In this document: positions 1 to 64,000 of the stretch, piece by piece
Layout of the letters: every line of letters begins with the position of its first letter
How positions within the stretch are numbered: the stretch's first letter is position 1
Assembly: GCF_000739085.1 (NCBI RefSeq)
Contig: NZ_CP009110.1
Location: 2,294,001-2,358,000, forward strand
Source of the DNA: Amycolatopsis methanolica 239
GTDB lineage: Bacteria; Actinomycetota; Actinomycetes; Mycobacteriales; Pseudonocardiaceae
DNA length: 64,000 nt
Direction: 5' to 3'
Translations under genes and position numbers: made by a program
Notes under the pieces: model-generated
Told to the model about the DNA's origin: nothing
Databases searched by the model: none
What the model saw: only the letters and a program-made list of their open reading frames with translations

Positions 1-493
1 TACCCGATCGAGTGCTGGACCCGCCGTTGTCCGACCCGCGCCCGTACTGCCCGCGCTCCCCGAAGCCCGGCGGCTGGCCGTAGCCGCGGGGCATCCGGTC
101 GAACTGCCCGTAGCCGGGGCGCCCGCCGTCATTGGAACCCGCGGTCGCCCGTCCGATCGCGAAGCCACCCACGCCCCCGACGGCGAGCACAGCCGCGGCA
201 ATCCCGGCCACGACGCCGATCCCCAGCCGCCGCCCCGGCTTGGCGGGCCGCGGGGGAGCGCCGGACGGCACGCCGGGAACGGCGGCCGCCCCGGCGGGAA
301 GCGCCGCTGCGGCCGCGTTCCCGGCTGGGGTGGCGTGGGGTGCCTGCGTCGGCGCGGCCCCGCCAGCGGGTGCGGCAGGAGCCGCCGCAGCATCGCCGGC
401 CGCAGCCGCGTGCGGCGTCTGCGCGTGCGTGGTCACGTCGTCGGCCGATGGCCTGGCCGCCGGTTCGTCGCGGGGCTTCTCGTCGTCGTGCAC
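1..493 (-). CDS. Single-pass membrane protein, C-terminus beyond the window
   Basis: The gene starts at GTG 493, with AGGAGG about 7 nt upstream, and runs off the left edge. About 164 residues are visible. The first ~90 are disordered and rich in Ala, Pro and acidic residues (VHDDEKPRDEP...). A PGRRLGIGVV basic segment leads into one hydrophobic helix at about residues 93-115 (GVVAGIAAAVLAVGGVGGFA). A Gly/Arg/Gln-rich tail follows. This layout is typical of actinobacterial membrane-anchored proteins with a low-complexity cytoplasmic arm. It begins 22 nt after the dioxygenase stop and may be the last gene of that operon, but nothing in the sequence assigns a function. Confidence 0.75.
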   Translation of the reverse strand, partial: MHDDEKPRDEPAARPSADDVTTHAQTPHAAAAGDAAAAPAAPAGGAAPTQAPHATPAGNAAAAALPAGAAAVPGVPSGAPPRPAKPGRRLGIGVVAGIAAAVLAVGGVGGFAIGRATAGSNDGGRPGYGQFDRMPRGYGQPPGFGERGQYGRGSDNGGSSTRSG

Positions 494-514
494 GGGGCGT
501 CCTCCTGTCCGGGC

Positions 515-1416
515 TCACATCGTGACCGGCCGGCCTGAGAGCACCCGCAGAACAACCTGTGCGCCGGCTATGGGCAGCCGCGCGGTCGGGTTGCACCGCT
601 CGATCCGGTTGCCGCCGGGCTCGTAGACGTACAGGAAGAACGTCTGCTGGATCGCGTGCTTGTGCGGCCCCGTCTCGATGAACACGCCCTTGTCCAGCGC
701 GATGTCCGCGGCCCGCAGGATGTCCTCCCGCGTATCCGTCGCGAACGCGATGTGGTGCAGCCGCCCGGACGAGCGCGTCCAGTCATTGGTGTAGACCAAA
801 TCGTAGGACTTCTGCGCGAAGTGCGTCCACTGCCCGGAGATCACGCCGTTGTCCAGCCGGATCTGCTCGGTCACCCGCCCGCCGAGCGCGTCGCAGATGA
901 AGCCGCCGTTCGCCGCCGCGTCCTGGGCCAGGTAGTTGACGTGGCGAGCCGCCGCACGCACACCCCGCGCGCCGGGTACGCCTGGGCCTGGTTCTTCAGC
1001 GACGGCGGCAGGTGCTTGGGCGGGTCGTACTTCTGGGTCTCCCAGTAGATCTCCATCTCGTGCCCGTCCGGGTCCCGGAACACGTACGTCGGCCCGATCC
1101 CGGTGTCGCCGTCCTCCCAGCCGATGCCCAGCCCGCGCGCCTCGATCGCCGCGACGCGCCGCTTCAGCGCGTCCTCGCTCGACGCGCGCAGCGCGGTCCG
1201 CCCCATGCCCGAGGTCTTCGCGGCGGTCAGCTTGACGCTGTGGTGCTCGTGGTCGTCCCACGTGCGCAGGTAGACGGAATCGCCCCGCGAGCCGTTCTCG
1301 GTCAGGCCGAGGACGTCGACGAAGAACTCCAGGCTCTTCTCCGGTTCCGGGGTGAGCAGCTCGACGTGACCGAGGTGCGCGATCTCGTGCCGGGGCGAGG
1401 GTTCGAGGTGGGGCAT
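515..1416 (-). pseudogene. Extradiol (catechol 2,3-dioxygenase-like) VOC dioxygenase with one frameshift
   Basis: Starting at ATG 1416 (GGAAGG upstream), the protein matches type I extradiol dioxygenases: two vicinal-oxygen-chelate domains, ~300 residues. Domain 1 begins HVELLTPEPEKSLEFF. Domain 2 carries the usual iron ligands: His in HVNYLAQD, His in RLHHIAF and Glu in GGNRIE. The frame breaks at about 944/945. The reading VCVRRL continues as HVNYLAQD only if one base, probably the T of a GTC/GAC codon, is restored. The frameshift lies just before the first ligand, so the protein as read would be inactive. The family cleaves catecholic rings next to the hydroxyls. With the tautomerase and aldolase upstream it suggests breakdown of a carboxylated catechol. 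Either a sequencing slip or a true lesion is possible. Confidence 0.8.
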
Positions 1417-1433
1417 CGGCGCCTTCCGGATGG

Positions 1434-2474
1434 TCAGGGACGGGGGAAAACGGTGCCGTCGAACAACTTCCGCGCGGTGCGGATGACGGTGGAGCGCGCC
1501 ACACGGGGCCCGGGGGCCAGTTCGACCCCGACCTCCAGCGTGCCGCTCGGGTGCTCGACGCCGACCGGCGAACCGGGCGGCGGCGCGGCGAACAGCTCGT
1601 GACCGGCCGCGCCCTCCAGCATCAGCGCGGTCACCACGCTCACCGCGCCCAGCACACCGATCGACGGGTGCGGGCGCAGCGGGATGAACGTCCGGGTGCT
1701 GATGGCGCCGCCGTCCCGCGGCGCGGCCACCAGCGTGGTCTTCGGCACCGACGCGCCGCTGACGTCGCCGAGCCCCATCAGCTTCCCGGCTTCCAGCCGC
1801 AGGTCCTGGATCCGGCCGGCCAGGCCGGTCAGCTCCTCCGCCGGCTCGTAGCCGGTGATCCCGAAGTCGGCGGCGCGCGCCACGACGACGGGCATCCCGT
1901 TGTCCACGCAGGTCACCGGGATGCCGCCGATCTCGTCGACGACGTTCCCGGTGGGCAGCAGGCTGCCGCACACCGATCCCTCGGTGCCGGTGAACTCCAG
2001 CTCGACCGGCGCGGCGGTGCCGGGCACGCCGGAGATCGCCGTCGTGCCGTGGTAGTCGACCCGGCCGCCGGGGGTGGCGAACGTGGCCACCGCGATCGAG
2101 TCGGTGTTGACCATCCGCACGCGCACGGTGGTGCGCTCGCCACGGGCGGGCACCAGGCCGCGCTCGACGGCGAACTGGCCGACGCCGGCGAGCAGGTTGC
2201 CGCAAGTCTGCCGGTCCGAAACCGTCGCATCCTCGATGCCGACCTGCAGGAACAGGTAGTCGACGTCCCGGTCGCCCTCGGCGGGGGAGACGATCGCGAC
2301 CTTGCTGGTGACCGGCTGCGCGCCGCCGAGCCCGTCGAGCTGCCGCGGGTCGGGCGTGCCCATGATCCGCAGCAGCAGGTCGTCGCGCTCGGCGGGGTTC
2401 GCGGGCAGGTCCGAGGCCACGAAGTACGCGCCCTTGGACGTGCCGCCCCGCATCAGCATGCACCGCACGCTCAT
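1434..2474 (-). CDS. 4-Oxalomesaconate tautomerase-like protein (PrpF/GalD family)
   Basis: This 346-aa protein has the hallmark N-terminus CMLMRGGTSKGAYF of the PrpF/GalD family. Further family features are QTCGNLLAGVG and a duplicated diaminopimelate-epimerase-type fold. GalD-type enzymes convert the keto and enol forms of oxalomesaconate in gallate and protocatechuate 4,5-cleavage. The ATG at 2474 overlaps the aldolase stop by 4 bp (ATGA), so the two are translationally coupled. GGAG sits just upstream. The stop is 17 nt before the dioxygenase start. The pairing with a CHA aldolase makes the oxalomesaconate assignment much more likely than 2-methylaconitate isomerisation. Substrate identity is inferred. 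Confidence 0.85.
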   Translation of the reverse strand: MSVRCMLMRGGTSKGAYFVASDLPANPAERDDLLLRIMGTPDPRQLDGLGGAQPVTSKVAIVSPAEGDRDVDYLFLQVGIEDATVSDRQTCGNLLAGVGQFAVERGLVPARGERTTVRVRMVNTDSIAVATFATPGGRVDYHGTTAISGVPGTAAPVELEFTGTEGSVCGSLLPTGNVVDEIGGIPVTCVDNGMPVVVARAADFGITGYEPAEELTGLAGRIQDLRLEAGKLMGLGDVSGASVPKTTLVAAPRDGGAISTRTFIPLRPHPSIGVLGAVSVVTALMLEGAAGHELFAAPPPGSPVGVEHPSGTLEVGVELAPGPRVARSTVIRTARKLFDGTVFPRP

Positions 2475-3178
2475 TCGCGCTCCAGCTTCGTGTACTCCTC
2501 GGCCGTCAGGTACCGGACGCCGAGGTCGGCGAGCTTCTCGCGCAGCCCGTAGCGGTCCAGGCCCAGCTCGCCGGCGCGGAACGCCTGCCGCGTGGCCTCT
2601 TCCTTGTCCGCGCGGGCCCGCGACGCGCGCAGCCCCTCGCCGACGAGTTCACGTGGCACGCACAGCACGCCGTCGTCGTCGGCCAGGATCGCGTCGCCAG
2701 GGCGGATGGCCTGCCCGCCGATCACGACCGGCATGTTGACCGAGCCCGCGGTCGCCTTGACGGTGCCCTGCGCGCTCACCGCGGCCGACCACACCGGGAA
2801 CCCCATCGCGCGCAGGTCCGCGACGTCCCGCACCCCGGTGTTGATCACGAGCCCGCGCACCCCGCGGTGCTGCAGGGCGGTGGCGAACAGCTCGCCGAAC
2901 AGCCCGTCCCGCGAGGGCGACGTGGTCGTGACGACCAGGACGTCGCCGGGGCGGCACTGCTCGACGGCGGCGTGGATCATCAGGTTGTCGCCCGGCCAGC
3001 ACAGGGCCGTCACGGCGGTGCCGCCGATGCGGGCGCCGTCCTGGATCGGCCGCAGGTCCGGGCCGAGCAGGCCGGTGCGGCCCAGCGCCTCGTGCACGGT
3101 CGCGACGCCGAACTCCGCGAGTGCGGCGACGTCGTCGCCGTCGGCGCGGGGCGGGTCGGTGACGATCACCTTGTTCAC
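2471..3178 (-). CDS. 4-Carboxy-4-hydroxy-2-oxoadipate (CHA) aldolase, RraA-like
   Basis: This 235-aa protein belongs to the class II HMG/CHA aldolase family (RraA fold). Characteristic stretches are GVATVHEALGRTGLL near the N-terminus, GDVLVVTT, and the active-site segment INTGVRDVADLRAMGFPVW, whose Arg-Asp pair binds substrate and metal. DDDGVLCVP follows in the C-terminal half. The enzyme splits CHA into pyruvate and oxaloacetate, the last step of gallate/protocatechuate meta-cleavage. The start is GTG 3178 with GAGGAGG upstream, and the end overlaps the tautomerase start. It is the first enzyme gene of the operon. A 13-codon leader overlaps its start codon. Confidence 0.88.
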   Translation of the reverse strand: MNKVIVTDPPRADGDDVAALAEFGVATVHEALGRTGLLGPDLRPIQDGARIGGTAVTALCWPGDNLMIHAAVEQCRPGDVLVVTTTSPSRDGLFGELFATALQHRGVRGLVINTGVRDVADLRAMGFPVWSAAVSAQGTVKATAGSVNMPVVIGGQAIRPGDAILADDDGVLCVPRELVGEGLRASRARADKEEATRQAFRAGELGLDRYGLREKLADLGVRYLTAEEYTKLERE

Positions 3179-3216
3179 GCGGGGACCTCCTCGGCGCCGG
3201 TGGCCGGCTGTGGCAT
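3175..3216 (-). CDS. 13-codon leader ORF coupled to the aldolase
   Basis: ATG 3216 has a purine-rich GAGAGG upstream and encodes MPQPATGAEEVPA. Its TGA overlaps the GTG start of the aldolase (GTGA). The aldolase's own Shine-Dalgarno sequence lies inside this mini-ORF. It could be a translational-coupling leader or the remnant of a lost upstream gene. There is no evidence that the peptide itself has a function. Confidence 0.4.
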   Translation of the reverse strand: MPQPATGAEEVPA

Positions 3217-3252
3217 GGCTTCCTCTCCTCGCTTCGGGTCGTGCTCAAGTCA

Positions 3253-3284
3253 GCATGCTTTTTGCGGCCAAAATTGTCAACAAT
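3253..3284 (-). promoter_or_regulatory. Putative operon promoter overlapped by a GntR-type operator
   Basis: On the minus strand TTGACA (3281-3276) is followed after 18 nt by CATGCT, a plausible -35/-10 pair reading into the ring-cleavage operon. The -35 hexamer lies inside ATTGTCAACAAT (3273-3284), an inverted repeat with ATTGT/ACAAT arms. Such TTGT-NN-ACAA sites are typical of FCD-type GntR repressors. A repressor bound here would block the -35. No regulator gene adjoins the operon in this window. Seen: hexamers and repeat. Inferred: function. Confidence 0.5.
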
Positions 3285-3758
3285 CTTGTGTGCATGATCG
3301 TGCGCCGCGTGGCAAGTTCAACGTGGTGCACGTGGCTGGGCGGCGTCCCAGTGGCCGTGGCGAGCCGGGCCGGCGGCCCCGGGGCACTCGGGTTGAACCA
3401 CCGGGGACCTGGTCGGCGTCGCTGCCCGGGCAATGACGAGACCTGGCCCCACTGTCCTCCGGCTCGCGCCGGCGCGGTAGGGCCGGGGGGCGAGCGGTGC
3501 CCGGCCGGCCGGCCCCGGTCTCGCCGGAAGCGTGATACCACCCGTACCGGTGACCGACGCGGACCTGCTGCTCACGGCGGGCAGTCGCTTCCGGGCGTTT
3601 CAGGCCGCCGTCCGCACGAACGGAGTGCGCGGAACGCCCGGTCGTCACGGTGCGATGGCCGGTGGCGGCGCCGCGAGGGTAGCCGGCACTCGTCGATCTT
3701 CAGCCGAACGGGGAACAGCCGTTTGCGGGGCCGGGTGGCGCGATCGAGACTCGGGGAC
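3285..3758. other. Intergenic region without recognisable gene
   Basis: This divergent spacer lies between the aldolase operon and the DivIVA-domain gene. Open frames cross it but have no credible start or similarity. It should hold the promoter of the DivIVA-domain gene. I see no clear consensus hexamers beyond the operator at 3273-3284. Confidence 0.5.
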
Positions 3759-4553
3759 ATGGTCAACAGCGGTGGCAATGACATCCTGGCCGAGCGCGAG
3801 ATCAACTTCTCGGCGGCTCTGCGTGGTTACGACCGCCGGGAGGTCGACGCCTACATCCGCCGGCTGCGCGCGCGGGCCGGGCACCTGGCGAGCGAGCTGG
3901 AGGAGAAGGAGCGGCGCCTGTCCGAACTGGGCGGTGACACGTTGGTCCCGCTGCAGGTGGTGGGCTCCGGCAACATCGGCGCCCGGGTCGAGCGGATCAT
4001 CGCCCAGGCCGAGCTGGAAGCGCGGGAGATCCGCGAACAGGCCGAAAAGGACGCCGCGGAGATCCGCAAGGCGTACGAGGACCAGGCCGACGAGGCCCGC
4101 CGTCAGCGTGAAGACCTGGCGAAGCAGGCGAACGAGGAGGCGCTGGCGATGATCCACCGGGCCGAGCAGGAGGTCGAATGCCTGCGCGGCACCCGGAAGA
4201 CGCTGCTCGCGCAGCTGGTGCGGATCGGCGAGATCATCGATTCGGCGGCCGAGCAGGCCGCACGCACCCCGGAGCTCCAACCGCCCGCGATGCCGTTGCT
4301 GTCGACCGGAGCGGACGACGAAGCGTCGACCACGGTGTCCGATGAGGACGCTCCCGTCGCGGGGATCGTGGAAGCTGAGCCTGTCGAGGCACCGGAGTCC
4401 GATGTGGACGAGACCCCCGCGGACGAGATCCCGGACGCGCCGGAGCCCCGTAAGCCGGCCGAAACGGGCAAGATCAGCCCCGCGATCCTCGCGGCGAAGG
4501 CCCGCCGCCAGGCGAAGCAGGAAAAAGCCGCCGCCGCGGCAGCCGAGAACTGA
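3759..4553 (+). CDS. DivIVA-domain coiled-coil protein
   Basis: This 264-aa protein opens with a DivIVA-type membrane-curvature-binding segment (residues ~10-35, FSAALRGYDRREVDAYIRRL). A long charged coiled coil follows (about residues 35-60 and 85-155). Next come an acidic linker rich in Glu, Asp and Pro (170-235) and a basic tail (KISPAILAAKARRQAK). Members of this family act at the cell pole or septum in tip-growing actinobacteria. This copy is probably a paralogue of Wag31/DivIVA, because the linker and tail differ from the essential one. The start ATG 3759 was chosen because the DivIVA motif begins right after it. A strong hairpin follows the stop. Confidence 0.8.
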   Translation: MVNSGGNDILAEREINFSAALRGYDRREVDAYIRRLRARAGHLASELEEKERRLSELGGDTLVPLQVVGSGNIGARVERIIAQAELEAREIREQAEKDAAEIRKAYEDQADEARRQREDLAKQANEEALAMIHRAEQEVECLRGTRKTLLAQLVRIGEIIDSAAEQAARTPELQPPAMPLLSTGADDEASTTVSDEDAPVAGIVEAEPVEAPESDVDETPADEIPDAPEPRKPAETGKISPAILAAKARRQAKQEKAAAAAAEN

Positions 4554-4566
4554 CGAACGCCCCAGC

Positions 4567-4601
4567 AAGAGGGGTGCGCCGCGACGCGCCGCACCCCTCT
4601 T
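4567..4601. terminator. Hairpin terminator between convergent genes
   Basis: A perfect 12-bp stem (AAGAGGGGTGCG, 4567-4578, pairing with 4590-4601) closes an 11-nt loop. It lies between the DivIVA-domain gene and the end of the HTH-STAND gene, so it can serve both strands. There is no long U-tract, as is common in actinobacteria. Confidence 0.75.
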
Positions 4602-4619
4602 CCTGTAACGGCGCGGAGG

Positions 4620-6815
4620 TCACGCCCCACGCACCCGCGCCTCGCCGAGGATGAGCGGGTCGAGGGCCGGATGTGCTTCGTCGGCCAGTTCCCACCATGC
4701 GACTGCCTGCTCCTCGTCACCGCGTGCCATGGCGATGTTGCCGAGACCGGTGTAGGCGCGCGCGGCCTCGTGGGGACTTCCGCAGGCCTCCGCCCGCGCG
4801 ACCGCTTCCTGGTAGGCGGCACCGGCGCGCGTGTGGTCGGCGAGGTGGAAGTACGCCCACCCCAGGCAGTTCAGGGTCATCGCGGCGTCGAAGCCGAGGT
4901 CGAGCCGGTCGAACACGTCGAGCGTGGCGGCGGCGAGCTCGGCCGCTTCGGCGGCCCGCCCCAGCGCGGTCAGGACCAGCGCCATGCCGCGGCGGGTGAT
5001 AGCGGCATTGCGTGAGTTGCCCACCCGTTCGTAGAACTTCAGGGCCTCGCGCAGGTCCGCGAGTGCTCCCCGGTGATCTCCCAGGTAGTGCCTGGCCCAC
5101 GCCTGGTGGGCGAGCACGGTGCTCTCCCCGTGTTCGTCGCCGATCTCGCGGTAGAGCGCCAGCGCCTCCCGGTAGCACTCCGACGCGCCCCGGATGTCAC
5201 CGCGGTCGATCAGGCCGACCCCGAGGTTCGCGGTGGTGGCAGCCTGGGCCCATTGGTCACCGGCCGCCTCCGCGGCGGCGCGGGCGGCGCGGTGCGTGTC
5301 GCACCAGGTGTCCCAGGCCTTGATCCGGAAGAAGTAGTTTCGCAGGAAGTACGCGAGCTGCCAGCACCGCGCGTGGTGACCGTCTTCCCCGGCCGCGCGG
5401 CACAGCGTGGCGAGGGCGCGCCATTCGAGCCGAAACCAGTCCAGCGCCTGTTGTTCCGTCGCCGGATCCGCGGGCGCGGGTGCGTCACCGGCCATCTCGA
5501 CGGTGGGCCGGAACCGCAGCGGCGCGATGAGGCGATCGGCGAGTTGCGCGGTCCGGACCGCGAAGTCGAGCAAGCGCCGCTGAGCCTGTGCCACGTCCGG
5601 CCGGTCGAGAGTGGCGAGGATGTGCTCTCGGGCGAAGGACTTCACCAGGTCGTGGAACGCGTAGCGGCCCGCGGACGGCTGGCTGAGGAGGTGGGCGTCG
5701 TAGAGGCGATCGAGCAGCCGGTCGGTCTCGTGGTCCTCGTGGCCGCCGAGCGCGCTCGCCGATCCGAGGTCGAATTCGAGTCCGGGGTGCAGGGCCAGCA
5801 GGCCGAGCAGCCGGGCTTCGTCGGCGGGAAGGTGCTGTGCCGACAGTTCGAACACCGCGCGCACACTGCGTTCGCCGTCGTCGAGCTCGCGCAGGCGGGC
5901 GTTCGCGTCGGCGAGCCTGCGATCCAGTTCCCGCACGTCCCACGCCGGACGCGTACGCAGCCGCGCGGCGGCGATGCGCACGGCCAGCGGCAGATGTCCG
6001 CAGCGGCTCACGATCCGCGTCACCGCGTCACCGGGCCCGCAGCGGGCGAGCGAGGAGAAGAGCTCTGCCGCGGCGGCGGGGGACAACACGTCCAGCGGAA
6101 CCTGCGCCGCCTCGTCCAGCGGGGCGAGCCGGGACCGGCTGGTGATCAGCACCCGGCATTTCGGCTCGGCCGGCAGCAGGGGCCTGACCTGAGCAGAGCT
6201 CACCGCGTTGTCCAGGACGAGGAGGACACTGCGGCCCCGCAGCCCGGCGCGGTACAGGGTGGCGCGGTCGTCCGGGGCGGCCGGGATCGTTTCGGGCGGC
6301 ACACCGAGGGCCCGGAGCAGGCGGTCGTGCACCTCGGGGGGCTCCGCCGCCCTTCCGCCGGGCCCGCGGAGGTCGACGAACAGGCAGCCGTCGGCGAACG
6401 AGGCCTCGAACCGGTGCGCGCACCGCACCGCGAGTTCCGTCTTGCCGACACCGGCCAGGCCCGAGATCACGCACACGCCGCCGTCGGCCTCCAGCGCCTC
6501 GCGCACCCTGGAAAGTTCCTCGTCCCGGCCGACGAAGGTGCTCACCGCAGGCGGCAGGCCCGAGGGACGAGGCTCGGGCCGGGTGCGGCGCCGAGGGGCC
6601 GCCGCACCGGGCAGCAGCGGGGTCAGCGCTCCCGGCGCGCCGAGTTCGGCCTCGCACAGCGCGGCGAGCGAGGGATTCGGGGCGGTCCGGCCGGTTTCGA
6701 CCTTGCTGAGGTAGCCCTTGCTGTAATGCACGCGGTCCGCGAGTTCGGTCAGCGAGATTCCCGCCGCTCGGCGGAGCCTGCGCAATTCGGCGCCGAATGT
6801 CGCTCGCTCGGTCAT
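4620..6815 (-). CDS. HTH (XRE)-STAND ATPase-TPR regulator
   Basis: This 731-aa protein has an XRE-type helix-turn-helix (residues ~8-60, ELRRLRRAAGISLTELADRV...YLSKVETG). It is followed by an NB-ARC/STAND ATPase: Walker A GLAGVGKTE at ~119-127, Walker B SVLLVLDN at ~196-203, and the RNBS-B-like ITSRSR. A C-terminal half of TPR-like helical repeats (~440-730) completes it. Such proteins are signal-gated switches: ligand binding to the repeats allows ATP-driven assembly, and the HTH implies DNA binding. The start is ATG 6815, preceded by GGTGGAG; an upstream in-frame GTG would add 43 poorly conserved residues. Two tiny membrane-peptide genes lie immediately upstream on the same strand. Confidence 0.85.
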   Translation of the reverse strand: MTERATFGAELRRLRRAAGISLTELADRVHYSKGYLSKVETGRTAPNPSLAALCEAELGAPGALTPLLPGAAAPRRRTRPEPRPSGLPPAVSTFVGRDEELSRVREALEADGGVCVISGLAGVGKTELAVRCAHRFEASFADGCLFVDLRGPGGRAAEPPEVHDRLLRALGVPPETIPAAPDDRATLYRAGLRGRSVLLVLDNAVSSAQVRPLLPAEPKCRVLITSRSRLAPLDEAAQVPLDVLSPAAAAELFSSLARCGPGDAVTRIVSRCGHLPLAVRIAAARLRTRPAWDVRELDRRLADANARLRELDDGERSVRAVFELSAQHLPADEARLLGLLALHPGLEFDLGSASALGGHEDHETDRLLDRLYDAHLLSQPSAGRYAFHDLVKSFAREHILATLDRPDVAQAQRRLLDFAVRTAQLADRLIAPLRFRPTVEMAGDAPAPADPATEQQALDWFRLEWRALATLCRAAGEDGHHARCWQLAYFLRNYFFRIKAWDTWCDTHRAARAAAEAAGDQWAQAATTANLGVGLIDRGDIRGASECYREALALYREIGDEHGESTVLAHQAWARHYLGDHRGALADLREALKFYERVGNSRNAAITRRGMALVLTALGRAAEAAELAAATLDVFDRLDLGFDAAMTLNCLGWAYFHLADHTRAGAAYQEAVARAEACGSPHEAARAYTGLGNIAMARGDEEQAVAWWELADEAHPALDPLILGEARVRGA

Positions 6816-6951
6816 CAGGCTCCACCCTTGTCGGACGATCAGTATGGCCCGGCGGAGGCGCCGCGCACAGCGTCCGCCCGGGTGGCCGGCCGGGTCCGCG
6901 GACCCGGCCGGCAGCTGCGCGCACAGCCGGTCTTCACGCCACATCGGGGCC

Positions 6952-7008
6952 TCAGCCGAAGACGATGGTCAGCAGGGTCACGATCAGTTCGACGGCGTGG
7001 GTCTGCAT
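6952..7008 (-). CDS. 18-aa hydrophobic peptide
   Basis: ATG 7008 is preceded by a very strong ribosome-binding site (GGAGGAGGT, ~6 nt away) and encodes MQTHAVELIVTLLTIVFG, then TGA. Most of it is one short hydrophobic stretch. It overlaps the end of the 60-codon gene in another frame by 25 nt and lies 136 nt before the HTH-STAND gene on the same strand. It could be a signal peptide ligand, a small membrane toxin or a regulator subunit. Expression is credible from the ribosome-binding site; the function is unknown. Confidence 0.5.
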   Translation of the reverse strand: MQTHAVELIVTLLTIVFG

Positions 7009-7166
7009 TGCGGTACCTCCTCCCCGGCCTCGCCGACCACGGAGACCGGGTGGCTCACGGGCGCCGCCGCGGGCCGGTGTCCCAGCGAGACGCCCAGCAC
7101 GACGGCCAGCACCGTCAACCAGAAGGCGATTCGCAGGAGCAGCGAAAACGAGCAGACGACTTTCAT
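6984..7166 (-). CDS. 60-aa single-pass membrane or secreted peptide
   Basis: The gene starts at ATG 7166 with AAAGGAG 6 nt upstream. The N-terminal ~30 residues form a hydrophobic helix (SLLLRIAFWLTVLAVVLGV) after a short basic end. The rest is polar and Pro-rich (HRPAAAPVSHPVS...CRPTPSN). It could be a signal anchor or a precursor whose C-terminal part is exported. It is the first gene of a probable three-gene unit with the 18-aa peptide and the HTH-STAND-TPR protein. I recognise no family. Confidence 0.5.
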   Translation of the reverse strand: MKVVCSFSLLLRIAFWLTVLAVVLGVSLGHRPAAAPVSHPVSVVGEAGEEVPQCRPTPSN

Positions 7167-7428
7167 TTTCGTCTCCTTTTGCGGGACGTGCCGGGGCGGC
7201 ACTCGAGAACACGGGAATTCCGTGGTTCGAAGGGTTTTCCGCGGATTTCCGGCGGCTCACCAAGAATGCGATTCCCGGGGTGCGCCCGACAAGGAGTTTC
7301 CTGTTTCCGGCTCCGGTGGGAAACGGAAACCGGGCGGTGACGATCGCGCGGTCCGTCGCGCCGCTGCTGGACAAGGCGCGCAGGGGTGGCCAGGATGTGG
7401 AATCGCGCCGGAAACTGCGGGAGGACGG

Positions 7429-8391
7429 GTGAGCGTCAGCACGACGGACGTGGCTGCGGAGCTGAAGATTCTGCGAAAGGGGCGAGGGGTGTCCGCGAAC
7501 CGGCTGGTGGAACGCGTCGGACCGGCATTGCACGCGGTGTGCGGCATTTCCGCCGCGGACAATGCCGCGGTCATCCGGCAGAAGGTGTCAGACCGGTTGG
7601 GGGCGCTCATCGAGGCGCTGCCGGACGACCTGCGGACGTCGCTGCTGGCCGCGTTCGGGTTGCACGAGCAGGCGCAGCACCCCTTCTACCAGGAACGCGT
7701 GCACTGGGCCGCGCAGACGCTGGACCGGGACGCCCGCACGGTCCGGCGGCGCATCGACGAGGGCATCGACCGGCTCGCCGAACTCGCGGTGGCCGGCGCC
7801 GAGCCCGCGGAGGCGCCGGCACCCAGCCGGAGCTGGCACACCGAGGAGCTCCGCGTGGCGCTCGCGCTCGACCAGCCGGTGCCGGAGGCGTTCGAGTTCC
7901 GGCGAGTGGTCGTCGACGCGGACGAGATCGACGAGCTGGACCTGGCGCTGACCCTGACCTCGGCGGGGCCGAACAGCACGCCACTGCAGGAGACGGACCT
8001 GCAGGTCGACGTGTTCTACGGTGGTGTGCTGACCGGGCGGCGCATGGAGTCGAGCGACCGGATCGGTCTCGCGCTCCGGCCGCCCGGCCGCCTCCGGCGC
8101 GGCGATCGGCACGACATCGCGCTGCGGTTCCGCGCGGGCTTGCGCCAGCCCCACTACGTGTGCGTGCCGCGGCACCCCTGCGACCTGTTCGACCTGCACA
8201 TCCGCTTCGCCCGGCCGTTGCCGGCCGAGGTCGTGCGACTGGACAAGGCGTTCCAGGACGACGCCCGCGACCACTCCGCTCGCGGCACGCCGATCGAGCC
8301 CGACGAGGCCGGCGAGGTCCACGAGCAGTTCCGCCACCTGGTACCCGGGTTCGCCTACGGCGTGCGCTGGCGCCCCGCCGCCGGGGGCTGA
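7429..8391 (+). CDS. Conserved actinobacterial protein of unknown function
   Basis: This 320-aa protein starts at GTG 7429 with GGGAGGA upstream. The first ~130 residues look like an all-helical regulatory module (ELKILRKGRGVSANRLVERVG...DARTVRRRIDEG) of a kind often seen at the head of actinomycete regulators. Residues ~150-315 are beta-rich and contain a CVPRHPCDLFDLHIRF segment. There is no signal peptide or membrane helix. It is divergent from the tiny membrane peptides and convergent with the TIR-STAND gene, whose stop is 6 bp away. I do not recognise the function. Its setting suggests a component or target of the island. Confidence 0.7.
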   Translation: MSVSTTDVAAELKILRKGRGVSANRLVERVGPALHAVCGISAADNAAVIRQKVSDRLGALIEALPDDLRTSLLAAFGLHEQAQHPFYQERVHWAAQTLDRDARTVRRRIDEGIDRLAELAVAGAEPAEAPAPSRSWHTEELRVALALDQPVPEAFEFRRVVVDADEIDELDLALTLTSAGPNSTPLQETDLQVDVFYGGVLTGRRMESSDRIGLALRPPGRLRRGDRHDIALRFRAGLRQPHYVCVPRHPCDLFDLHIRFARPLPAEVVRLDKAFQDDARDHSARGTPIEPDEAGEVHEQFRHLVPGFAYGVRWRPAAGG

Positions 8392-8397
8392 CCGGGT

Positions 8398-11022
8398 TCA
8401 CGGTGTCCGTACCGTGGCCCGCGCCGCACTGGCCTTTGCGGACAGTGCGCGAGGCGCTCGGAAGGTGCGGCGCACGTCGGCGGCCGCCTCGTCGACGATC
8501 CTGGTGGCGCGGTTCCGCGACGCGGGGTCCGCCAAGGCAAGTGCCATGCCGAGGTCGAGGCGGGTCGCCAGGGTCTCGGGGTGCCGCAAGCCGAGAACCC
8601 TCGCCTGTCCGGCGACGATGTCGTCCAGAACCCGGGCCTGACGGCCGAAGTCGCCCAGCCGCCCGTGGCTCGAGGCGATCGCGTGGCGAACCCGGTACCG
8701 CAGCGGGTTGTCGTCACCGAACTCGCCGAGGAGGACCGTTTCGGTTCCGGACAGGACTTCGAGCGCCTCCTGCACGCGCCCGGCGGCGGTCAGCGCGCGA
8801 GCCACCGGCACCGACGCGGCCAGGGTCAGCGGGCTGCGGGCGCCCTCCTGCTCGCGGTACTTCGCCGTGAGGTCCCACAGCACGGCCGGCTCGTCCGGTG
8901 TGTGCAGGTGCTCCATGTCCAGCGCCAGCGCCGCGTCCGCCCACAGCAGCATCGCTTCGGCGTGACCGCTGTGGTGGTGGCGGCCCCGTCGTCGGTACGC
9001 GCCGGCCACGTCGGCCGCCAGGTCACGGGCGGGACGGAAGCTGCCCATCAGGAGCAGGTTCCGCGCGTGCTCGAGTTCCATCGCCGCCGTGCGGTCGGCG
9101 TCCGCGGGGAGCCCGTGCGCCCCGTCGAACAACGGCAGGGCGCGGTCCGGGCGGCCCCGGAACCGCCGGGCCCTGGCGAGCGCCGTGATCGCGCGGAGCC
9201 GCAGCTCCGGCCGGCGCGGCCACCGGATCGCGTCGTGCCGCCAGAACACCTCGTCCGCCGCGGCGTAGTCACCCTGGCAGTCCAGGGCCTCGGCGGCGGT
9301 CAGGCCGGCTTCGTACCGGACCGTCTCGTCGGTGGCGGCCGCCACCGCGTGCCGAGCGTGCCGGACCGCCTGGGCGTACAGGCCGCAGTCGATCTCCACG
9401 CGGGCGGCGTCGGCGTAGTCGGCGGCGGTGGCGTTGCCTGCCAGGATGGCGGCCCGCACTTCGCCCGCCGCCGCGTGATCTCCGAGGGTGGAGTAGGCGG
9501 CTGCGACGGGACGCAACAGGGCCGCCCTGGGCCCGGTCGCCCGCTCCGCGAGTGCCCTGGCGTGCTGGAGCAGCAGTACCCGATGCCGGGGGTCGTCCGC
9601 CAGCAGGCGAAGTGTGGTGCCGGTGACTCTGGCGTCAGGTTCGGCGTGCGGGAACGCGCTGCGGGCGACTTCGAGAACCAGTGTGTGCAGCCGGATGCAG
9701 CCGGGGGCGGGCCGGGCGAGGCCGCGTGCCACGAGTTCACCGGCCGCCGCGGTCACGGCGTCAGTGGACAGTCCGAGCGCTTCGGCGGCGAAGCCGGTGG
9801 GGATCGGGACCGGAGCGAGCACGGTGCCCAGCAGCACGAGCTTCCGCGCGACCGCCGGAAGCTCGCTGATCAGGTCGAGGATCGCCTGCGGAGCGGTGCT
9901 CGGCCGTGCCGCCAGCACTTCCGCGTCGAGCGTGTCCGGCCTGCTGCGGAGGAGGTGGGCGTTGGCGCGGATCGCGAAGGGGTGCCCGTCGCAGCGTTCG
10001 ACCAGACCGCGGACGGCATCACGCTCGTCCTCGCGCAGCGGGCGGATGCCGTCGAACAGGCGGAGTCCGTCCGATGGCGGCAGGCCGGCGAGGCCGATCG
10101 CCGGGGCGGGCCAGGCCGGCTGCGCCACGCGTGCCGTCACCAGGGTCGCCACCTGCGCTGTGGGCAGCACGATCTGGTCCAGGACGGCGGGCGGCAACCC
10201 GGCGGGGACGTCGTCGACGAGCACCAAAGTGGGCTCGTCGATCCGTTCGGCGGCGAGCCGTCGCAGCTGGGGGAGCGTGAGCCCGGTCGTGTCCACCGCG
10301 AGCCGCCGGGACAGCGCGGCCGACAGGGTGAGGTGGAACAGCGACAGGAAGTCCGCCGGATCGAGGTGACCGAACGGTCCGGTGCGGACGGTCCCACCGG
10401 GGTAGGCGCCCCGGAAGAGCGTCGCGTACCGCCCGGCCGTTGCGGTCTTGCCTGATCCGGGCGCCCCGCAGATCACCGCGGCCGGTGCGGCCGGCGCCCC
10501 GCCGACGGCGAACCTGGCGCCGCAGAGGGCTTTGTGGATGCTCCAGAACACCTCGTGGCGGCCTGCGAACTGATCGGTCACGGGGCTTTCCACGGGCCAT
10601 CGTTCCCGCACCATCTCGGCCAGTTCGGCCGCGCTCCCGGGCATGGGGACGACGCACTGGGCGAGTTCCGCCGGAACCAGGTGCGCGACGTCCCGATCCG
10701 CCGACAGCGCCAGCACCCGGCTCGAGCCGCCACCGGACGCGGCCAGGAAGGTCGTGATCAGCGCCCACTGGCGGGGCCCGCTCAACGGCCGCGACCGCGA
10801 ATGCACGGCGAGCAACAGGTGAGCGCCCGCCAGCGCTTCCGCGGTCGCGGCGGTGACGACGTCGGGACCGTCCGGATCGTCGTCGAACCGCACGGTCAAC
10901 CCGTGCTCGCGCAACTCGCGCTCGAGCCCGCCCGCCCCGGCGACGGCGTGGGGGAAGGTCAGGAAGACGTCGCAGCGGGGCGGGACCCTCGGGCGCCGCA
11001 CTGACTTATCCGGGAGAACCAC
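8398..11022 (-). CDS. TIR-STAND ATPase-TPR protein with an atypical TIR domain
   Basis: This 874-aa protein has a TIR-like domain (residues ~17-125: CDVFLTFPHA, LTVRFDDDPD, AHLLLAVHSRSRPLSG). A STAND ATPase follows (Walker A CGAPGSGKTA at ~185-194, Walker B LVLVDDV at ~266-272, then LVTARV). The C-terminal half is TPR-like (~440-850). TIR-STAND proteins in bacteria sense infection or internal signals and oligomerise. In NAD-cleaving TIR domains a Trp-Cys-X-X-Glu element supplies the catalytic Glu. Here the matching stretch is WALITTF, with no Glu, so this TIR may only act in assembly. The start is uncertain: GTG 11022 lacks a clear ribosome-binding site, and a later GTG near 10999 is possible. 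It is divergent from the sigma-factor gene. Confidence 0.85.
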   Translation of the reverse strand: MVLPDKSVRRPRVPPRCDVFLTFPHAVAGAGGLERELREHGLTVRFDDDPDGPDVVTAATAEALAGAHLLLAVHSRSRPLSGPRQWALITTFLAASGGGSSRVLALSADRDVAHLVPAELAQCVVPMPGSAAELAEMVRERWPVESPVTDQFAGRHEVFWSIHKALCGARFAVGGAPAAPAAVICGAPGSGKTATAGRYATLFRGAYPGGTVRTGPFGHLDPADFLSLFHLTLSAALSRRLAVDTTGLTLPQLRRLAAERIDEPTLVLVDDVPAGLPPAVLDQIVLPTAQVATLVTARVAQPAWPAPAIGLAGLPPSDGLRLFDGIRPLREDERDAVRGLVERCDGHPFAIRANAHLLRSRPDTLDAEVLAARPSTAPQAILDLISELPAVARKLVLLGTVLAPVPIPTGFAAEALGLSTDAVTAAAGELVARGLARPAPGCIRLHTLVLEVARSAFPHAEPDARVTGTTLRLLADDPRHRVLLLQHARALAERATGPRAALLRPVAAAYSTLGDHAAAGEVRAAILAGNATAADYADAARVEIDCGLYAQAVRHARHAVAAATDETVRYEAGLTAAEALDCQGDYAAADEVFWRHDAIRWPRRPELRLRAITALARARRFRGRPDRALPLFDGAHGLPADADRTAAMELEHARNLLLMGSFRPARDLAADVAGAYRRRGRHHHSGHAEAMLLWADAALALDMEHLHTPDEPAVLWDLTAKYREQEGARSPLTLAASVPVARALTAAGRVQEALEVLSGTETVLLGEFGDDNPLRYRVRHAIASSHGRLGDFGRQARVLDDIVAGQARVLGLRHPETLATRLDLGMALALADPASRNRATRIVDEAAADVRRTFRAPRALSAKASAARATVRTP

Positions 11023-11209
11023 GGCGCTGGGATCGGCATCCGCGGCCCGTCCGCTACACCTTTCCGGAAGTGTCCGGTAATTGACCTGTCCCGCCGCGGC
11101 CGGTCAGCCGCCGAACGGACAAATCCAGGACAACAACCGCGCCACCGCAACGGCGAACCGCGCCACCCCGATCAACCGGGTACCCGTCCTCGTTACCAGG
11201 GAGACAGAG

Positions 11210-11284
11210 ATGGACATCGCCAGTGGTACCGCGGCTGGCCCGGGAAGCGGACTCGCCGTGGCGTCGTGGTGGGCCGAGCCGTGA
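11210..11284 (+). CDS. 24-codon leader ORF coupled to the ECF sigma factor
   Basis: ATG 11210 has AGGGAGA just upstream. The ORF encodes a 24-residue peptide (MDIASGTAAGPGSG...WWAEP). Its TGA overlaps the GTG start of the sigma-factor gene (GTGA at 11281-11284). The sigma factor has no good ribosome-binding site of its own, so its translation probably depends on ribosomes finishing this leader. The two adjacent Trp codons near the end could make coupling sensitive to amino-acid supply; that part is speculation. Confidence 0.5.
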   Translation: MDIASGTAAGPGSGLAVASWWAEP

Positions 11285-11964
11285 CCGCCAGTGTTTCGCC
11301 GCCGGTGACCGCCGTCGATCCGCCGCCGTCCGGCCCCACCGGGGAGTACGCGGTTCTCGCGGATCTCCCGAGGCCGGAGGGGCGGCTCGAAAAGGACGTG
11401 CTCGACCCGGTAGTCGCGGCCGCCCGGCGGGGCGACGAACGCGCGGTTCACACGTTGATGACACTCGTCAAACCGGTGGTGGCCCGGTACTGCCGGGCGC
11501 GGATGGGCGGCCGTGACCTGTCCTACCTCTCCGCCGACGACGTCGCGCAGGAGGTGTGCCTGGCCGTCGTGAAAGCGCTGCCCGGCTACGAGGACCGGGG
11601 CGGCTCGTTCCTGTTCCTGGTGCGGGCGATCGCGGCGAACAAGGTGGCCGACGCCTACCGCCTGGTGTCGCGCGACCGTTCGGAGCCGGTGGCGCAGCTG
11701 CCGGAAGACGGGACGGTCTGGCGCGACCCCGAGGAGCACGTGCTCACCCTCGACCTCGGACGACGTCTGAACGGCCTGCTGGCGCAACTCCCGCCGGCGC
11801 AGCGGGAGGTCCTGGGCCTGCGCGTCGTCGCCGGGTTGTCCACGGCCGAGACCGCCCAGTCGATGGGCATCACGCCCGGCAACGTCCGGATCAGCCAGCA
11901 CCGCGCGCTGACGAGGTTGCGGCGGATGATCGCGGAGGAGTCCGGTCAGGAGCGGAGCCGGTGA
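11281..11964 (+). CDS. ECF sigma factor, SigD-like
   Basis: This 227-aa protein has sigma-70 region 2 at ~45-115 (VARYCRARMGG...SADDVAQEVCLAVVKALPGYEDRGGSFL, AANKVADAYR). Region 4 is at ~165-215 (LPPAQREVLGLRVVAGLSTAETAQSMGITPGNVRISQHRAL). The wording closely matches the SigD/ShbA group of actinobacterial ECF factors, which normally act in core physiology. No anti-sigma gene adjoins it. GTG 11281 is chosen because of the GTGA overlap with the leader; GTG 11266 is an alternative. The gene is divergent from the TIR-STAND gene, and its 3' end overlaps the convergent SEFIR gene by 19 bp. It may drive expression of the island. Confidence 0.88.
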   Translation: MTASVSPPVTAVDPPPSGPTGEYAVLADLPRPEGRLEKDVLDPVVAAARRGDERAVHTLMTLVKPVVARYCRARMGGRDLSYLSADDVAQEVCLAVVKALPGYEDRGGSFLFLVRAIAANKVADAYRLVSRDRSEPVAQLPEDGTVWRDPEEHVLTLDLGRRLNGLLAQLPPAQREVLGLRVVAGLSTAETAQSMGITPGNVRISQHRALTRLRRMIAEESGQERSR

Positions 11965-13127
11965 ACGAGCCGGGCGACCAGCTCGTCGGCGATGTCGTGA
12001 GCCGACGAGCGCAGGTCCGCAACGGCCAGCGCCTCCTCCGCATCCACGCGAACCCGGTCGTGCCCGTGCACGGTGACCGAGTTGCGCGAGGGTTCGTCCA
12101 GCCGTCCGAGGTAGACCAACATGGCGTGGTCGAGTCCGATCGCCGGAGCCAGGTCGCGCGGCAGCGGGACGTCGACGCGGAGGAGTAGGTCGAGGATGTC
12201 CGCGAGCCGGCCGGTCAGGTCGTTCTCGTCGAGCACCGAGCCGATCGACCTCGCCGGCAAGCCGAACCAGCACGACCGCTGACCGTCCCGGTGCACGGCC
12301 AGCCCTGCGTCGCCGTCACGGGTGCAGGCCCAGGCGAGTTCGTCCGAGAAGCCGGTGTCCAGAGCCTGGGCGTGCGTGAACAGGTCCCGGGCGCGACCGG
12401 TGCCGGCCAGCTCATCGGCGAGCTGCTGGAGCCGTCGGATCCTGAGCCGGTCGCCGTCTTCGACGGGAGCGAGGTGCAGTTCGACCGTGGCCCGCTGCGG
12501 GCGGTAGCGGCCGAGGAGATCCGCTACCCAGACCACCGTTGCGGGCCGGGCGAGCCGCCGCCACTGTGGTGACCGACCGGCCGGAACCGCGCCGGGACCC
12601 GATTTCGGTGGCAGGACAACAGGCGGGCCAAGGGGCGGGCGGACGTGTTCGGGTTGCCTGGTCAGCGTGCGGAGGAGGTACTCCACGCCTCCGGGGGAGC
12701 TGACGTCGTAGCGGTCCACGTTGTACGGCTGCAGGAAGAGCGGGATCTCGTCGATGCGGTGCCCGGGCAGGATCACGGGCAGGACCTTCCTGGTCCATTT
12801 TTCCCGGTCCTCCGAGAGCAGGTCCCGCAGCAGCGCCGCTTCGGCCTGGACGCCGCGGTGGCGGTCGGCGGGCCCGAGGCCGTCGCCCATCTCGCGGTAG
12901 ACCTTGGACGCCACGACGAGCACGAAGTCGGCGCTCAGGATGTGCTCCGTGGCCCAGGCCTGCCAGTCGCGGCGGTCGGTGTCCGCCCAGCTGTCGATGT
13001 CCGCGTCGATGCCCTGTGCGCGCAAGGAGGCAGCGAATTCGCGCACCGTCGCGCGGTGCTGTTCGTCGTCATGCGCGTAGGAAATGAAGACGGTCACGGT
13101 CGAACCCACCGGGAAACGATAGAGCAC
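11946..13127 (-). CDS. SEFIR-domain protein
   Basis: This 393-aa protein carries an N-terminal SEFIR domain (residues ~10-165: VTVFISYAHDDEQH, GIDADIDSWADTDRRDWQAW, ADFVLVVASKVYRE, then RGVQAEAALLRDLL). SEFIR domains are TIR relatives that mediate homotypic contacts, and some bacterial ones take part in phage defence with NAD loss. The C-terminal ~200 residues (from RRLARPATVVWVADLL) are unassigned. They contain alternating helical and strand segments and end in ELVARLVHRLRS. The start is GTG 13127; shorter GTG starts exist. The gene is divergent from the SEFIR-kinase gene, its clear paralogue in the SEFIR part, so the two probably share a promoter region (13128-13241). Confidence 0.82.
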   Translation of the reverse strand: MLYRFPVGSTVTVFISYAHDDEQHRATVREFAASLRAQGIDADIDSWADTDRRDWQAWATEHILSADFVLVVASKVYREMGDGLGPADRHRGVQAEAALLRDLLSEDREKWTRKVLPVILPGHRIDEIPLFLQPYNVDRYDVSSPGGVEYLLRTLTRQPEHVRPPLGPPVVLPPKSGPGAVPAGRSPQWRRLARPATVVWVADLLGRYRPQRATVELHLAPVEDGDRLRIRRLQQLADELAGTGRARDLFTHAQALDTGFSDELAWACTRDGDAGLAVHRDGQRSCWFGLPARSIGSVLDENDLTGRLADILDLLLRVDVPLPRDLAPAIGLDHAMLVYLGRLDEPSRNSVTVHGHDRVRVDAEEALAVADLRSSAHDIADELVARLVHRLRS

Positions 13128-13241
13128 CGTTCCCGGGGCGGTCCGGAAGTCGCGCTGGACAAATAGTGGACAGCTTGCCCATTCGCCTGCGCGGGCGGCG
13201 TTTCCCGTGAGAACGTACGGGCGGTCGGGATCCGGGAAAGG

Positions 13242-14687
13242 ATGGCCAACGTGCGGAATCCGGGTACCGTCGGTATTTCACCGCGGGTGTACGTCTCCTA
13301 CACGCGGGATTCGCCGGAACACGTCAGGTCGGTGCGGGAGTTCGCGGCATTCCTGCGCACCGGGCTGGGTGTGGATGCCGAACACGACGAGTGGCACGCC
13401 ACCGAGCGCCGCGACTGGATCGCGTGGACCGTCGACCAGTTGCGGACAGCCGAGTTCGTGCTGGCCATCGCCTCGCCGGAGTACAAGCGCGTGGCCGACG
13501 GCGGGCGGCAGCGCACCGAGGGGCGCACGCGTGAGCTCGAAGCGGCGATGCTCCGCGACAACCTCGCCCGCAACATCCCGGAGTCGACCCGGCGAGTGCT
13601 GCCTGTCGTCCTGCCGGGCGGCCGTCCCGAGGACATCCCGGACTGCCTGTGCCCGTCGTCCCAGGGCTACTACACGATCCCGCGATTCACCCGCGACGCA
13701 GCCGAGGACCTCCTGCGCGTCCTGAGCGGCGCGCCGCTGCACGAGAAGCCCCCGCTCGGGACGTTCACCCCTCCCATGCCCGGTGTCGACCCGGTCGTCG
13801 TGGTGCACCGCGCCGCGGCTCCGCCGACCGACCGGGTCCTGGCCGTGGGAGCGGTCGTCGACCTCGGCGGGGTTCGACGGCTCGTGGACGGGCAGCACTG
13901 GTCGGAACACCCGAACCGGGACCACGCGGCCGTCTGCCGCCAGGCACGGGCCTCGGCGTTGCCGCCGGACGACGGCAGCGCCTGGCTCCGGCAGGTGGAG
14001 GTGCGGCAGCCGACGGGAGCGGCGGACGCGGCCGTCGCCGCACTGGCCCGGGAGCACGAAATCCTGACCGCGCTGGACGGCCGGGCGCCGGAACTGCCGC
14101 GGCCTCTGGGTTTCTTCCGCGACGGTCACCTCGCGACACTCGCCACCCGCTGGCCGTCGTCGCGGAGCCTCGGCGGTCCGGGCGAGACGCTCGCCACCGA
14201 CATCCCGGCGGTCGGCGAGACCGTCGACCCGTGGCGGATGCGGCAGGTGCTGCGGGGCGTAGCCGGGCTCTGCGGCGCGCTCGCCGCGCTGCACGCTGCC
14301 GGTGCCGCGCACCGGAACCTGACGCCGGAGCGAATCGTGCGGCTCGACGACGGCCGTCTGGCGCTCGTCGACCTCGGCCTCGCCGCCTCCGCGCCGGCGC
14401 CGGGGGAAGGACCCGGCCGGTACCGGGCGCCCGAGCAGCGCCGCGGGAGCTCCCGGCGCACCGGCGCCGCCACCGACGTCTACCAGGTGGCGGCCGTGAC
14501 CCACCACCTGCTCACCGGAACCCCGCCCAGCCCGGCGGTGGCGTTGCCGATCCGGGTCCGGGTGCCCGCGCTGCCGGACGGTGTGGCCGAGGTCCTGGAC
14601 GCCGCGCTGGCGGCCGACCCGGCCGCCCGCCCCGCGCTGAGCGCACTGATCCCGGCTCTCTCGAACCTCCCCGCCATCCCCGCCTGA
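13242..14687 (+). CDS. SEFIR-pseudokinase fusion
   Basis: This 481-aa protein joins a SEFIR domain (residues ~13-165: RVYVSYTRDSPEH, GVDAEHDEWHATERRDWIAW, AEFVLAIASPEYKR) to a protein-kinase-like fold (~205-470). In the kinase part the catalytic loop reads HRNLTPERIV instead of HRDxKPxN. The metal-binding DFG is DLG, and the beta-3 lysine position appears as Arg in VEVRQP. The catalytic Asp is therefore replaced by Asn, which predicts a pseudokinase or a very weak kinase. YRAPEQR and DVYQVAAVTHHLLTG match later kinase motifs. ATG 13242 lies very close to AAAGGA; GTG 13251 has better spacing and may be the true start. It leads a three-gene unit with the helicase and the last island gene. Confidence 0.85.
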   Translation: MANVRNPGTVGISPRVYVSYTRDSPEHVRSVREFAAFLRTGLGVDAEHDEWHATERRDWIAWTVDQLRTAEFVLAIASPEYKRVADGGRQRTEGRTRELEAAMLRDNLARNIPESTRRVLPVVLPGGRPEDIPDCLCPSSQGYYTIPRFTRDAAEDLLRVLSGAPLHEKPPLGTFTPPMPGVDPVVVVHRAAAPPTDRVLAVGAVVDLGGVRRLVDGQHWSEHPNRDHAAVCRQARASALPPDDGSAWLRQVEVRQPTGAADAAVAALAREHEILTALDGRAPELPRPLGFFRDGHLATLATRWPSSRSLGGPGETLATDIPAVGETVDPWRMRQVLRGVAGLCGALAALHAAGAAHRNLTPERIVRLDDGRLALVDLGLAASAPAPGEGPGRYRAPEQRRGSSRRTGAATDVYQVAAVTHHLLTGTPPSPAVALPIRVRVPALPDGVAEVLDAALAADPAARPALSALIPALSNLPAIPA

Positions 14688-14698
14688 GGACCCGCCCG

Positions 14699-17650
14699 TT
14701 GTTCCGCACAGTCGAACTCCCCACGCCCGCCGTCCTCGTGCCCGCCAGGGAGCTGCACACCAAGCTGGCCAGGACCGGCCGTGACCACCCCGGTCTGCCG
14801 AGCGGACTCGATCAGGTGCTGCGGGACCTGGCCGTCCGCCAGGAGGGCGTGCCCGTGACCGTCGCCGAACCGAGCCGCCCTGGTAGTGACCGGAGCCTGC
14901 GGCTGCACACCTACGGCTACGTGGTCACCCTGTTCCCCACCCGCAACAGGGACGGTTACCTGGTCGTGGGGATCGATCCGCTCCGGATGCGCGACCACGA
15001 CCGCCTCGCGGACGGGCACCTCCTGGTCCGCACCAAATGGCGGGCGGTGTTCGAGCTGCCGCAGATCCCGCCCGGCAGCAGCGCCTACTGGCCCCGGCTC
15101 AACGGGGAATGGGATGCGCTGGTGCGGGCGCGTGGAGACCGGCGACAGGCCCCGGACATCTCTCCGGCCCACGAACGGTTCCTCGACACGCTCGACGAGC
15201 TCGTCGAAACCACGCGCCGGTTCGCCGCGCGCGACGACGACTCGCTGGCGAGGTACCCGTACCGCTCGGCCGATCCGGTGGGGGAGCGGCGCTTCAGCGG
15301 CGCGCCGGTCTACGTGTTCCGGATCGCCGGGGACCGGATGCCGGAGCGCGGACGGCTCGTCCGGCTCCGTGGCGAGCCGGAACAACGCGGGGAAGTGGTC
15401 CGGGTCCAGGACGACCTGGTGACCGTGCGGTTCGACCAGCCGCTCGACTGGAACCGGCTGGCGCCGCAGGGCGAGCTCCAGGACCGGCCCAACGAGGTCG
15501 TCTACGCCAAGCAGCGCGAAGCCGTCGCCCTCCTGCGGTCGCGGAAGGCACACAACCGCAACCTGATGTCCGTCTTCGTCGACCACGACGCGCGGCCGTT
15601 GACGGCGGTGTCCGCCGAGCCGGCGGAGACCCTCGACGCCGACCAGCTCGCCGCGTTCCGGGCCGCGCTCGGGGTCCGCGACGTGCTGGCCGTGCTGGGC
15701 CCGCCCGGCACCGGCAAGACGCGCACGATCAGCGAGATCGCCAGGGCTCGTGCCCTGTCGCCGGACCGCGGCCGCACGCTCATCGCGTCGTTCACGAACC
15801 GGGCGGTGGACAACGTCCTGGCCAAGCTGCCCCGGGACGTGGTCGTGGTCCGCGTCGGCAGCGAGGGCAAGGTCGACGCGGAGGGCCGCGCGTTCCTGCT
15901 GGAACACCTGGCCGCCGAGCTGCGTGCCGAGATCATCGCCACCACGGCGGTCGCGCGGCAGGGTTACGAAGGTGTGCCTGCGGCGCAGGAGTGGGCCGGC
16001 GAGTTCGGCCGGCGAATCGCCGCCTTGCGGGAGGACCTGGCGGCGGAGGCCCGCGCCGGGCAGGCACTGGATGCGGCTCGCCGGTCTGTGGGCGGGCCGG
16101 CTCAACAGCGGGTGGACGACCTCGCCCGCGCTCTCGGCGACCGGGAACGCGCGGCCGCGCAACGCGCCGACCGGCTCCGGAGCCTGCTCGAACGCCAGGA
16201 GCGTGCGCGGCGACGCGGGTCGTGGAGCGGGCGCTGGGCCGCGTGGATGGCGCGGCGGCGGAGCGACCGCGCCGACCGGCTGCGGGCGGACTTGGCGGCC
16301 CGCGGCCAGGAAGCCGCCGTGCTGCGCGGCCGCCTGCACGAGGCCGCCGCCGCGCTCGACCTGGCCACCCGGGACGCGCCCCAGGTGATCGCGGCGGCCG
16401 GTGTACTCGACCAGGCGGTGTCGGCACGCCGCCGGCGGGCGGCCGAGGCCGGTCAGGCGCTCGACGCGATCCGGGCGGCGCTCGGGCCCGTCCACGCCGT
16501 GCCGGTTCCGCCGGACACCGGCGATCCCGCTGCCTTGCTGGCCGCGCTGACCGACGTCCACGTCGGGCTCGGGCCCTGGCTGGCGTGCCTCACCACCCGC
16601 GCCCGGCTGCTCGACGAGTGGCGGACCGCGGTGTCCGGGGCGACCGAGCAGCTGTACCCGGAGCTGGTCCGGTACGCCGACGTGGTCGGCGCCACCTGCA
16701 CCGGAGCCGCGTCCCGTCCGGAGATCGCCGGGGAGACCTTCGATCTGGCGATCATCGACGAGGCCGGTCAGATCGGCACGGCGGACGTGCTGGTCCCCCT
16801 GGTCCGGGCCGACCGCGCGGTCCTGGTCGGCGATCACCGCCAGCTTCCCCCGATCGTCGGCAGCGACGTGCTGGCGTGGGCGGAGGAGACCGGCGACCCC
16901 GCGGTCCGGGATCTCGTGACCAAGAGCGCACTGGAGATCCTGGTGGAGCGGCACGCGCTGCCGCCGAGCCACCTGGTGGCGCTGACCCAGCAGCGGCGGA
17001 TGCCGAAGGTGATCGCCGACTTCGCCTCCGCGGCCTTCTATGGCGGGCGGCTGACCACGCACGTCGAGCGCGTGCACAACGACCCGCTGTTCACCGGCTC
17101 GCTGGTCTTCGCCGACACCTCGCAGCTGCCGGTGCGCGACCGGTCGGAAACGCCCGTGCGGCGCGGTGCGACGCGCGGGACGGTCAACCACGCGGAGGCC
17201 CGGCTGCTGGCCCGGCTCGCCGCCTTCTACCACCGGCTCGGCGCGGACTGGGCGCTGATCGTGCCCTACCGGGCGCAGCGACGGCTGATCGCCCAGCTCC
17301 TCACCGAGGACATCCCGGACCTGGATGCGGTGGATCACCACGTGGGCACCGTCGACGCCTTCCAGGGCGGCGAGCGTGACGTGGTCCTCTACGGGTTCAC
17401 CCGCAGCAACCGCGCCGGCGAAGTGGGGTTCCTGGACGAGCTCCGGCGGGCCAACGTCGCGTTCACCCGCGCCCGGCGGCAGCTGGTGCTCGTCGGCGAC
17501 ATGGACATGTTGTGCCGGGCACGGGACCGCGGGTTCCGCGACCTGGCCCACCTCCTGCGTGCGCATGTGCTCGCCCACGGCGAGGTGCGGCACCACCGGG
17601 AGCTCATGACCGTGCTGGAGCAGCGGGAAGCGGGAGCGGAACTGGCATGA
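14699..17650 (+). CDS. Large superfamily 1 (Dna2/Nam7-like) helicase
   Basis: This ~983-aa protein has a UvrD/AAA_11-AAA_12 type motor. Motif I is GPPGTGKTRT at ~334-343 and motif Ia includes ASFTNRAVDNVL. Motif II (Walker B) is LAIIDEAGQI at ~682-691 and motif III VGDHRQLPPIV. The C-terminal motifs are VGTVDAFQGGERDVV and NVAFTRARRQLVLVGD at ~882-935. A long Arg/Ala-rich coiled-coil insertion lies between motifs Ia and II (~440-600). The N-terminal ~320 residues hold a beta-barrel-like region. Such Upf1/Dna2-type helicases recur in antiviral operons. The start is TTG 14699, spaced 8 nt from TGAGGA, 11 nt after the kinase stop. The stop overlaps the next gene (ATGA). Confidence 0.88.
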   Translation: MFRTVELPTPAVLVPARELHTKLARTGRDHPGLPSGLDQVLRDLAVRQEGVPVTVAEPSRPGSDRSLRLHTYGYVVTLFPTRNRDGYLVVGIDPLRMRDHDRLADGHLLVRTKWRAVFELPQIPPGSSAYWPRLNGEWDALVRARGDRRQAPDISPAHERFLDTLDELVETTRRFAARDDDSLARYPYRSADPVGERRFSGAPVYVFRIAGDRMPERGRLVRLRGEPEQRGEVVRVQDDLVTVRFDQPLDWNRLAPQGELQDRPNEVVYAKQREAVALLRSRKAHNRNLMSVFVDHDARPLTAVSAEPAETLDADQLAAFRAALGVRDVLAVLGPPGTGKTRTISEIARARALSPDRGRTLIASFTNRAVDNVLAKLPRDVVVVRVGSEGKVDAEGRAFLLEHLAAELRAEIIATTAVARQGYEGVPAAQEWAGEFGRRIAALREDLAAEARAGQALDAARRSVGGPAQQRVDDLARALGDRERAAAQRADRLRSLLERQERARRRGSWSGRWAAWMARRRSDRADRLRADLAARGQEAAVLRGRLHEAAAALDLATRDAPQVIAAAGVLDQAVSARRRRAAEAGQALDAIRAALGPVHAVPVPPDTGDPAALLAALTDVHVGLGPWLACLTTRARLLDEWRTAVSGATEQLYPELVRYADVVGATCTGAASRPEIAGETFDLAIIDEAGQIGTADVLVPLVRADRAVLVGDHRQLPPIVGSDVLAWAEETGDPAVRDLVTKSALEILVERHALPPSHLVALTQQRRMPKVIADFASAAFYGGRLTTHVERVHNDPLFTGSLVFADTSQLPVRDRSETPVRRGATRGTVNHAEARLLARLAAFYHRLGADWALIVPYRAQRRLIAQLLTEDIPDLDAVDHHVGTVDAFQGGERDVVLYGFTRSNRAGEVGFLDELRRANVAFTRARRQLVLVGDMDMLCRARDRGFRDLAHLLRAHVLAHGEVRHHRELMTVLEQREAGAELA

Positions 17651-18852
17651 CCGGCAGCGGAAAACCCTTGCTGTACCCCGAAGAGCGGGCGCTCGACGAC
17701 GCGGCGTGGGAACAGGGGCTCACCCCGTCGCGGATCTTCGCGATCCTGCTGCCGGTGTGGCAGGTCGAGGTGCGCGCCACCGTCACCGAGGGCAGGCCCT
17801 ACGAGCTCATCGACCGCTTCCTGGAGCGCGGGATCCTCGAGGGCGGGCTGACCTCGGTGGCCGAGCTGTCGCGGTTCTTCGCCCTGGACGAGCCCCTGGT
17901 CGACCGCGCCGTCCGGGTGCTGTCGGCCATCGGGCACGTCGCCGTCCGGGACGGCCGTCTCGCCCTCACGGAGCTGGCCCTGCGGTCGCAGCGGGACCAG
18001 ATCTGCTACGTGACCACGCGGGAGGACCGGCGCAAGATGTACTTCGACGCGTTCTCCTCACGGCCGTTCAGCCGCGGCTACTACGACGCAGGCACCGTCA
18101 CGTTCCTGACCGCGGACAAGGCCGCCGCGGCCACGGCCGCCCACCCGTACCCGCGGTTCCTGAAACTGACCAGCACGCACGGCTTCCGCCGGGACGCGCT
18201 GCGCGATCTCGAGGGCCGGTCGGACCGGGACCACTATAATCTGCCGTTCCGCGTCGAGCAGCCGGAGAGCCTCGGCGAGGAATGCGTGTACCTGCCGGTG
18301 TACCTGGTTCGCGCGGCCGATGCCCGGCGCGCGCCGCGCTACCTGGTCTACAGCCAGATCACCGACACCGCGGACCCGGAACTGAGCGACCTGTGCGGGT
18401 CGCTGCCCGAGATCACCGGGCTGGTGGAGTCGGAAACGCTCGCCGTCCAGCCGGGACGGCACGATCAGCGCATCTCCGACTGGCTGGCGGACAAGGGCGT
18501 CCATGGAGTCAGGGCGGTTCAGACCGAGCGCGGGTTCTGGCAGGTCACGCTCCCCGCGACGGCGTTCCGGCCGTCCGGCCGGGTGCCGCTGAGCCGGATC
18601 GGCTCGTTCGTGCCGCTGGGCACCGGCGTGCTGGGCGTGTGGTGCGAGGACGAGCGGATCCGGGAGGACGCGTTCCTGCGGCGGATCGACGCCTATGTCA
18701 CCGCCAGCCGGACGGACGTCGGCGACTGGGTGGTGCGCCTCGCGCGCCGGCTGGGCCTTGCCCTTGGGACCGTGGCCGAGGTCAGTGCGCTGGCGCGGCG
18801 CGCGGGGATGGGTTCGCTGGCGGCGGTTCTGGCCGAGCACGCCGGTTCCTGA
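17647..18852 (+). CDS. Unknown protein coupled to the helicase
   Basis: This 401-aa soluble protein has its ATG overlapping the helicase stop by 4 bp. Residues ~1-130 contain LTPSRIFAILLPVWQVEV, GRPYELIDRFLERGI and a winged-helix-like ELSRFFALDEPLVDRAVRVLSAIGHV, so DNA or protein binding by this part is plausible. The middle is rich in aromatic residues (KMYFDAFSSRPFSRGYYDAG). The C-terminus is helical. I recognise no named family. Strict coupling to an SF1 helicase suggests a dedicated partner such as a loader, substrate adaptor or effector. A strong hairpin follows. Confidence 0.75.
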   Translation: MTGSGKPLLYPEERALDDAAWEQGLTPSRIFAILLPVWQVEVRATVTEGRPYELIDRFLERGILEGGLTSVAELSRFFALDEPLVDRAVRVLSAIGHVAVRDGRLALTELALRSQRDQICYVTTREDRRKMYFDAFSSRPFSRGYYDAGTVTFLTADKAAAATAAHPYPRFLKLTSTHGFRRDALRDLEGRSDRDHYNLPFRVEQPESLGEECVYLPVYLVRAADARRAPRYLVYSQITDTADPELSDLCGSLPEITGLVESETLAVQPGRHDQRISDWLADKGVHGVRAVQTERGFWQVTLPATAFRPSGRVPLSRIGSFVPLGTGVLGVWCEDERIREDAFLRRIDAYVTASRTDVGDWVVRLARRLGLALGTVAEVSALARRAGMGSLAAVLAEHAGS

Positions 18853-18911
18853 GGTCGTCTCGAGTACATTGTGGACTCCGGAGTGCCCTGGGGTTGGCCG
18901 TCCCCCTTTTC

Positions 18912-18945
18912 GGTGTCCGTGCACGGAAATCCGTGCGCGGACACC
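18912..18945. terminator. Hairpin terminator after the island
   Basis: A 16-bp stem (GGTGTCCGTGCACGGA at 18912-18927 against 18930-18945) has one A-C mismatch and a 2-nt loop. It lies 60 bp after the last island gene and marks the right boundary of the transcription unit. Confidence 0.65.
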
Positions 18946-19071
18946 GCCATCGGGCGCTGGAGGGTGTAGCGTCAGGGGGGTCGAGAGCAACCCGCGCGCG
19001 GGCGGTCAAGCCGGCGCCGTTCTCGGCAGCTGACGCCGACCCGGTCACGGGCCGGGGGCAGGAGCACCGGC

Positions 19072-19443
19072 ATGTCGTCGGGCCCGCACGTTCGCACCAC
19101 CACCCCGAAGGCCGGTATGGCCGCCGGGCCGCCGCGGCTGAAACTCCGAGCGAGTCAGAACCCGTCGGTGCCCACCCCGGGGTACGTCGACGGGGCCTGG
19201 TGGCCACGGTCGCGAGACCTGTCCGCGGAGCTGCCGGCACTGCGTGCGGTGCTGGCAGCCCGCCTGGGGCCGATCGACCGGATCGCCTACCACGCGACCG
19301 CCTGGGACCCCTCGGTGCGCCACTTCGACCGGCGCGGCTCGCTCGTCCCGGTCGTCGGCTACCGCAGGCAGGATTCGGACACGGTGGATGTGACGACCTC
19401 GGCGGGTGACCGCCTCGTGCTGGTGGTGGTGCCGCCCGCCTAG
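19072..19443 (+). CDS. DUF5994-like protein
   Basis: This 123-aa protein shows the family pattern PGYVDGAWWPRSRDL...ELPAL, ARLGPIDRIAYHATAWDPS and a final LVLVVVPPA. DUF5994 proteins are common in mycelial actinobacteria and have no established role. The start ATG 19072 has CAGGAG upstream. The stop overlaps the convergent DUF6292-like gene by 4 bp. Confidence 0.75.
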   Translation: MSSGPHVRTTTPKAGMAAGPPRLKLRASQNPSVPTPGYVDGAWWPRSRDLSAELPALRAVLAARLGPIDRIAYHATAWDPSVRHFDRRGSLVPVVGYRRQDSDTVDVTTSAGDRLVLVVVPPA

Positions 19444-19856
19444 GGCTCGACGTACCGCGCCAGCCGCGCGGCGAGTTCGTTGCGGCCGACGTCCACCGCG
19501 AAGACCGGGCGGGGCGCGTCGGAGCGGTCCGCGGCGATGACCCCGGTGACGAACCGTGCCACGTCCGCCGGTTCCGGGACCACGTCGTCCCCGGCGAACC
19601 AGGCGAGCACCATCGGCGTCTCGCCCGGCCCGGTCTCCACGGCCACTGCCCAGCCGCTGCCTTCGCTCCACACCAGCATCAGGTCCTCGCCCGGCCGCGT
19701 CGGCCACCGGCGGGTCAGGCCCAGGTACGCGGTGGCCGTGTCGCTGAGCTCGAAGGAGGTCGCTTCCGCCGGCACGCCGACGGCTTCGGCGACTGCCCGC
19801 AGGTATCCGGCGAGTCCGCGGCTGAGTTCGGTCAGGCCGGCGGCGGGAGAATCCAT
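19440..19856 (-). CDS. DUF6292-like protein
   Basis: This 138-aa soluble protein matches the DUF6292 pattern: LAGYLRAVAEAVGVP near the start, RRWPTRPGEDLMLVWSEGSGWAVAVE, then a C-terminal helix DVARFVTGVIA. No function is established for the family, which is typical of Pseudonocardiaceae and Streptomyces. The start is ATG 19856. It is convergent with the DUF5994-like gene. Confidence 0.7.
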   Translation of the reverse strand: MDSPAAGLTELSRGLAGYLRAVAEAVGVPAEATSFELSDTATAYLGLTRRWPTRPGEDLMLVWSEGSGWAVAVETGPGETPMVLAWFAGDDVVPEPADVARFVTGVIAADRSDAPRPVFAVDVGRNELAARLARYVEP

Positions 19857-19879
19857 GTGCCCAGCCTAGTTGGGCCGCG

Positions 19880-20610
19880 TCAGTTCCTGAGCTGTTCGGC
19901 CAGGAAGCGGCGCAGCGGTTTCGGCGGGCGGCCGGTCAGGGTGTGCACGGCCCCGGTCACCCGGTCCTCGTTGCCGTGCCGGATGCCCTCGTCCAGAGCG
20001 GCGAGCGCGGCCGCGAAGTCGGCCGGATAGCCCGCGGCCACGAACCGGTCGGCCAGGTCTGCCGTCGCGACGCTGGTGTGCCGCACCTGGACGCCGGTCA
20101 CCTCGCTGTAGATCGCGGCCGCCTCGGCGTAGCTGATCGCCTCCGGGCCGGTGATCACGTGACCCGCCCCTCGCCGGTCGCGGTCACGATCTCGCCGCGG
20201 GTCCGGATGCTCTCGGCCGCCGGGTGGTCGCCGGTGAAGTTCTGCACGAACCACGACGGCCGCAGCACGGCGAACTCCGGCATGGTTTGCCGGACCGAGT
20301 TGTCCACCCGGCCCAGCCCCGGATCGCCGGTCGCGACCGCCGACGAGCTGAGCAGCACGACCCGGCGCACCCCCGCTTCCCGGGCGCGCTCCAGGAACGG
20401 GCGCACGAGCGGCTCCGGTTCGGCGACCCCGACCGGTGCGACCAGGTACATCCGCTCCACCCCGTCCAGTGCGGCGTCGTGGGTGGCCGGGTCGGACCAG
20501 TCGAACCCGGTGCGCCTGCTCGCCGCGCGGACCGTCGCACCCGCCTCGGTGAGCAACCGCACGAGGGGACGCCCGGTGTTCCCGGACGCGCCCGTGACCA
20601 GGACTTTCAC
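19880..20610 (-). pseudogene. NmrA-like NAD(P)H-binding reductase with internal deletion
   Basis: The N-terminal half starts at GTG 20610 (AGGAGGG upstream) and is a clear Rossmann reductase: KVLVTGASGNTGRPLVRLL, VVLLSSSAVATGD, VLRPSWFVQNF. After GEIVTATGEGRV the normal VDVDDIAAVA segment is missing. The reading resumes, out of frame, at HVITGPEAISYAEAAAI and continues to the proper C-terminus at 19880. About 20-25 codons are lost and the frame shifts near 20157-20163. The start overlaps the stop of the SnoaL-like gene by 4 bp (GTGA), so both once formed an operon. Confidence 0.75.
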
Positions 20611-21051
20611 TGAGCACCCTCCTGCATGGCGACGAGCTCGCCGAGCCGCCCGAGCGCATGCCCGGCGGCGAGCGGACTCCAGTAGTCCCGCAGCGACTCG
20701 GTATCCTCGGCGCCCGCCCGGACCACGTTGACGTACCGCATCCGGTACGGCCGCCCAGTGCGTAGCGCCGTGCCGTCGACCTCCCACTCCACGATCAGCA
20801 CGTCCGGGTCGGCGGTTTCATGGCGGGGCCGGGACGTGATCGCCGTGATGTCGACGTTGTCGGTGTAGTCACGCACGTACTTCGCGCACCGCCTCCCGGT
20901 CCCGGAGGACGGGCCACCCGGGCGGCGCGAAGGGAAACTCCATGACCCCGCCGGGCGCGAAGCCGTCCATGTCATGCGCCAGCACGCGCTCGTGAAGGCG
21001 ATCCAAAGCCTCATGCGCGCGACGACGCCGATCCTCGGGGGAGAGGTTCAC
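20607..21051 (-). pseudogene. SnoaL/NTF2-like protein with one frameshift
   Basis: The start is GTG 21051 with GAGGAG upstream. The first part reads EDRRRRAHEALDRLHERVLAHDMDGFA...EFPFAPPGWP, as in small NTF2-fold proteins. Near 20883-20889 one extra base shifts the frame. The correct continuation is KYVRDYTDNVDITAI...LIVEWEVDGTALRTGRPY and ends at 20607. Proteins of this type bind small molecules or act as isomerases. Total length (~147 aa) fits the family once corrected. Confidence 0.7.
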
Positions 21052-21272
21052 GACAACGCTCCTCAGATAGTCGGGACGATACCGTCTCGTCCCCAATAGC
21101 GCCGGGTGGAGTCATCAACGCCACCGCCGACCGGCAACGCAAGGAGGCCGACTACCCCAACCAGACCTCCCCCGCCCGCTGTTTCCGCGCGAAGGCGCGG
21201 CTTTAAAGATCAAAAGAGTCGTCGCCGGACGGGCAGGCTCCGGGATGACCAAGGGGTGCCTCGTCTCACCTC

Positions 21273-21288
21273 GGGTGGATGACCACCC
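21273..21288. terminator. Short hairpin downstream of the tannase gene
   Basis: GGGTGG (21273-21278) pairs with CCACCC (21283-21288) across ATGA, 21 bp beyond the tannase stop. It is short but GC-only, so it is a weak terminator candidate. The rest of the 21052-21308 spacer shows no gene. Confidence 0.35.
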
Positions 21289-21308
21289 AGCTACCTTGTG
21301 TTCACAGA

Positions 21309-22901
21309 TCATCCGGTGCAGGTGAAGCTTGTTGCTGCGGCTGGGTCGCCGCTGCGGTAGCGGGGCCAGGCCGGGTATTCGCACAGCGGGCGGGCCCGGC
21401 CGGTAGTCGCGTCGGTGACCGCCGGGTCGAGCGGCGGCTCTCCGTGCTCAGCCCAGTTCTCCAGTGCGGTCAGCGAGTCCCACGCGGCTGGGAAGGCTGC
21501 GCTCACGTTCGCGTGGTTCGCGCCGGGGATCAGATAAAACCGTGCGAAGGAGGCCGTTGCCCGCTTGCCCAGTGAGCGCTCCACCCGCTCGAAGTAGTCC
21601 ACTGTAGACCGGTGGCTGACCAGCTCGTCGGCTGTTCCGTGCAGCAGCAGGAGTTTGCCGCCGCCCCGGGCGAAACGGCTCAGATCCGGGTTGTTCACGT
21701 CCTGCGGTCCGGCCAGCTCGGCGATCCGCTCCCGCCACCGGCCTGGGTTCCGCGGATCCACGGTCAGGGCGTCGAAACCGGGGTCGCGCGTCACGAAGTA
21801 CCGCACCCACTGGTCCCAGAACTGGACACCGTAACCAGCGGTGGTCGGCATCGGGTTGGCGGGCGCCACCGTGCCCATGCCGAGCAGCGGGGTGGTCATC
21901 GCCGCGCCGGACAGGAACGGGAAACCCGGGTAGCCGCGTTCGCCGCTGTTCAGGTGGTAGTTCCACCGCAGCGGAGCGGAAATCGCCTTCACCGCGCGGA
22001 TCTGCGCGTCCGACAGGCACGTGTCGCCGGTGTCGGCGCCATCGGGGCAGCGCAACGACCGAGGGTCGAACCGGCAACCGGGCTCGTTCGAGATCACCCC
22101 GTCCCGCAGGCCGTCGAGGCCGTCGCAGGCCTGAACGACACTGCGGTACAACAGGGTCTGCTTCGCCGGGTTCGGGAACGCGCCCGGCTGCGACAGCACC
22201 TGCGCCTCGTACCCGAAGAACAGGTCCAGGCTCGCCGCGTTCCACGCCGGGTACGCCGAGATCACGCCGTCGAAATCCGCGGGCCACCGTTGCGCCACGG
22301 CCAGTGCCTCGCGGCCACCGGTCGAGCCGCCCGCGAAATAGCTGTGCGACGGGCGCGCCGAATACCTCTCGGCGATCAGGAACATCGCCGCGTCACGGGT
22401 CTTTCTCAGCGCGTCGCCCGAGAAGTTGCGCACCGCCTCGTCGTTCACCCCGAACGAGCCGTCGAGCGAGGTCGCCGGGCCGTGCGTCGGGGAGGCCTGG
22501 TGACCGGAATCGCTCGCGAACGTCGCATAACCGCGCGCCAGGGGAGTGGGCCCGCCGACCGGTCCGAACGGGACGTTGCCCGCCACGTTCGGGATCGTGC
22601 CGTTGTAGCCGCCGCCCCCGAACATCAACGCCTTGCCGTTCCACTTCGCCGGCAACGCAACCCGCATCCGGATGTCCGGCGCCGCCGGGTCGACCGGGTG
22701 CAGCGCCGCGTCCATCTGGCAGTACGTGCCCGCGTCCTGGGCCGACGTCACCGTGCCACCGCTGGTCGGCAGGCCGATCGCGGCGGCCGGGATCGCCAGC
22801 CCCGCCAGCCAGGCGCACGACGCCGCCGGATCCGCCTGCGCCGGCGCCGCGAGTGCCGCGGCCGCCAGCGCCGGGACGAGCACGGCAACAGACCATCTCA
22901 T
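21309..22901 (-). CDS. Secreted tannase/feruloyl esterase family protein
   Basis: This 530-aa protein starts at ATG 22901 with AGGGAGGA upstream. It has a Sec signal peptide (MRWSVAVLVPALAAAALAAPAQA). The nucleophile Ser is in GGSTGGREAL (GxSxGG). The acid lies in GTADELVSH and the His in IPGANHANV, as in fungal and bacterial tannases. DGLRDGVISNEPGCRFDP resembles the calcium-binding loop of the family. It probably hydrolyses galloyl, feruloyl or related esters outside the cell. A gallate product would connect it to the ring-cleavage operon at 0.5-3.2 kb, although the two are 18 kb apart. Confidence 0.87.
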   Translation of the reverse strand: MRWSVAVLVPALAAAALAAPAQADPAASCAWLAGLAIPAAAIGLPTSGGTVTSAQDAGTYCQMDAALHPVDPAAPDIRMRVALPAKWNGKALMFGGGGYNGTIPNVAGNVPFGPVGGPTPLARGYATFASDSGHQASPTHGPATSLDGSFGVNDEAVRNFSGDALRKTRDAAMFLIAERYSARPSHSYFAGGSTGGREALAVAQRWPADFDGVISAYPAWNAASLDLFFGYEAQVLSQPGAFPNPAKQTLLYRSVVQACDGLDGLRDGVISNEPGCRFDPRSLRCPDGADTGDTCLSDAQIRAVKAISAPLRWNYHLNSGERGYPGFPFLSGAAMTTPLLGMGTVAPANPMPTTAGYGVQFWDQWVRYFVTRDPGFDALTVDPRNPGRWRERIAELAGPQDVNNPDLSRFARGGGKLLLLHGTADELVSHRSTVDYFERVERSLGKRATASFARFYLIPGANHANVSAAFPAAWDSLTALENWAEHGEPPLDPAVTDATTGRARPLCEYPAWPRYRSGDPAAATSFTCTG

Positions 22902-22988
22902 GGACGGTCCTCCCTGCGCACCGTTGCGAGATCGCCAGGGTAGGCAGCGCCTGGGACCGTCCACCATGTCGGCGGACCACAGCGTCGG

Positions 22989-24065
22989 TCAGCGCGTCAT
23001 GTGCTTGATCGACACCACCACGGCGTCGGTGAACGCGCGGGTGCCTGCCGAGCCGCCGAGGTCCGGAGTCGTCACCCCGCCGCGGATCGTGTCGGCGACC
23101 GCGTCCCGGATGGTGCCCGCGACCCGGGCCGGCGCCGGGTCGTCGTGGCGCTCGCCCAGCCACTCCAGCAGCATCGCGGCCGACAGGATCATCGCCACGG
23201 GGTTCGCGACATCCCGGCCCGCGATGTCCGGCGCGGAGCCGTGCGTGGCCTGCGCCATCCCGCGCGTGGCCGACACGTTCACCGACGGCGCGATGCCGAG
23301 CGAGCCCGCGATCTCCGCGGTCAGGTCGGACAGGATGTCGCCGAACATGTTCTCCGTGACGATCACGTCGAACTCCGGCGCACGCCGCACCAGGGCGGCG
23401 GCCATCGCGTCGATGTGCGCGTCGCCGACCTCGACGTCCGGGTACTGCCGCGCCACGTCGCGGCACACGTCCAGGAACAGCCCGCTGGTCAGCCGCAGCA
23501 CGTTCGCCTTGTGCACCACCGTCACCCGGCGTCGCCGCTGCCGCGCCAGCCGGAACGCCTCGTGCGCGATCCGCTCCACCGACTCGCGCGTGAAGATCGC
23601 GTGCGCGATCGCCACGTCCGGCGTCGGCATGAACTCGCCCGCCCCGGCGAAGGTGTTGCGGTCGGCGTAGAAACCCTGCGTGTTCTCCCGCACGATCACC
23701 AGGTCGGTGCCGGGCACCAGCGCCCGCGCCCCGTCGAACGCCCTGGCCGGGCGGATGTTGGCGAACAGGTCGAAGTGCTTGCGCAGGAAGCCGCTCGGGT
23801 TGAGCCGCGAGCGGTGCGGCTCCGGGTAGGAGGCGTTGTCGTGCGGGCCGAGCAGCCAGCCGTCCACACCGGACAACGCCTCGACCGTGGATTCCGGCAG
23901 GGGAGTGCCGAACTCGTCGATCGCCGTCCGGCCCACGGGCAGCGGCACCCATTCGATGTCGAGCTCCTGCGCCGCCGCGTCCACCACGCGGACCGCCGCC
24001 GGCACGATCTCCGGCCCGATGCCGTCCCCGTCCATCACCCCGAGGCGGTACGTGTCCTGCGTCAT
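22989..24065 (-). CDS. Isocitrate/isopropylmalate/tartrate-type dehydrogenase
   Basis: This 358-aa protein starts at ATG 24065. It has the beta-decarboxylating dehydrogenase signature: DGDGIGPEIVPAAV, IVRENTQGFYADR, VVHKANVLRLTSGLF, FDVIVTENMFGDILSDL and THGSAPDIAG. The substrate-binding helix differs from LeuB, so tartrate/D-malate dehydrogenase-type activity is as likely as isopropylmalate. It is divergent from the broken MerR gene, and only 51 bp separate the two starts. Confidence 0.82.
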   Translation of the reverse strand: MTQDTYRLGVMDGDGIGPEIVPAAVRVVDAAAQELDIEWVPLPVGRTAIDEFGTPLPESTVEALSGVDGWLLGPHDNASYPEPHRSRLNPSGFLRKHFDLFANIRPARAFDGARALVPGTDLVIVRENTQGFYADRNTFAGAGEFMPTPDVAIAHAIFTRESVERIAHEAFRLARQRRRRVTVVHKANVLRLTSGLFLDVCRDVARQYPDVEVGDAHIDAMAAALVRRAPEFDVIVTENMFGDILSDLTAEIAGSLGIAPSVNVSATRGMAQATHGSAPDIAGRDVANPVAMILSAAMLLEWLGERHDDPAPARVAGTIRDAVADTIRGGVTTPDLGGSAGTRAFTDAVVVSIKHMTR

Positions 24066-24078
24066 GTCAGCCCTTCCC

Positions 24079-24100
24079 TTGACTTCAAGCGCTTCAACTA
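24079..24100. promoter_or_regulatory. Putative MerR operator in the divergent spacer
   Basis: TTGACT (24079-24084) is followed by the palindrome AAGCGCTT (24087-24094), flanked by TTC and CAA. This gives an interrupted inverted repeat centred in the 51-bp spacer. MerR regulators bind such dyads between -35 and -10. The position fits control of both the dehydrogenase and the MerR/epimerase pair. Confidence 0.4.
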
Positions 24101-24116
24101 TCCGACACTGGCCGGC

Positions 24117-24536
24117 ATGAGCACGATCCAGGAGGTCTCCCGTCGCAGCGGACTGCCGGAACCCACCCTGCGTTAGTACGAGAAGATCGGCCTGATCGGG
24201 CCGGTCGACCGCGACGAGTCCAGCGGGCACCGCCGGTACCCGCCCGAGTTGCTCGAGACCATCGAGGCGCTCGGCTGCCTCCGCTCGACCGGCATGAGCC
24301 TGGCCGACATGCGGGTCTACCTGCGCCACCTCGACGGCGGTGACCCGGCCGAGCAACGCGACCTGTTCGCCCGCAACGTCGAACGGCTGGACGCCGAGAT
24401 CGCGCGGCTGCGGGTGCGCCGCGACTACCTGCGCCGCCTCAAGGCCGGGCTGTGGGACGCGCGGGACCGCGGTGACGCGGCCGCTGAGGAGCGGGCCGTC
24501 GACGAAATCCGGGGCTTGCTGCCCCGGCTGAAGTGA
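24117..24536 (+). pseudogene. MerR-family regulator with an in-frame TAG
   Basis: From ATG 24117 the sequence reads MSTIQEVSRRSGLPEPTLR, then TAG (24174-24176), then YEKIGLIGPVDRDESSGHRRYPPELLE and a normal C-terminal coiled coil to 24536. The family has LRYYE here, so TAC has become TAG. All the rest is intact. The stop overlaps the GTG of the epimerase gene (GTGA). It is either a point-mutation pseudogene or a base error. Internal reinitiation could at best give a protein lacking half the HTH. Confidence 0.75.
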
Positions 24537-25200
24537 CCGCGCGCGGCCCCGTCCTGGTCACGGGCGGGACGGGGTTCGTCGGCACGCACGTCATCGCCCG
24601 CCTGCTGCGTGACGGGTGGGCCGTGCGGACGACGGTCCGGTCGCCTGATCGGGCCGGGGAGGTGCGCGAGGCGGTCGGCGGGGACCCCGAGTTCGCCGTC
24701 GCCACCCTGGACAGCGACGTGGGCTGGGCCGAGGCCGTGGACGGTTGCGCGTACGTGCTGCACGGCGCCTCCCCGTTCCCGGCCGACGACCCGGCCGACG
24801 AGGACGAGGTGATTCGAAGGCCGTCGCGGAGCGGGCGGCGTGGGACTTCGCGCGCGAGGGCGGACCGGAGCTGGCGGTGATCAACCCGACGGGCATCTTC
24901 GGACCCGTGCTGAGCCCCCGGCTGTCCACCTCGACCGGCCTGATCAAGGCGATGCTGGAGGGGACGATGCCGGTGGTGCCGCGGTCGTACTCCGGCGTGG
25001 TCGACGTCCGCGACGTGGCCGACGCGCACGTGCGCGCGATGACCGCGCCGTCGGCGGCCGGCGAGCGGTTCCTCGTCAGCAGCGGACCGGCGATGAGCTT
25101 CGCGCAGATCGCGGAATTGCTGGGCGTGCCGGTGCGCGAGGCTCCCGGCGAGGCCGAGGTGCCGGTGATCCGCACGGACAAGGCGCGGACCGTGGAGGCC
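24533..25200 (+). pseudogene. NAD-dependent epimerase/reductase, internally deleted and truncated
   Basis: The start GTG 24533 gives a Rossmann motif (PVLVTGGTGFVGTHVIARLL). After DEDEVI (near 24811) the sequence jumps, out of frame, to SKAVAERAAWDFAREGG. The strand carrying the catalytic Ser and the Tyr of YxxxK is lost, a gap of roughly 80-100 codons. The frame then runs through INPTGIFGPVL and VDVRDVADAHVRAM to about DKART. There it merges with antisense of a secreted-protein gene, so the usual ~40-residue C-terminus is missing. Two separate deletions are needed to explain it. Confidence 0.75.
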
Positions 25201-25565
25201 GACCGCATGATCGCCTGGCTCCACGGCACGGCCCCACCCGGCGCGGTGTCGAGCACGATGCCGGCCCAGCGGCTGGAGTTGGTCACCGCGTCGAACCGGA
25301 TGGTCGCCTCGGCGCGGAAGTCCTCCAGGTAGGTGCCGAACGTGATCCGGGACAGCGTGCCGGGCGCGGTGTTGGTCAGCTTGCCGCCGCTGACCTGCCA
25401 AGTGCCGGCGACCGGCGTCCACCCGGCGGGCAGTGCGGAGCCGGCGAAGGACTCGCGGACGACGACGTCGCCGGGCGCGGCGGCGGCGGCGAGGGTGGGG
25501 ACGAGTGCGGCGGCGAGGCCGAGCGCGAGCGCGGCCGCCGTCCACCGGTGGGGAGTGCGTCTCAT
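25200..25565 (-). pseudogene. N-terminal remnant of a secreted protein
   Basis: ATG 25565 opens a signal peptide (MRRTPHRWTAAALALGLAAAL...AAA). About 90 residues follow, resembling a concanavalin-like or carbohydrate-binding beta-sandwich (ESFAGSALPAGWTPVAGTW, RAEATIRFD, RWAGIVLDTAPGGAVPWSQ). Near 25200 the reading enters antisense of the epimerase remnant, so most of the gene is absent. The two convergent genes were joined by a deletion that removed both 3' ends. Confidence 0.65.
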
Positions 25566-25628
25566 GCGGCGCACGCTATGTCCGGATTGTGGCGGGAAGG
25601 TTGATCTTTCCTGGACGTCCGGCGACGA

Positions 25629-26651
25629 TCAGCGCACGACGCGCGCCGAGCCGCGCTCGACGAGTTCCGCGCTCAAAGCCACGGTTTCCCGCGGCCGGTC
25701 CGGGTCCGCGACCCGCCGCAGCAACAACTCCACCCCGGCCGAGCCGACCTCGTCGGCGGGCAGCCGGATCGTGCTCAGGCCCGGCTCCAGGTAGGCGGCG
25801 AACGGGTGGTCGCCGTAGCCGAGCACACGCACGTCCTCGCCGACGGTCAGCCCGCACTCCCGGACCGCCTTGTAGACCCCGAGCGCGAAGTAGTCGTTGC
25901 CGGTGACCACCAGCTCCGGGTGGTGCTCGCGGCTGATCAGCCCGGCCGCGAGCCGGTGGGCGTCGTCCGGCCGCCACGGCAGCGCCGCGTCCCGCGTCCG
26001 GTGCCCGGGCACCTTCAGCACCAGCGAATCGCCGCCGAGCGCGCGCCGGAAACCCGCGATGCGCTGGGCGACCGTGCTGATCTCCAGGTCCTCCTCGAAC
26101 AGCCACGCCCGCCCCGGCCCGGCCACGCGCGACACCGCGTCCGCGACCGCCTGCTCGACGTCGATGCCGACGAAGTCGAAACCCAGCTCCGGGATGTCGC
26201 GGCTGAGCAGCACGACCGGCAGCCCGGCCGCGGACAGCTCCGCCCACACCCCGGGCCGGTGCTGGATCGGCACCGCCAGCACCCCGTCGACGCCGAAGCG
26301 CAGCAGCTGCTGCACCGCGCGTTCCTCGTTGTCCTCGTTCTCCTCGGTGACCAGCAGCAGGACCGAGTACCCGGCGACCCGGCACTGCCGCTCCACCGCG
26401 GAGATCAGCGCGGCGTAGAACGGGTTGGACGGGTTGGTGATCACCAGTGCGAGCACCATCGTGGTGCCCGAGACCAGCGACCGGGCGTGGCTGTTCGGCA
26501 CGTACCCCAGCCGCCGGGCCTCGGCGACGATCATCTCGCGGGTGGCCTCGCTGACCTGGTCCTTGCCCGACAGCGCGCGCGACACCGTGTTCGCGGACAG
26601 GCCGACCCTGTCCGCGACGTCACGCAACGTGACCCGCCGAGCGCGCACCAC
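25629..26651 (-). CDS. LacI-family transcriptional regulator
   Basis: This 340-aa protein has the LacI HTH (VTLRDVADRVGLSANTVSRAL...KDQVSEATREMI) and hinge helix (YVPNSHARSLVSG). A periplasmic-binding-type sensor domain follows (VITNPSNPFYAALISAVE, GVDGVLAVPIQ, VTGNDYFALGVYKAV, GYGDHPFAAYLEPGLSTI). GTG 26651 is chosen because GGAGG lies 8 nt upstream. It is the last gene of a unit with the 107-aa protein and the DUF6772-like protein. It probably controls that unit and the divergent MHS transporter through the paired sites at 27.9 kb. Confidence 0.88.
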   Translation of the reverse strand: MVRARRVTLRDVADRVGLSANTVSRALSGKDQVSEATREMIVAEARRLGYVPNSHARSLVSGTTMVLALVITNPSNPFYAALISAVERQCRVAGYSVLLLVTEENEDNEERAVQQLLRFGVDGVLAVPIQHRPGVWAELSAAGLPVVLLSRDIPELGFDFVGIDVEQAVADAVSRVAGPGRAWLFEEDLEISTVAQRIAGFRRALGGDSLVLKVPGHRTRDAALPWRPDDAHRLAAGLISREHHPELVVTGNDYFALGVYKAVRECGLTVGEDVRVLGYGDHPFAAYLEPGLSTIRLPADEVGSAGVELLLRRVADPDRPRETVALSAELVERGSARVVR

Positions 26652-26667
26652 CAGCCTGACCTCCGGA

Positions 26668-26991
26668 TCAACCCTTGCCAACAAGATAGATGCGCAGCTT
26701 CCCGGTCGTGCCGGGACCCACGGCGCAGCGCACCCGCAGCCACTGGCCGAACCCGCTCACCGCCCAGGTGATCAGGCCGGGGGCGTCGATGCGGTGCTCG
26801 ACGTCGTCCAGCGGGCACCAGTGCAGGCCGTCGGGGGAGATCTCGGTGCGGAAGTCCAGCGGGCCGTCCAGGTCGAGGGCCTGCACGAAGAACCGGGCCT
26901 CGGCGGCCCACGGCAGCTCGTAGGGTTCGGTCGCGAAGTCCTCGCGCACCACGGTGTTGCGTTCCAGGACAGCCGTCGTCGTCGAGCGCAT
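26668..26991 (-). CDS. 107-aa protein of unknown function
   Basis: This small soluble protein has beta-strand-rich sequence (ARFFVQALDLDGPLDFRTEISPDGLHWCPL..., WAVSGFGQWLRVRCAVG). ATG 26991 has GGTGAGG 6 nt upstream; that element itself spans the stop of the preceding gene. An in-frame GTG at 27003 would give a GTGA overlap. It lies between a DUF6772-like gene and the LacI gene, so it is probably involved in the same substrate response. The family is not recognised. Confidence 0.65.
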   Translation of the reverse strand: MRSTTTAVLERNTVVREDFATEPYELPWAAEARFFVQALDLDGPLDFRTEISPDGLHWCPLDDVEHRIDAPGLITWAVSGFGQWLRVRCAVGPGTTGKLRIYLVGKG

Positions 26992-26999
26992 GTCGTGCC

Positions 27000-27905
27000 T
27001 CACCAATCCACCGAGATCAGGACCGAGTCCAGGAACAGGAAGTTGCGGACGCCGCAGTGGGTGCGGACCGAGAAGTAGAAGTTGAGCAGGTTGTCCAGCG
27101 TGCCGTAGCGGTCCGGGTACGGCGGCACGGGCACGTCCCGCATGTCCATCACGCGGTCGTTGAGCTGGAGCTCCACATTGGACCGGGTGCTGGTGTCGAT
27201 GTCCCAGCGCAGGTAGTGCCAGTTGATCTTGGTGGGCACCTCGTTGACGCACATCTCCAGCGGCTCGCCGAAGGTGCGCCAGTCGTCGGGGTCCGGCGCG
27301 GTGAAGTCGGCGGCGTAGGGGAGGGCGAACTTGCCCTCCTGGTGGTCGCGCGGCGTCGGCTCCGGCACCACCGGGTACATCCAGCGGTTGGTCATCTCGC
27401 CGTCGAGGTTGGTGTTCTGGTAGCGGATGACGTTGTGGTAGCGCAAGCCGCCGTCCGAGCAGATGTCGGTGGCCACGGTGAACGCGCCGAACTGCGACTC
27501 CGACGGGTGCCGGTTGCCGTCCCACGGCACCGACGCGGGCGCCTCGTGCCCGACGGTCGCCTCCGCCTTGAACGCGAAGTGGGTCTCGATGCGGACCCGG
27601 CCGCGGCCCGCCATCGTCAGACGGCGGATGCCGGTCGCGGTGTGGCCGGGGTAGGGGCGGGTCGCGAGCTTGAGCGCGTAGTTGCCGCTCAGCGTGCCGT
27701 GCGTGCCGACGTCGAAGAACGTGCACGAGGACAGCTGCGGCGGGCGGAAGTCGCGCATGTGGTCGTCCACGGTGTCCAGGTCGCCGCGGCCGTCGTAGTT
27801 GCCGAGCAGCTCGGTCCAGCCGTGCGTGGTGGAGTCGAACCGGTCGAAGCACAGCACGCGGGACAGCGGGTTGTACTTCGACAGGGCCGTCTCATTAACG
27901 TTCAT
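27000..27905 (-). CDS. DUF6772-like protein
   Basis: This ~301-aa protein starts at ATG 27905 with MNVNETALSKYNPLSRVLCFDRFD. It contains many aromatic and beta-strand segments (GWTELLGNYDGRGD, LSSCTFFDVGTHGTLSGNYALKL, TKINWHYLRWDIDT). This resembles proteins of a DUF found beside sugar or polyol catabolic genes. There is no signal peptide. ATG 27971 would add 22 residues. Neither start has a well-placed ribosome-binding site, and both fall inside copies of the 14-bp repeat. It is divergent from the MHS transporter. Confidence 0.7.
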   Translation of the reverse strand: MNVNETALSKYNPLSRVLCFDRFDSTTHGWTELLGNYDGRGDLDTVDDHMRDFRPPQLSSCTFFDVGTHGTLSGNYALKLATRPYPGHTATGIRRLTMAGRGRVRIETHFAFKAEATVGHEAPASVPWDGNRHPSESQFGAFTVATDICSDGGLRYHNVIRYQNTNLDGEMTNRWMYPVVPEPTPRDHQEGKFALPYAADFTAPDPDDWRTFGEPLEMCVNEVPTKINWHYLRWDIDTSTRSNVELQLNDRVMDMRDVPVPPYPDRYGTLDNLLNFYFSVRTHCGVRNFLFLDSVLISVDW

Positions 27906-27982
27906 GTAAGTCAAAGCGGTTCCTTGTCTCTTGACCGCAGGGAAAGCGAACTCGTAGCCTGTCGCCACCATGAACGTTAATG
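27893..27982. promoter_or_regulatory. Paired inverted LacI-type operators
   Basis: CATTAACGTTCATG (27893-27906) recurs as its exact reverse complement at 27969-27982, 62 bp apart. Each copy contains TTAACGTTCA/TGAACGTTAA, a near-palindrome with a central CG as in LacI-family operators. GAACGT-N8-ACGTTC (from 27972) extends the second copy. The pair lies between the divergent DUF6772-like and MHS genes, with a LacI gene in the former operon. Looping or double occupancy is plausible. Confidence 0.6.
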
Positions 27983-28015
27983 TAGACGTTCGTCAGACGC
28001 AACGAAGGGTCTGCG

Positions 28016-29323
28016 ATGAGACTCCGGATCAGCCGGGCCACGGTTGGCTCGACCGTGGGCACGGCACTCGAGTGGTACGACTTCTCCCTCTACGGCACGG
28101 CCGCCGCACTCGTGCTGCCGCAGGTGTTCTTCCCCTCCGGTGATCCGGTCGTCGCGACCCTGTCGTCGCTGGCCACGTTCGCCGTCGGGTTCTTCGCCCG
28201 CCCGGTCGGCGGCGTGATCATCGGCATCCTCGGTGACCGCGTCGGACGCCGCACGATGCTGTTCGTGACCCTGATGGTGATGGCCGTGGCGTCCACGCTG
28301 ATCGGCGTGCTGCCCAGCTACGCCACCGCCGGCGTGTTCGCGCCGGTGGCGCTGGTGCTGCTGCGGGTCGTGCAGGGGCTCGGCGCCGGCGGTGAATACG
28401 CGGGCGCGATGCTGCTGTCCGCCGAGCACGCCGAAACCAGGGCGCGCGGCATCAACGCCAGCGCGCCGACGCTGGGCAACGCGGTCGGCTCGCTGGTCGC
28501 GACCGGCGTGTTCTTCCTGACCTCAGCGGTGATGTCCGATGCGGCCTTCACCGGCTGGGGCTGGCGCATCCCGTTCCTGCTCAGCTGCCTGGTCGGCGTC
28601 GCCGGGGTGATCGTGCGGCTCAAGGTCCCGGACAGCCCGGAGTTCGAACGCGCCAAGGAAGAAGGGCGCGCCACGCGGGCGCCGCTGCGGACGCTGTTCG
28701 CCACCTCCGGCCGCAAGATCCTGCCCGGCATGCTGATCTCCGTCGCGCCCAACGTGATCAGCTACCTGCCCTCGGTCTACGCGCTGAGCTACCTGACCAA
28801 GGAGGTCGGCGCCGCGGCGTGGGTCGGGCTGCTCGGCATCGTCATCGCCAACGCGCTCAAGGTGGTCACCGTGCCCACCGCCGGCTGGCTGTGCGACCGC
28901 TTCGGGCGGCGGCCGGTGATGATGACCGGCGCGACCGCGGCGGCGCTGCTGTTCTACCCGTTCTTCTTCCTGCTCGACACCGGCACGCCGGTGGTGATCT
29001 GGGCGGCGCTGGTCCTGCTCTACACGCTGTGCAACGACCTCACGCTGGCCTCGCAGGCGACGATGATGTTCGAGCTGTTCCCGGTCGGCTACCGCTACAC
29101 CGGCGTCACGTTCACCCGCGAGATCGCGGGCGCCGTCGTCGGCGGGTGCATCCCGTTCGTGGCGGCCGCGCTGACGTCCGCGTCCGGCGGGCAGACCTGG
29201 CCGATCGCGCTGGTGTGCGGGTTGTTGTGCCTGCTGTCGGTGCTGGGCGCGCGGTTCATCGCCGAGCCGGAGCACCTGCGCCGCCGCGACGGCGCGCGGG
29301 TGGCGGCCCCGGCGGGAGGGTGA
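28016..29323 (+). CDS. MFS transporter, metabolite:H+ symporter (MHS) family
   Basis: This 435-aa protein has 12 predicted membrane helices and MHS signatures: TALEWYDFSLYGTAAALV in helix 1, GDRVGRRTML in loop 2-3, LRVVQGLGAGGEYAGA in helix 4-5 and DRFGRRPVM in loop 8-9. MHS carriers import organic acids, betaines or shikimate-like compounds with protons. The start is ATG 28016 with GAAGGG upstream. The paired LacI-type sites lie just before it, so it is probably controlled with the DUF6772 unit. Confidence 0.88.
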   Translation: MRLRISRATVGSTVGTALEWYDFSLYGTAAALVLPQVFFPSGDPVVATLSSLATFAVGFFARPVGGVIIGILGDRVGRRTMLFVTLMVMAVASTLIGVLPSYATAGVFAPVALVLLRVVQGLGAGGEYAGAMLLSAEHAETRARGINASAPTLGNAVGSLVATGVFFLTSAVMSDAAFTGWGWRIPFLLSCLVGVAGVIVRLKVPDSPEFERAKEEGRATRAPLRTLFATSGRKILPGMLISVAPNVISYLPSVYALSYLTKEVGAAAWVGLLGIVIANALKVVTVPTAGWLCDRFGRRPVMMTGATAAALLFYPFFFLLDTGTPVVIWAALVLLYTLCNDLTLASQATMMFELFPVGYRYTGVTFTREIAGAVVGGCIPFVAAALTSASGGQTWPIALVCGLLCLLSVLGARFIAEPEHLRRRDGARVAAPAGG

Positions 29324-29360
29324 CGCCCGGCACGCGGCCACGTACCATGGCGCCAACCCG

Positions 29361-29374
29361 ACCGGACGTTCGGT
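29361..29374. promoter_or_regulatory. Palindromic operator before the AraC gene
   Basis: ACCGGACGTTCGGT is a 14-bp palindrome with a single mismatched pair, 22 bp upstream of the AraC start. Its ACCG-N6-CGGT form resembles TetR-type operators. No intact TetR gene adjoins it. The binding partner is unknown. Confidence 0.4.
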
Positions 29375-29396
29375 TATTCGAGGCGAGGAGGCCGAG

Positions 29397-30326
29397 GTGG
29401 GCGCGTTCCCGATGACGTTGGACGCCGGCGCCGCGACGAGCCTGGAGTCCTGGCGCGACGTGCTGGCCAGCGCGTTCGTGCCGCTGGACGTCGTCTCGGT
29501 CGGCAACCGGTTCCACGGGCGGGTGCACGCCCGGCCGATGGCCGACCTGCAGGTCTCCGTCGTCAGCTCGACCCGCCAGGTCACGCGGCGCACGCGCGGC
29601 CTGATCCGGCGCCGGGCGGGCGACCTGTACAAGGTGGGGTTGCAGCTGCGCGGGCACGGCGTCGTCCAGCAGGACGGCCGCACCGCGCGGCTGGCGCCCG
29701 GCGATCTGACCGTGTACGACACGAACCGGCCGTACGAGCTGGTTTTCGACGACGACTTCGAGATGCTGGTGCTGCTCGTGCCGCGGCGACGGCTGAAGCC
29801 GCGGGCGCCGCGGGTGGACGACCTGACGGCGGTGACGATCCCGGGTTCGGCCGGCAGTGGCGCGCTGACGTCGGCGTTGCTGCGCGGGCTCGACCCGCGG
29901 GTGGCGCGGCCCGGCCCGGAGGCGGGTTTCCTGTCCGACGCGGCGGTCGACATGCTGGCCGCGTGTTTCGCCGCGCAGGCCGAGCCGCCCGCGGACACGG
30001 TGGTCACGGCGGCGCAGAGGTACATCGACGAGCACCTGTCCGACCCGGCGCTGTCCCCGTCCGAGGTGGCCGCCGCGGTGCACGTTTCGCTGCGCCAGCT
30101 GCAGAAACTGTTCGAACGCCGCGGCGCGACGATCACCGGCTGGATCAGGGACCGCAGGCTGGACCGGTGCTGGCACGACCTGGCCGACCCAGCACTGGCG
30201 ACCCGCCCGGTCGCGGCGATCGCGGCGTCGTGGGGCCTGGTCGACGCGGCGCAGTTCAGCCGCACCTTCCGGGCCCGGTACGGCCGCACCCCACGCGAGC
30301 ACCGGGCACAGCTGGTGGCGGGCTAG
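29397..30326 (+). CDS. AraC-family transcriptional regulator
   Basis: This 309-aa protein combines an AraC-binding-like cupin region (residues ~15-140, YKVGLQLRGHGVVQQDGRTARLAPGDLTVYD) with a double HTH at the C-terminus (LSPSEVAAAVHVSLRQLQKLF, ATRPVAAIAASWGLVDAAQFSRTFRARYG). GTG 29397 has GAGGAGG five nt upstream. It lies upstream of an ATPase gene and the ALDH-ADH operon in the same direction, which makes it a candidate activator of alcohol/aldehyde oxidation. That link is inference. Confidence 0.87.
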   Translation: MGAFPMTLDAGAATSLESWRDVLASAFVPLDVVSVGNRFHGRVHARPMADLQVSVVSSTRQVTRRTRGLIRRRAGDLYKVGLQLRGHGVVQQDGRTARLAPGDLTVYDTNRPYELVFDDDFEMLVLLVPRRRLKPRAPRVDDLTAVTIPGSAGSGALTSALLRGLDPRVARPGPEAGFLSDAAVDMLAACFAAQAEPPADTVVTAAQRYIDEHLSDPALSPSEVAAAVHVSLRQLQKLFERRGATITGWIRDRRLDRCWHDLADPALATRPVAAIAASWGLVDAAQFSRTFRARYGRTPREHRAQLVAG

Positions 30327-30335
30327 CGCGCGCCG

Positions 30336-31079
30336 GTGTTCGTGCAGCGGGTCCGGCTAGCACCGGACAGGGATCTGGGCCGCTACCCGTTCACCCTGCC
30401 CGCGGTGGCGCACCTGGCCCGATCCGGCGGTCTGCCGCTGGCGCCCGGGGTGACCTTCCTGGTCGGCGAGAACGGTAGCGGCAAATCGACCCTGGTGGAG
30501 GCGCTGGCCGTCGCCGCGGGTTTCAACCCCGAGGGCGGCAGCCGGAACTTCAACTTCGCGACGCGCGCCAGCGAGTCGGTCCTGGGCGATCACCTCGTCC
30601 TGACCTGGGGCCCGGCCAAGCCGCGCACCGGGTTCTTCCTGCGGGCGGAGTCCTACTACAACGTGGCCTCCGAGATCGAGCGTCTCGACCGCGACGAGGG
30701 ATCACCGCCCCTGCTGCCCGCGTACGGGGGCGTCTCGCCGCACGAACGCTCGCACGGGGAGTCCTTCCTGGACCTGGTGACGCACCGGTTCGGACCCAAC
30801 GGGCTGTACCTGCTGGACGAGCCGGAGGCGGCGCTGTCGGTGCGCGGGTGCATGGCCGTGCTGGCGCGGCTGGACGAACTCGCCCGGCAGGGAAGCCAGA
30901 TCGTGGTGGCCACGCACTCGCCGATCCTGCTCGCACTGCCCGGCGCCACGATCTACGAGATCGACGACAGCGGCGAAATCGCGCACGTCGAATACGACGA
31001 CGCGCTGCCGGTGCGCCTGACGCGCGACTTCCTCGCCGCGCCGCAGCGGTACCTGCGGCACTTGCTCGCCGAGGGGTGA
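30336..31079 (+). CDS. ABC-type AAA ATPase (AAA_21-like)
   Basis: This 247-aa cytosolic ATPase has Walker A GENGSGKST, a signature-like SHGES, Walker B GLYLLDEPEAALS and the switch His in ATHSPILL. It has no transmembrane partner and resembles stand-alone ABC ATPases of the RecF/OLD-like type. Some of these are defence or repair proteins; many are unassigned. GTG 30336 follows the AraC stop by 9 nt without a clear ribosome-binding site. The 283-bp spacer after it shows no gene. Confidence 0.8.
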   Translation: MFVQRVRLAPDRDLGRYPFTLPAVAHLARSGGLPLAPGVTFLVGENGSGKSTLVEALAVAAGFNPEGGSRNFNFATRASESVLGDHLVLTWGPAKPRTGFFLRAESYYNVASEIERLDRDEGSPPLLPAYGGVSPHERSHGESFLDLVTHRFGPNGLYLLDEPEAALSVRGCMAVLARLDELARQGSQIVVATHSPILLALPGATIYEIDDSGEIAHVEYDDALPVRLTRDFLAAPQRYLRHLLAEG

Positions 31080-31362
31080 GGTTTGGACGCCTTCCTCGCC
31101 GCGCCGCGGCGGTCAGGGGTTAGGGAGTGCAGTGCCAGCGCGGTTGGCGGGCTCGCACAGCGGTGCCTCCTAGCCGCCCGCCCGCCCGCTCGGTGAGCTC
31201 GGCCCGCGCCGCAGCGGCACCTGCTCCCGGCACCTGATCCGGTGCGCGTACGCACAAGAGCCGTGCGCGCAGACGCAAGACCGGCGCCACGTGGCGGAGC
31301 ATCCTCGGGGCAGACGGCCCGCCCGGGTCGTGGTCGACGCCGATCGCCGAGGAGCACCGCCC

Positions 31363-32817
31363 GTGACCACCACCGAGACCTTCCCCAGCCAGCTCTTCCT
31401 AGCCGGCCAGTGGCGCGACGGCACCGGGGGCACGTTCGCCGACCTCAACCCGGCCACCGAGGAGAAGCTGGTCGACGTCGCCGCCGCCTCCGCGCAGGAC
31501 GTGGACGCCGCGGTCAAGGCCGCCCGCGCCCAGCTGTCCGGCGAGTGGGCCGCCCTGCCCGGCTCCCAGCGCGGCCTCATCCTCAACCGCGTCGCCGACC
31601 TGATCGACCGCGACGCCGACCTGCTCGCCCGCCTCGAAGCGCTCGACATCGGCAAGCCGGTCGGCCAGCCGACCGTCCTCGACATGCCCAACGCCGCCCG
31701 CACGTTCCGGCACTTCGCCGGCTGGACCGACAAGATCACCGGCCAGGTCATCCCCACCGACGGCTACCTCGGCCGCCCCACCCACTCCTACACGCGCCGC
31801 GAGCCGGTCGGCGTCATCGCCGCCATCATCCCGTGGAACACGCCGCTGATGATCACCGCGTGGAAGCTCGCCCCCGCCCTGGCCGCGGGCAACACCGTCG
31901 TGGTCAAGCCGCCGGAGGACGCGCCGCTGTCGATCCTGCACCTGGCGAAGCTCCTCAAGGAGGCCGGCCTGCCCGACGGGGTGGTCAGCGTGCTGCCCGG
32001 CCTCGGCGAGGTCACCGGCCAGGCGCTCGTCGACCACCCGGACGTCGACAAGATCAGCTTCACCGGCAGCCCCGAGGTCGGCCGCCACGTCGGCGTCGCC
32101 GCGGCCCAGTCGTTCAAGCGCATCACCCTGGAACTGGGCGGCAAGTCGCCGCAGATCATCCTCGCCGACGCCGACCTCGAGGCGGCCATCGGCGGCACCG
32201 CGATGGGCCTGTTCTTCAACCAGGGCCAGGTCTGCGCCGCGGGCACCCGCGTGCTCGTGCACCGCTCGCTGTACTCCGACGTGGTGGACGCCCTCGCCGG
32301 CGCCGCGCGGCAGCAGGTCCTCGGCGACCCGCTCGACCCGGCCACCACCATGGGCGCGCTGGTCAACAAGAAGCAGCAGGACCGCGTGCTCGGCTACATC
32401 GAGAAGGGCCGCGCCGAGGGCGCCCGGCTCGTCGCCGGCGGCGCCCGCCCCGAGCGGCCCGGCTACTTCGTGCAGCCGACCATCTTCGCCGACGTGGACA
32501 ACGACATGACGATCGCGCGCGAGGAGATCTTCGGCCCGGTCGGCTCGGTGATCCCGTTCGACGACCCGGCCGACGCCGTCCGGATCGCCAACGACACCAC
32601 CTACGGCCTCGCCGCCACCATCTGGACCCGGGACGTCACCGTCGCGCACACCCTCGCCGCGCAGGTCCGCGCCGGCGCGGTCGGCGTGAACGGCTGGGCC
32701 CCGATCGACGCGGCCCTGCCGTGGGGCGGGATGAAGGCCAGCGGCGTCGGCCGCGAGCTCGGCTGGAGCGGGATCCTCGCCAACACCGAGGAAAAGGTCG
32801 TCACCGTCGTCCTGTAA
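31363..32817 (+). CDS. Aldehyde dehydrogenase
   Basis: This 484-aa protein is a classical NAD(P)-dependent ALDH. It has PWNTPLMITAWKLAPALAAGN, FTGSPEVGRHVG, the general-base Glu in ELGGKSP and the nucleophile Cys in NQGQVCAAGTR. EEIFGPV and PWGGMKASGVGRELG follow near the C-terminus. GTG 31363 has GAGGAG upstream. The alcohol dehydrogenase begins 25 nt later with a strong ribosome-binding site, so the pair likely oxidises an alcohol to an acid. Confidence 0.92.
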   Translation: MTTTETFPSQLFLAGQWRDGTGGTFADLNPATEEKLVDVAAASAQDVDAAVKAARAQLSGEWAALPGSQRGLILNRVADLIDRDADLLARLEALDIGKPVGQPTVLDMPNAARTFRHFAGWTDKITGQVIPTDGYLGRPTHSYTRREPVGVIAAIIPWNTPLMITAWKLAPALAAGNTVVVKPPEDAPLSILHLAKLLKEAGLPDGVVSVLPGLGEVTGQALVDHPDVDKISFTGSPEVGRHVGVAAAQSFKRITLELGGKSPQIILADADLEAAIGGTAMGLFFNQGQVCAAGTRVLVHRSLYSDVVDALAGAARQQVLGDPLDPATTMGALVNKKQQDRVLGYIEKGRAEGARLVAGGARPERPGYFVQPTIFADVDNDMTIAREEIFGPVGSVIPFDDPADAVRIANDTTYGLAATIWTRDVTVAHTLAAQVRAGAVGVNGWAPIDAALPWGGMKASGVGRELGWSGILANTEEKVVTVVL

Positions 32818-32842
32818 GGACGCTCGCTTGAGGAGGAGCAGC

Positions 32843-33967
32843 ATGCCCATCACCACCAAGGTGTCCCTGGTCCGCCAGGCCCCCGGCACCTACGAAACCG
32901 CCACCGTGGAGCTGGACGACCCGCGCCAGGGTGAGGTCACGGTCAAGCTGGCCGCGTCCGGCCTGTGCCACTCCGACGACCACGTGGCCACCGGTGACGT
33001 GCCCGTCGCGGTGTACCCGTACGTCGGCGGCCACGAGGGCGCCGGTGTCGTCACCGCGGTCGGCCCGAACACGCCCGGCTACGAGGTCGGCGACCACGTC
33101 GTGTTCTCGTTCCTGCCCGCGTGCGGAAAATGCGAGTTCTGCGCGCAGGGGCTGTCCAACCTGTGCGACCTGGGCGCGTCGCTGCTCACCGGGGCGCGCG
33201 CGGACGACCCCACGAGCTTCCGGATGACCGAGAACGGCAACCCGGTCGGGCAGCAGTGCGGCATCTCGACGTTCGCCGAGTACACCACCGCGTCGGTGGA
33301 CTCCGTGGTCAAGATCGGCAAGGACATCCCGCTGAAGGCGGCCGCGCTCGTCGGGTGCGGCGTGCCGACCGGCTGGGGTTCGGCGGTCAACTCGGCGAAC
33401 ATCAAGCCCGGCGCGGTCGTGATCGTCATGGGCATCGGCGGCATCGGCGCGAACGCGCTGCAGGGCGCGGCGCACGCCGGCGCGAAGACGATCATCGCCG
33501 TGGACCCGGTGCAGTTCAAACGGGACAAGGCGAAGGTGTTCGGCGCGACCCACGCGTTCGCCACGATCGAGGAGGCGGCCGACTTCGCGCGGTCGCTGAC
33601 CAACGGGCAGGGCGCGGACGCCACGATCGTGACGATCGGTGTCGTGCGGGGCGATCACGTCGGCCAGGCGCTGGCGTCGATCCGCAAGGCCGGGACGGTC
33701 GTGCTGACCGGCCTCGGCAACATCACCGAGGCCGGTGCGCCGATCGCGCTGGGCGACCTGACGCTCATGCAGAAGCGGCTGCAGGGCTCGCTGTTCGGCG
33801 AGTCCAACCCGCGCCGCGACATCCCCAACCTGCTGCGCATGTACCAGGCGGGCCAGCTCAAGCTCGAGGAGCTGATCACGCGCGAGTACACACTCGACGA
33901 GGTCGCCCAGGCGTACGACGACATGCACGCGGGCCGCAACATCCGCGGCCTGGTGGTGTTCGACTGA
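32843..33967 (+). CDS. NDMA-dependent (nicotinoprotein) alcohol dehydrogenase
   Basis: This 374-aa zinc-type MDR alcohol dehydrogenase has catalytic-zinc residues in GLCHSDDH and GGHEGAGVV and the structural-zinc cluster CGKCEFCAQGLSNLC. The Rossmann motif is GIGGIGANALQGA. The N-terminus and the LTGARADDPTSFRM stretch fit the NDMA-dependent group of Amycolatopsis, Rhodococcus and Mycobacterium. That group keeps NAD(H) tightly bound and passes electrons to a separate acceptor. AGGAGGAG precedes ATG 32843. A perfect hairpin ends the operon. Confidence 0.9.
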   Translation: MPITTKVSLVRQAPGTYETATVELDDPRQGEVTVKLAASGLCHSDDHVATGDVPVAVYPYVGGHEGAGVVTAVGPNTPGYEVGDHVVFSFLPACGKCEFCAQGLSNLCDLGASLLTGARADDPTSFRMTENGNPVGQQCGISTFAEYTTASVDSVVKIGKDIPLKAAALVGCGVPTGWGSAVNSANIKPGAVVIVMGIGGIGANALQGAAHAGAKTIIAVDPVQFKRDKAKVFGATHAFATIEEAADFARSLTNGQGADATIVTIGVVRGDHVGQALASIRKAGTVVLTGLGNITEAGAPIALGDLTLMQKRLQGSLFGESNPRRDIPNLLRMYQAGQLKLEELITREYTLDEVAQAYDDMHAGRNIRGLVVFD

Positions 33968-33974
33968 GACGGGC

Positions 33975-34011
33975 GGACGGCCCGGCGCCCGACGGGGGCG
34001 CCGGGCCGTCC
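33975..34011. terminator. Strong hairpin terminator
   Basis: A perfect 15-bp stem (GGACGGCCCGGCGCC, 33975-33989, with 33997-34011) and 7-nt loop begin 8 bp after the alcohol dehydrogenase stop. It separates that operon from the convergent GH3 remnant. Confidence 0.8.
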
Positions 34012-34089
34012 GTGTTCAGCGGCATTCGCGGCGGGCCGAGGACCGGGTGGAGATCGCGTCTTCCGCGTCATGGACGACGGCGGCGCCGG

Positions 34090-36128
34090 TCAGCCGTTGA
34101 CCTCGGCGATCAGCTTCGCCAGGGTGTCCGCCGTCAGCGGGCTGCCCGGGAAGGCGGACATCCGGCTCAGCGGCAGGCTGCCCACGAACGACATCGTCGA
34201 CGGGTCGGCTGCCAGCCGCCCGATCGGCCCGCCGCCCGCGGCCGCGGCGAAGGCCTGTCCCAGCAGTTCCGCGCCGCGCGGGTCGGCGAACCATTCGGCC
34301 ACTGTGGACTCCCCGGTCAGCGGCACCCCGCACGTCGTCGCCGGCCACCTCGGCCACCGCGGTCGTGTGCAGGTGGCGTGAGGACGAGCCCACCGCGCAG
34401 TGGTACTCGCCGCCCTCCACGATCCACCGGTTCACGCGGGTGTCCCAGTAGGCCAGGTCCTCGCGGGCGATGCGCAGCACCACCTCGGCCGTCTCGCCCG
34501 CCGCGATCGCGACGTTCGCAAACGCTTTCAGCTCGCGCGGAGCCCGCCGCACCGCCGAACCGGGCACGCTCAAATACACCTGCACGACCTCACGCCCGTC
34601 CCGCCGCCCGGTGTTGGTCACCGGGACCCGGATCTCGATGCCGGAGTCCGTGACGGTCGCCTCCGCGGCGCCGTACTCGAACGTCGTGTACGACAACCCG
34701 AACCCGAACGGGTAGGCCACATCCTGCTCGCGCGCGTCGAAGCCGCGGTAGCCGACGTGCAGGCCCTCCCCGTAGCGCGCGCGCCCGTCCTCGCCGGGGA
34801 AGTCCAGGTAGGACGGGTGGTCGGCGAGCCGCGCCGGATCGTCTCGGGCAGCTGTCCCGACGGGTTGGTCCGTCCGAAGAGGACGTCGGCGAGCGCGCTG
34901 CCCCCGGCCTGCTCGAGCAGCCAGCCCTCCACGATGGCAGGCACCGCCGCCTCCCACGGGCGCGTCAGCACGACAGCGCCGTTGGACAGCACCACGACGG
35001 TGCGCGGGTTCGCCGCCGCGACCCGCTCGACCAGTTCGCGGTGCGCGGGCGGCAGTTCGACGCTGTCCCGGTCGGCGCCCTCGGTCTCGTGCTCGCTGCC
35101 GACGAAGACCAGCGCGACCTCGCTCTCCGCGGCGAGCGCCACCGCCTCGTCGATGTCGTCGTAACCGGACCCGAAACGCACCTCGGCTGATTCGGAGAGC
35201 GCGGTGCGGGCGTCGTCCAGCCGCGTCGGGGTGATGTGCGAGCTGCCGCCGCCCTGGTAGCGCGGGGTGCGGGCGAACTCGCCGATCACCGCCAGCGACT
35301 GGCTCTCCGACAGCGGCAGCAGGCCGCCCTCGTTCTTGAGCAGCACGACGGCCCGCGCGGCGATCTCGCGGGCGCGGGCGTGGTGGGCGTCCGCGTCGAA
35401 CTTGCCAGGCTCGCGCTCCGTGGCGCGCTCCGTGGCGCGCTCGACCAGCGCCCGGACCCGGTCGGCGGCCGCCCGCAGCGCGGCGGGATCGAGCCGCCCG
35501 TCCGCGACCGCCTCGGCCAGCGCCCGGTCTCCGGTGTCGTCGGGGCCGGGCATGGTCAGGTCCAGTCCCGCGGCGACGGCGGCGACCCGGTCCGCGACCG
35601 CGCCCCAGTCCGACACCAGGCCCTCGAACCCCCACTCCTCACGCAGGACTTCGGTGAGCAGCCAGCGGTTCTGGCTCGCGTAGACGCCGTTGAGCCGGTT
35701 GTACGAGCACATCACGGTCCACGGCCGCGCCTGGGTCACCACGCGCTGGAACGCGCGCAGGTACATCTCCCGCAGCGTGCGCTCGTCGATGTCGGCGCTG
35801 ATCCGCATGCGGTCGGTTTCCTGGCTGTTGACCGCGAAGTGCTTCAGCGACGCGCCGACCCCGCGGCTCTGCCGGGCCGCGCGCCCACTCGGTCGCCAGC
35901 ACGCCGGTCAGCAGCGGGTCCTCGGAGAAGTACTGGAAGTTACGGCCGCCCAGCGGGGTGCGCTTGAGGTTGATGCCGGGTCCGAGCAACACGGCGACGT
36001 CCATCGCGCGGCACTCGTCGCCCAGTGCCTCGCCCATGCGGCGCAGCAGGTCCGGGGAGCCCGGCCGCCGGGGTGGTGTGCCAGAAGTCCTTGCCGCTGG
36101 TGAGGGCCGCCTGCTCGGCGACGGCAGA
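34090..36128 (-). pseudogene. GH3 beta-glucosidase with frameshifts and an internal deletion
   Basis: All main parts of a bacterial GH3 enzyme are recognisable. N-terminal [11 protein letters not shown] is joined directly to [18 protein letters not shown] (about 80 codons lost, near 36060). [28 protein letters not shown] and the nucleophile region VSDWGAV follow. Then come the (a/b)6 domain, fibronectin-like HPSYLDFPGEDGR...YPFGFGLSYTTFEY and a C-terminal helical tail ending VNG. Single-base frameshifts occur near 35880, 34836 and 34326. The 5' end fuses at about 36128 with a truncated TetR gene. Substrate would have been beta-glucosides; the gene as read cannot be functional. Confidence 0.8.
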
Positions 36129-36673
36129 TCCTCGACGTGGCGACGCGCCTGATCGGGGAGGGCGGGTTCTGGGCGCTGTCCATGCAAGACGTGGCCGACG
36201 CCTGCGGGCTGACTGTGCCCGGGCTGCTGCACCACGTCGGGTCCAAGGACGGGTTGGTGCTGGCCGTGCTCGACCACCGGGACGCCGAAGACTTCCGGTC
36301 GCTGGCGGAGCAGCTGGGGCTGGGCGCGGACGCGACGGGCTGGCCGCGGGACATCTCGCTGGCCGAGGCGTGCGAGGCGCTGGTGCGGCGCAACGCCACG
36401 CAACCGGAGATCGTGCGGCTGTTCTCGGTGCTGCAGGCGGAATCGCTGGCGCCGGGCCACCCCGCGGCGGCCTGCTTCGCGGCGCGGCAGGAGCGGGTGC
36501 TGGCGGAGTTCACGGCCATGGTGTCCGGCCGCGTGCCCGACCCGGCGTCGCTGGCGCGCCAGGTGGTGGCGGCGATGGACGGGCTGCAGATCCAGTGGCT
36601 CCGCGACCCGGAGGGCACGGACCTGGTGGCGGAGTGGCAAGCGGCGGCGGCGCGCTTGTTCGCCGGGCTGTGA
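36128..36673 (+). pseudogene. TetR-family regulator lacking its first residues
   Basis: The reading [43 protein letters not shown] is a TetR HTH, followed by a ligand domain to 36673. The first ~10-15 residues and any promoter are missing, because the sequence before 36128 is GH3 antisense. GTG 36137 is the only nearby start and lacks a ribosome-binding site. It probably once repressed the divergent beta-glucosidase gene. A single deletion removed the shared promoter region. Confidence 0.65.
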
Positions 36674-36766
36674 CTGGCCGGCAGAGCAGGATGATCCCGA
36701 GCGTGAGCACGGCGTACGCCACGGCCGGCCACAGGTGAACCACGGGCCCTTCGCCGGCGGCGGGAG

Positions 36767-36958
36767 TCAAGCGTCCTTCTCGTCCAGGGTGACGTCGCCC
36801 GCGGCCCAGTGGCTGCCGGGCACCTCCGTGACGATCACGCGCACCGACTCCTTCGGCGCGTCCAGCGCCGACACCGTCGCCTCGGTCAGGGCGGTGATCA
36901 GCGCGCGGATCCGCGCCGGGTCACGGCCTTCGCGCACGCTGACCTGGATCAACGGCAT
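36767..36958 (-). CDS. 4-Oxalocrotonate tautomerase-like enzyme
   Basis: This 63-aa protein begins MPLIQVSVREGRDPARIRAL, giving the catalytic Pro-1 after Met removal. ESVRVIVTEVPGSHWAAG holds the family's later conserved residues. Such enzymes tautomerise or dehalogenate small unsaturated acids as hexamers. GAGGAGG precedes ATG 36958. It lies 60 nt after the MHS transporter stop on the same strand and probably shares its transcript. The 93 bp to the TetR stop hold no convincing gene. Confidence 0.85.
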   Translation of the reverse strand: MPLIQVSVREGRDPARIRALITALTEATVSALDAPKESVRVIVTEVPGSHWAAGDVTLDEKDA

Positions 36959-37017
36959 CACAGCCTCCTCGGGTGCCGGGGTCCGGGCTCCATCATCGCG
37001 GACCCCGGCGCGGGAGG

Positions 37018-38361
37018 TCAGGAGAGCCGTACCGGTTCGGCCGGCGTTTCCGCCGTCGCGCGGGCCGCGGTTTCCCGCTCGGCCCGGCCCCACGTCTCGC
37101 GCGTCAGCAGCGCCGACACCAGGCCCAGCGCGGAGTAGGCGAGGAACAGCAGCGCCGGGCCGAGCCAGCTCAGCCACAGGAACAGCAGCGTCGTCACGAA
37201 CGGTGTGCCCCCCGAGATCATCGCCGAGATCTGGTACGCCAGCGACGCCCCCGAGGAGCGCGTCTTGGCCTGGAACAGCTCGGGGAACCAGGCGCCCTGC
37301 GCGCCGGCGAGCGCGTTCTGGCACACCGCGTACGACACGAGAACGGTGACCACGATCGCGATCAGCGACGCCGTGTTGACCAGCAGGAACATCGGGATCG
37401 CCCACAGCGCGCCGAACAGCGTCACCCACAGGTAGACCGGGCGCCGTCCGATGCGGTCGGTCAGCCCGCCCCACGCGATCGTCGCGCCGATGCCGACCGC
37501 CGACGCGATGCACAGCGCCATGATCGTCTCGCCGCTGGTCGCCAGCTCCTCGGACTTCAGGTACGAGATCATGTAGGTGATGGCCACCGCGTAGCCCGCG
37601 GTCTCGGCGATCCGCAGGCCGATGCCGCGCAGCACGTTGCGCCAGTCCTCGCGCAGCACCTGCACGATCGGCGCCTTCACGATGTCGCCGCTGTCGCGCA
37701 CGTCCTCGAACACCGGCGACTCCGGCACCTTGGCGCGCACGACGAGCCCGACGATGACCAGGATCAGGCTGGCCAGGAACGGCACCCGCCACGCCCAGTC
37801 GCCGGACAGGTTCACCGACACCAGGAACACCAGGTTCGCCAGGAGCAGCCCGATCGGGAAGCCGGCCTGCACGATGCCGGTGAACGCGCCCTTGCGGCGC
37901 CACGGCGCGTGCTCGTAGGTCATCAGGATCGCGCCGCCCCACTCGGCGCCGTAGGCGACGCCCTGGATGATCCGCACGGTCACCAGCAGCGCCGGGGCCA
38001 GCACGCCGGCCGTCTCGTACGTCGGTAGCAGGCCGATCGCGAACGTGGCCAGTCCCATCACGATCAGCGACGCGACCAGCACCGGCTTGCGGCCGATCTT
38101 GTCGCCGAGGTGGCCGCCGATGATGCCGCCGATCGGTCGCGCGCCGAACCCGACACCGAGCGTGGCGAACGCCGACAGCGTGCCGATGACGGGTGAGGCG
38201 TTGGGGAAGAACGCGTGTCCGAAGTAGAGCGCCGCGGCGGTGCCGAAGCCGATGAAGTCGTAGCTCTCGATCACGGCCCCCGCGGTGGAGCCCCACGCGA
38301 CGCGGCGCGCATCGGGCGTGCCGTGCACCGGGCCGCGCATGGTGAGCGCTTCGCTGCGCAT
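37018..38361 (-). CDS. MFS transporter, MHS family
   Basis: This 447-aa carrier has 12 helices and MHS motifs: AVIESYDFIGFGTAAALYF, GDKIGRKPVLV, VRIIQGVAYGAEWGGA and DRIGRRPVYL. The start is ATG 38361 with AGGAAGG about 9 nt upstream. It is divergent from the tetrose operon, and their shared 187-bp spacer carries four TGTYRACA-like sites. It is therefore a good candidate for the uptake system of that pathway's substrate. Confidence 0.88.
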   Translation of the reverse strand: MRSEALTMRGPVHGTPDARRVAWGSTAGAVIESYDFIGFGTAAALYFGHAFFPNASPVIGTLSAFATLGVGFGARPIGGIIGGHLGDKIGRKPVLVASLIVMGLATFAIGLLPTYETAGVLAPALLVTVRIIQGVAYGAEWGGAILMTYEHAPWRRKGAFTGIVQAGFPIGLLLANLVFLVSVNLSGDWAWRVPFLASLILVIVGLVVRAKVPESPVFEDVRDSGDIVKAPIVQVLREDWRNVLRGIGLRIAETAGYAVAITYMISYLKSEELATSGETIMALCIASAVGIGATIAWGGLTDRIGRRPVYLWVTLFGALWAIPMFLLVNTASLIAIVVTVLVSYAVCQNALAGAQGAWFPELFQAKTRSSGASLAYQISAMISGGTPFVTTLLFLWLSWLGPALLFLAYSALGLVSALLTRETWGRAERETAARATAETPAEPVRLS

Positions 38362-38415
38362 TGTCGATTGCCTTCCTGTCAGGGGCCACCACGACCGTAC
38401 GCCGCAGTGCCCTCC

Positions 38416-38539
38416 TGTTAACAATGCAGGACATCGTGCGTTGCTCTTCAGGTGATGTCAACAGTATGTTTCGCGCTCTACCTGGCTGTCTATGGCAAAT
38501 TCTGCGGAAACCTTGTCTGTTGACACTTCTCTGTTAACA
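38416..38539. promoter_or_regulatory. Four TGT-YR-ACA operator-like sites in a divergent promoter
   Basis: TGTTAACA occurs at 38416-38423 and 38532-38539, TGTCAACA at 38456-38463 and TGTTGACA at 38518-38525. All are near-palindromic and share TGT-NN-ACA. The surrounding DNA is the most AT-rich of the region. The last site ends 9 bp before the isomerase ATG, so binding would block transcription start. The FCD-GntR regulator inside the operon (42331-43014) is the natural candidate. Confidence 0.6.
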
Positions 38540-38548
38540 TTGCCGACC

Positions 38549-39361
38549 ATGGAACGAACCGGATGGCCGGGCTGTTCGACGATCAGCTTCCGGCACCTGC
38601 CACTGGCGGTGGCGCTGGCGGTCATCGCGGAGTGCGGCTTCGGCGAAACCGACCTCGGCGCGTTGCCGGGGGTGTGCGACCACGTGCCGTACGACCTCAC
38701 CGACGACGCGGTGCGCGCCGTCGCCGCCGAGGTGGCGGCCTCCGGTCTGCGGGTCCGTTCGGTCAACGGCGACATCGGTGACCTGAACCGTCCGCACGAC
38801 GAGGACGAGCGGGCGGCCCACCTGCGCCGCCTGCTCGACCTCACCGCGGCCTGCGGGGCCGACGCGCTCGTGCTGCCCTGCGGCGCCCAGTCCCACGAGC
38901 CAGTGGCGACGCTGGACGAAGACCTCGACCTGGTCGCTGTGCAGCTGCACCGAGCCGCCGAGGCCGCCGCGCGGCACGGCGTCGCCATCTGGGTCGAGGC
39001 CCCGCACTACCACCGCCTGTGCTGGAACACCGAGCTGGCCGCCCGGCTGGCCGACCGGCTCGACCCCGCGGTGGGCCTGGTGCTCGACACCAGTCACATC
39101 GTCGCCTCCGGCGGCGACCCCGCGGCCTACGCCGAGAGGTTCGCCGGGCGCGTCGCCCACGTGCACCTGCGCGACGCCACCCCGGGCCACATCAACCACA
39201 GCATCGGCAACGGGGTGGTCGACTTCGCGGCCACCTTCGTCGCGTTGCGTGCCACCGGCTACCAGGGCGCCAGCTCGCTGGAACTGGAGACCCGGGATGT
39301 CACCGACGACGAACGGCCGGCCGCCGCGGTGAAGGCCGCGGCCTACATCGCCGGCCTGTGA
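38549..39361 (+). CDS. Sugar-phosphate isomerase/epimerase (TIM barrel), probable L-erythrulose-1-phosphate isomerase
   Basis: This 270-aa protein belongs to the xylose-isomerase-like TIM barrel family. It has metal-ligand regions in VEAPHYH, VLDTSHIV, HVHLRDATPGHINHSIGNG and SLELETRD. Within the locus (kinase, RpiB-type isomerase, SDR) it matches the isomerase used in mycobacterial threitol/erythritol breakdown. There L-erythrulose-1-phosphate is converted to D-erythrulose-4-phosphate. ATG 38549 is preferred to the upstream ATG 38492, which would place the operators inside the coding region. The substrate is an inference from context. Confidence 0.8.
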   Translation: MERTGWPGCSTISFRHLPLAVALAVIAECGFGETDLGALPGVCDHVPYDLTDDAVRAVAAEVAASGLRVRSVNGDIGDLNRPHDEDERAAHLRRLLDLTAACGADALVLPCGAQSHEPVATLDEDLDLVAVQLHRAAEAAARHGVAIWVEAPHYHRLCWNTELAARLADRLDPAVGLVLDTSHIVASGGDPAAYAERFAGRVAHVHLRDATPGHINHSIGNGVVDFAATFVALRATGYQGASSLELETRDVTDDERPAAAVKAAAYIAGL

Positions 39362-39384
39362 ACCCACGGAAGGAGAACACCGAA

Positions 39385-40158
39385 ATGCCTGACACGCAGC
39401 GCACCGCCGTGATCACCGGGGCGGGCGCGCCCCGCGGGATCGGCAAGGCCACCGCCGCCCGACTCGCCCGCGACGGCTGGGCCGTGGCCGTGCTCGACCT
39501 GAACGAGCCCGCCGCCAAGGAGGCCGCCGACGAGATCGCCGCCGGTACCGGCGCGCCGGTGTTCGCGCACGGCGTCGACGTGGCCGACGAGCCGTCCGTG
39601 CTCGCCGCCTACCGGGCCGTGCGCGCCGAGGTCGACGCCGGGCGGCTGCCGACGGTCGGCGTGGTCGTCAACATCGCCGGCATCACCTCCCCGGTGCCGT
39701 TCCTGGAGACCACGCTCGAACTGTGGAACAAGGTGATGGCGGTCAACGCGACCGGCACCTACCTGGTCACCAAGGCGTTCCTGCCGGACCTGATCAAGGC
39801 AGGCTGGGGCCGGATCGTGAACATGTCCTCGGTGTCGGCGCAGCAGGGCGGCGGCGTGTTCGGCCGCACCCCGTACAGCTCGGCGAAGGCCGCGATCCTC
39901 GGCTTCACCAAGGCGCTGGCCCGCGAGCTGGGCGACGCCGGGGTCACCGTCAACGCGGTCGCCCCGGGCGCGGTGGACACCGACATCCGCGTCGGCACCA
40001 CCGAGGAGCTCGAGGCCGCGATCGTCAAGAGCATCCCCATCGGCCGCCAGGCCACCGTCGCCGACGTGGCCGGGGTGATCGCGTGGCTCACCAGTGAGGA
40101 CGCCGGTTACCTGCAGGGCACGACCATCGACATCAACGGTGGCTCGTTCCTCCACTGA
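39385..40158 (+). CDS. Short-chain dehydrogenase/reductase
   Basis: This 257-aa classical SDR has GAGAPRGIGKATAARLA as the cofactor motif, NIAGI, the Ser in NMSSVSA and the Tyr-Lys pair in YSSAKAA. DINGG is near the end. GGAAGGAG precedes ATG 39385. In this operon it likely oxidises a tetritol to erythrulose or reduces a related keto sugar. The operon position supports this; the sequence alone does not fix the substrate. Confidence 0.88.
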   Translation: MPDTQRTAVITGAGAPRGIGKATAARLARDGWAVAVLDLNEPAAKEAADEIAAGTGAPVFAHGVDVADEPSVLAAYRAVRAEVDAGRLPTVGVVVNIAGITSPVPFLETTLELWNKVMAVNATGTYLVTKAFLPDLIKAGWGRIVNMSSVSAQQGGGVFGRTPYSSAKAAILGFTKALARELGDAGVTVNAVAPGAVDTDIRVGTTEELEAAIVKSIPIGRQATVADVAGVIAWLTSEDAGYLQGTTIDINGGSFLH

Positions 40159-40172
40159 GGACGGGAAGCGCG

Positions 40173-41846
40173 ATGACCTACCTCAGCAACGATCCGGCGA
40201 CCTTCGCCGAGGACGCGCTCGCCGGGTTCTGCGAGCTGCACGCGGACACCGTGCGGCGCGTCCCCGGCGGGGCGGTCCGCCGCAGCCGGCCGTCGCGGCC
40301 CAAGGTGGCCGTGCTGCCCGGCGGCGGATCCGGCCACTACCCGGCCTTCTACGGCGTCATCGGGCCCGGCCTGGCCGACGGCGCGGTGAGCGGCAACCTG
40401 TTCACCTCGCCGTCCGCGCAGGACGCGGTGTCGGTGGCGCGGGCGGCGCACTCCGGCGCGGGCGTCGTGTTCAGCTACGGCAACTACGCCGGTGACGTGA
40501 TGAACTTCGGCCTGGCCACCGAACGCCTGCGGGCGCAGGGGATCCGGGCGGAGAACGTCGTGGTCACCGACGACATCGCCAGCGCGGAGCGGCCCGCCGA
40601 GCGCCGCGGCATCGCCGGGGACTTCACCGTCTTCAAGGTGATGGGCGCGGCCGCCGAGGAAGGCATGGACCTCGACGAGGTCGTGCGCGTCGGCCGCAAG
40701 GCCAACGACGCGACCCGCACGATCGGCGCCGCCTTCGCCGGCTGCACGTTCCCCGGCGCGGACGCCCCGCTGTTCACCGTGCCGGACGGGCACATGGGCC
40801 TGGGGCTCGGCATCCACGGCGAACCCGGCCTGCGCGATGTGCCGCGGACGGCCGCGCGGGAACTCGCCGCGGACTTCGTGCGGCGCGTCCTGGCGGAGAA
40901 GCCGGCCGGGGCGGGGGACCGGATCGCGGTCCTGCTCAACGGGCTCGGCTCGGTCAAGCACGAGGAGCTGTTCGTGCTGTGGGCCGACGTGAGCCGTCTG
41001 CTGCGCGAATCCGGCCACACGCTGGTGCTGCCCGAGGTCGGCGAGCTCGTGACCAGCCTCGACATGGCCGGGGTGTCCCTGACCGTGACCTGGCTGGACG
41101 ACGAGCTGGAACGGCTGTGGACCGCACCCGCGTGGACCCCCGCGTTCCGCCGCGGCGCCATCGCGGCGGACTCCGGCGAGGAGGCCGTCGCGGAGGTGAC
41201 CGATGACGCCCCGCGGTTCGCCGAGGCCTCCGCGGAGTCCCGGCAGGTGGCCGGGGCGGTGCTCGACGGGCTGCGTGCGGTGCGGAAAGCGTTGCGGGAA
41301 GCCGAATCCGAGCTGGGCGCGATCGACGCGGTGGCCGGTGACGGCGACCACGGCCGCGGCATGGTCCGCGGCATCGACGCCGCCGTCACCGCCGCGGAAG
41401 CGGCCTGGCACCAGGGCGCGGGGGCGGGCGACGTGCTCGCCGCCGCCGGTGACGAGTGGGCCGCGCGCGCCGGTGGCACGTCCGGGGTCCTGTGGGGCGC
41501 CGGGCTGCGCGCGGCGGGCGAGGTCATCGGGGACGGCGTGATCGACGCGGTCGCCGCCGTGGACGCGTTCGCCGAGCGCGTGATGTCCCTCGGCGGCGCC
41601 GAGCCCGGCGACAAGACCCTGGTCGACGCGCTGGTGCCGTTCCGCGAGCGGCTGGCGTCCGGCACCTGGGCGCAGGCCGCGGCCGCCGCCGAAGACGCCG
41701 CCCGCGTCACCGCTGATCTGGTGCCGCGCAAGGGGCGGGCCCGCCCGCTCGCCGAGCGCAGCGTCGGCACCCCGGACCCGGGAGCCGTGTCGCTGGCCCT
41801 GATCGCCCGCGCCGTCTCCGAGTACCTGCGAGAAGGGACGCGATGA
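40173..41846 (+). CDS. Dihydroxyacetone/erythrulose kinase (DhaK-DhaL fusion)
   Basis: This 557-aa protein is a single-chain ATP-dependent kinase. The N-terminal DhaK domain (~1-325) has LPGGGSGHYPAFYG and the substrate-binding His in a PDGHMGLGLGIHGEPG stretch. The C-terminal DhaL domain (~350-550) has AGDGDHGRGMVRG and GGTSGVLWGAGL for Mg-ATP. Fusions of this type phosphorylate dihydroxyacetone or erythrulose. The neighbouring isomerases favour L-erythrulose. The stop overlaps the RpiB-type gene (ATGA). Confidence 0.87.
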   Translation: MTYLSNDPATFAEDALAGFCELHADTVRRVPGGAVRRSRPSRPKVAVLPGGGSGHYPAFYGVIGPGLADGAVSGNLFTSPSAQDAVSVARAAHSGAGVVFSYGNYAGDVMNFGLATERLRAQGIRAENVVVTDDIASAERPAERRGIAGDFTVFKVMGAAAEEGMDLDEVVRVGRKANDATRTIGAAFAGCTFPGADAPLFTVPDGHMGLGLGIHGEPGLRDVPRTAARELAADFVRRVLAEKPAGAGDRIAVLLNGLGSVKHEELFVLWADVSRLLRESGHTLVLPEVGELVTSLDMAGVSLTVTWLDDELERLWTAPAWTPAFRRGAIAADSGEEAVAEVTDDAPRFAEASAESRQVAGAVLDGLRAVRKALREAESELGAIDAVAGDGDHGRGMVRGIDAAVTAAEAAWHQGAGAGDVLAAAGDEWAARAGGTSGVLWGAGLRAAGEVIGDGVIDAVAAVDAFAERVMSLGGAEPGDKTLVDALVPFRERLASGTWAQAAAAAEDAARVTADLVPRKGRARPLAERSVGTPDPGAVSLALIARAVSEYLREGTR

Positions 41847-42307
41847 ACTACCGCATCGTGGTCGGCTGCGACGACGCCGGCCTGGACTACAAGGAACAAC
41901 TCGCCGCCGACCTGCGGGCCGACCCGCGGGTGGCCGAGGTGGTCGACCTCGGCGTGCACCGCGGCGCCGACGACGTGCACCGGCCCTACCCGGAGATCGG
42001 GCTCGCCGCGGGCGAGGCGATCCGCGACGGCAAGGCCGACCGGGCGGTGCTGGTGTGCGGCACCGGCATCGGGATGGCGCTGTCGGCGAACAAGGTGCCC
42101 GGCGTGCGGGCCACCACCGCGCACGACTCGTTCTCGGTCGAACGCTCGATCCTGTCCAACAACTGCCAGGTGCTCACGCTCGGGCAGCGGGTGGTCGGGC
42201 TGGAGCTGGCACGGCGGCTCGTGGCAGAGTGGCTGGGATACACCTTCGACGAGCGGTCCGCCAGCGCGGCGAAGGTATCGTTGATCAGCGAGTACGAGCG
42301 GTGCTGA
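41843..42307 (+). CDS. RpiB/LacAB-type isomerase, probable D-erythrulose-4-phosphate isomerase
   Basis: This 154-aa protein has the RpiB fold: VGCDDAGLDYKEQL, the catalytic Cys in VCGTGIGMALSANK and NNCQVLTLGQRV. RpiB relatives isomerise five- or four-carbon sugar phosphates. In a tetrose operon conversion of D-erythrulose-4-phosphate to D-erythrose-4-phosphate is expected. The ATG overlaps the kinase stop by 4 bp. Confidence 0.87.
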   Translation: MNYRIVVGCDDAGLDYKEQLAADLRADPRVAEVVDLGVHRGADDVHRPYPEIGLAAGEAIRDGKADRAVLVCGTGIGMALSANKVPGVRATTAHDSFSVERSILSNNCQVLTLGQRVVGLELARRLVAEWLGYTFDERSASAAKVSLISEYERC

Positions 42308-42330
42308 CGACCAGCCCGGGGAGGGCGCGC

Positions 42331-43014
42331 GTGGTGAAGGAGCCGAACCGCAACCTGCGGCAGATGGCTGTCGACACGCTGCGCCAGGCCATCACGACCG
42401 GCGAGTTCCCGCCGGGCAGCCACCTCGGCGAGGTGCAGGTCTCCGAGCAGCTCGGCATCAGCCGCGGCACCCTCCGCGAGGCCCTCCGGCAGCTCCAGCA
42501 GGAGGGGCTCGTCGAATACGGCGAGCGCGGCCGCGTCACGGTCCGGCTGATCAGCGAGAAGGACATCATCAACACCTTCACCGTCCGGGCGGCGCTGGAG
42601 GCGCTGGCCGGCGAGACGCTGGCGGCGAGCTACTACCGCGAGGAGCACTGCCGCCGCCTGCGGGCCGCGGTCGACCGGATGGCGCGCGCCACCCGGGTGT
42701 CGCTGGAGGCCCAGATCGAGGCCGACCTCGCCTTCCACGAGCTGCTGGTCGAGCTGACCGACAACGACGCGCTGGTGCGCTCGTGGAAGCTCCTCGAAGG
42801 CCCGATCCGCATGTGCATCATGTACCGCGGCCTGGAACGCGCCCTGTCCAACATGAGCCCGGGCCGCCACCTGGAGATCGTCACGGCGATCGAGTCCGGT
42901 GACCCGGTCAAGACGCAGAGCGTGATCTCCGAGCACATGGTCGCCACCGCGCAGGCCCTGCTGTTCGGCACCGTGCGCACCCGCCCGCGCATCGAGATCA
43001 CCGGCGAGAACTGA
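42331..43014 (+). CDS. GntR-family regulator with FCD domain
   Basis: This 227-aa protein has a winged HTH (residues ~8-72: DTLRQAITTGEFPPGSHLGE, QLGISRGTLREALRQLQQEGLV). An FCD ligand domain follows (~85-210) with metal/ligand residues in DLAFHELLVE, GRHLEIVTAI and ISEHM. GTG 42331 is chosen for GGGAGG 6 nt upstream; GTG 42301 also reads in frame. It probably represses the tetrose operon and the divergent transporter through the TGT-NN-ACA sites at 38.4 kb, with a sugar phosphate or acid as inducer. Confidence 0.85.
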   Translation: MVKEPNRNLRQMAVDTLRQAITTGEFPPGSHLGEVQVSEQLGISRGTLREALRQLQQEGLVEYGERGRVTVRLISEKDIINTFTVRAALEALAGETLAASYYREEHCRRLRAAVDRMARATRVSLEAQIEADLAFHELLVELTDNDALVRSWKLLEGPIRMCIMYRGLERALSNMSPGRHLEIVTAIESGDPVKTQSVISEHMVATAQALLFGTVRTRPRIEITGEN

Positions 43015-43064
43015 CTCTTCCTCCCGGGCGTGTTCCCGCCCGGATCACGAAAGCGACGCAATCC

Positions 43065-43925
43065 ATGACTGCATCGATCGCGCCGTCGGCCACCCGTGCC
43101 GACCGCGTCGCCGCGGCGGCCCACCGCATGCGGCACCACATCCTGAACATGGGCGAGGCCCAGGGCCAGGGCTACGTCGGGCAGGCGCTCGGCGCCGCCG
43201 ACCTGCTCGCCACCGTCTACACCGACCAGCTGCGGCTGCGGCCGGCGGACCCGGAGTGGCCGGAGCGTGACCGGTTCCTGCTGTCCACCGGGCACTACGC
43301 CATCGGGCTGTACGCGGCGCTGGCCGAGGCCGGGGTCGTGCCGGTCGAGGAGCTGGAGACCTACGGCTCGGACGACTCGCGCCTACCGATGTCGGGCATG
43401 GCGACCTACACGCCGGGCATGGAGATCTCCGGCGGTTCGCTGGGCCACGGGCTGACCGTCGCCGTCGGCATGGCGCTCGGCCTGCGGCTGCGGGGCTCCG
43501 CGTCGCGGGTGTTCAACTTCCTCTCCGACGGCGAGCTCGACGAGGGCTCCACGTGGGAGGCCGCGATGGGCGCCGCGCACCACTGGCTCGGGCTGCTCAC
43601 CGCGATGGTCGACATCAACGCGCTGCAGGCCGACGGCTCCACCGCCGGCGTGCTGCGCACCGAGCCGGTCGTGGACAAGTGGGCGGCCGCGGGCTGGTTC
43701 GTCCGCCGCGTGGACGGCAACGACATCCCCGCCCTGCTCGCCGCGTTCGACGAGATCGCCGAGCGGGCGCGGCCGGACGGGCAGCCGTCGGTGCTGCTGT
43801 GCGACACCCGCATCGGCCGGAGCGTGCCGCTGCTGGAGACCAGGGAGAAGGCGCACTTCATGCGCATCGACGAGCACGAGTGGGACATCTGCCGCGGGCA
43901 GCTGGACGAAGGAGCGCGGGCGTGA
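43065..43925 (+). CDS. Transketolase, N-terminal (TPP-binding) subunit
   Basis: This 286-aa protein is the TPP-binding half of a split transketolase. It has GYVGQALGAADLLAT, LSTGHYAIGLYAAL, GSLGHGLTVAVGMALG and the metal/TPP motif SDGELDEGSTWEAAM...VDIN. Its stop overlaps the GTG of the C-terminal subunit. Transketolase can use the erythrose-4-phosphate made by the operon, feeding it into fructose-6-phosphate and glyceraldehyde-3-phosphate. Confidence 0.9.
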   Translation: MTASIAPSATRADRVAAAAHRMRHHILNMGEAQGQGYVGQALGAADLLATVYTDQLRLRPADPEWPERDRFLLSTGHYAIGLYAALAEAGVVPVEELETYGSDDSRLPMSGMATYTPGMEISGGSLGHGLTVAVGMALGLRLRGSASRVFNFLSDGELDEGSTWEAAMGAAHHWLGLLTAMVDINALQADGSTAGVLRTEPVVDKWAAAGWFVRRVDGNDIPALLAAFDEIAERARPDGQPSVLLCDTRIGRSVPLLETREKAHFMRIDEHEWDICRGQLDEGARA

Positions 43926-44908
43926 CCACCACCAAGCGGCTGACCACGTCGGCGATGATCGCGTCGTTCGCCGACCCCGCCCAGAAGACGACGAGCGCGC
44001 CGTTCGGGCACGCGCTGGCCGCGCTCGCCGAGCAGGACACCCGGGTCGTCGGGCTGACCGCCGACCTCGGCAAATACACCGACATGCACGTCTTCGCGCA
44101 GGCCCACCCGGACCGGTTCTTCCAGATGGGCATGGCCGAGCAGCTGCTGCTCGGCGCCGCGGCGGGCATGGCCGAGGTCGGGCTGGTGCCGTTCGCGTCC
44201 ACCTACTCGGTGTTCGCGGCGCGGCGTGCGTACGACTTCCTGTGCCTGGACATCGCCGAGCCGAACCTCAACGTCAACGTGGTCGGCGGCCTGCCCGGTC
44301 TGACCACCGGATACGGGCCGAGCCACCAGGCCACCGAGGACATCGCGATCTTCCGCGGCATGCCGAACCTGACGATCGTGGACCCGTGCGACTCGGTCGA
44401 CATCGAGCAGGCCGTGCCGCAGCTGGCCGCGTGCGAGGGCCCGACGTACCTGCGGCTGCTGCGCGGCAAGGTGCCGACGGTGCTGGACGAGTACGACTAC
44501 TCCTTCCAGCTCGGCAAGGCGAAGGTGCTGCGCGGCGGCAACGACGTCGTGTTCGTCTCCAGTGGACTGATGACGATGCGCGCGCTGCAGGCGGCGGAGA
44601 AGCTGGCCGCGCACAAGGTCGACGTGGCCGTCGTGCACACGCCGACGATCAAGCCGTTCGACTCGGCGACCGTGCTGCGGGAGATCGCCGGCGACCGGCT
44701 CGCGGTGACGCTGGAGAACCACACGGTGGTCGGCGGACTGTTCGAAACGGTGGCCTCCGCCGCGGCGCGGGCCGGGGTGTCCGGCCGCATCGTGCCGGTC
44801 GCACTGCCGGACGAGTTCCTGGCCGCCGGAGCGCTGCCCACGCTGCACGACCGGTACGGGCTGGCCACGGACCGCGTGGTGGAGCGGGTGCTCGCCGAGC
44901 TGGGCTGA
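43922..44908 (+). CDS. Transketolase, C-terminal subunit
   Basis: This 328-aa protein holds the pyrimidine-binding and C-terminal domains. It has LTADLGKYTDMHVF, the catalytic Glu in QMGMAEQLLLGAAAGMA, GLTTGYGPSHQATEDIA and VTLENHTVVGGLFETV. The start GTG 43922 overlaps the preceding stop (GTGA). Split transketolases are common in secondary, pathway-dedicated copies. It is probably the last gene of the tetrose operon. Confidence 0.9.
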   Translation: MTTTKRLTTSAMIASFADPAQKTTSAPFGHALAALAEQDTRVVGLTADLGKYTDMHVFAQAHPDRFFQMGMAEQLLLGAAAGMAEVGLVPFASTYSVFAARRAYDFLCLDIAEPNLNVNVVGGLPGLTTGYGPSHQATEDIAIFRGMPNLTIVDPCDSVDIEQAVPQLAACEGPTYLRLLRGKVPTVLDEYDYSFQLGKAKVLRGGNDVVFVSSGLMTMRALQAAEKLAAHKVDVAVVHTPTIKPFDSATVLREIAGDRLAVTLENHTVVGGLFETVASAAARAGVSGRIVPVALPDEFLAAGALPTLHDRYGLATDRVVERVLAELG

Positions 44909-44930
44909 GGCCACCTCCGTTGAACGCCGT

Positions 44931-44956
44931 GCGCTACCCCCGGACGGGGGTAGCGC
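44931..44956. promoter_or_regulatory. Perfect 11-4-11 inverted repeat (copy 1)
   Basis: GCGCTACCCCC (44931-44941) and GGGGGTAGCGC (44946-44956) form perfect 11-bp arms around GGAC. The site lies upstream of the GAF-LuxR gene. A second copy lies upstream of the acyl-CoA ligase (47278-47303). It is a likely operator of the GAF-LuxR protein, though a hairpin role in the transketolase 3' region is also possible. Confidence 0.65.
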
Positions 44957-45040
44957 CACCGCGCGGGAGTCGACGTGCCCAGGTCACGCGGGTACCGTGG
45001 GGCGACCGACGATGGTGTGGTGCGAGGAGGACGGACGCCG

Positions 45041-45850
45041 ATGTCTGACGCCCGCTCGGTGCTGCATGTCGAATTGGAGGGCGCCGCCCGCGTGGCGGGT
45101 CTGCCCGTCGTGTTCGGCGGCGAGGTGGTCGACGGCCGGCTGCGGCTGTCCGGCTTCGTCGGGACACGCACGACCTCGCTGCACAACCTGGACGTCCTGC
45201 CCGGCGCCGGCCTCGGCGGCCGCGTGCTGATGCAGGGCCGGCCGATTGCCGTCAGCGACTACGGCAGCGCCCGCACCATCACCCACGACTACGACCGCCC
45301 GGTGCTCGCCGAGGGCCTGGCGTCGATCATCGCCGTGCCCGTCCGGGCCGGCGGTCGCTGCCGCGCCGTGCTGTACGGCGCGGTGCGGCGGCCGGTGACG
45401 TTCGGCGACCGCGTCCGCGACGCCTTGATGGAGTCCGGCAAGCGCCTGGCGCGTGAGCTGAGCGAGCGCGACGAGCTGACCGCCCGCCTCGACTCGCTGT
45501 CCCCCGGGGCCACCCGCGAGGAGCTGCGCTCGGTGCACTCCGAGCTGCGGGCCATCGCCGGTGCGCTGCCGGATCCCGAGGCGCGCCGCCGGCTCTACGC
45601 GGCCGCGCAACGGCTCGTCGACCTCGGCGAGGGCAAACCCGTGCAGTGCCCGCGGGTGCGTCTGTCCGCCCGGGAGACCGACGTGCTCGCCCAGGTCGCC
45701 CTCGGCTTCACCAACGGCGAGGTCGCGCAACGGCTGTCCCTGTCGCGGGAGACCGTGAAGGCCTACCTCGGTTCGGTCATGCGCAAGCTGGACGCCCACA
45801 CCCGCCACGAAGCCGTCGTCAAGGCGCGCCGGCTGATGCTGCTGCCCTGA
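45041..45850 (+). CDS. GAF-LuxR transcriptional regulator
   Basis: This 269-aa protein has a GAF-like sensor (residues ~10-140, ending SIIAVPVRAGGRCRAVLYGAVRRPV), a linker helix and a LuxR-type HTH (~208-265: RLSARETDVLAQVALGFTNGEVAQRLSLSRETVKAYLGSVMRKL). The start ATG 45041 has CGAGGAGGA upstream. It is separated from the convergent MHS gene by a 30-bp hairpin. It likely senses an aromatic or carboxylic effector and controls the transporter/acyl-CoA ligase pair through the 11-4-11 repeats. Confidence 0.87.
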   Translation: MSDARSVLHVELEGAARVAGLPVVFGGEVVDGRLRLSGFVGTRTTSLHNLDVLPGAGLGGRVLMQGRPIAVSDYGSARTITHDYDRPVLAEGLASIIAVPVRAGGRCRAVLYGAVRRPVTFGDRVRDALMESGKRLARELSERDELTARLDSLSPGATREELRSVHSELRAIAGALPDPEARRRLYAAAQRLVDLGEGKPVQCPRVRLSARETDVLAQVALGFTNGEVAQRLSLSRETVKAYLGSVMRKLDAHTRHEAVVKARRLMLLP

Positions 45851-45880
45851 GGCCGGTGGCGCCGCGCGGCGCCACCGGCC
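45851..45880. terminator. Bidirectional hairpin terminator
   Basis: GGCCGGTGGCGCC (45851-45863) pairs perfectly with 45868-45880 across GCGC. It starts directly after the GAF-LuxR stop and ends 6 bp before the stop of the convergent MHS gene. Confidence 0.8.
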
Positions 45881-45886
45881 CCCGGC

Positions 45887-47218
45887 TCAGGCCACGGTCG
45901 CTTCGCTGGCCTGCCCGGCCGTCATCGCGGTGCCGCGGGTCTCCTTCAGCGCCAGCGTGGACACCAGCGAGATCAGCCCCGTCACCGCGAGCATCACGCC
46001 GACCGCGATGCTGCCGAAGCTCGCGGTCAGACCGGGCGCCACCAGCGGCGGGATCGCGCCGCCCAGGACACCCGCCAGGTTGTAGCTCAGGCCCGCGCCG
46101 GTGTAGCGGAAGCGGGTCTGGAACAGCTCCGGCAGGTACGAGCCGGCCGGCCCGTACGCCACCGCGAAGATCATCAGCGTGACCAGGACGCCGACCGCGA
46201 ACGCGACCGGGCTGCCGGTGTCCAGCAACGGGAACAGCGCCAGCGACCACACCACGCCGAGCGCGGACGAGTAGACGATGACCCGCCGCCGTCCGAGCCG
46301 GTCCGACAGCACCCCGGCGACCACGATGACGATCCCGAACGCGACCGCGGCCGCGATGCCGATGCCCAGCACCACCGGCCGTGTCAGCCCCGCCCCGGTC
46401 TTGCTCGTGCCGTAGCTGGTCAGGTACGTGGTCCCCATGTAGAAGAACGCGAACAGCATCGTCAGGGAACCGGCCGACAGCAGGATCTCCCGCGGCTGCT
46501 TGCGCAGCGCCTCGAAGAACGGCAGCCGCTTCGGGCGGTCCAGGCCGGCGGTGCCGCCCGCGGCGACGAACGCCGGGGTCTCGGCGATGCTCATCCGCAC
46601 GTAGAAACCGACGGCCACGAGCAGGATGCTCACCAGGAACGGCACCCGCCAGCCGTAGTCCAGGAACGCGGCGTCAGCGTCACCCATCACAAGGTTCGTC
46701 ACCAGGAACGTGCCGCTGGACAACGCGAACGCGATCGCGGGGCCCAGCTGCGGGAACACCGCGTACAGGCCGCGCTTGGCCGGTGGCGCGTACTCCGCGG
46801 TCAGCAGCGTCGCCCCGGCCCACTCGCCGCCGACCGCGAGCCCCTGCGCGAACCGCAGCACGACCAGGATGATCGGCGCGGCCACCCCGATCGTCGCCGC
46901 GCCGGGCAGCAGTCCGATGAGGACGGTGGCGATGCCCATCAGCAGCAGCGTGGAGATCAGGGTGCGCTTGCGGCCGATCCGGTCGCCGAAGTGTCCGAAG
47001 AGGATCGCGCCGACCGGCCGGGCGACGAACGCGACGGCGAACGTGGCGAACGCGGCCACGGTCCCGGCCGTCGCGCCCAGCGCGGGGAAGAACACCTTCG
47101 GGAACACCAGCGCGGCCGCGGTGCCGTAGATGAAGAAGTCGTAGTACTCGATGGTCGTCCCGGCGCAGCTGGCCACGGCCACCTTGCGCATCGGGACCGC
47201 CGGGGTCTGGCTCGACAC
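45887..47218 (-). CDS. MFS transporter, MHS family
   Basis: This 443-aa carrier has 12 helices with MHS motifs: GTTIEYYDFFIYGTAAALVF, GDRIGRKRTLI, LRFAQGLAVGGEWAGA and DRLGRRRVIV. GTG 47218 has GAGGAG upstream. It is divergent from the acyl-CoA ligase, with copy 2 of the 11-4-11 repeat between them. Import of a carboxylic acid followed by CoA activation is the simplest reading. Confidence 0.88.
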   Translation of the reverse strand: MSSQTPAVPMRKVAVASCAGTTIEYYDFFIYGTAAALVFPKVFFPALGATAGTVAAFATFAVAFVARPVGAILFGHFGDRIGRKRTLISTLLLMGIATVLIGLLPGAATIGVAAPIILVVLRFAQGLAVGGEWAGATLLTAEYAPPAKRGLYAVFPQLGPAIAFALSSGTFLVTNLVMGDADAAFLDYGWRVPFLVSILLVAVGFYVRMSIAETPAFVAAGGTAGLDRPKRLPFFEALRKQPREILLSAGSLTMLFAFFYMGTTYLTSYGTSKTGAGLTRPVVLGIGIAAAVAFGIVIVVAGVLSDRLGRRRVIVYSSALGVVWSLALFPLLDTGSPVAFAVGVLVTLMIFAVAYGPAGSYLPELFQTRFRYTGAGLSYNLAGVLGGAIPPLVAPGLTASFGSIAVGVMLAVTGLISLVSTLALKETRGTAMTAGQASEATVA

Positions 47219-47277
47219 GGGTTCTCCTCGTCGTTGAGGGATCACTGGCCAGGAATCGTCCGGTATGGACAAAACGG

Positions 47278-47303
47278 GCGCTACCCCCATCCGTGGGTAT
47301 CGC
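47278..47303. promoter_or_regulatory. 11-4-11 inverted repeat (copy 2)
   Basis: GCGCTACCCCC (47278-47288) is identical to the left arm of copy 1. After ATCC the right arm GTGGGTATCGC (47293-47303) matches at 9 of 11 positions. It sits in the 141-bp divergent spacer between the MHS transporter and the acyl-CoA ligase, where a LuxR-type activator would be expected to bind. Confidence 0.65.
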
Positions 47304-47359
47304 CCCGGCGGCGGCCGAATGCATGATGTCGGGCAGCCCGAGCGAAAGGACACGAAGCG

Positions 47360-49054
47360 GTGAACGCGACCGATGCCTACCGTGCGAGCAGGGACCAGCT
47401 GGTGGCGCTGCGGGAGGACCACGCCCGCGCCGTGGCCGAGTTCCACTGGCCCGAGCTGGGGGAGCGGTTCAACTGGGCGGTGGACTGGTTCGACGCGATC
47501 GCACGCGACAACGACCGGCCCGCGCTGGTGATCGCCGAGGAGGACGGCACCACCACGCAGCGGTCCTTCGCGGAGATGTCCCGAGCCTCGGACCGGCTGG
47601 CCGGGTGGCTGCGCGAGCGGGGCGTGCGCCGCGGCGTTCCGGTGCTGCTGATGCTCGGCAACCAGGTCGAGCTGTGGGAGTCGATGCTGGCGATCATGAA
47701 GCTGGGCGCGGTGATCCTGCCGACCACCAGCGCCGTCGGACCGGCCGACCTGACCGACCGGATCACCCGCAGCGGCGCCGAGTTCGTCATCTGCAACGCC
47801 GCCGACACCGGCAAGTTCGCCGACGTGCCCGGCGGCTACACCCGAATCAGCGTGGGCGCCGCGGACGGGTGGGCCGACCTGCGCGAGGCCGCGGACGCGC
47901 CGCACGTCCCGGTCGGGCACCCGGGCACCGCGCCCGGCGACCCGCTGCTGCTGTACTTCACCTCGGGCACCACGTCCCGGCCGAAGCTGGTCGAGCACAC
48001 CCAGGTGTCCTACCCGGTCGGGCATCTGTCCACGATGTACTTCCTCGGGCTGCGGCCGGGCGACGTGCACCTCAACATCTCCTCGCCGGGCTGGGCCAAG
48101 CACGCGTGGTCGTGCTTCTTCGCGCCGTGGATCGCGGAGGCGACGATCTTCGTCTACAACTACCGCCGCTTCGACGCCGCCGCCCTGCTGGAGCAGCTGC
48201 GCAAGCGCGAGGTCTCCTCATTCTGCGCCCCGCCCACGGTGTGGCGCATGCTGATCAACGCCGACCTCGGTGAGCGGCCGTCCGCGCTGCGCGAGGTCAT
48301 CGGAGCGGGCGAACCACTCAACCCGGAGGTGATCGAGCAAGTCCGGCGAGCGTGGGGGCTGACGATCCGGGACGGCTTCGGGCAGACCGAGACGACCGCG
48401 CAGGTCGGCAACACGCCGGGCTCGGCGGTCAAGGCCGGGTCGATGGGCCGCGCCCTGCCCGGGGTGCCGGTCGTGCTGGTCGACCCGGCGAGCGGGCAGC
48501 CGCTGACCGGCCCCGGCGAGGGCGAGATCTGCCTGGACCTGTCCCGCTCGCCGGTGAACCTGATGACCGGCTACCGCGGCGACCCCGAGCGCAACACCGA
48601 GGCGATGGCGGGCGGCTACTACCACACCGGCGACGTGGCGACGATCGACGCCGAGGGCTACATCACCTACATCGGCCGCACCGACGACGTGTTCAAGGCC
48701 AGCGACTACAAGATCAGCCCGTTCGAACTGGAGTCGGTCCTGATCGAGCACCCGGCGGTGGCCGAGGCGGCGGTCGTGCCCGCGCCGGACCCGGTGCGGC
48801 TGGCGGTGCCCAAGGCCTACGTCGCGCTCGCGCCCGGCCACGAGCCGACCAAGGAGACCGCGCTGTCGATCCTGCGGCACGCTCGCGAGAACCTCGCGCC
48901 GTGGCAGCGGGTGCGGCGGCTCGAATTCTTCGAGCTGCCCAAGACGATCTCCGGCAAGATCCGGCGCGTCGAGCTGCGGTCCCGCGAGGACGAGCTGGGC
49001 ACCGGCAGCCCCGCGGAGTGGCGCGACGACCAGTTCCCGGACCTGCGCGGCTGA
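47360..49054 (+). CDS. AMP-forming acyl-CoA ligase (ACSM-like)
   Basis: This 564-aa adenylate-forming ligase has the P-loop-like LYFTSGTTSRPKLVEHT, A5-type DGFGQTETT, YYHTGDVATIDAEGYITYIGRTDDVFKASDYKISP and the C-terminal Lys in KTISGKIRR. It most resembles medium-chain/aromatic acyl-CoA ligases that activate imported acids. GTG 47360 has GAAAGGA upstream. It shares the divergent control region with the MHS transporter. The exact acid is not deducible. Confidence 0.88.
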   Translation: MNATDAYRASRDQLVALREDHARAVAEFHWPELGERFNWAVDWFDAIARDNDRPALVIAEEDGTTTQRSFAEMSRASDRLAGWLRERGVRRGVPVLLMLGNQVELWESMLAIMKLGAVILPTTSAVGPADLTDRITRSGAEFVICNAADTGKFADVPGGYTRISVGAADGWADLREAADAPHVPVGHPGTAPGDPLLLYFTSGTTSRPKLVEHTQVSYPVGHLSTMYFLGLRPGDVHLNISSPGWAKHAWSCFFAPWIAEATIFVYNYRRFDAAALLEQLRKREVSSFCAPPTVWRMLINADLGERPSALREVIGAGEPLNPEVIEQVRRAWGLTIRDGFGQTETTAQVGNTPGSAVKAGSMGRALPGVPVVLVDPASGQPLTGPGEGEICLDLSRSPVNLMTGYRGDPERNTEAMAGGYYHTGDVATIDAEGYITYIGRTDDVFKASDYKISPFELESVLIEHPAVAEAAVVPAPDPVRLAVPKAYVALAPGHEPTKETALSILRHARENLAPWQRVRRLEFFELPKTISGKIRRVELRSREDELGTGSPAEWRDDQFPDLRG

Positions 49055-49113
49055 GCGGACCCTCCCGAGCGCAGTAGGTTGGAGGTGAGCAACCAGTGTG
49101 AGGGAGGACGAAC

Positions 49114-50118
49114 GTGGGTCTGAAAGTCGGCTACAAGGCCTCGGCGGAGCAGTTCGGTCCGCGGGATCTGGTCGAGTATGCCGTGCGGGCCGAGGAGCTG
49201 GGCCTGGACTCGGTGATGGTGTCCGACCACTTCCTGCCGTGGCGGCACGAGGGCGGGCATGCGCCGTTCGCGTTGTCGTGGATGTCGGCGGTGGCGGAGC
49301 GGACGAACCGGGTGCAGATCGGGACGAGCGTGCTGACCCCGACGTTCCGGTACAACCCGGCGGTGATCGCGCAGGCGTTCGCGACGATGTCGCTGCTGTC
49401 GGGCGGGCGGGTCATCCTCGGTGTGGGCACGGGTGAGGCGCTCAACGAGATCGCGGTGTCCGGCCGGGAGTGGCCGGAGTTCAAGGAGCGGTTCGCGCGG
49501 TTGCGTGAGGCGATCAAGCTGATGCGCGAGCTGTGGACCAGCGACAACGTGTCGTTCGAGGGCGAGTACTACACGCTGGTCAACGCCAAGATCTACGACC
49601 GGCCGGAGCAGCCGGTGCCGGTGTACGTGGCCGCCGGTGGCCCGGTGGTGGCGAAGTACGCGGGCCGGGCCGGGGACGGCTTCATCTGCACCTCGGGCAA
49701 GGGCATGGAGCTCTACAACGACAAGCTGATGCCGGCGGTCGCCGAGGGCGCGGCCGCGGCGGAGCGGGACGTCGCCGGCATCGACAAGATGATCGAGATC
49801 AAGATGTCCTACGACCGGGACCACGCCAAGGCTCTGGAGAACACCCGGTTCTGGGCGCCGCTGTCGCTGACCCCGGAGCAGAAGCACAGCGTGTCCTCGG
49901 CCGAGGAGATGGAGCGGCTGGCCGACGAGCTGCCGATCGAGCAGATCGCCAAGCGGTGGATCGTGGCGTCGGACCCGGACGAGGCCGTCGCGCAGATCAA
50001 GCCGTACCTGGACGCGGGCCTGAACCACCTCGTGTTCCACGGCCCCGGCCACGACCAGGAGCGGTTCCTGACGCAGTTCGCCGAGGACGTCCTGCCGCGG
50101 CTGCGCGCACTGGGCTGA
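49114..50118 (+). CDS. fgd: F420-dependent glucose-6-phosphate dehydrogenase
   Basis: This 334-aa luciferase-fold enzyme is almost motif-for-motif the FGD family: [42 protein letters not shown] and [43 protein letters not shown] and [16 protein letters not shown] follow. It oxidises glucose-6-phosphate with coenzyme F420, making F420H2 for reductases. GTG 49114 has GGGAGGA upstream. A hairpin follows the stop, so it ends its own unit. Confidence 0.95.
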
Positions 50119-50126
50119 ACCCGCGC

Positions 50127-50157
50127 GCCGCTCACGGACCGCGTGTCCGTGAGCGGC
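50127..50157. terminator. Hairpin terminator after fgd
   Basis: GCCGCTCACGGAC (50127-50139) pairs perfectly with 50145-50157 around a 5-nt loop, 9 bp after the fgd stop. Confidence 0.8.
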
Positions 50158-50189
50158 GTCATGGTGCGGGCCCCTCGTCGGCGGGAGTA

Positions 50190-50209
50190 ATTTCGGGAAT
50201 TAGCGAAAT
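50190..50209. promoter_or_regulatory. Inverted repeat before the ArsR gene
   Basis: ATTTCG (50190-50195) and CGAAAT (50204-50209) form 6-bp arms with an 8-bp AT-rich centre, directly upstream of the ArsR start. Position and form suit autoregulation by the ArsR protein. Confidence 0.5.
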
Positions 50210-50220
50210 GTCGAAGGACG

Positions 50221-50514
50221 GTGTGGGTGCTCCCTGAGTGCAAGGCCCTGGCGAACGAGACGCGGCTGCGCATTCTGGAGTGGCTCAAGGACCCGGCGAC
50301 GAGCTTCCCGGCGGCGGACACGGCCGGGCTGGGGGTGTGCGTGGGCCTGATCCAGCAGAAGGCAGGCACGTCCGCGTCGACGGTCTCGGCGCACCTGGCC
50401 ATCCTGCAGCGCGCCGGGTTCCTGCTGGCCACGCGGCAGGGCCAGTGGACCTACTACCGGCGCGACGAGGACCGCATCCGCGCCTTCACCGAGCGACTGC
50501 ACCGCGACCTGTGA
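50221..50514 (+). CDS. ArsR-family regulator
   Basis: This 97-aa winged-helix protein reads ECKALANETRLRILEWLKDP, then AGTSASTVSAHLAILQRAGFLLATRQGQWTYYRRDEDRI. The only Cys residues are Cys-7 and one in GLGVCVGLIQQ, and no classic CxC metal motif is seen. The signal is therefore probably not arsenic. GTG 50221 follows GAAGGA closely; GTG 50227 is an alternative. It lies 20 bp before a luciferase-like oxidoreductase and probably controls it. Confidence 0.85.
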   Translation: MWVLPECKALANETRLRILEWLKDPATSFPAADTAGLGVCVGLIQQKAGTSASTVSAHLAILQRAGFLLATRQGQWTYYRRDEDRIRAFTERLHRDL

Positions 50515-50534
50515 CCCGGAAAAGGTGAGCCGTC

Positions 50535-51530
50535 ATGTCCCCAGTCCTGTCCGTACTGGACCTCGCGCCGATCGCGCCCGGCCAGACCGCGCGCGAGAGC
50601 TTCGCGGCCAGCGTGGCGCTCGCGCAGGCCGCCGAGCGCGCCGGTTACCGGCGGGTCTGGTACGCCGAGCACCACAACATGGCCTCCATCGCCTCCAGCG
50701 CGACGAGCGTGGTGATCGGGCACGTCGCCGAGCACACGTCGACCATCCGGCTCGGCGCGGGCGGGATCATGCTGCCCAACCACTCGCCGCTGGTGATCGC
50801 CGAGCAGTTCGGCACGCTGGAGACCCTGTTCCCCGGGCGCATCGACCTGGGGCTCGGCCGGGCGCCCGGCAGCGACCAGCAGACGATGGTGGCGCTGCGG
50901 CGCGACCCGATGTCGGCGGATTCGTTCCCGCAGGACGTGCTGGAGCTGCAGGCGTACCTGAGCGGCAAGGCGGTGCAGGGCGTGCGGTCGGTGCCCCGGG
51001 CCGAGGGCGTGGTGCCGCTCTACATCCTGGGCTCGTCGCTGTTCGGGGCGCAGCTGGCCGCGCAGCTCGGGCTGCCGTACGCGTTCGCGTCGCACTTCGC
51101 GCCGGACTCGCTGCACCAGGCCGTCTCGCTGTACCGCGAACGGTTCCAGCCGTCCGAGCAGCTGGCCGAGCCGTACGTGATCGCCGGGGCGAACGTGTTC
51201 GCGGCGGAGGACCACGACGAGGCCGAGGCCCAGCGGTCGGTGGCGTACCGGGCGCGCACCCGGGCGATGCTGTCGCAGGGCCGCTCGGGTGCGAATTTCA
51301 CCGACGCGGAAATCGACGCGTTCCTGGCCTCGCCGCGGGGCCGCGGCCTGGCGTCGATGACGCGCTACACCGCGGTCGGCACTCCCGACGAGGTGCGCGC
51401 CTACCTGGCCGACTTCGCGACCGAAGCCCAGGCCGACGAGCTGATCCTGGCGCACCACGCGCACGACATCGCGGACCGGGTCCGGTCGGTGGAGCTGACG
51501 GCCGACGCCATGGCGGCGGTTGCTGGTTGA
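50535..51530 (+). CDS. Luciferase-like (LLM) flavin-dependent oxidoreductase
   Basis: This 331-aa TIM-barrel protein has LLM motifs: [56 protein letters not shown] and [15 protein letters not shown]. Proteins of this MsnO8-like group use FMN or F420. The substrate is unknown. ATG 50535 lies 20 nt after the ArsR stop, so the two form an operon. The 51531-51807 spacer after it shows no gene. Confidence 0.87.
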
Positions 51531-51807
51531 GCGTGTCGCGGCGGGGCGGCCGGTGGCGCCGCAGCAGGTGGAAGTCACAACCACCACCGCGCCCACACCG
51601 CCCAACCACCCATCACCCGTGTCAACAACCCCCGACGCACTACGCCTAGGAGCTCCGGCCGGGATCTTCGCACCCAGCCCTTGGCGAGCCGCGGTTCCGC
51701 CTGGCGCAGCCCGGATTCAGCGTCGCGCCGCACCCGCTCCTGACCTGCGATCCGCCCGCCGTGCGGCCGGGTGATATCGATGGTTGCCAGGAAGGGACAC
51801 GACCAGG

Positions 51808-52563
51808 ATGAGTGACGGTGCGGCAGGCCAGCTCGCACACCTCGACGAGGTGACCCGTGCACTCGAGGAACTGGCCGGCACGGTCGGGAACACCGACGAC
51901 TTCGACGTGCTGCTGCGGGTGGTCTGCGAGCAGGTCGTGCGCGTGGTGCCCGGGGCCGACATGGCGTCGATCACGGTGCTCGACGATTCCGGCGCGCGGT
52001 CGGCGGCTTCGACCGACGACCGCGCCACGCGGATCGACGCGGCGCAGTACGACGAGGACGACGGCCCGTGCCTGCGCGCGGCGCGCAGCGGGCAGGTGGT
52101 CCGGGTCGAGGTCGGCACGGCGCGGGAGTTGTGGCCCGGGTTCTCCGCCGTCGCGGCCGAGCACGGGGTGGCCAGCTACCTGGCTTCGCCGCTGCAGGTG
52201 CGCGACCAGGCGATGGGCGCGATCAACCTGTTCGGGTTCGGCGAGCACGGATTCCGCGACGTCGACCAGAAGTACCTGGAGCTGTACGCGACGGTCGTGG
52301 ACACGGTGCTGCACCTGTCCAGACGCGCGCTGCGCACCCAGGAACAGGTGCGCCAGCTGCGCGCGGCGATGCGCACGCGCGGGGTCATCGAGCAGGCCAA
52401 GGGCATTTTGATGGCGGCGAGACGGATCAGCGCCGACGAGGCGTTCAAGCTCCTGGTGGGGCAGTCCCAGCGGGAGAACGTCAAGCTGCACACCATTTCG
52501 GCGCGGTTCGTCGCCGAGCACTCCGGGCACGTGGTGGACCCGGACGACAGCCTGCCCAACTGA
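51808..52563 (+). CDS. GAF-ANTAR regulator
   Basis: This 251-aa protein has a GAF domain (~15-165: VCEQVVRVVPGADMASITVLDD, YDEDDGPCLRAARSG, ASPLQVRDQAMGAINLFG). A C-terminal ANTAR RNA-binding domain follows (~180-240: LRAAMRTRGVIEQAKGILMAARRISADEAFKLLVGQSQRENVKLHTIS). ANTAR proteins bind tandem hairpins in mRNA leaders to prevent termination. ATG 51808 has GGAAGGGA upstream. It is convergent with a STAS gene 4 bp away. Confidence 0.9.
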   Translation: MSDGAAGQLAHLDEVTRALEELAGTVGNTDDFDVLLRVVCEQVVRVVPGADMASITVLDDSGARSAASTDDRATRIDAAQYDEDDGPCLRAARSGQVVRVEVGTARELWPGFSAVAAEHGVASYLASPLQVRDQAMGAINLFGFGEHGFRDVDQKYLELYATVVDTVLHLSRRALRTQEQVRQLRAAMRTRGVIEQAKGILMAARRISADEAFKLLVGQSQRENVKLHTISARFVAEHSGHVVDPDDSLPN

Positions 52564-52567
52564 GGTG

Positions 52568-52912
52568 TCAGGCCGCCGGCGGCACAGCAGGGGCGATCGT
52601 GAAGACCCGGTCCAGCCCGGTCAGCTCGAGCGGGTGCAGCACCGGGCGGCTCGTGCAGACCAGGACCAGCTCCTGACCGGCGGCCTCGCACTCCCGCGAA
52701 ACCTCGACCAGCAGCGCGAGGCCGCCCGAGTCGAGGAACCCGACGCGCAGGAGGTCGAGCACCAGCGTGGGCGGCGGGGGCACCGGCGCGCCCGCACGGG
52801 CCGCCCCCAGCCCCTCCCGCAGGCGGACGACGGTTCCGGCGTCGATTTCACCCGTCACAGTCACGACGAGCGCGTCCGGCCGGTACGTCCACTCCACTTT
52901 CAGGTTCGTCAC
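52568..52912 (-). CDS. STAS-domain anti-sigma factor antagonist
   Basis: This 114-aa STAS protein contains LVVTVTGEIDAGTV and LVLDLLRVGFLDSGGLALLVEV. The Ser in DSGG is the usual phosphorylation site that switches binding to an anti-sigma kinase. GTG 52912 has AGGAGA upstream. It lies divergent from one GAF-ANTAR gene and convergent with the other, which suggests a stress-signalling cluster. No partner kinase is visible here. Confidence 0.85.
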   Translation of the reverse strand: MTNLKVEWTYRPDALVVTVTGEIDAGTVVRLREGLGAARAGAPVPPPPTLVLDLLRVGFLDSGGLALLVEVSRECEAAGQELVLVCTSRPVLHPLELTGLDRVFTIAPAVPPAA

Positions 52913-53094
52913 TGGATCTCCTGGGGCAAGCTCGTGGGCTCGCGAAACAGGGCAGGACACGGACAACCGCGCTGCCGACGGGAACTGGCGAGCCACAGCT
53001 GCTTGTATAACCGTGACGCAACCGACCCTACCCCATGACGCGGCTAGGCTTGCGTGACGAGGACCGGCAAGCTCGGGGGAAGAGACGAGGTGTC

Positions 53095-53835
53095 ATGAGC
53101 GAATCGCTCCTGTCCGCTCCCGCGGTGCTCACGATCGCGCAGGAGCTCGCCGAGATCGGCAGGCTGGTGGACGACGACGACGTCACCTCGACCCTGTCCC
53201 GCTACGTGGCGCGGGCCTGCGCGCTGCTGCCGGGCTGCGACCGCGCGGCCATCACGGTCCGCACGGCGGCGGGGACGGCCGAAGTGCTCGCGGCAGCCGG
53301 CAAGCCGTTGCCGGAGCCGCCGAGCGACGGGTCCGGCCCGGACCCGGTCATTGAGGCGGTGACCTACCGCGAACCGCGGCGGGTGGACGACACGGCGACG
53401 GACGAGCGGTGGCCCGCCTACAGCGCGCACCTGCGCCGGCACGGGTTCGGCAGCGCGCTGACGCTGCCACTGCCCGGCGCCGAGTCCGGCGCGGCGTTCA
53501 GCGTGCTGTCCGCGGAGCGCGGCCGCTTCGGCGACGATTCGCACGACTTGGCGCTGTTGTTCACCCTCCACGCGGGCGTGGCGTTCGACAACAGCGCGCT
53601 CTACCACGACAACATCCGCCTGCTGGGGCACGTGCAGACGGCGCTGCGCACGCGGACGGTCATCGCGCAGGCGCAGGGCCTGCTGATGCACCACGACCAC
53701 GAGACCGCGCACGAGGCGCTCGCCGCGCTGAAGCGGATGTCGCAGCAGCGGAACGTGAAGCTGCGCGACGTGGCCGCGGCGCTGGTGACGGCGCACCACG
53801 GGGGCCGGCTGGCGGAGGTGCTGGAGTCCCGCTGA
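53095..53835 (+). CDS. GAF-ANTAR regulator
   Basis: This 246-aa protein has a GAF region (~30-165: RYVARACALLPGCDRAAITVRT, RRHGFGSALTLPLPG, AAFSVLSAERGRFGDDSHDLALLF). An ANTAR domain follows (~180-240: LRTRTVIAQAQGLLMHHDHETAHEALAALKRMSQQRNVKLRDVA). It is a paralogue of the protein at 51.8 kb but quite diverged, so the pair may read different signals. ATG 53095 has GACGAGG upstream. The 285-bp spacer after it shows no gene. Confidence 0.88.
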   Translation: MSESLLSAPAVLTIAQELAEIGRLVDDDDVTSTLSRYVARACALLPGCDRAAITVRTAAGTAEVLAAAGKPLPEPPSDGSGPDPVIEAVTYREPRRVDDTATDERWPAYSAHLRRHGFGSALTLPLPGAESGAAFSVLSAERGRFGDDSHDLALLFTLHAGVAFDNSALYHDNIRLLGHVQTALRTRTVIAQAQGLLMHHDHETAHEALAALKRMSQQRNVKLRDVAAALVTAHHGGRLAEVLESR

Positions 53836-54120
53836 CCGTCGGGCCGGTCTCCCGGCGGTGAGGGGTGCCGGCACAGCGGGAGGCGCTGGGAAGTCCACCG
53901 GGCGGGCTTCGCCGGCTAGTGCGCAACTGCCGGCCGCTGTCGGAGATGTCGGGGGCGTCCGTTTCGATGCGGTTGCCCGGCCAAGGCGCGACCGTGGGCC
54001 GGCTGGCGGGCGCCGGCCGTCCGCTGACCGTTCGCCTCGGGACCGGCATGTGCCGGCCGCGCCGTTCAAAACCGAGACACCGCTGAAATCGGCGATCCGC
54101 TGCTGAAGCAGGCGCGTGTC

Positions 54121-54963
54121 TCAGTGCCGCACGAGCAGGCGGCTCATCAGCGGCAGGTGGTCCGACGCGACGGGATCCCCGTCCAGCACCCGCGAAACCA
54201 GCGGTGACACCGAACGTGACGCGTAGATGTAGTCGATCCTCCGGTCCGGCGCCTCCGCCGGGTACGTCGCGCCCGCGCCCTTCCCGGACGCCGGCCACAC
54301 GTCGGTGAAGGCCGTGTTCAGCGTCGCGATCTCCGGGGCCTCTGGGAGCGCGTTCAGGTCGCCCACGAGCACCGCCGGCGTGGCGCCGCCGATCAACTCC
54401 GTGATCTGCCGGGTCTGCTCCAGCCGGTCCACCTGGGAGCTGGCCGCCAGGTGCGTGTCGTACACGTGCACCGCCACCCCGCGCACGTCCAGCACCGCGT
54501 GCAGCAGCCCGCGCTGCTCCTGGTTCGGCGACCGGAACAGGTGCGTGTTGTCCCACGCGGTGATCGGGTAGCGGGACAGGATCGCGGTGCCGTACTGGAT
54601 CCGCGGGCTGCCCGCGGCGGGCGGGTCCCGGTCGATGTTCGCGCCGAACACCACGTGGTAGCCGAGCATCCGGGCGAGCTCGGTGGCCTGGTCGGCCCAC
54701 TCGCTGCGCGCCGAGTAGTGCCGGTCCACCTCCTGCAGCCCGACCACGTCGGCGCCGCTGTCCCGGATCACCCCGGCCACGCGCGCGAGGTCGAGCACGT
54801 CGTCGGTGCCCTGCGCGTGGTGGATGTTGAAACTCAGCACGGACAACACCCGCTGCCGCGGCTCGCTCGCGTTCGCGGGCGCCACCGAGGTCAGCAGGAT
54901 TCCGCTCAGCATCAGCACGATCGCCAGTGTTCTGCGCACCCGGCGATCTTCGGCCGCGCACAT
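54121..54963 (-). CDS. Secreted endonuclease/exonuclease/phosphatase-family protein
   Basis: This 280-aa protein has an N-terminal export signal (RRTLAIVLMLSGILLTSVAPANA) and an EEP fold. Catalytic elements are SFNIHHAQG, GLQEVDRHYS, YDTHLAASS, LVGDLNALPEAPE and the C-terminal SDHLPL. The family includes phosphodiesterases, sphingomyelinases and nucleases. The secreted form suggests scavenging of phosphoester compounds. ATG 54963 is used; an internal GTG six codons later is possible. Confidence 0.85.
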   Translation of the reverse strand: MCAAEDRRVRRTLAIVLMLSGILLTSVAPANASEPRQRVLSVLSFNIHHAQGTDDVLDLARVAGVIRDSGADVVGLQEVDRHYSARSEWADQATELARMLGYHVVFGANIDRDPPAAGSPRIQYGTAILSRYPITAWDNTHLFRSPNQEQRGLLHAVLDVRGVAVHVYDTHLAASSQVDRLEQTRQITELIGGATPAVLVGDLNALPEAPEIATLNTAFTDVWPASGKGAGATYPAEAPDRRIDYIYASRSVSPLVSRVLDGDPVASDHLPLMSRLLVRH

Positions 54964-54992
54964 GAGGGCCCGGTGAACGAGCGGCGAACGTT

Positions 54993-56000
54993 TCAGCGCC
55001 AGCCGGCGTCGGGTGCGACGTCGCGGACGATCGACTCCAGCAGGTGCGCGTTGTAGTCCACGCCGAGCTGGTTCGGGACCGTCACCAGGACCGTGTCCGC
55101 CGCCTGCACGGCCGCGTCCTCGGCGAGCTGTTTGGCGATCACGTCCGGCTCGCCCGCGTAGGTCTTCCCGAACCGCGCCACCCCGCCGTCGAGCCAGCCG
55201 ACCTGGTCCTGGCTGTCCCGTTCGCGCCCGAAGAACCTGCGGTCGAGGTCGGTGGTGATCGGGATGACGCTGCGGCTCACCGACACCCGCGGCTCGCGGA
55301 TGTGCCCCTGGCGCGCCCATTCCGCGCGGAAGATCTCGATCTGCTCGGCCTGCAGCTCGTCGAACGGCACCCCGGTGTCCTCGGTCAGCAGTGTCGAGCT
55401 CATCAGGTTCATCCCTTGCTCGGCAGCCCACTTCGCGGTGGCGCGGGTGCCGCTGCCCCACCAGATCCGCTCGAACAGCGTGGGGGACTGCGGTTGCACG
55501 GCCAGCATCCCGCCGCGGCCGGTCATCCGCGGATCGGCCCGGACGACGCCGCTGCCGCCGATCGCGGTCCGGAAGATCTCCGTGTGCCTGCGTGCCATGT
55601 CCGCGTCGGTCTCGCCGTCGGCCGGGACGTGGCCGAACGCGGACGCCCCCTGCAGCGCGGGTTCGGGGGAGCCGCGGCTGATGCCGAGCTGCAGGCGTTC
55701 GCCGCTGAGCAGGTCGGTGGCCGCGGCCTGCTCAGCCATGTAGAGCGGGTTCTCGTAGCGCATGTCGATCACGCCGGTGCCGAGCTCGATGCGCTCGGTG
55801 CGCGCGGCCATCGCCGCCAGCAGCGGGAACGGTGTGGAGAACTGCGGCGCGAAGTGGTGTACGCGCAGGAACGCGCCGTCGATGCCCAGTTCCTCGGCGG
55901 CCACGGCGAGCTCGACCATTTGCCGCAGCGCGTCGCCGGCCGTCGGTGCCGGCGTGCCCGGCTGGTGGTGGCCGAACGAAAGGAACCCGATGTTCTTCAC
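54993..56000 (-). CDS. Luciferase-like (LLM) flavin-dependent oxidoreductase
   Basis: This ~335-aa TIM-barrel enzyme begins VKNIGFLSFGHHQPG. It has ELGIDGAFLRVHHFAPQ, RTERIELGTGVIDMRYENPLYMAEQAAATDLLSGERLQLGISRGSPEP and WWGSGTRATAKWAAE. GTG 56000 matches the usual family start; ATG 56030 would add ten residues. The 5' end lies against the start of a divergent NmrA-like gene, so the two probably share a promoter. Substrate unknown. Confidence 0.87.
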   Translation of the reverse strand: MKNIGFLSFGHHQPGTPAPTAGDALRQMVELAVAAEELGIDGAFLRVHHFAPQFSTPFPLLAAMAARTERIELGTGVIDMRYENPLYMAEQAAATDLLSGERLQLGISRGSPEPALQGASAFGHVPADGETDADMARRHTEIFRTAIGGSGVVRADPRMTGRGGMLAVQPQSPTLFERIWWGSGTRATAKWAAEQGMNLMSSTLLTEDTGVPFDELQAEQIEIFRAEWARQGHIREPRVSVSRSVIPITTDLDRRFFGRERDSQDQVGWLDGGVARFGKTYAGEPDVIAKQLAEDAAVQAADTVLVTVPNQLGVDYNAHLLESIVRDVAPDAGWR

Positions 56001-56866
56001 ACCGGGTATTGTCCAGGACTCGACCGGCATCTGCGGGGGCACGCTGTTTCTCGTCACTGGTGCGACCGGCACGGCGGGCGGGGCGGTGGTGCGCGAGCTC
56101 GCCCGGATTGGCGAGCCGGTGGGGGCGTTGGTGCGCAAGCCGGACGCAGTCGTGCCCGGCGCGGAGCCGGTCGTCGGCGATCTCAACGACCCGGCGGGCG
56201 TCCCCTTCGAGGGCGTCACCGGGGTGTTCCTGCTGTCCGGTTACGCGGACATGCCGGGTCTGCTGGCGCGGGCCCGGGCGGCCGGTGTCGAGCGGGTGGT
56301 GCTGCTGTCCGGCGGCTCGGCCGCGCTGGCGGATCTGGACAACGCGGTGTCCCGGTACATGACGTTGTCCGAACGGCCGTGCGGGAGTCCGGTCTGGCGT
56401 GGACGTCCCTGCGGCCGCGGGCGTTCATGTCGAACGCGCTGCGGTGGCTGCCGCAGCTGCGGCGGGGGGGGGGGGGGGGCGAGGTGCGCGTGCAGTACCC
56501 GGACGTGCCCGCGGCGTGCGTCGACCCGGGCGACATCGCGGCGGTGGCGGTGCGGGCGCTGCGGGGCGGGCACGAGGGCCGGATTTATGACTGCCCGGTC
56601 CCGAGGCGCTGTTGCCTGCCCAGCAGGTTTCGGTGCTCGGGCGCGTGCTGGGCCGGGACCTGCACGCGGTGGGCCTGTCCGACGAGGAGACCCGGGCCGA
56701 GATGGCAGCGGCGATGCCGGCCGACTATGTGGAGGCGTTCGCGCGGTTCTACGCAGAGGGCCGGCTGGACGAGGCCACGGTGCACCCCGACGTCGCCGAG
56801 GTGACCGGGCGGCCGCCGCGCACGTTCGAGCAGTGGGCGAGGGAGAACGCGGACGCTTTCCGCTGA
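55990..56866 (+). pseudogene. NmrA-like NAD(P)H-binding reductase with several frameshifts
   Basis: The Rossmann start (FLVTGATGTAGGAVVREL) and VVLLSGGSAALADLDNAVSRYMT lie in one frame. AVRESGLAWTSLRPRAFMSNALRWLPQL and VDPGDIAAVAVRALRGG lie in a second. LPAQQVSVLGRVLGRDLHAVGLSDEE to the stop at 56866 lies in a third. The breaks are near 56370 and 56593, each explained by one missing base, and the 16-G run at 56464-56479 replaces normal coding sequence. Restored, it would be a ~285-aa reductase. Its true start is uncertain because it overlaps the divergent LLM gene. Confidence 0.75.
56464..56479 (+). repeat. Run of 16 G residues
   Basis: Sixteen consecutive G lie inside the NmrA-like gene, where homologues have a varied loop (after WLPQLR). 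Such a run is exceptional even in this GC-rich DNA. It is typical of a base-calling or gap-filling artefact, though a true slippage tract is possible. Confidence 0.8.
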
Positions 56867-57236
56867 CCGCGGCTGGGATTCCAGTGGAGTCCGAAGTGGA
56901 CGTTCCGGACGGGGATCTCGGGGTGGGGCTTTCCGTCGACGAACGTGGATGCGCACACGCGAGTGTGGAACTCGCGCCTGGGAGCGTGGGACTCGCGCTT
57001 GACGGAGTGTGGGAGTGCTGTAGCGCAGCGTGAGAATCCCGCGTCGGCGGCCGGGGCGAGCAACGGCGGGTGCTGAACCGGCCGCTAAGCAGCGCCGACG
57101 CACCTATCGGCGCCCCGGTGTTGACACCCCTCGAACCGGATGTCACTATTCCCCGCAGTCCCTTGGAATCGTTTCCAGCCACAGACAGTCGAGGGTTGGA
57201 AACGTTTCCAAGGCTACGTACGATGACGGAGCGACA
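56867..57236 (+). promoter_or_regulatory. Promoter region of the ABC operon with two LacI operators
   Basis: No gene is visible. TTGACA (57121-57126) with CACTAT 17 nt later is a possible promoter. TTGGAAACGTTTCCAA (57196-57211) is a perfect 16-bp palindrome with central CG. TTGGAATCGTTTCCAG (57163-57178) is a close second copy, 33 bp away centre to centre. Both lie just before the LacI gene that leads the operon, so autorepression is likely. Short repeats of GGGA/CTCGCG around 56935-57010 have no assigned role. Confidence 0.75.
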
Positions 57237-58262
57237 ATGACGTCTACACGGGCCACGCTGCTGCAGGTGGCCGAACGAGCCGGGGTGTCACTGGCCTCGA
57301 CCTCGCGCGCCCTGCACGGCACCGGCGCGAGCCCGGCCATGATCGAGCGCGTCCGGGCCGCCGCGGAGGAGCTGGGCTACAGCCCGGACGCCATCGGCCG
57401 CTCGCTGCGGATGAAGAAGACTTTCCAGATCGCGTTCGCGGTCGCCGACATCGGCAACCCCGTCTACGTCGAGATGATGCGGGCGATCCACGAGGTCCTC
57501 GCCCCGCACGGGTACCGCGTCGTGGTCATGACCACCGGCGACACCTCCACCTCGACGGCCGACCTGGTGCGCAGTCTCAACAGCGGCTTCGTCGACGGCA
57601 TGGTCATCAGCCCGCTGCGCACCGACGACCGCCTGATCGAGGAGATCCAGCAGGCCGCCGTCCCGGTCGTGGTCATCGGCCGCGCCCTGGACGCCCACGG
57701 CATCAGCTCGGTCTCCACCGACTCCGCGGGCGGCATCGGCCAGGCGGTCCGCCACCTGCAGGAACTCGGCCGCCGCCGGATCGGTTTCCTCAACGGCCCC
57801 CTCGACACCACTCCCGGTCAGGCCCGCCAGCGCGGCTTCGAAGCCGCCGCGGGCACGGGCCACGCCACCGAGATCGCCAAGGACTTCACCGTCGCCGCCG
57901 GCCTCACCGCCGCTCGCCGCCTGCTCGCCGCGGCCCCGGAACGTCTCGACGCCATCGTCGCGGCCAACGACCTGCTCGCCATCGGCGCCATCCACGCCAT
58001 CCGCGAACTCGGGCTGTCCGTGCCGGACGACATCGCGGTCACCGGCATGGACGACACCGAGATCGGCCGCGTCTTCCACCCGACCCTGACCAGCGTCTCC
58101 CTCGGCAGCACCGAGCGCGGGCGCGCCGCCGCGCAGCTCATGCTCCGCCTCGCCGACGACGCCGACCAGGACGCGCAGCAGGTCACCGTCGGACCGGAGC
58201 TGATCGTGCGCGGTTCCACCGTCCCCGCCGCGGGCGGGCTCACCGAGGGAGGCCGGCGATGA
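57237..58262 (+). CDS. LacI-family regulator of the sugar ABC operon
   Basis: This 341-aa LacI protein has the HTH LLQVAERAGVSLASTSRALHG and the hinge YSPDAIGRSLRMKK. Its sugar-binding-type sensor includes AVADIGNPVYVEMMRAIHEVL, GFVDGMVISPL, DAIVAANDLLAIGAI and GMDDTEIGRVFHPTLTSV. ATG 57237 has GGAG upstream. It leads the operon, and its stop overlaps the first permease start (ATGA). It most likely binds the TTGGAAACGTTTCCAA sites and is released by the transported sugar or a derivative. Confidence 0.92.
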   Translation: MTSTRATLLQVAERAGVSLASTSRALHGTGASPAMIERVRAAAEELGYSPDAIGRSLRMKKTFQIAFAVADIGNPVYVEMMRAIHEVLAPHGYRVVVMTTGDTSTSTADLVRSLNSGFVDGMVISPLRTDDRLIEEIQQAAVPVVVIGRALDAHGISSVSTDSAGGIGQAVRHLQELGRRRIGFLNGPLDTTPGQARQRGFEAAAGTGHATEIAKDFTVAAGLTAARRLLAAAPERLDAIVAANDLLAIGAIHAIRELGLSVPDDIAVTGMDDTEIGRVFHPTLTSVSLGSTERGRAAAQLMLRLADDADQDAQQVTVGPELIVRGSTVPAAGGLTEGGRR

Positions 58263-59215
58263 CCCTGGCCACGGACACCCGCGCCCCCGCGCCCGCACCG
58301 GCGCCCCGCAAGCGCCGCAAGGGCACGATGGCCCGCTCGCGCCGCCGCGAGGCGATCGCGCTGGTGATGCCGTCGCTGATCCCGATCCTGGTGCTCAGCG
58401 TCGCGCCGCTGGTGATGGGCCTGGCGCTGGCGTTCACCGACGCCCGCCTGGTCCGCAACCCCGACTACGACTTCACCGGCATCGACAACTTCACCAAGCT
58501 GGCTGGCAACTCGTTCTTCTGGGACAGCCTCCGCATCGGTCTGATTTGGACGGTCGGCGTCACGGTGCTGCAGCTGGCCGCGTCGATGGGCCTGGCGCTG
58601 CTGCTCAACTCGGGGCTCAAGCTCCAGGGCCTGACCCGCGTGCTCGCCCTCATCCCGTGGGCGATGCCGCCGGTCGTCGTGGCGATCATGTGGCAGATGA
58701 TCTACTCGGCCAACGGCGGCCCGCTCAACGCCTTCCTCGGCAGCGTCGGCCTGCCCGACGACACCAACTGGCTCGGCGACTTCTCCACCGCCCTGCCCGC
58801 GGTGATCGTCGTGGGCGTGTGGGTTGGCATGCCGCAGACCACCGTCACCCTGCTGGCCGGCCTGCAGCAGATCCCGCAGGACCTGCACGAGGCCGCGGCG
58901 GTGGACGGCGCGGGCGCGTGGCGGCGGTTCACCGCGGTCACCTGGCCCAGTCTGCGGCCGATCGTCACCTCGATCACGTCGCTGAACTTCATCTGGAACT
59001 TCAACTCGTTCTCGCTGGTCTACGTCCTCACCGAAGGCGGGCCGGGCGGAAAGACGATGGTGCCGGTGCTCTTCATCTACCTCGAAGCGTTCAAGAACCG
59101 CAACATCGGCTACGCGGCGGCGATGGGGCTCGTCCTCGTGATCATCGTCGTGCTGCTGCTGGCGGTCTACCTGCGGTCGCAGTTCCGCGACGACCGCGCC
59201 GAGCGGGGGCGGTGA
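58259..59215 (+). CDS. Sugar ABC transporter permease (MalF type)
   Basis: This 318-aa membrane protein has a basic cytoplasmic N-terminus, six hydrophobic segments and the coupling-helix EAA motif (HEAAAVDGAGAWRRFTAVTWPSL). It belongs to the CUT1 carbohydrate uptake group. It overlaps the LacI stop by 4 bp and is followed 5 bp later by the second permease. No ATPase gene is present, so a shared MsiK-type ATPase elsewhere in the genome is expected. Confidence 0.92.
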   Translation: MTLATDTRAPAPAPAPRKRRKGTMARSRRREAIALVMPSLIPILVLSVAPLVMGLALAFTDARLVRNPDYDFTGIDNFTKLAGNSFFWDSLRIGLIWTVGVTVLQLAASMGLALLLNSGLKLQGLTRVLALIPWAMPPVVVAIMWQMIYSANGGPLNAFLGSVGLPDDTNWLGDFSTALPAVIVVGVWVGMPQTTVTLLAGLQQIPQDLHEAAAVDGAGAWRRFTAVTWPSLRPIVTSITSLNFIWNFNSFSLVYVLTEGGPGGKTMVPVLFIYLEAFKNRNIGYAAAMGLVLVIIVVLLLAVYLRSQFRDDRAERGR

Positions 59216-59219
59216 GCGG

Positions 59220-60047
59220 ATGCGCGTCCTCCTGCGTCCCGCCCAGTACCTGGCACTGGCGGCCTACATCCTGTTCCTCGGCTTCCCGCTGCTGTGGCTG
59301 ATCTCGGCGTCGGTGAAGTCCTCCGGCGAGCTCAACTCGCTCACCGTCAGCCTGCTGCCGCAGCAGTGGCACTGGGACAACTACTCCGACGCGCTCGACC
59401 GGCAGGGCCTGGTGCACTCGGCGGGCAACAGCCTGGTCGTGGCCCTGGTGTCCACCGCGCTGGTCATCGTGATCGCGCTGCCGGCGTCCTACGTGCTCGC
59501 CCGGCTCAAGGGCAAGATCCGCGCCGCGGGCGTCGGCTGGATCCTGGTGTCCCAGGTGTTCCCGGTGGTCCTGGTGATCCTGCCGCTGTTCCTGATCCTG
59601 CGCACCATCGGGCTGGCGGACAGCCTGGCCGGGCTGACGCTCGTGCACACCACCTACACGCTGCCGTTCGCGCTGTGGATGCTGCAGGGCTACGTCAGCG
59701 CGATCCCGGTCGACCTGGAAGAGGCCGGCGCGATGGACGGCGCGGGCCGGTGGACCGTGCTGCGCCGGATCGTCTTCCCGCTCCTGATGCCCGGCATCGT
59801 CGCCACCGCGATGTTCAGCTTCGTCTCCTCCTGGAACGAGTTCTTCTTCGCGCTGGTGCTGCTCCAGTCGACGGAGAACTACACCCTGCCCATCACGCTG
59901 AACATGTTCATCGGCGGTGAGGGCAAGGTGTCCCTCGGCCCGCTCGCCGCGGGCGCCGTGCTCGCCGCGATCCCCAGCATCGTCTTCTTCACCATCCTGC
60001 GCCGGAGGCTCACCAGTGGGCTGATGGCCGGGGCGGTGAAGGGATGA
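59220..60047 (+). CDS. Sugar ABC transporter permease (MalG type)
   Basis: This 275-aa membrane protein has six helices, with the EAA motif EEAGAMDGAGRWTVLRRIVFPLL and the typical WNEFFFALVLL segment. It pairs with the MalF-type permease to form the channel. The start is ATG 59220, five bp after the preceding stop. Confidence 0.92.
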   Translation: MRVLLRPAQYLALAAYILFLGFPLLWLISASVKSSGELNSLTVSLLPQQWHWDNYSDALDRQGLVHSAGNSLVVALVSTALVIVIALPASYVLARLKGKIRAAGVGWILVSQVFPVVLVILPLFLILRTIGLADSLAGLTLVHTTYTLPFALWMLQGYVSAIPVDLEEAGAMDGAGRWTVLRRIVFPLLMPGIVATAMFSFVSSWNEFFFALVLLQSTENYTLPITLNMFIGGEGKVSLGPLAAGAVLAAIPSIVFFTILRRRLTSGLMAGAVKG

Positions 60048-60073
60048 ACCCCCGGAAAACGAAAGGTCGGTCA

Positions 60074-61348
60074 ATGAAGTCTCGACGTTTGGTGGCGGCC
60101 GCGCTCGCGGCGGCCGCGAGCCTGCTGTTCACCGCGTGCTCCAGTGGCGGTGACAGCGCCGACGGCCCGGTGACGCTCAAGTTCCAGTCCCTGTCCGACC
60201 AGCCCGCGGCGATCGCGGCGACGAACAAGATCGTCGACGACTGGAACAAGGCGCACCCCGACGTCAAGGTCGAGGTGGTGCAGGCAGGCTGGGACGGTGT
60301 CTATGACAAGCTGATCACGCAGTTCAACGCGGGCAGCGCGCCGGACATCATCCACTACGAGGCCGCCGGTGTCGTCCCGTTCGCCAAGGACGGCTACCTC
60401 GCCGACCTCACGCCGTACCTGTCGGAGCAGAAGAAGACCGACATCCCCAAGGGCGTGCTGGACTCGGTCACCGTGGACAACCAGGTGATCGCCTACCCGA
60501 CCGAGCTGCAGTCCTATGTGGTCTTCGCCAACCGGGCGCTGCTGCAGAAGGCCGGGGTCACCATCCCTGCCGGTGACACGATGACCTGGGACCAGCTGCG
60601 GGAGATCGCCAAGGCGACCACCCGCGACGGCGCCTACGGCCTCGGCTGGGGCCTGTCCAGCCCGACCGCCGCGATGGTCGCGCTCGCGCCCGGCTTCGGC
60701 GGCAAGTACTTCGACGGCACCGGCACCGACGCGAAGATCAGCGTCGGCCAGGGTGAGATGGCCCTGCCGCAGCTGGTGGACGCGATGGCGCACCAGGACA
60801 ACTCGATCCTGCCGGTCACGCTGACCCAGTCCGGTTCCAAGGCGCTGGCGCCGTTCTACGCTGGGCAGACCGCGATGACGATCCAGGGTTCGTTCCAGGC
60901 CGCGAACATCGCCAAGGACGCGCCCGCCGGCTTCGACTGGGTCGTGCTGCCGCCGCTGGCCGGTCCCGCCGGTCCCGCGCAGGCCGCCAACCCGCAGACG
61001 CTGTCGGTGAACAAGGACTCCGCGCACGTCGAGCAGGCCGCGCAGTTCATCGAGTTCTTCACCAACACCGAGAACCTGGCCGCGCTCAACGAGGCCGACG
61101 CGCTGATCCCGGCGACCACCTCGGCCCGCGAGGCGCTGACCACGAAGCTCGGCGCGCAGAACGGCTGGAAGGAGATCCTGTCCTCGGGTCAGTACCTCAC
61201 CTCCGCGCCGTACCTGTTCGTCGACAAGTACGCGCAGTGGAAGGACACCGTCGCGACCCCGGCCTACCAGAAGTTCCTGGCGAAGCAGATCGACGCGGCC
61301 GGTCTGTCGAAGGAATTGACGGACGGCTGGAACAGCATCAACCGGTAG
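60074..61348 (+). CDS. Sugar ABC transporter substrate-binding lipoprotein
   Basis: This 424-aa lipoprotein has a signal peptide ending in the lipobox LFTAC (Cys at ~residue 22). An extracellular solute-binding fold follows (VTLKFQSLSDQPAAIAATNKIVDDWNKAHPDVKVEV, GSAPDIIHYEAAGV, TMTWDQLREIAKAT, GQTAMTIQGSFQ). It is anchored outside the membrane and delivers sugar to the two permeases. GAAAGG precedes ATG 60074. Confidence 0.93.
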   Translation: MKSRRLVAAALAAAASLLFTACSSGGDSADGPVTLKFQSLSDQPAAIAATNKIVDDWNKAHPDVKVEVVQAGWDGVYDKLITQFNAGSAPDIIHYEAAGVVPFAKDGYLADLTPYLSEQKKTDIPKGVLDSVTVDNQVIAYPTELQSYVVFANRALLQKAGVTIPAGDTMTWDQLREIAKATTRDGAYGLGWGLSSPTAAMVALAPGFGGKYFDGTGTDAKISVGQGEMALPQLVDAMAHQDNSILPVTLTQSGSKALAPFYAGQTAMTIQGSFQAANIAKDAPAGFDWVVLPPLAGPAGPAQAANPQTLSVNKDSAHVEQAAQFIEFFTNTENLAALNEADALIPATTSAREALTTKLGAQNGWKEILSSGQYLTSAPYLFVDKYAQWKDTVATPAYQKFLAKQIDAAGLSKELTDGWNSINR

Positions 61349-61373
61349 CGACCGGACCATCTAGAAGGGAAAC

Positions 61374-62543
61374 GTGAAGCCGGTGACCTGGCTGGAAGAC
61401 CGAGCGGTGGCGGTGATCACTGGGGCGGCCGTTGGGGACGCGCTGGGTGGCGCCACCGAGGGGTGGACCCCGGAACAGATCGAGGAGCGCCACGGCGGCC
61501 GGGTGACCGGCATCGTCGGGCCGTGGTTCCCGAACTGGCGGGAGGCGCGCCCGATCGCGCCGTACCACAAGGGGGACGGGCACGTCACCGACGACACCCT
61601 GATGACCCGCGCGCTCGTCGAGGTGTACGCGAAGCGCCGCGCGCACCTCGACGCGTACGCGATGGCCGAGGACCTGGTGCCGCTGATGATCGGCGAACCG
61701 AGGTGGGTGCCCGAACTGGAGTCGACCGCGCTGCTGCTGCAGCGGGTGTTCCTGGCGGAGAAGTGGATCGTCGCCCGGCTCCACTACGGGCACGTCGACC
61801 CGCGGGAGGCCGGCGTCGGCAACGTCGTCAACTGCGGCGCCGCGATGTACGTGGCGCCGGTCGGGATCGCCAACGCCGGGGACCCGCGTGGCGCCTACGC
61901 CGAGGCGATCGACCTGACCGGCGCCCACCAGTCCAGCTACGGCCGTGAGGCGGCCGGCGTGTTCGCGGCGATGGTCGCGGCGTCGGTCGCCCCCGGCGCG
62001 ACGCTGGACGACGTGGTCGCGGCGGCGCTGGACGTCGCGCACGACGGCACCGCCGCCGCCCTCCGCGCCGTGGTGGACGCCTTCCACGGCTGGACTTCCG
62101 CGCCGTCGAACGACGACGAGGAGCGGGAGCTGGCCCGGCTGATCCGGGACACGGTCGCGCCGTACGACTCGGTGGGGCCGCAGTACCGGCAGATGTCGAT
62201 GGACGCGCGGCGCCCGTCGCGCACCAAGTCCATCGAGGAGCTGCCCGCCGCGCTCGGGTTCGTGCTCGGCCACCGCGGCGACTACCGCGGCGCGGTCCTG
62301 GGCGCGGTGAACTACGGCCGGGACGCCGACTCGATCGCAGTGATGGCGGGCGCCTTGTGCGCCGGTCTCCGTGGCACGGCGGCTGTGCCAGCCGACTGGA
62401 TCGACGCGATCGGCGAGGCGAGCAGGATGGACCTCCGCGAGACCGGGCGGCTGATGGCCGCGGCCGCCGCGGACATCCTAAAGGCGGACCGGGAACGCGC
62501 ACTGGCGCGGCTGCGGACGCTGGACGCGCTGGACCAGGCGTGA
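61374..62543 (+). CDS. ADP-ribosylglycohydrolase-family enzyme
   Basis: This 389-aa protein has the ARH fold with di-metal-site motifs: GAAVGDALGGATEGW near the N-terminus, DGHVTDDTLMTRAL and the C-terminal NYGRDADSIAVMAGAL. The family removes ADP-ribose from proteins or nucleotides, but several members inside sugar operons hydrolyse other N- or O-ribosides. GTG 61374 has AAGGGAAA upstream. Its place after a sugar ABC transporter suggests a catabolic glycosidase role. The stop overlaps the next small ORF (GTGA). Confidence 0.87.
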   Translation: MKPVTWLEDRAVAVITGAAVGDALGGATEGWTPEQIEERHGGRVTGIVGPWFPNWREARPIAPYHKGDGHVTDDTLMTRALVEVYAKRRAHLDAYAMAEDLVPLMIGEPRWVPELESTALLLQRVFLAEKWIVARLHYGHVDPREAGVGNVVNCGAAMYVAPVGIANAGDPRGAYAEAIDLTGAHQSSYGREAAGVFAAMVAASVAPGATLDDVVAAALDVAHDGTAAALRAVVDAFHGWTSAPSNDDEERELARLIRDTVAPYDSVGPQYRQMSMDARRPSRTKSIEELPAALGFVLGHRGDYRGAVLGAVNYGRDADSIAVMAGALCAGLRGTAAVPADWIDAIGEASRMDLRETGRLMAAAAADILKADRERALARLRTLDALDQA

Positions 62544-62710
62544 CGGTGCGGGACGACATCAGCTGGGGGCTGTGCGAGGAGGGTGGCATGACCGTGCGGC
62601 TGCAGTGGCGGGACCCGGTGGTCATCGCGCGGCCTGCCGGGCCGGTGAATCCGCAGGCGGGCACGCGGCAGGCCGGGACGCCGCCGCGGCGGACGGGGGA
62701 GCGATCGTGA
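62540..62710 (+). CDS. Small 56-codon ORF between two glycohydrolase genes
   Basis: GTG 62540 overlaps the stop of the first glycohydrolase (GTGA), and its TGA overlaps the GTG of the second (GTGA at 62707-62710). An internal ATG 62588 follows GAGGGTGG and may be the real start (MTVRLQWRDPVVIARPAG..., 40 aa). The first residues (MTVRLQW) faintly echo those of the next protein (VRLTWAQ). It could be a coupling ORF or the stub of a deleted gene such as a kinase. No family is recognised. Confidence 0.4.
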   Translation: MTVRDDISWGLCEEGGMTVRLQWRDPVVIARPAGPVNPQAGTRQAGTPPRRTGERS

Positions 62711-64000
62711 GGCTGACCTGGGCGCAGCCCGAGGACCTGCTGGCGCACGAGCTGGTGCAGTCCGCCGCCGAGGGCCGGGACGTCACCGAAGTCCGGGACC
62801 GCTGGGTCGCGGCCGGGGGCGACCCGGCGCCCGCGGTGAGCGGCGCCGGGCCGCGGCCGGCCACCCCGGAGCTGCGGGCGCTGGCCCGCGACCTGCTCGA
62901 CGAGCTGGCCGCGCTGCCTGGCACGCCGGTGCCCCATGAACCGGACGACTGGGACGCGATCACCGAGCTGCTGCCGCCCGCGCCGGAACTGCCCGGCGGC
63001 GGCGGGCGCGTGCTGGACGCGTGGACCGGCCGCGCCGCCGGGTGCCTGCTCGGCAAGCCGGTCGAGAAGATCCCCCGCGAGGGCATCGAAGAGATCCTGC
63101 GCGCCACCGGCCGCTGGCCGCTCGACCGGTGGTTCACCGCCGTCGGACTGCCGGACGAGGTCGCCGCGCGGTGGCCGTGGAACCGCCGCTCCGCCCCGAC
63201 CTCGCTGGCCGAGAACATCGACGGGATGCCGGAGGACGACGACCTCAACTACCCGATGCTCGCGCTCACGCTCCTGGAGCAGCGCGGCCGCGGCTTCACC
63301 ACCGACGACGTCGCGCAGCTGTGGCTGGACAACCTGCCCGCCGGCCGCGTGTTCACCGCCGAGCGCGCCGCCTACCGCAACATCCTGGACGCCCGCCCGG
63401 TGCCGGTGACCGCCACGCACCACAACCCGTTCCGCGAGTGGATCGGCGCGCTCATCCGGACCGACGTGTTCGGCTGGGTCTCGCCAGGCGACGTGCGCGC
63501 GGCGGCCCGGATGGCGTGGACCGACGCCCGCCTGAGCCACACCCGCAACGGCATCTACGGCGCGATGTGGGCCGCCGCGCTCGCTTCGGCGGCGATGGTG
63601 TGCGGCACCGTGGACGAGGTGCTGGACGCGGCGGAAACCGTGATCCCGCCGGACAGCGGGCTCGCGCGGGCGGTCCGGTTCGGACGGTCGCTGGCCGGTC
63701 TTGGCGTCGACGCCGGCTTGGACCGCCTGCACGCCGAATACGGGCACCTGCACTGGGTCCACGTCCTCAACAACGCGGCCGTCATCGCCTTCGCGCTGGC
63801 CAGGGGCGGCGGCGAGTTCGGCCCGAGCATTTCCATCGCGGTCACCGCGGGCTGGGACACCGACTCGGCGGCCGCTACTGTCGGCGGCGTCGTCGGAGCC
63901 CTGCACGGGGTGCCGGACCAGTGGGCGAAACCGCTGGACGACCGCATCGCGACCTCGCTGCCGGGCGGGGAGCAGCGCATCACCGATCTCGCGGCCCGCG
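62707..64000 (+). CDS. ADP-ribosylglycohydrolase-family enzyme, truncated by the window edge
   Basis: From GTG 62707 an open frame runs to the right edge, about 430 residues. A ~100-residue N-terminal extension precedes the ARH domain (GRAAGCLLGKPVEKIPREG, DDDLNYPMLALTLLEQRG, NGIYGAMWAAALASAA, VTAGWDTDSAAATVGGVVGAL). DDD and DTDS mark the metal site. It is a distant paralogue of the preceding enzyme. Two such hydrolases in one sugar operon suggest sequential or isomer-specific cleavage of a ribosyl-type substrate. Confidence 0.85.
   Translation, partial: MRLTWAQPEDLLAHELVQSAAEGRDVTEVRDRWVAAGGDPAPAVSGAGPRPATPELRALARDLLDELAALPGTPVPHEPDDWDAITELLPPAPELPGGGGRVLDAWTGRAAGCLLGKPVEKIPREGIEEILRATGRWPLDRWFTAVGLPDEVAARWPWNRRSAPTSLAENIDGMPEDDDLNYPMLALTLLEQRGRGFTTDDVAQLWLDNLPAGRVFTAERAAYRNILDARPVPVTATHHNPFREWIGALIRTDVFGWVSPGDVRAAARMAWTDARLSHTRNGIYGAMWAAALASAAMVCGTVDEVLDAAETVIPPDSGLARAVRFGRSLAGLGVDAGLDRLHAEYGHLHWVHVLNNAAVIAFALARGGGEFGPSISIAVTAGWDTDSAAATVGGVVGALHGVPDQWAKPLDDRIATSLPGGEQRITDLAAR

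Follow-up and report, generated by a model that had tools for sequence, protein, structure and literature searches.

What kind of unit is a 14 kb block that packs STAND ATPases, SEFIR proteins, a pseudokinase fusion, a helicase and a sigma factor into adjoining genes, and how might it work? The block lies in the chromosome of Amycolatopsis methanolica 239, within the 64,000-nucleotide stretch of DNA that was analysed (the window). Its features are as follows, with gene starts corrected from homologues to the likely positions 6815 for A, 7429 for B, 11305 for D, 13242 for F, TTG at 14699 for G (983 aa) and ATG at 17647 for H (401 aa).

4603..18862, no strand: inserted island, outer limits from comparison of occupied and empty sites
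4620..6815, minus: A, HTH_31-NB-ARC-TPR STAND protein, 731 aa (domain profile matches)
6952..7008, minus: tiny peptide 2, 18 aa, hydrophobic, beginning MQTH, 5' of A (homologous loci)
6984..7166, minus: tiny peptide 1, 60 aa, with a single hydrophobic stretch and an AGGAG-type site ahead (homologous loci)
7429..8391, plus: B, conserved 320-aa protein (homologues and structure model)
8398..11001, minus: C, optional STAND-TPR (P-loop/TPR) protein (domain profiles; TIR-like start by eye only)
11210..11284, plus: 24-aa ORF, seemingly what is left of a 144-aa membrane protein gene (homologous loci)
11305..11964, plus: D, optional ECF sigma factor, ShbA-family paralogue (NCBIfam ShbA 221.8 against a cut-off of 209)
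11946..13109, minus: E, SEFIR protein, 387 aa (Pfam SEFIR 43.8 bits, PADLOC bSEFIR 100.9)
13242..14687, plus: F, putative SEFIR-pseudokinase fusion, 481 aa (corresponds to the MkoA kinase part)
14699..17650, plus: G, SF1 helicase (AAA_11/AAA_12), 983 aa from TTG (corresponds to the MkoA helicase part)
17647..18852, plus: H, 401-aa MkoB-like protein with a winged-helix N-domain (MkoB match and structure model)

The gene complement agrees well with what had been read from the sequence alone. The HTH-TPR STAND protein A, the two SEFIR proteins, the pseudokinase fusion and the sigma factor were all found by profiles, the helicase G does overlap its 401-aa partner (by ATGA), and the two tiny peptides have likenesses in homologous loci. 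C had been read as a TIR-TPR STAND protein; its P-loop and TPR parts were found, but the window copy gave no profile match to TIR, though the C homologue of locus L043 matches TIR_2 (36.6 bits, cut-off 28; only one of four C rows scanned).

Comparison of occupied with empty sites shows the block to be a discrete insertion of ~14 kb, at window positions 4603-18862. Among 19 genomes of the same genus, three carry the island, six have both flanks without it, and ten are undecided. In the empty sites of genomes G162, G130, G175, G092 and G113 the matching flanks are only ~170-210 bp apart; in G146, also without the island, the match runs up to 4602 and resumes at 18863, with ~1.6 kb of other genes between. 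Gene order and orientation are kept across genera at F and H identities as low as 36-40%, which together with the clean insertion indicates that the block is more than a chance assembly. The hairpins at its ends (4567-4601 on the left, 18890-18904 on the right), which had been taken as a sign of one joint unit, both have counterparts in the island-less G146; they are therefore a property of the flanks and no evidence of joint function. A sigma-70 promoter scan of the region gave no match. Among 72,556 plasmid records H was absent, and for F only four partial SEFIR matches were found.

The island consists of two joined modules, module 1 on the side of A, and module 2 made up of F, G and H. Type I Mokosh is an antiviral system in which MkoA, an active Ser/Thr kinase fused to an SF1 RNA helicase, is paired with MkoB, a PLD nuclease. 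Residues 255-474 of F align to positions 42-275 of the PADLOC MkoA model (54 bits), residues 217-939 of G align to positions 529-1093 of the same model (338 bits), and H matches positions 7-137 of the PADLOC MkoB model (48 bits), which is its N-domain alone. Because F and G match consecutive halves of MkoA, and H the N-domain of MkoB, module 2 is, as judged from these alignments, derived from type I Mokosh. The sequence-only reading, which knew of no named system with the full set of genes, had seen neither the Mokosh origin of F-G-H nor the variability of its N-terminal domain.

A canonical type I Mokosh pair is found in another actinobacterium (genome G489, locus L190), where MkoA is fused and has HRD, AVK and DFG motifs, and MkoB has a PLDc_2 match of 30.2 bits. 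H aligns to this MkoB over columns 25-153 (hhalign probability 81%, E 1.2e-5). A search of 296 genomes with the MkoB model gave a match in 32, mostly in the PLD part, and the E. coli control matches too; most of these are probably other PLD enzymes, and both ends of the model were matched only in G489. No PLD nuclease was found in H by Pfam (E up to 0.1 and 0.05), nor among the 50 matches listed by Foldseek for the structure model (mean pLDDT 90.6), and H was thus rejected as a full MkoB. Foldseek gave no match below E 0.034, and the best PDB profile match had E 0.095. Judged by sequence, the kinase fold of F has lost the catalytic-loop Asp, Lys and Asn and has its β3 Lys replaced, while the DFG Asp is kept; F can probably no longer transfer phosphate, and we refer to it as a pseudokinase. 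The catalytic Asp is missing in 14/14 SEFIR rows and in 22/24 other split rows, being retained in L089 and L139.

The island therefore resembles type I Mokosh in having adjacent genes for an SF1 helicase, a protein-kinase fold and the MkoB N-domain. It differs in that the MkoA counterpart is split into two genes, the kinase looks dead through loss of its catalytic residues, the nuclease was not found, and a SEFIR domain is added to the kinase together with a divergent SEFIR partner; relatives appear to carry other death-type domains. A literature search found no published SEFIR- or TIR-Mokosh, the original Mokosh/SEFIR paper being outside its reach.

Our counts rest on 38 distinct F-G-H loci, 15 of SEFIR type and 23 others. 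The N-terminal slot of the pseudokinase, most of whose domains are known as effectors or homotypic adaptors, holds SEFIR in 15 loci, TIR in three, a phosphorylase in one, a RHIM/BASS3-like stretch in 14 (assigned by eye) and a DUF4145-like domain in two (with a Pfam match in one); three are unassigned. In many of the non-SEFIR pseudokinases a Q-x-G ... G-x-V stretch similar to that of the bacterial amyloid signalling motif BASS3 (PMC8086366) occupies the place of SEFIR, a likeness judged by eye and not with the published profile; no such stretch was found in the F of the island. F was counted by full-length loci only (13/297 genomes, plus G145 in two pieces), a count by any kinase or SEFIR match having been discarded since 297/297 genomes match at E up to 1e-3. 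We left out L138 and L142 (H without full F-G-H), weak H matches in G072, G152, G179 and G273, kinase-like matches without G and H (L095, L096, L098, L100-L102), and L148, a duplicate of L086.

F, G and H occur together in 15/15 SEFIR-type loci. E is divergent from F in 14/15 of these and in 0/23 of the other F-G-H loci; the figures for B are 13/15 and 0/23, with its absence weak evidence at L091 and L089, where only 0.8 and 3.1 kb of sequence lie 5' of F. The search for conserved co-occurrence proposed by the sequence-only reading thus came out in favour of linkage for F-G-H, E and B, rather than independent genes. The SEFIR-type loci form one clade, so that the 15 are not independent and a Fisher test of the association overstates it. 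Exceptions are L045, where F-G-H lacks an adjoining E or B, with SEFIR genes at distances of 6 and 8 kb, and L060, where E is present and A and B are absent. At L138 (G065) there are A-, B- and C-like genes, SEFIR genes and H, with no match to F or G, showing that H can adjoin module 1 without a SEFIR-bearing F. The stronger idea of one system needing the full set is not supported, with C present in 4/15 SEFIR-type loci, D in 5/15, and each module also occurring without the other.

Module 1 is made up of A, the tiny peptides, B and a SEFIR gene, with C and D optional. Of the SEFIR-type loci, 12/15 have an A-like gene at the corresponding position and with the same orientation; it is 38-40% identical in L047-L049. 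Against the FxSxx_TPR model, a criterion for the FxSxx-COOH system, A (137.9 bits) and C (68.8 bits) fall below the cut-off of 300. Among 11 loci examined, likenesses of tiny peptide 2 were seen in L039-L043, L046 and L050 and none in L047-L049, and those of tiny peptide 1 in L039-L041, L043 and L050, with a shortened form in L042. Tiny peptide 1 also occurs in L159-L162 and L164, all without F-G-H, and the 144-aa membrane protein gene is full-length 5' of D in L160-L162. The C copy of L040 has an internal stop. B is predicted to consist of a helical N-domain and a β-sandwich resembling the one at the N terminus of M1 aminopeptidases, with the peptidase part missing (mean pLDDT 83.7, pTM 0.56); its best PDB matches are that β domain and similar folds (TM ~0.3), and a peptidase role was rejected. 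D was likewise rejected as the sole housekeeping ShbA, since four family members exceed the cut-off in the source genome and D is the weakest. In 4/20 fetched loci F-G-H is missing and A, peptide 1, B, C, D and a SEFIR gene are all present; module 1 may have a job of its own.

The SEFIR domain of F scores 44 bits with Pfam and 76.7 with PADLOC bSEFIR. When 12 E rows and F are combined into a profile, it matches SEFIR structures from bacteria and also the human TRAF3IP2 SEFIR (an entry with 15 copies). Glu90 of E, a candidate catalytic residue, was not convincingly aligned to the TIR catalytic Glu in a profile comparison (probability 1.2%). One paper gives SEFIR as an NAD-cleaving defence domain (PMC12774641). 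The island shares its SEFIR domains with the SEFIR defence protein of PADLOC, and differs in having two such proteins, not one, beside a helicase/pseudokinase trio, and in that the matches of E and F span positions 38-195 of the 412 in the model rather than the full-length single-gene architecture. The NTP-dependent conflict systems of multicellular prokaryotes (eLife 2020, PMC7159879) are similar in that their STAND NTPases come with exchangeable effector domains, TIR-type ones among them; the words SEFIR and pseudokinase are absent from that text, and no Mokosh-type trio was seen in 12 passages of it.

The evidence thus supports the earlier view of a defence-type block with SEFIR paralogues side by side, and we lean towards reading the island as an abortive-infection locus built on a Mokosh-derived sensor, a SEFIR relay and NAD+ loss. 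The helicase G and the winged-helix MkoB remnant H would recognise invader nucleic acid, and the pseudokinase F would act as a conformational relay bearing the SEFIR domain. Once activated, this domain would nucleate SEFIR-SEFIR assembly with E, whose gene is divergent from F; NAD+ would then be cleaved by E, perhaps together with F, leading to growth stop or cell death. A with the two peptides, and B, may control when the system is expressed or activated, C and D being optional add-ons. The expected outcome would be an anti-phage effect.

F could itself be the effector, as most F SEFIRs (7/12 rows) retain the equivalent of Glu90; its SEFIR would then be toxic in cis, and E would serve as inhibitor, decoy or amplifier, not as the executioner. 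That no E adjoins the TIR- and phosphorylase-fused relatives of F fits this arrangement, which we nevertheless consider unlikely: the Glu is replaced by G or T in the F proteins of L046-L050, while it is invariant in 12/12 aligned E rows, and E is retained at nearly all SEFIR loci. Somewhat less likely again is a defence island of unrelated systems in which module 1 and the Mokosh-derived trio are no more than neighbours. Each module is indeed found separately, C and D are optional, and A co-diverges only moderately (r 0.49-0.61); the divergence of B, however, tracks that of F, G and H (r = 0.91-0.95), E adjoins the SEFIR-bearing F in all but one locus, and the order is kept across genera. The likeness of A to AfsR-type regulators (329 bits against the AfsR model, under its cut-off of 1430) and the ShbA-family score of D would suit a cassette that regulates development or secondary metabolism instead of serving in defence. 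We regard this as very improbable, given the patchy spread of H (matches at E up to 1e-10 in 36/297 genomes of the family and 1/396 of a phylum sample), the empty sites within the genus, and the TIR and phosphorylase domains on relatives of F.

Beyond the abortive-infection reading of this island, we tentatively suggest that it belongs to a nuclease-less Mokosh family, whose helicase, MkoB remnant and pseudokinase might form a general infection-sensor chassis, with a death domain (SEFIR, TIR, nucleoside phosphorylase, DUF4145-like, or an RHIM-like amyloid adaptor) plugged into the pseudokinase. The SEFIR branch would then have been wired into a second immune module of NB-ARC protein, peptides, B and SEFIR protein, by a SEFIR-SEFIR relay like IL-17 receptor/Act1 in logic. 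Mokosh, SEFIR/TIR NAD-type effectors and pseudokinases, three things usually catalogued separately, come together in this locus. If our reading is right, the helicase of Mokosh works as a sensor without its nuclease, defence systems swap the output domain and retain the sensor, and a two-protein SEFIR relay exists in bacteria. The natural SEFIR, TIR, phosphorylase and RHIM-like versions on one chassis make this split between sensor and effector testable by domain swaps.

The island (4603–18862) lies in a genome consisting of a single contig of 7.24 Mb, and the G+C content of the window is 72%. The gene list proposed in the sequence-only reading was borne out by family searches, and from left to right it is as follows:

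4620..6815 (-), A, HTH-NB-ARC-TPR protein, the leftmost gene
6952..7008 (-), tiny peptide 2
6984..7166 (-), tiny peptide 1
7429..8391 (+), B
8398..11001 (-), C, STAND-TPR protein
11305..11964 (+), D, sigma factor
11946..13109 (-), E, SEFIR protein
13242..14687 (+), F, SEFIR-kinase
14699..17650 (+), G, helicase
17647..18852 (+), H, the last gene

The family search gave no TIR match in the window copy of C; one is present in the C homologue of locus L043. In a nucleotide comparison, the stretch 21177–21281 had many further copies, approximately 80–97% identical, across this genome and related ones, and looks like a dispersed repeat.

Occupied and empty sites were compared in 19 genomes of the genus, including this one. 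The island is present in two others (G064 and G187), while in five (G162, G130, G175, G092 and G113) it is absent and the flanks lie approximately 170–210 bp apart; both flanks together were not found in 10 others. In G146, the match stops at 4602 and restarts at 18863, just beyond the stop codons of A and H, and both hairpins pointed out in the sequence-only reading have counterparts there. Between the matched flanks, G146 has approximately 1.6 kb of other genes (locus L155), namely two unrelated ORFs that by eye are TetR-like and SDR-like, and the site may for this reason be an integration hot spot.

Full-length F occurs in 13 of 297 family genomes (our own included), with G145 having F in two pieces. 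A scan of genome contigs gave 44 loci, of which 10 combine SEFIR and kinase; nine were already known, the new one being L060 from Amycolatopsis xylanica. G and H follow F in all 15 loci in which F has a SEFIR N-terminus (SEFIR-type loci), and E is divergent from F in all except L045, although E of L044 is interrupted by a stop. B is found in 13 of these loci, A in 12, D in five and C in four. The protein distances among F, G and H co-vary closely (r 0.94–0.97), as do those of B with F, G and H (0.91–0.95); the values are 0.75–0.82 for E against F, G and H, and 0.49–0.61 for A against the other proteins, including L044, whose A match lies off the island position (12–14 loci; at most 1 in 2000 permutations reached the observed value). 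In a helicase tree of 40 rows, the 15 SEFIR rows form one clade (100/100), so these loci reflect shared descent and are not independent tests; three TIR rows fall in a separate clade. In Saccharopolyspora subtropica (L051/L079), F, A and B are each in two frames, through decay or sequencing error, and the frames of G and H stay open.

Few genomes have H: with an E limit of 1e-10 it occurs in 36 of the 297 family genomes and in one of 396 genomes sampled across the phylum, which is our own. Of the 36, 14 are SEFIR-type and 16 have F-G-H without SEFIR; L138 and L142 are incomplete, and the other four matches are weak. Seven further loci from named contigs (L086 and L148 being one record) bring the non-SEFIR F-G-H loci to 23 distinct ones. 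B was found in none of these 23, within spans that differ between loci (0.8 kb upstream of F in L091, 3.1 kb in L089), and a SEFIR gene lies near one, L145, beyond H.

With an E limit of 1e-30, B itself was found in 120 of the 297 family genomes. Among 20 B-bearing loci lacking F-G-H, four (L159–L162) have A, peptide 1, B, C, D and a SEFIR gene together, and in L164, A, peptide 1, B and D are present and a SEFIR gene lies at a distance of 8 kb. The left-hand genes thus exist as a module of their own, to which C and D belong. The structure model of B has a helical domain and a β-sandwich resembling that of M1 aminopeptidases, and B probably acts by binding or regulation rather than as an enzyme. 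The tiny peptides lie upstream of A on the same strand, as overlapping, hydrophobic and conserved ORFs (6952–7166) with AGGAG-type sites; peptide 1 also occurs in loci lacking F-G-H. They are candidate signal, leader or toxin peptides. A 24-residue ORF at 11210–11284 matches the start of a 144-residue membrane protein preceding the sigma gene in L160–L162, and is possibly the decayed remnant of such a sigma-associated membrane protein. SEFIR genes of the type seen in this module adjoin a ParA-like KGGVGR ATPase gene in L158, L160–L162, L164 and L045. In L158 this gene has TIR_2 and CATASP matches below the cut-off, and the next genes encode a TIR protein and a HerA-like ATPase, with similar ORFs seen by eye in L164 and L045; this neighbourhood is possibly another partner system.

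PADLOC matched F and G to the kinase and helicase parts of MkoA, respectively, and H to positions 7–137 of MkoB. F-G-H is Mokosh-derived. Mokosh type I is described as comprising a helicase, an STK domain and a PLD nuclease (PMC11672841; a PLD-like domain is also listed for type I in a table of PMC10952713). An MkoB-model search found a canonical pair in G489, where MkoA (1155 residues) fuses kinase and helicase with motifs HRD, AVK and DFG, and MkoB (470 residues) has PLDc_2. In contrast to this fused kinase, split F has lost the HRD Asp in 14/14 SEFIR rows and 22/24 others (kept in L089 and L139), and the β3 Lys in 13/14 and 24/24, while the DFG Asp is kept in 38/38 (one alignment, with L051 left out and the duplicate L086/L148 counted twice). 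Nor was a PLD nuclease found in the window's H, which aligns to MkoB over columns 25–153 only and whose confident structure model resembles only winged-helix proteins, over approximately 70 residues (E ≥ 0.034). Because two defining features, an active fused kinase and a PLD nuclease, were looked for and not found, we do not class the island as Mokosh type I; in its proposed working it resembles a Mokosh-type sensor coupled to a SEFIR effector. The open-access literature consulted, which lacks most subscription journals, gave no account of a Mokosh fused to SEFIR or TIR, and such silence is weak evidence of novelty. Separately, proteins of approximately 500 residues in L191 and L192 match the MkoB N-domain beside SF1 helicases having no kinase match (that of L191 also matches wHTH-PRTase_assc in Pfam), and are possibly another Mokosh derivative.

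The N-terminus of F varies between F-G-H loci. It is SEFIR in 15, TIR in three (L139, L143 and L144; Pfam TIR_2, 34.9–48.1 bits), a nucleoside phosphorylase in L093 (78.8 bits) and DUF4145 in L097 (38.5 bits), with which L091 is grouped as its sister in the tree, although L091 has no Pfam match. A RHIM/BASS3-like stretch was judged present in 14 by eye, against a BASS3 peptide printed in PMC8086366 (a text pattern missed L141), and no domain was assigned in L068, L089 and L094. We read F as a putative carrier of effector or adaptor, mainly because no PLD was found in the window's H and output-type domains occur on the pseudokinase.

Structures matched by the SEFIR profile are those of bacterial SEFIR proteins and of the SEFIR domain of human TRAF3IP2. 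Glu90 of E, which we infer to be catalytic, is kept in 12/12 aligned E rows; the equivalent Glu is present in 7/12 F rows and lost in L046–L050, which suggests that in this clade E is the likelier enzyme and F an adaptor. In the mechanism we favour, G and H would sense nucleic acid and F would relay the signal, both steps being proposed from homology and architecture; the SEFIR proteins would then assemble, NAD would be lost, and the cell would stop.
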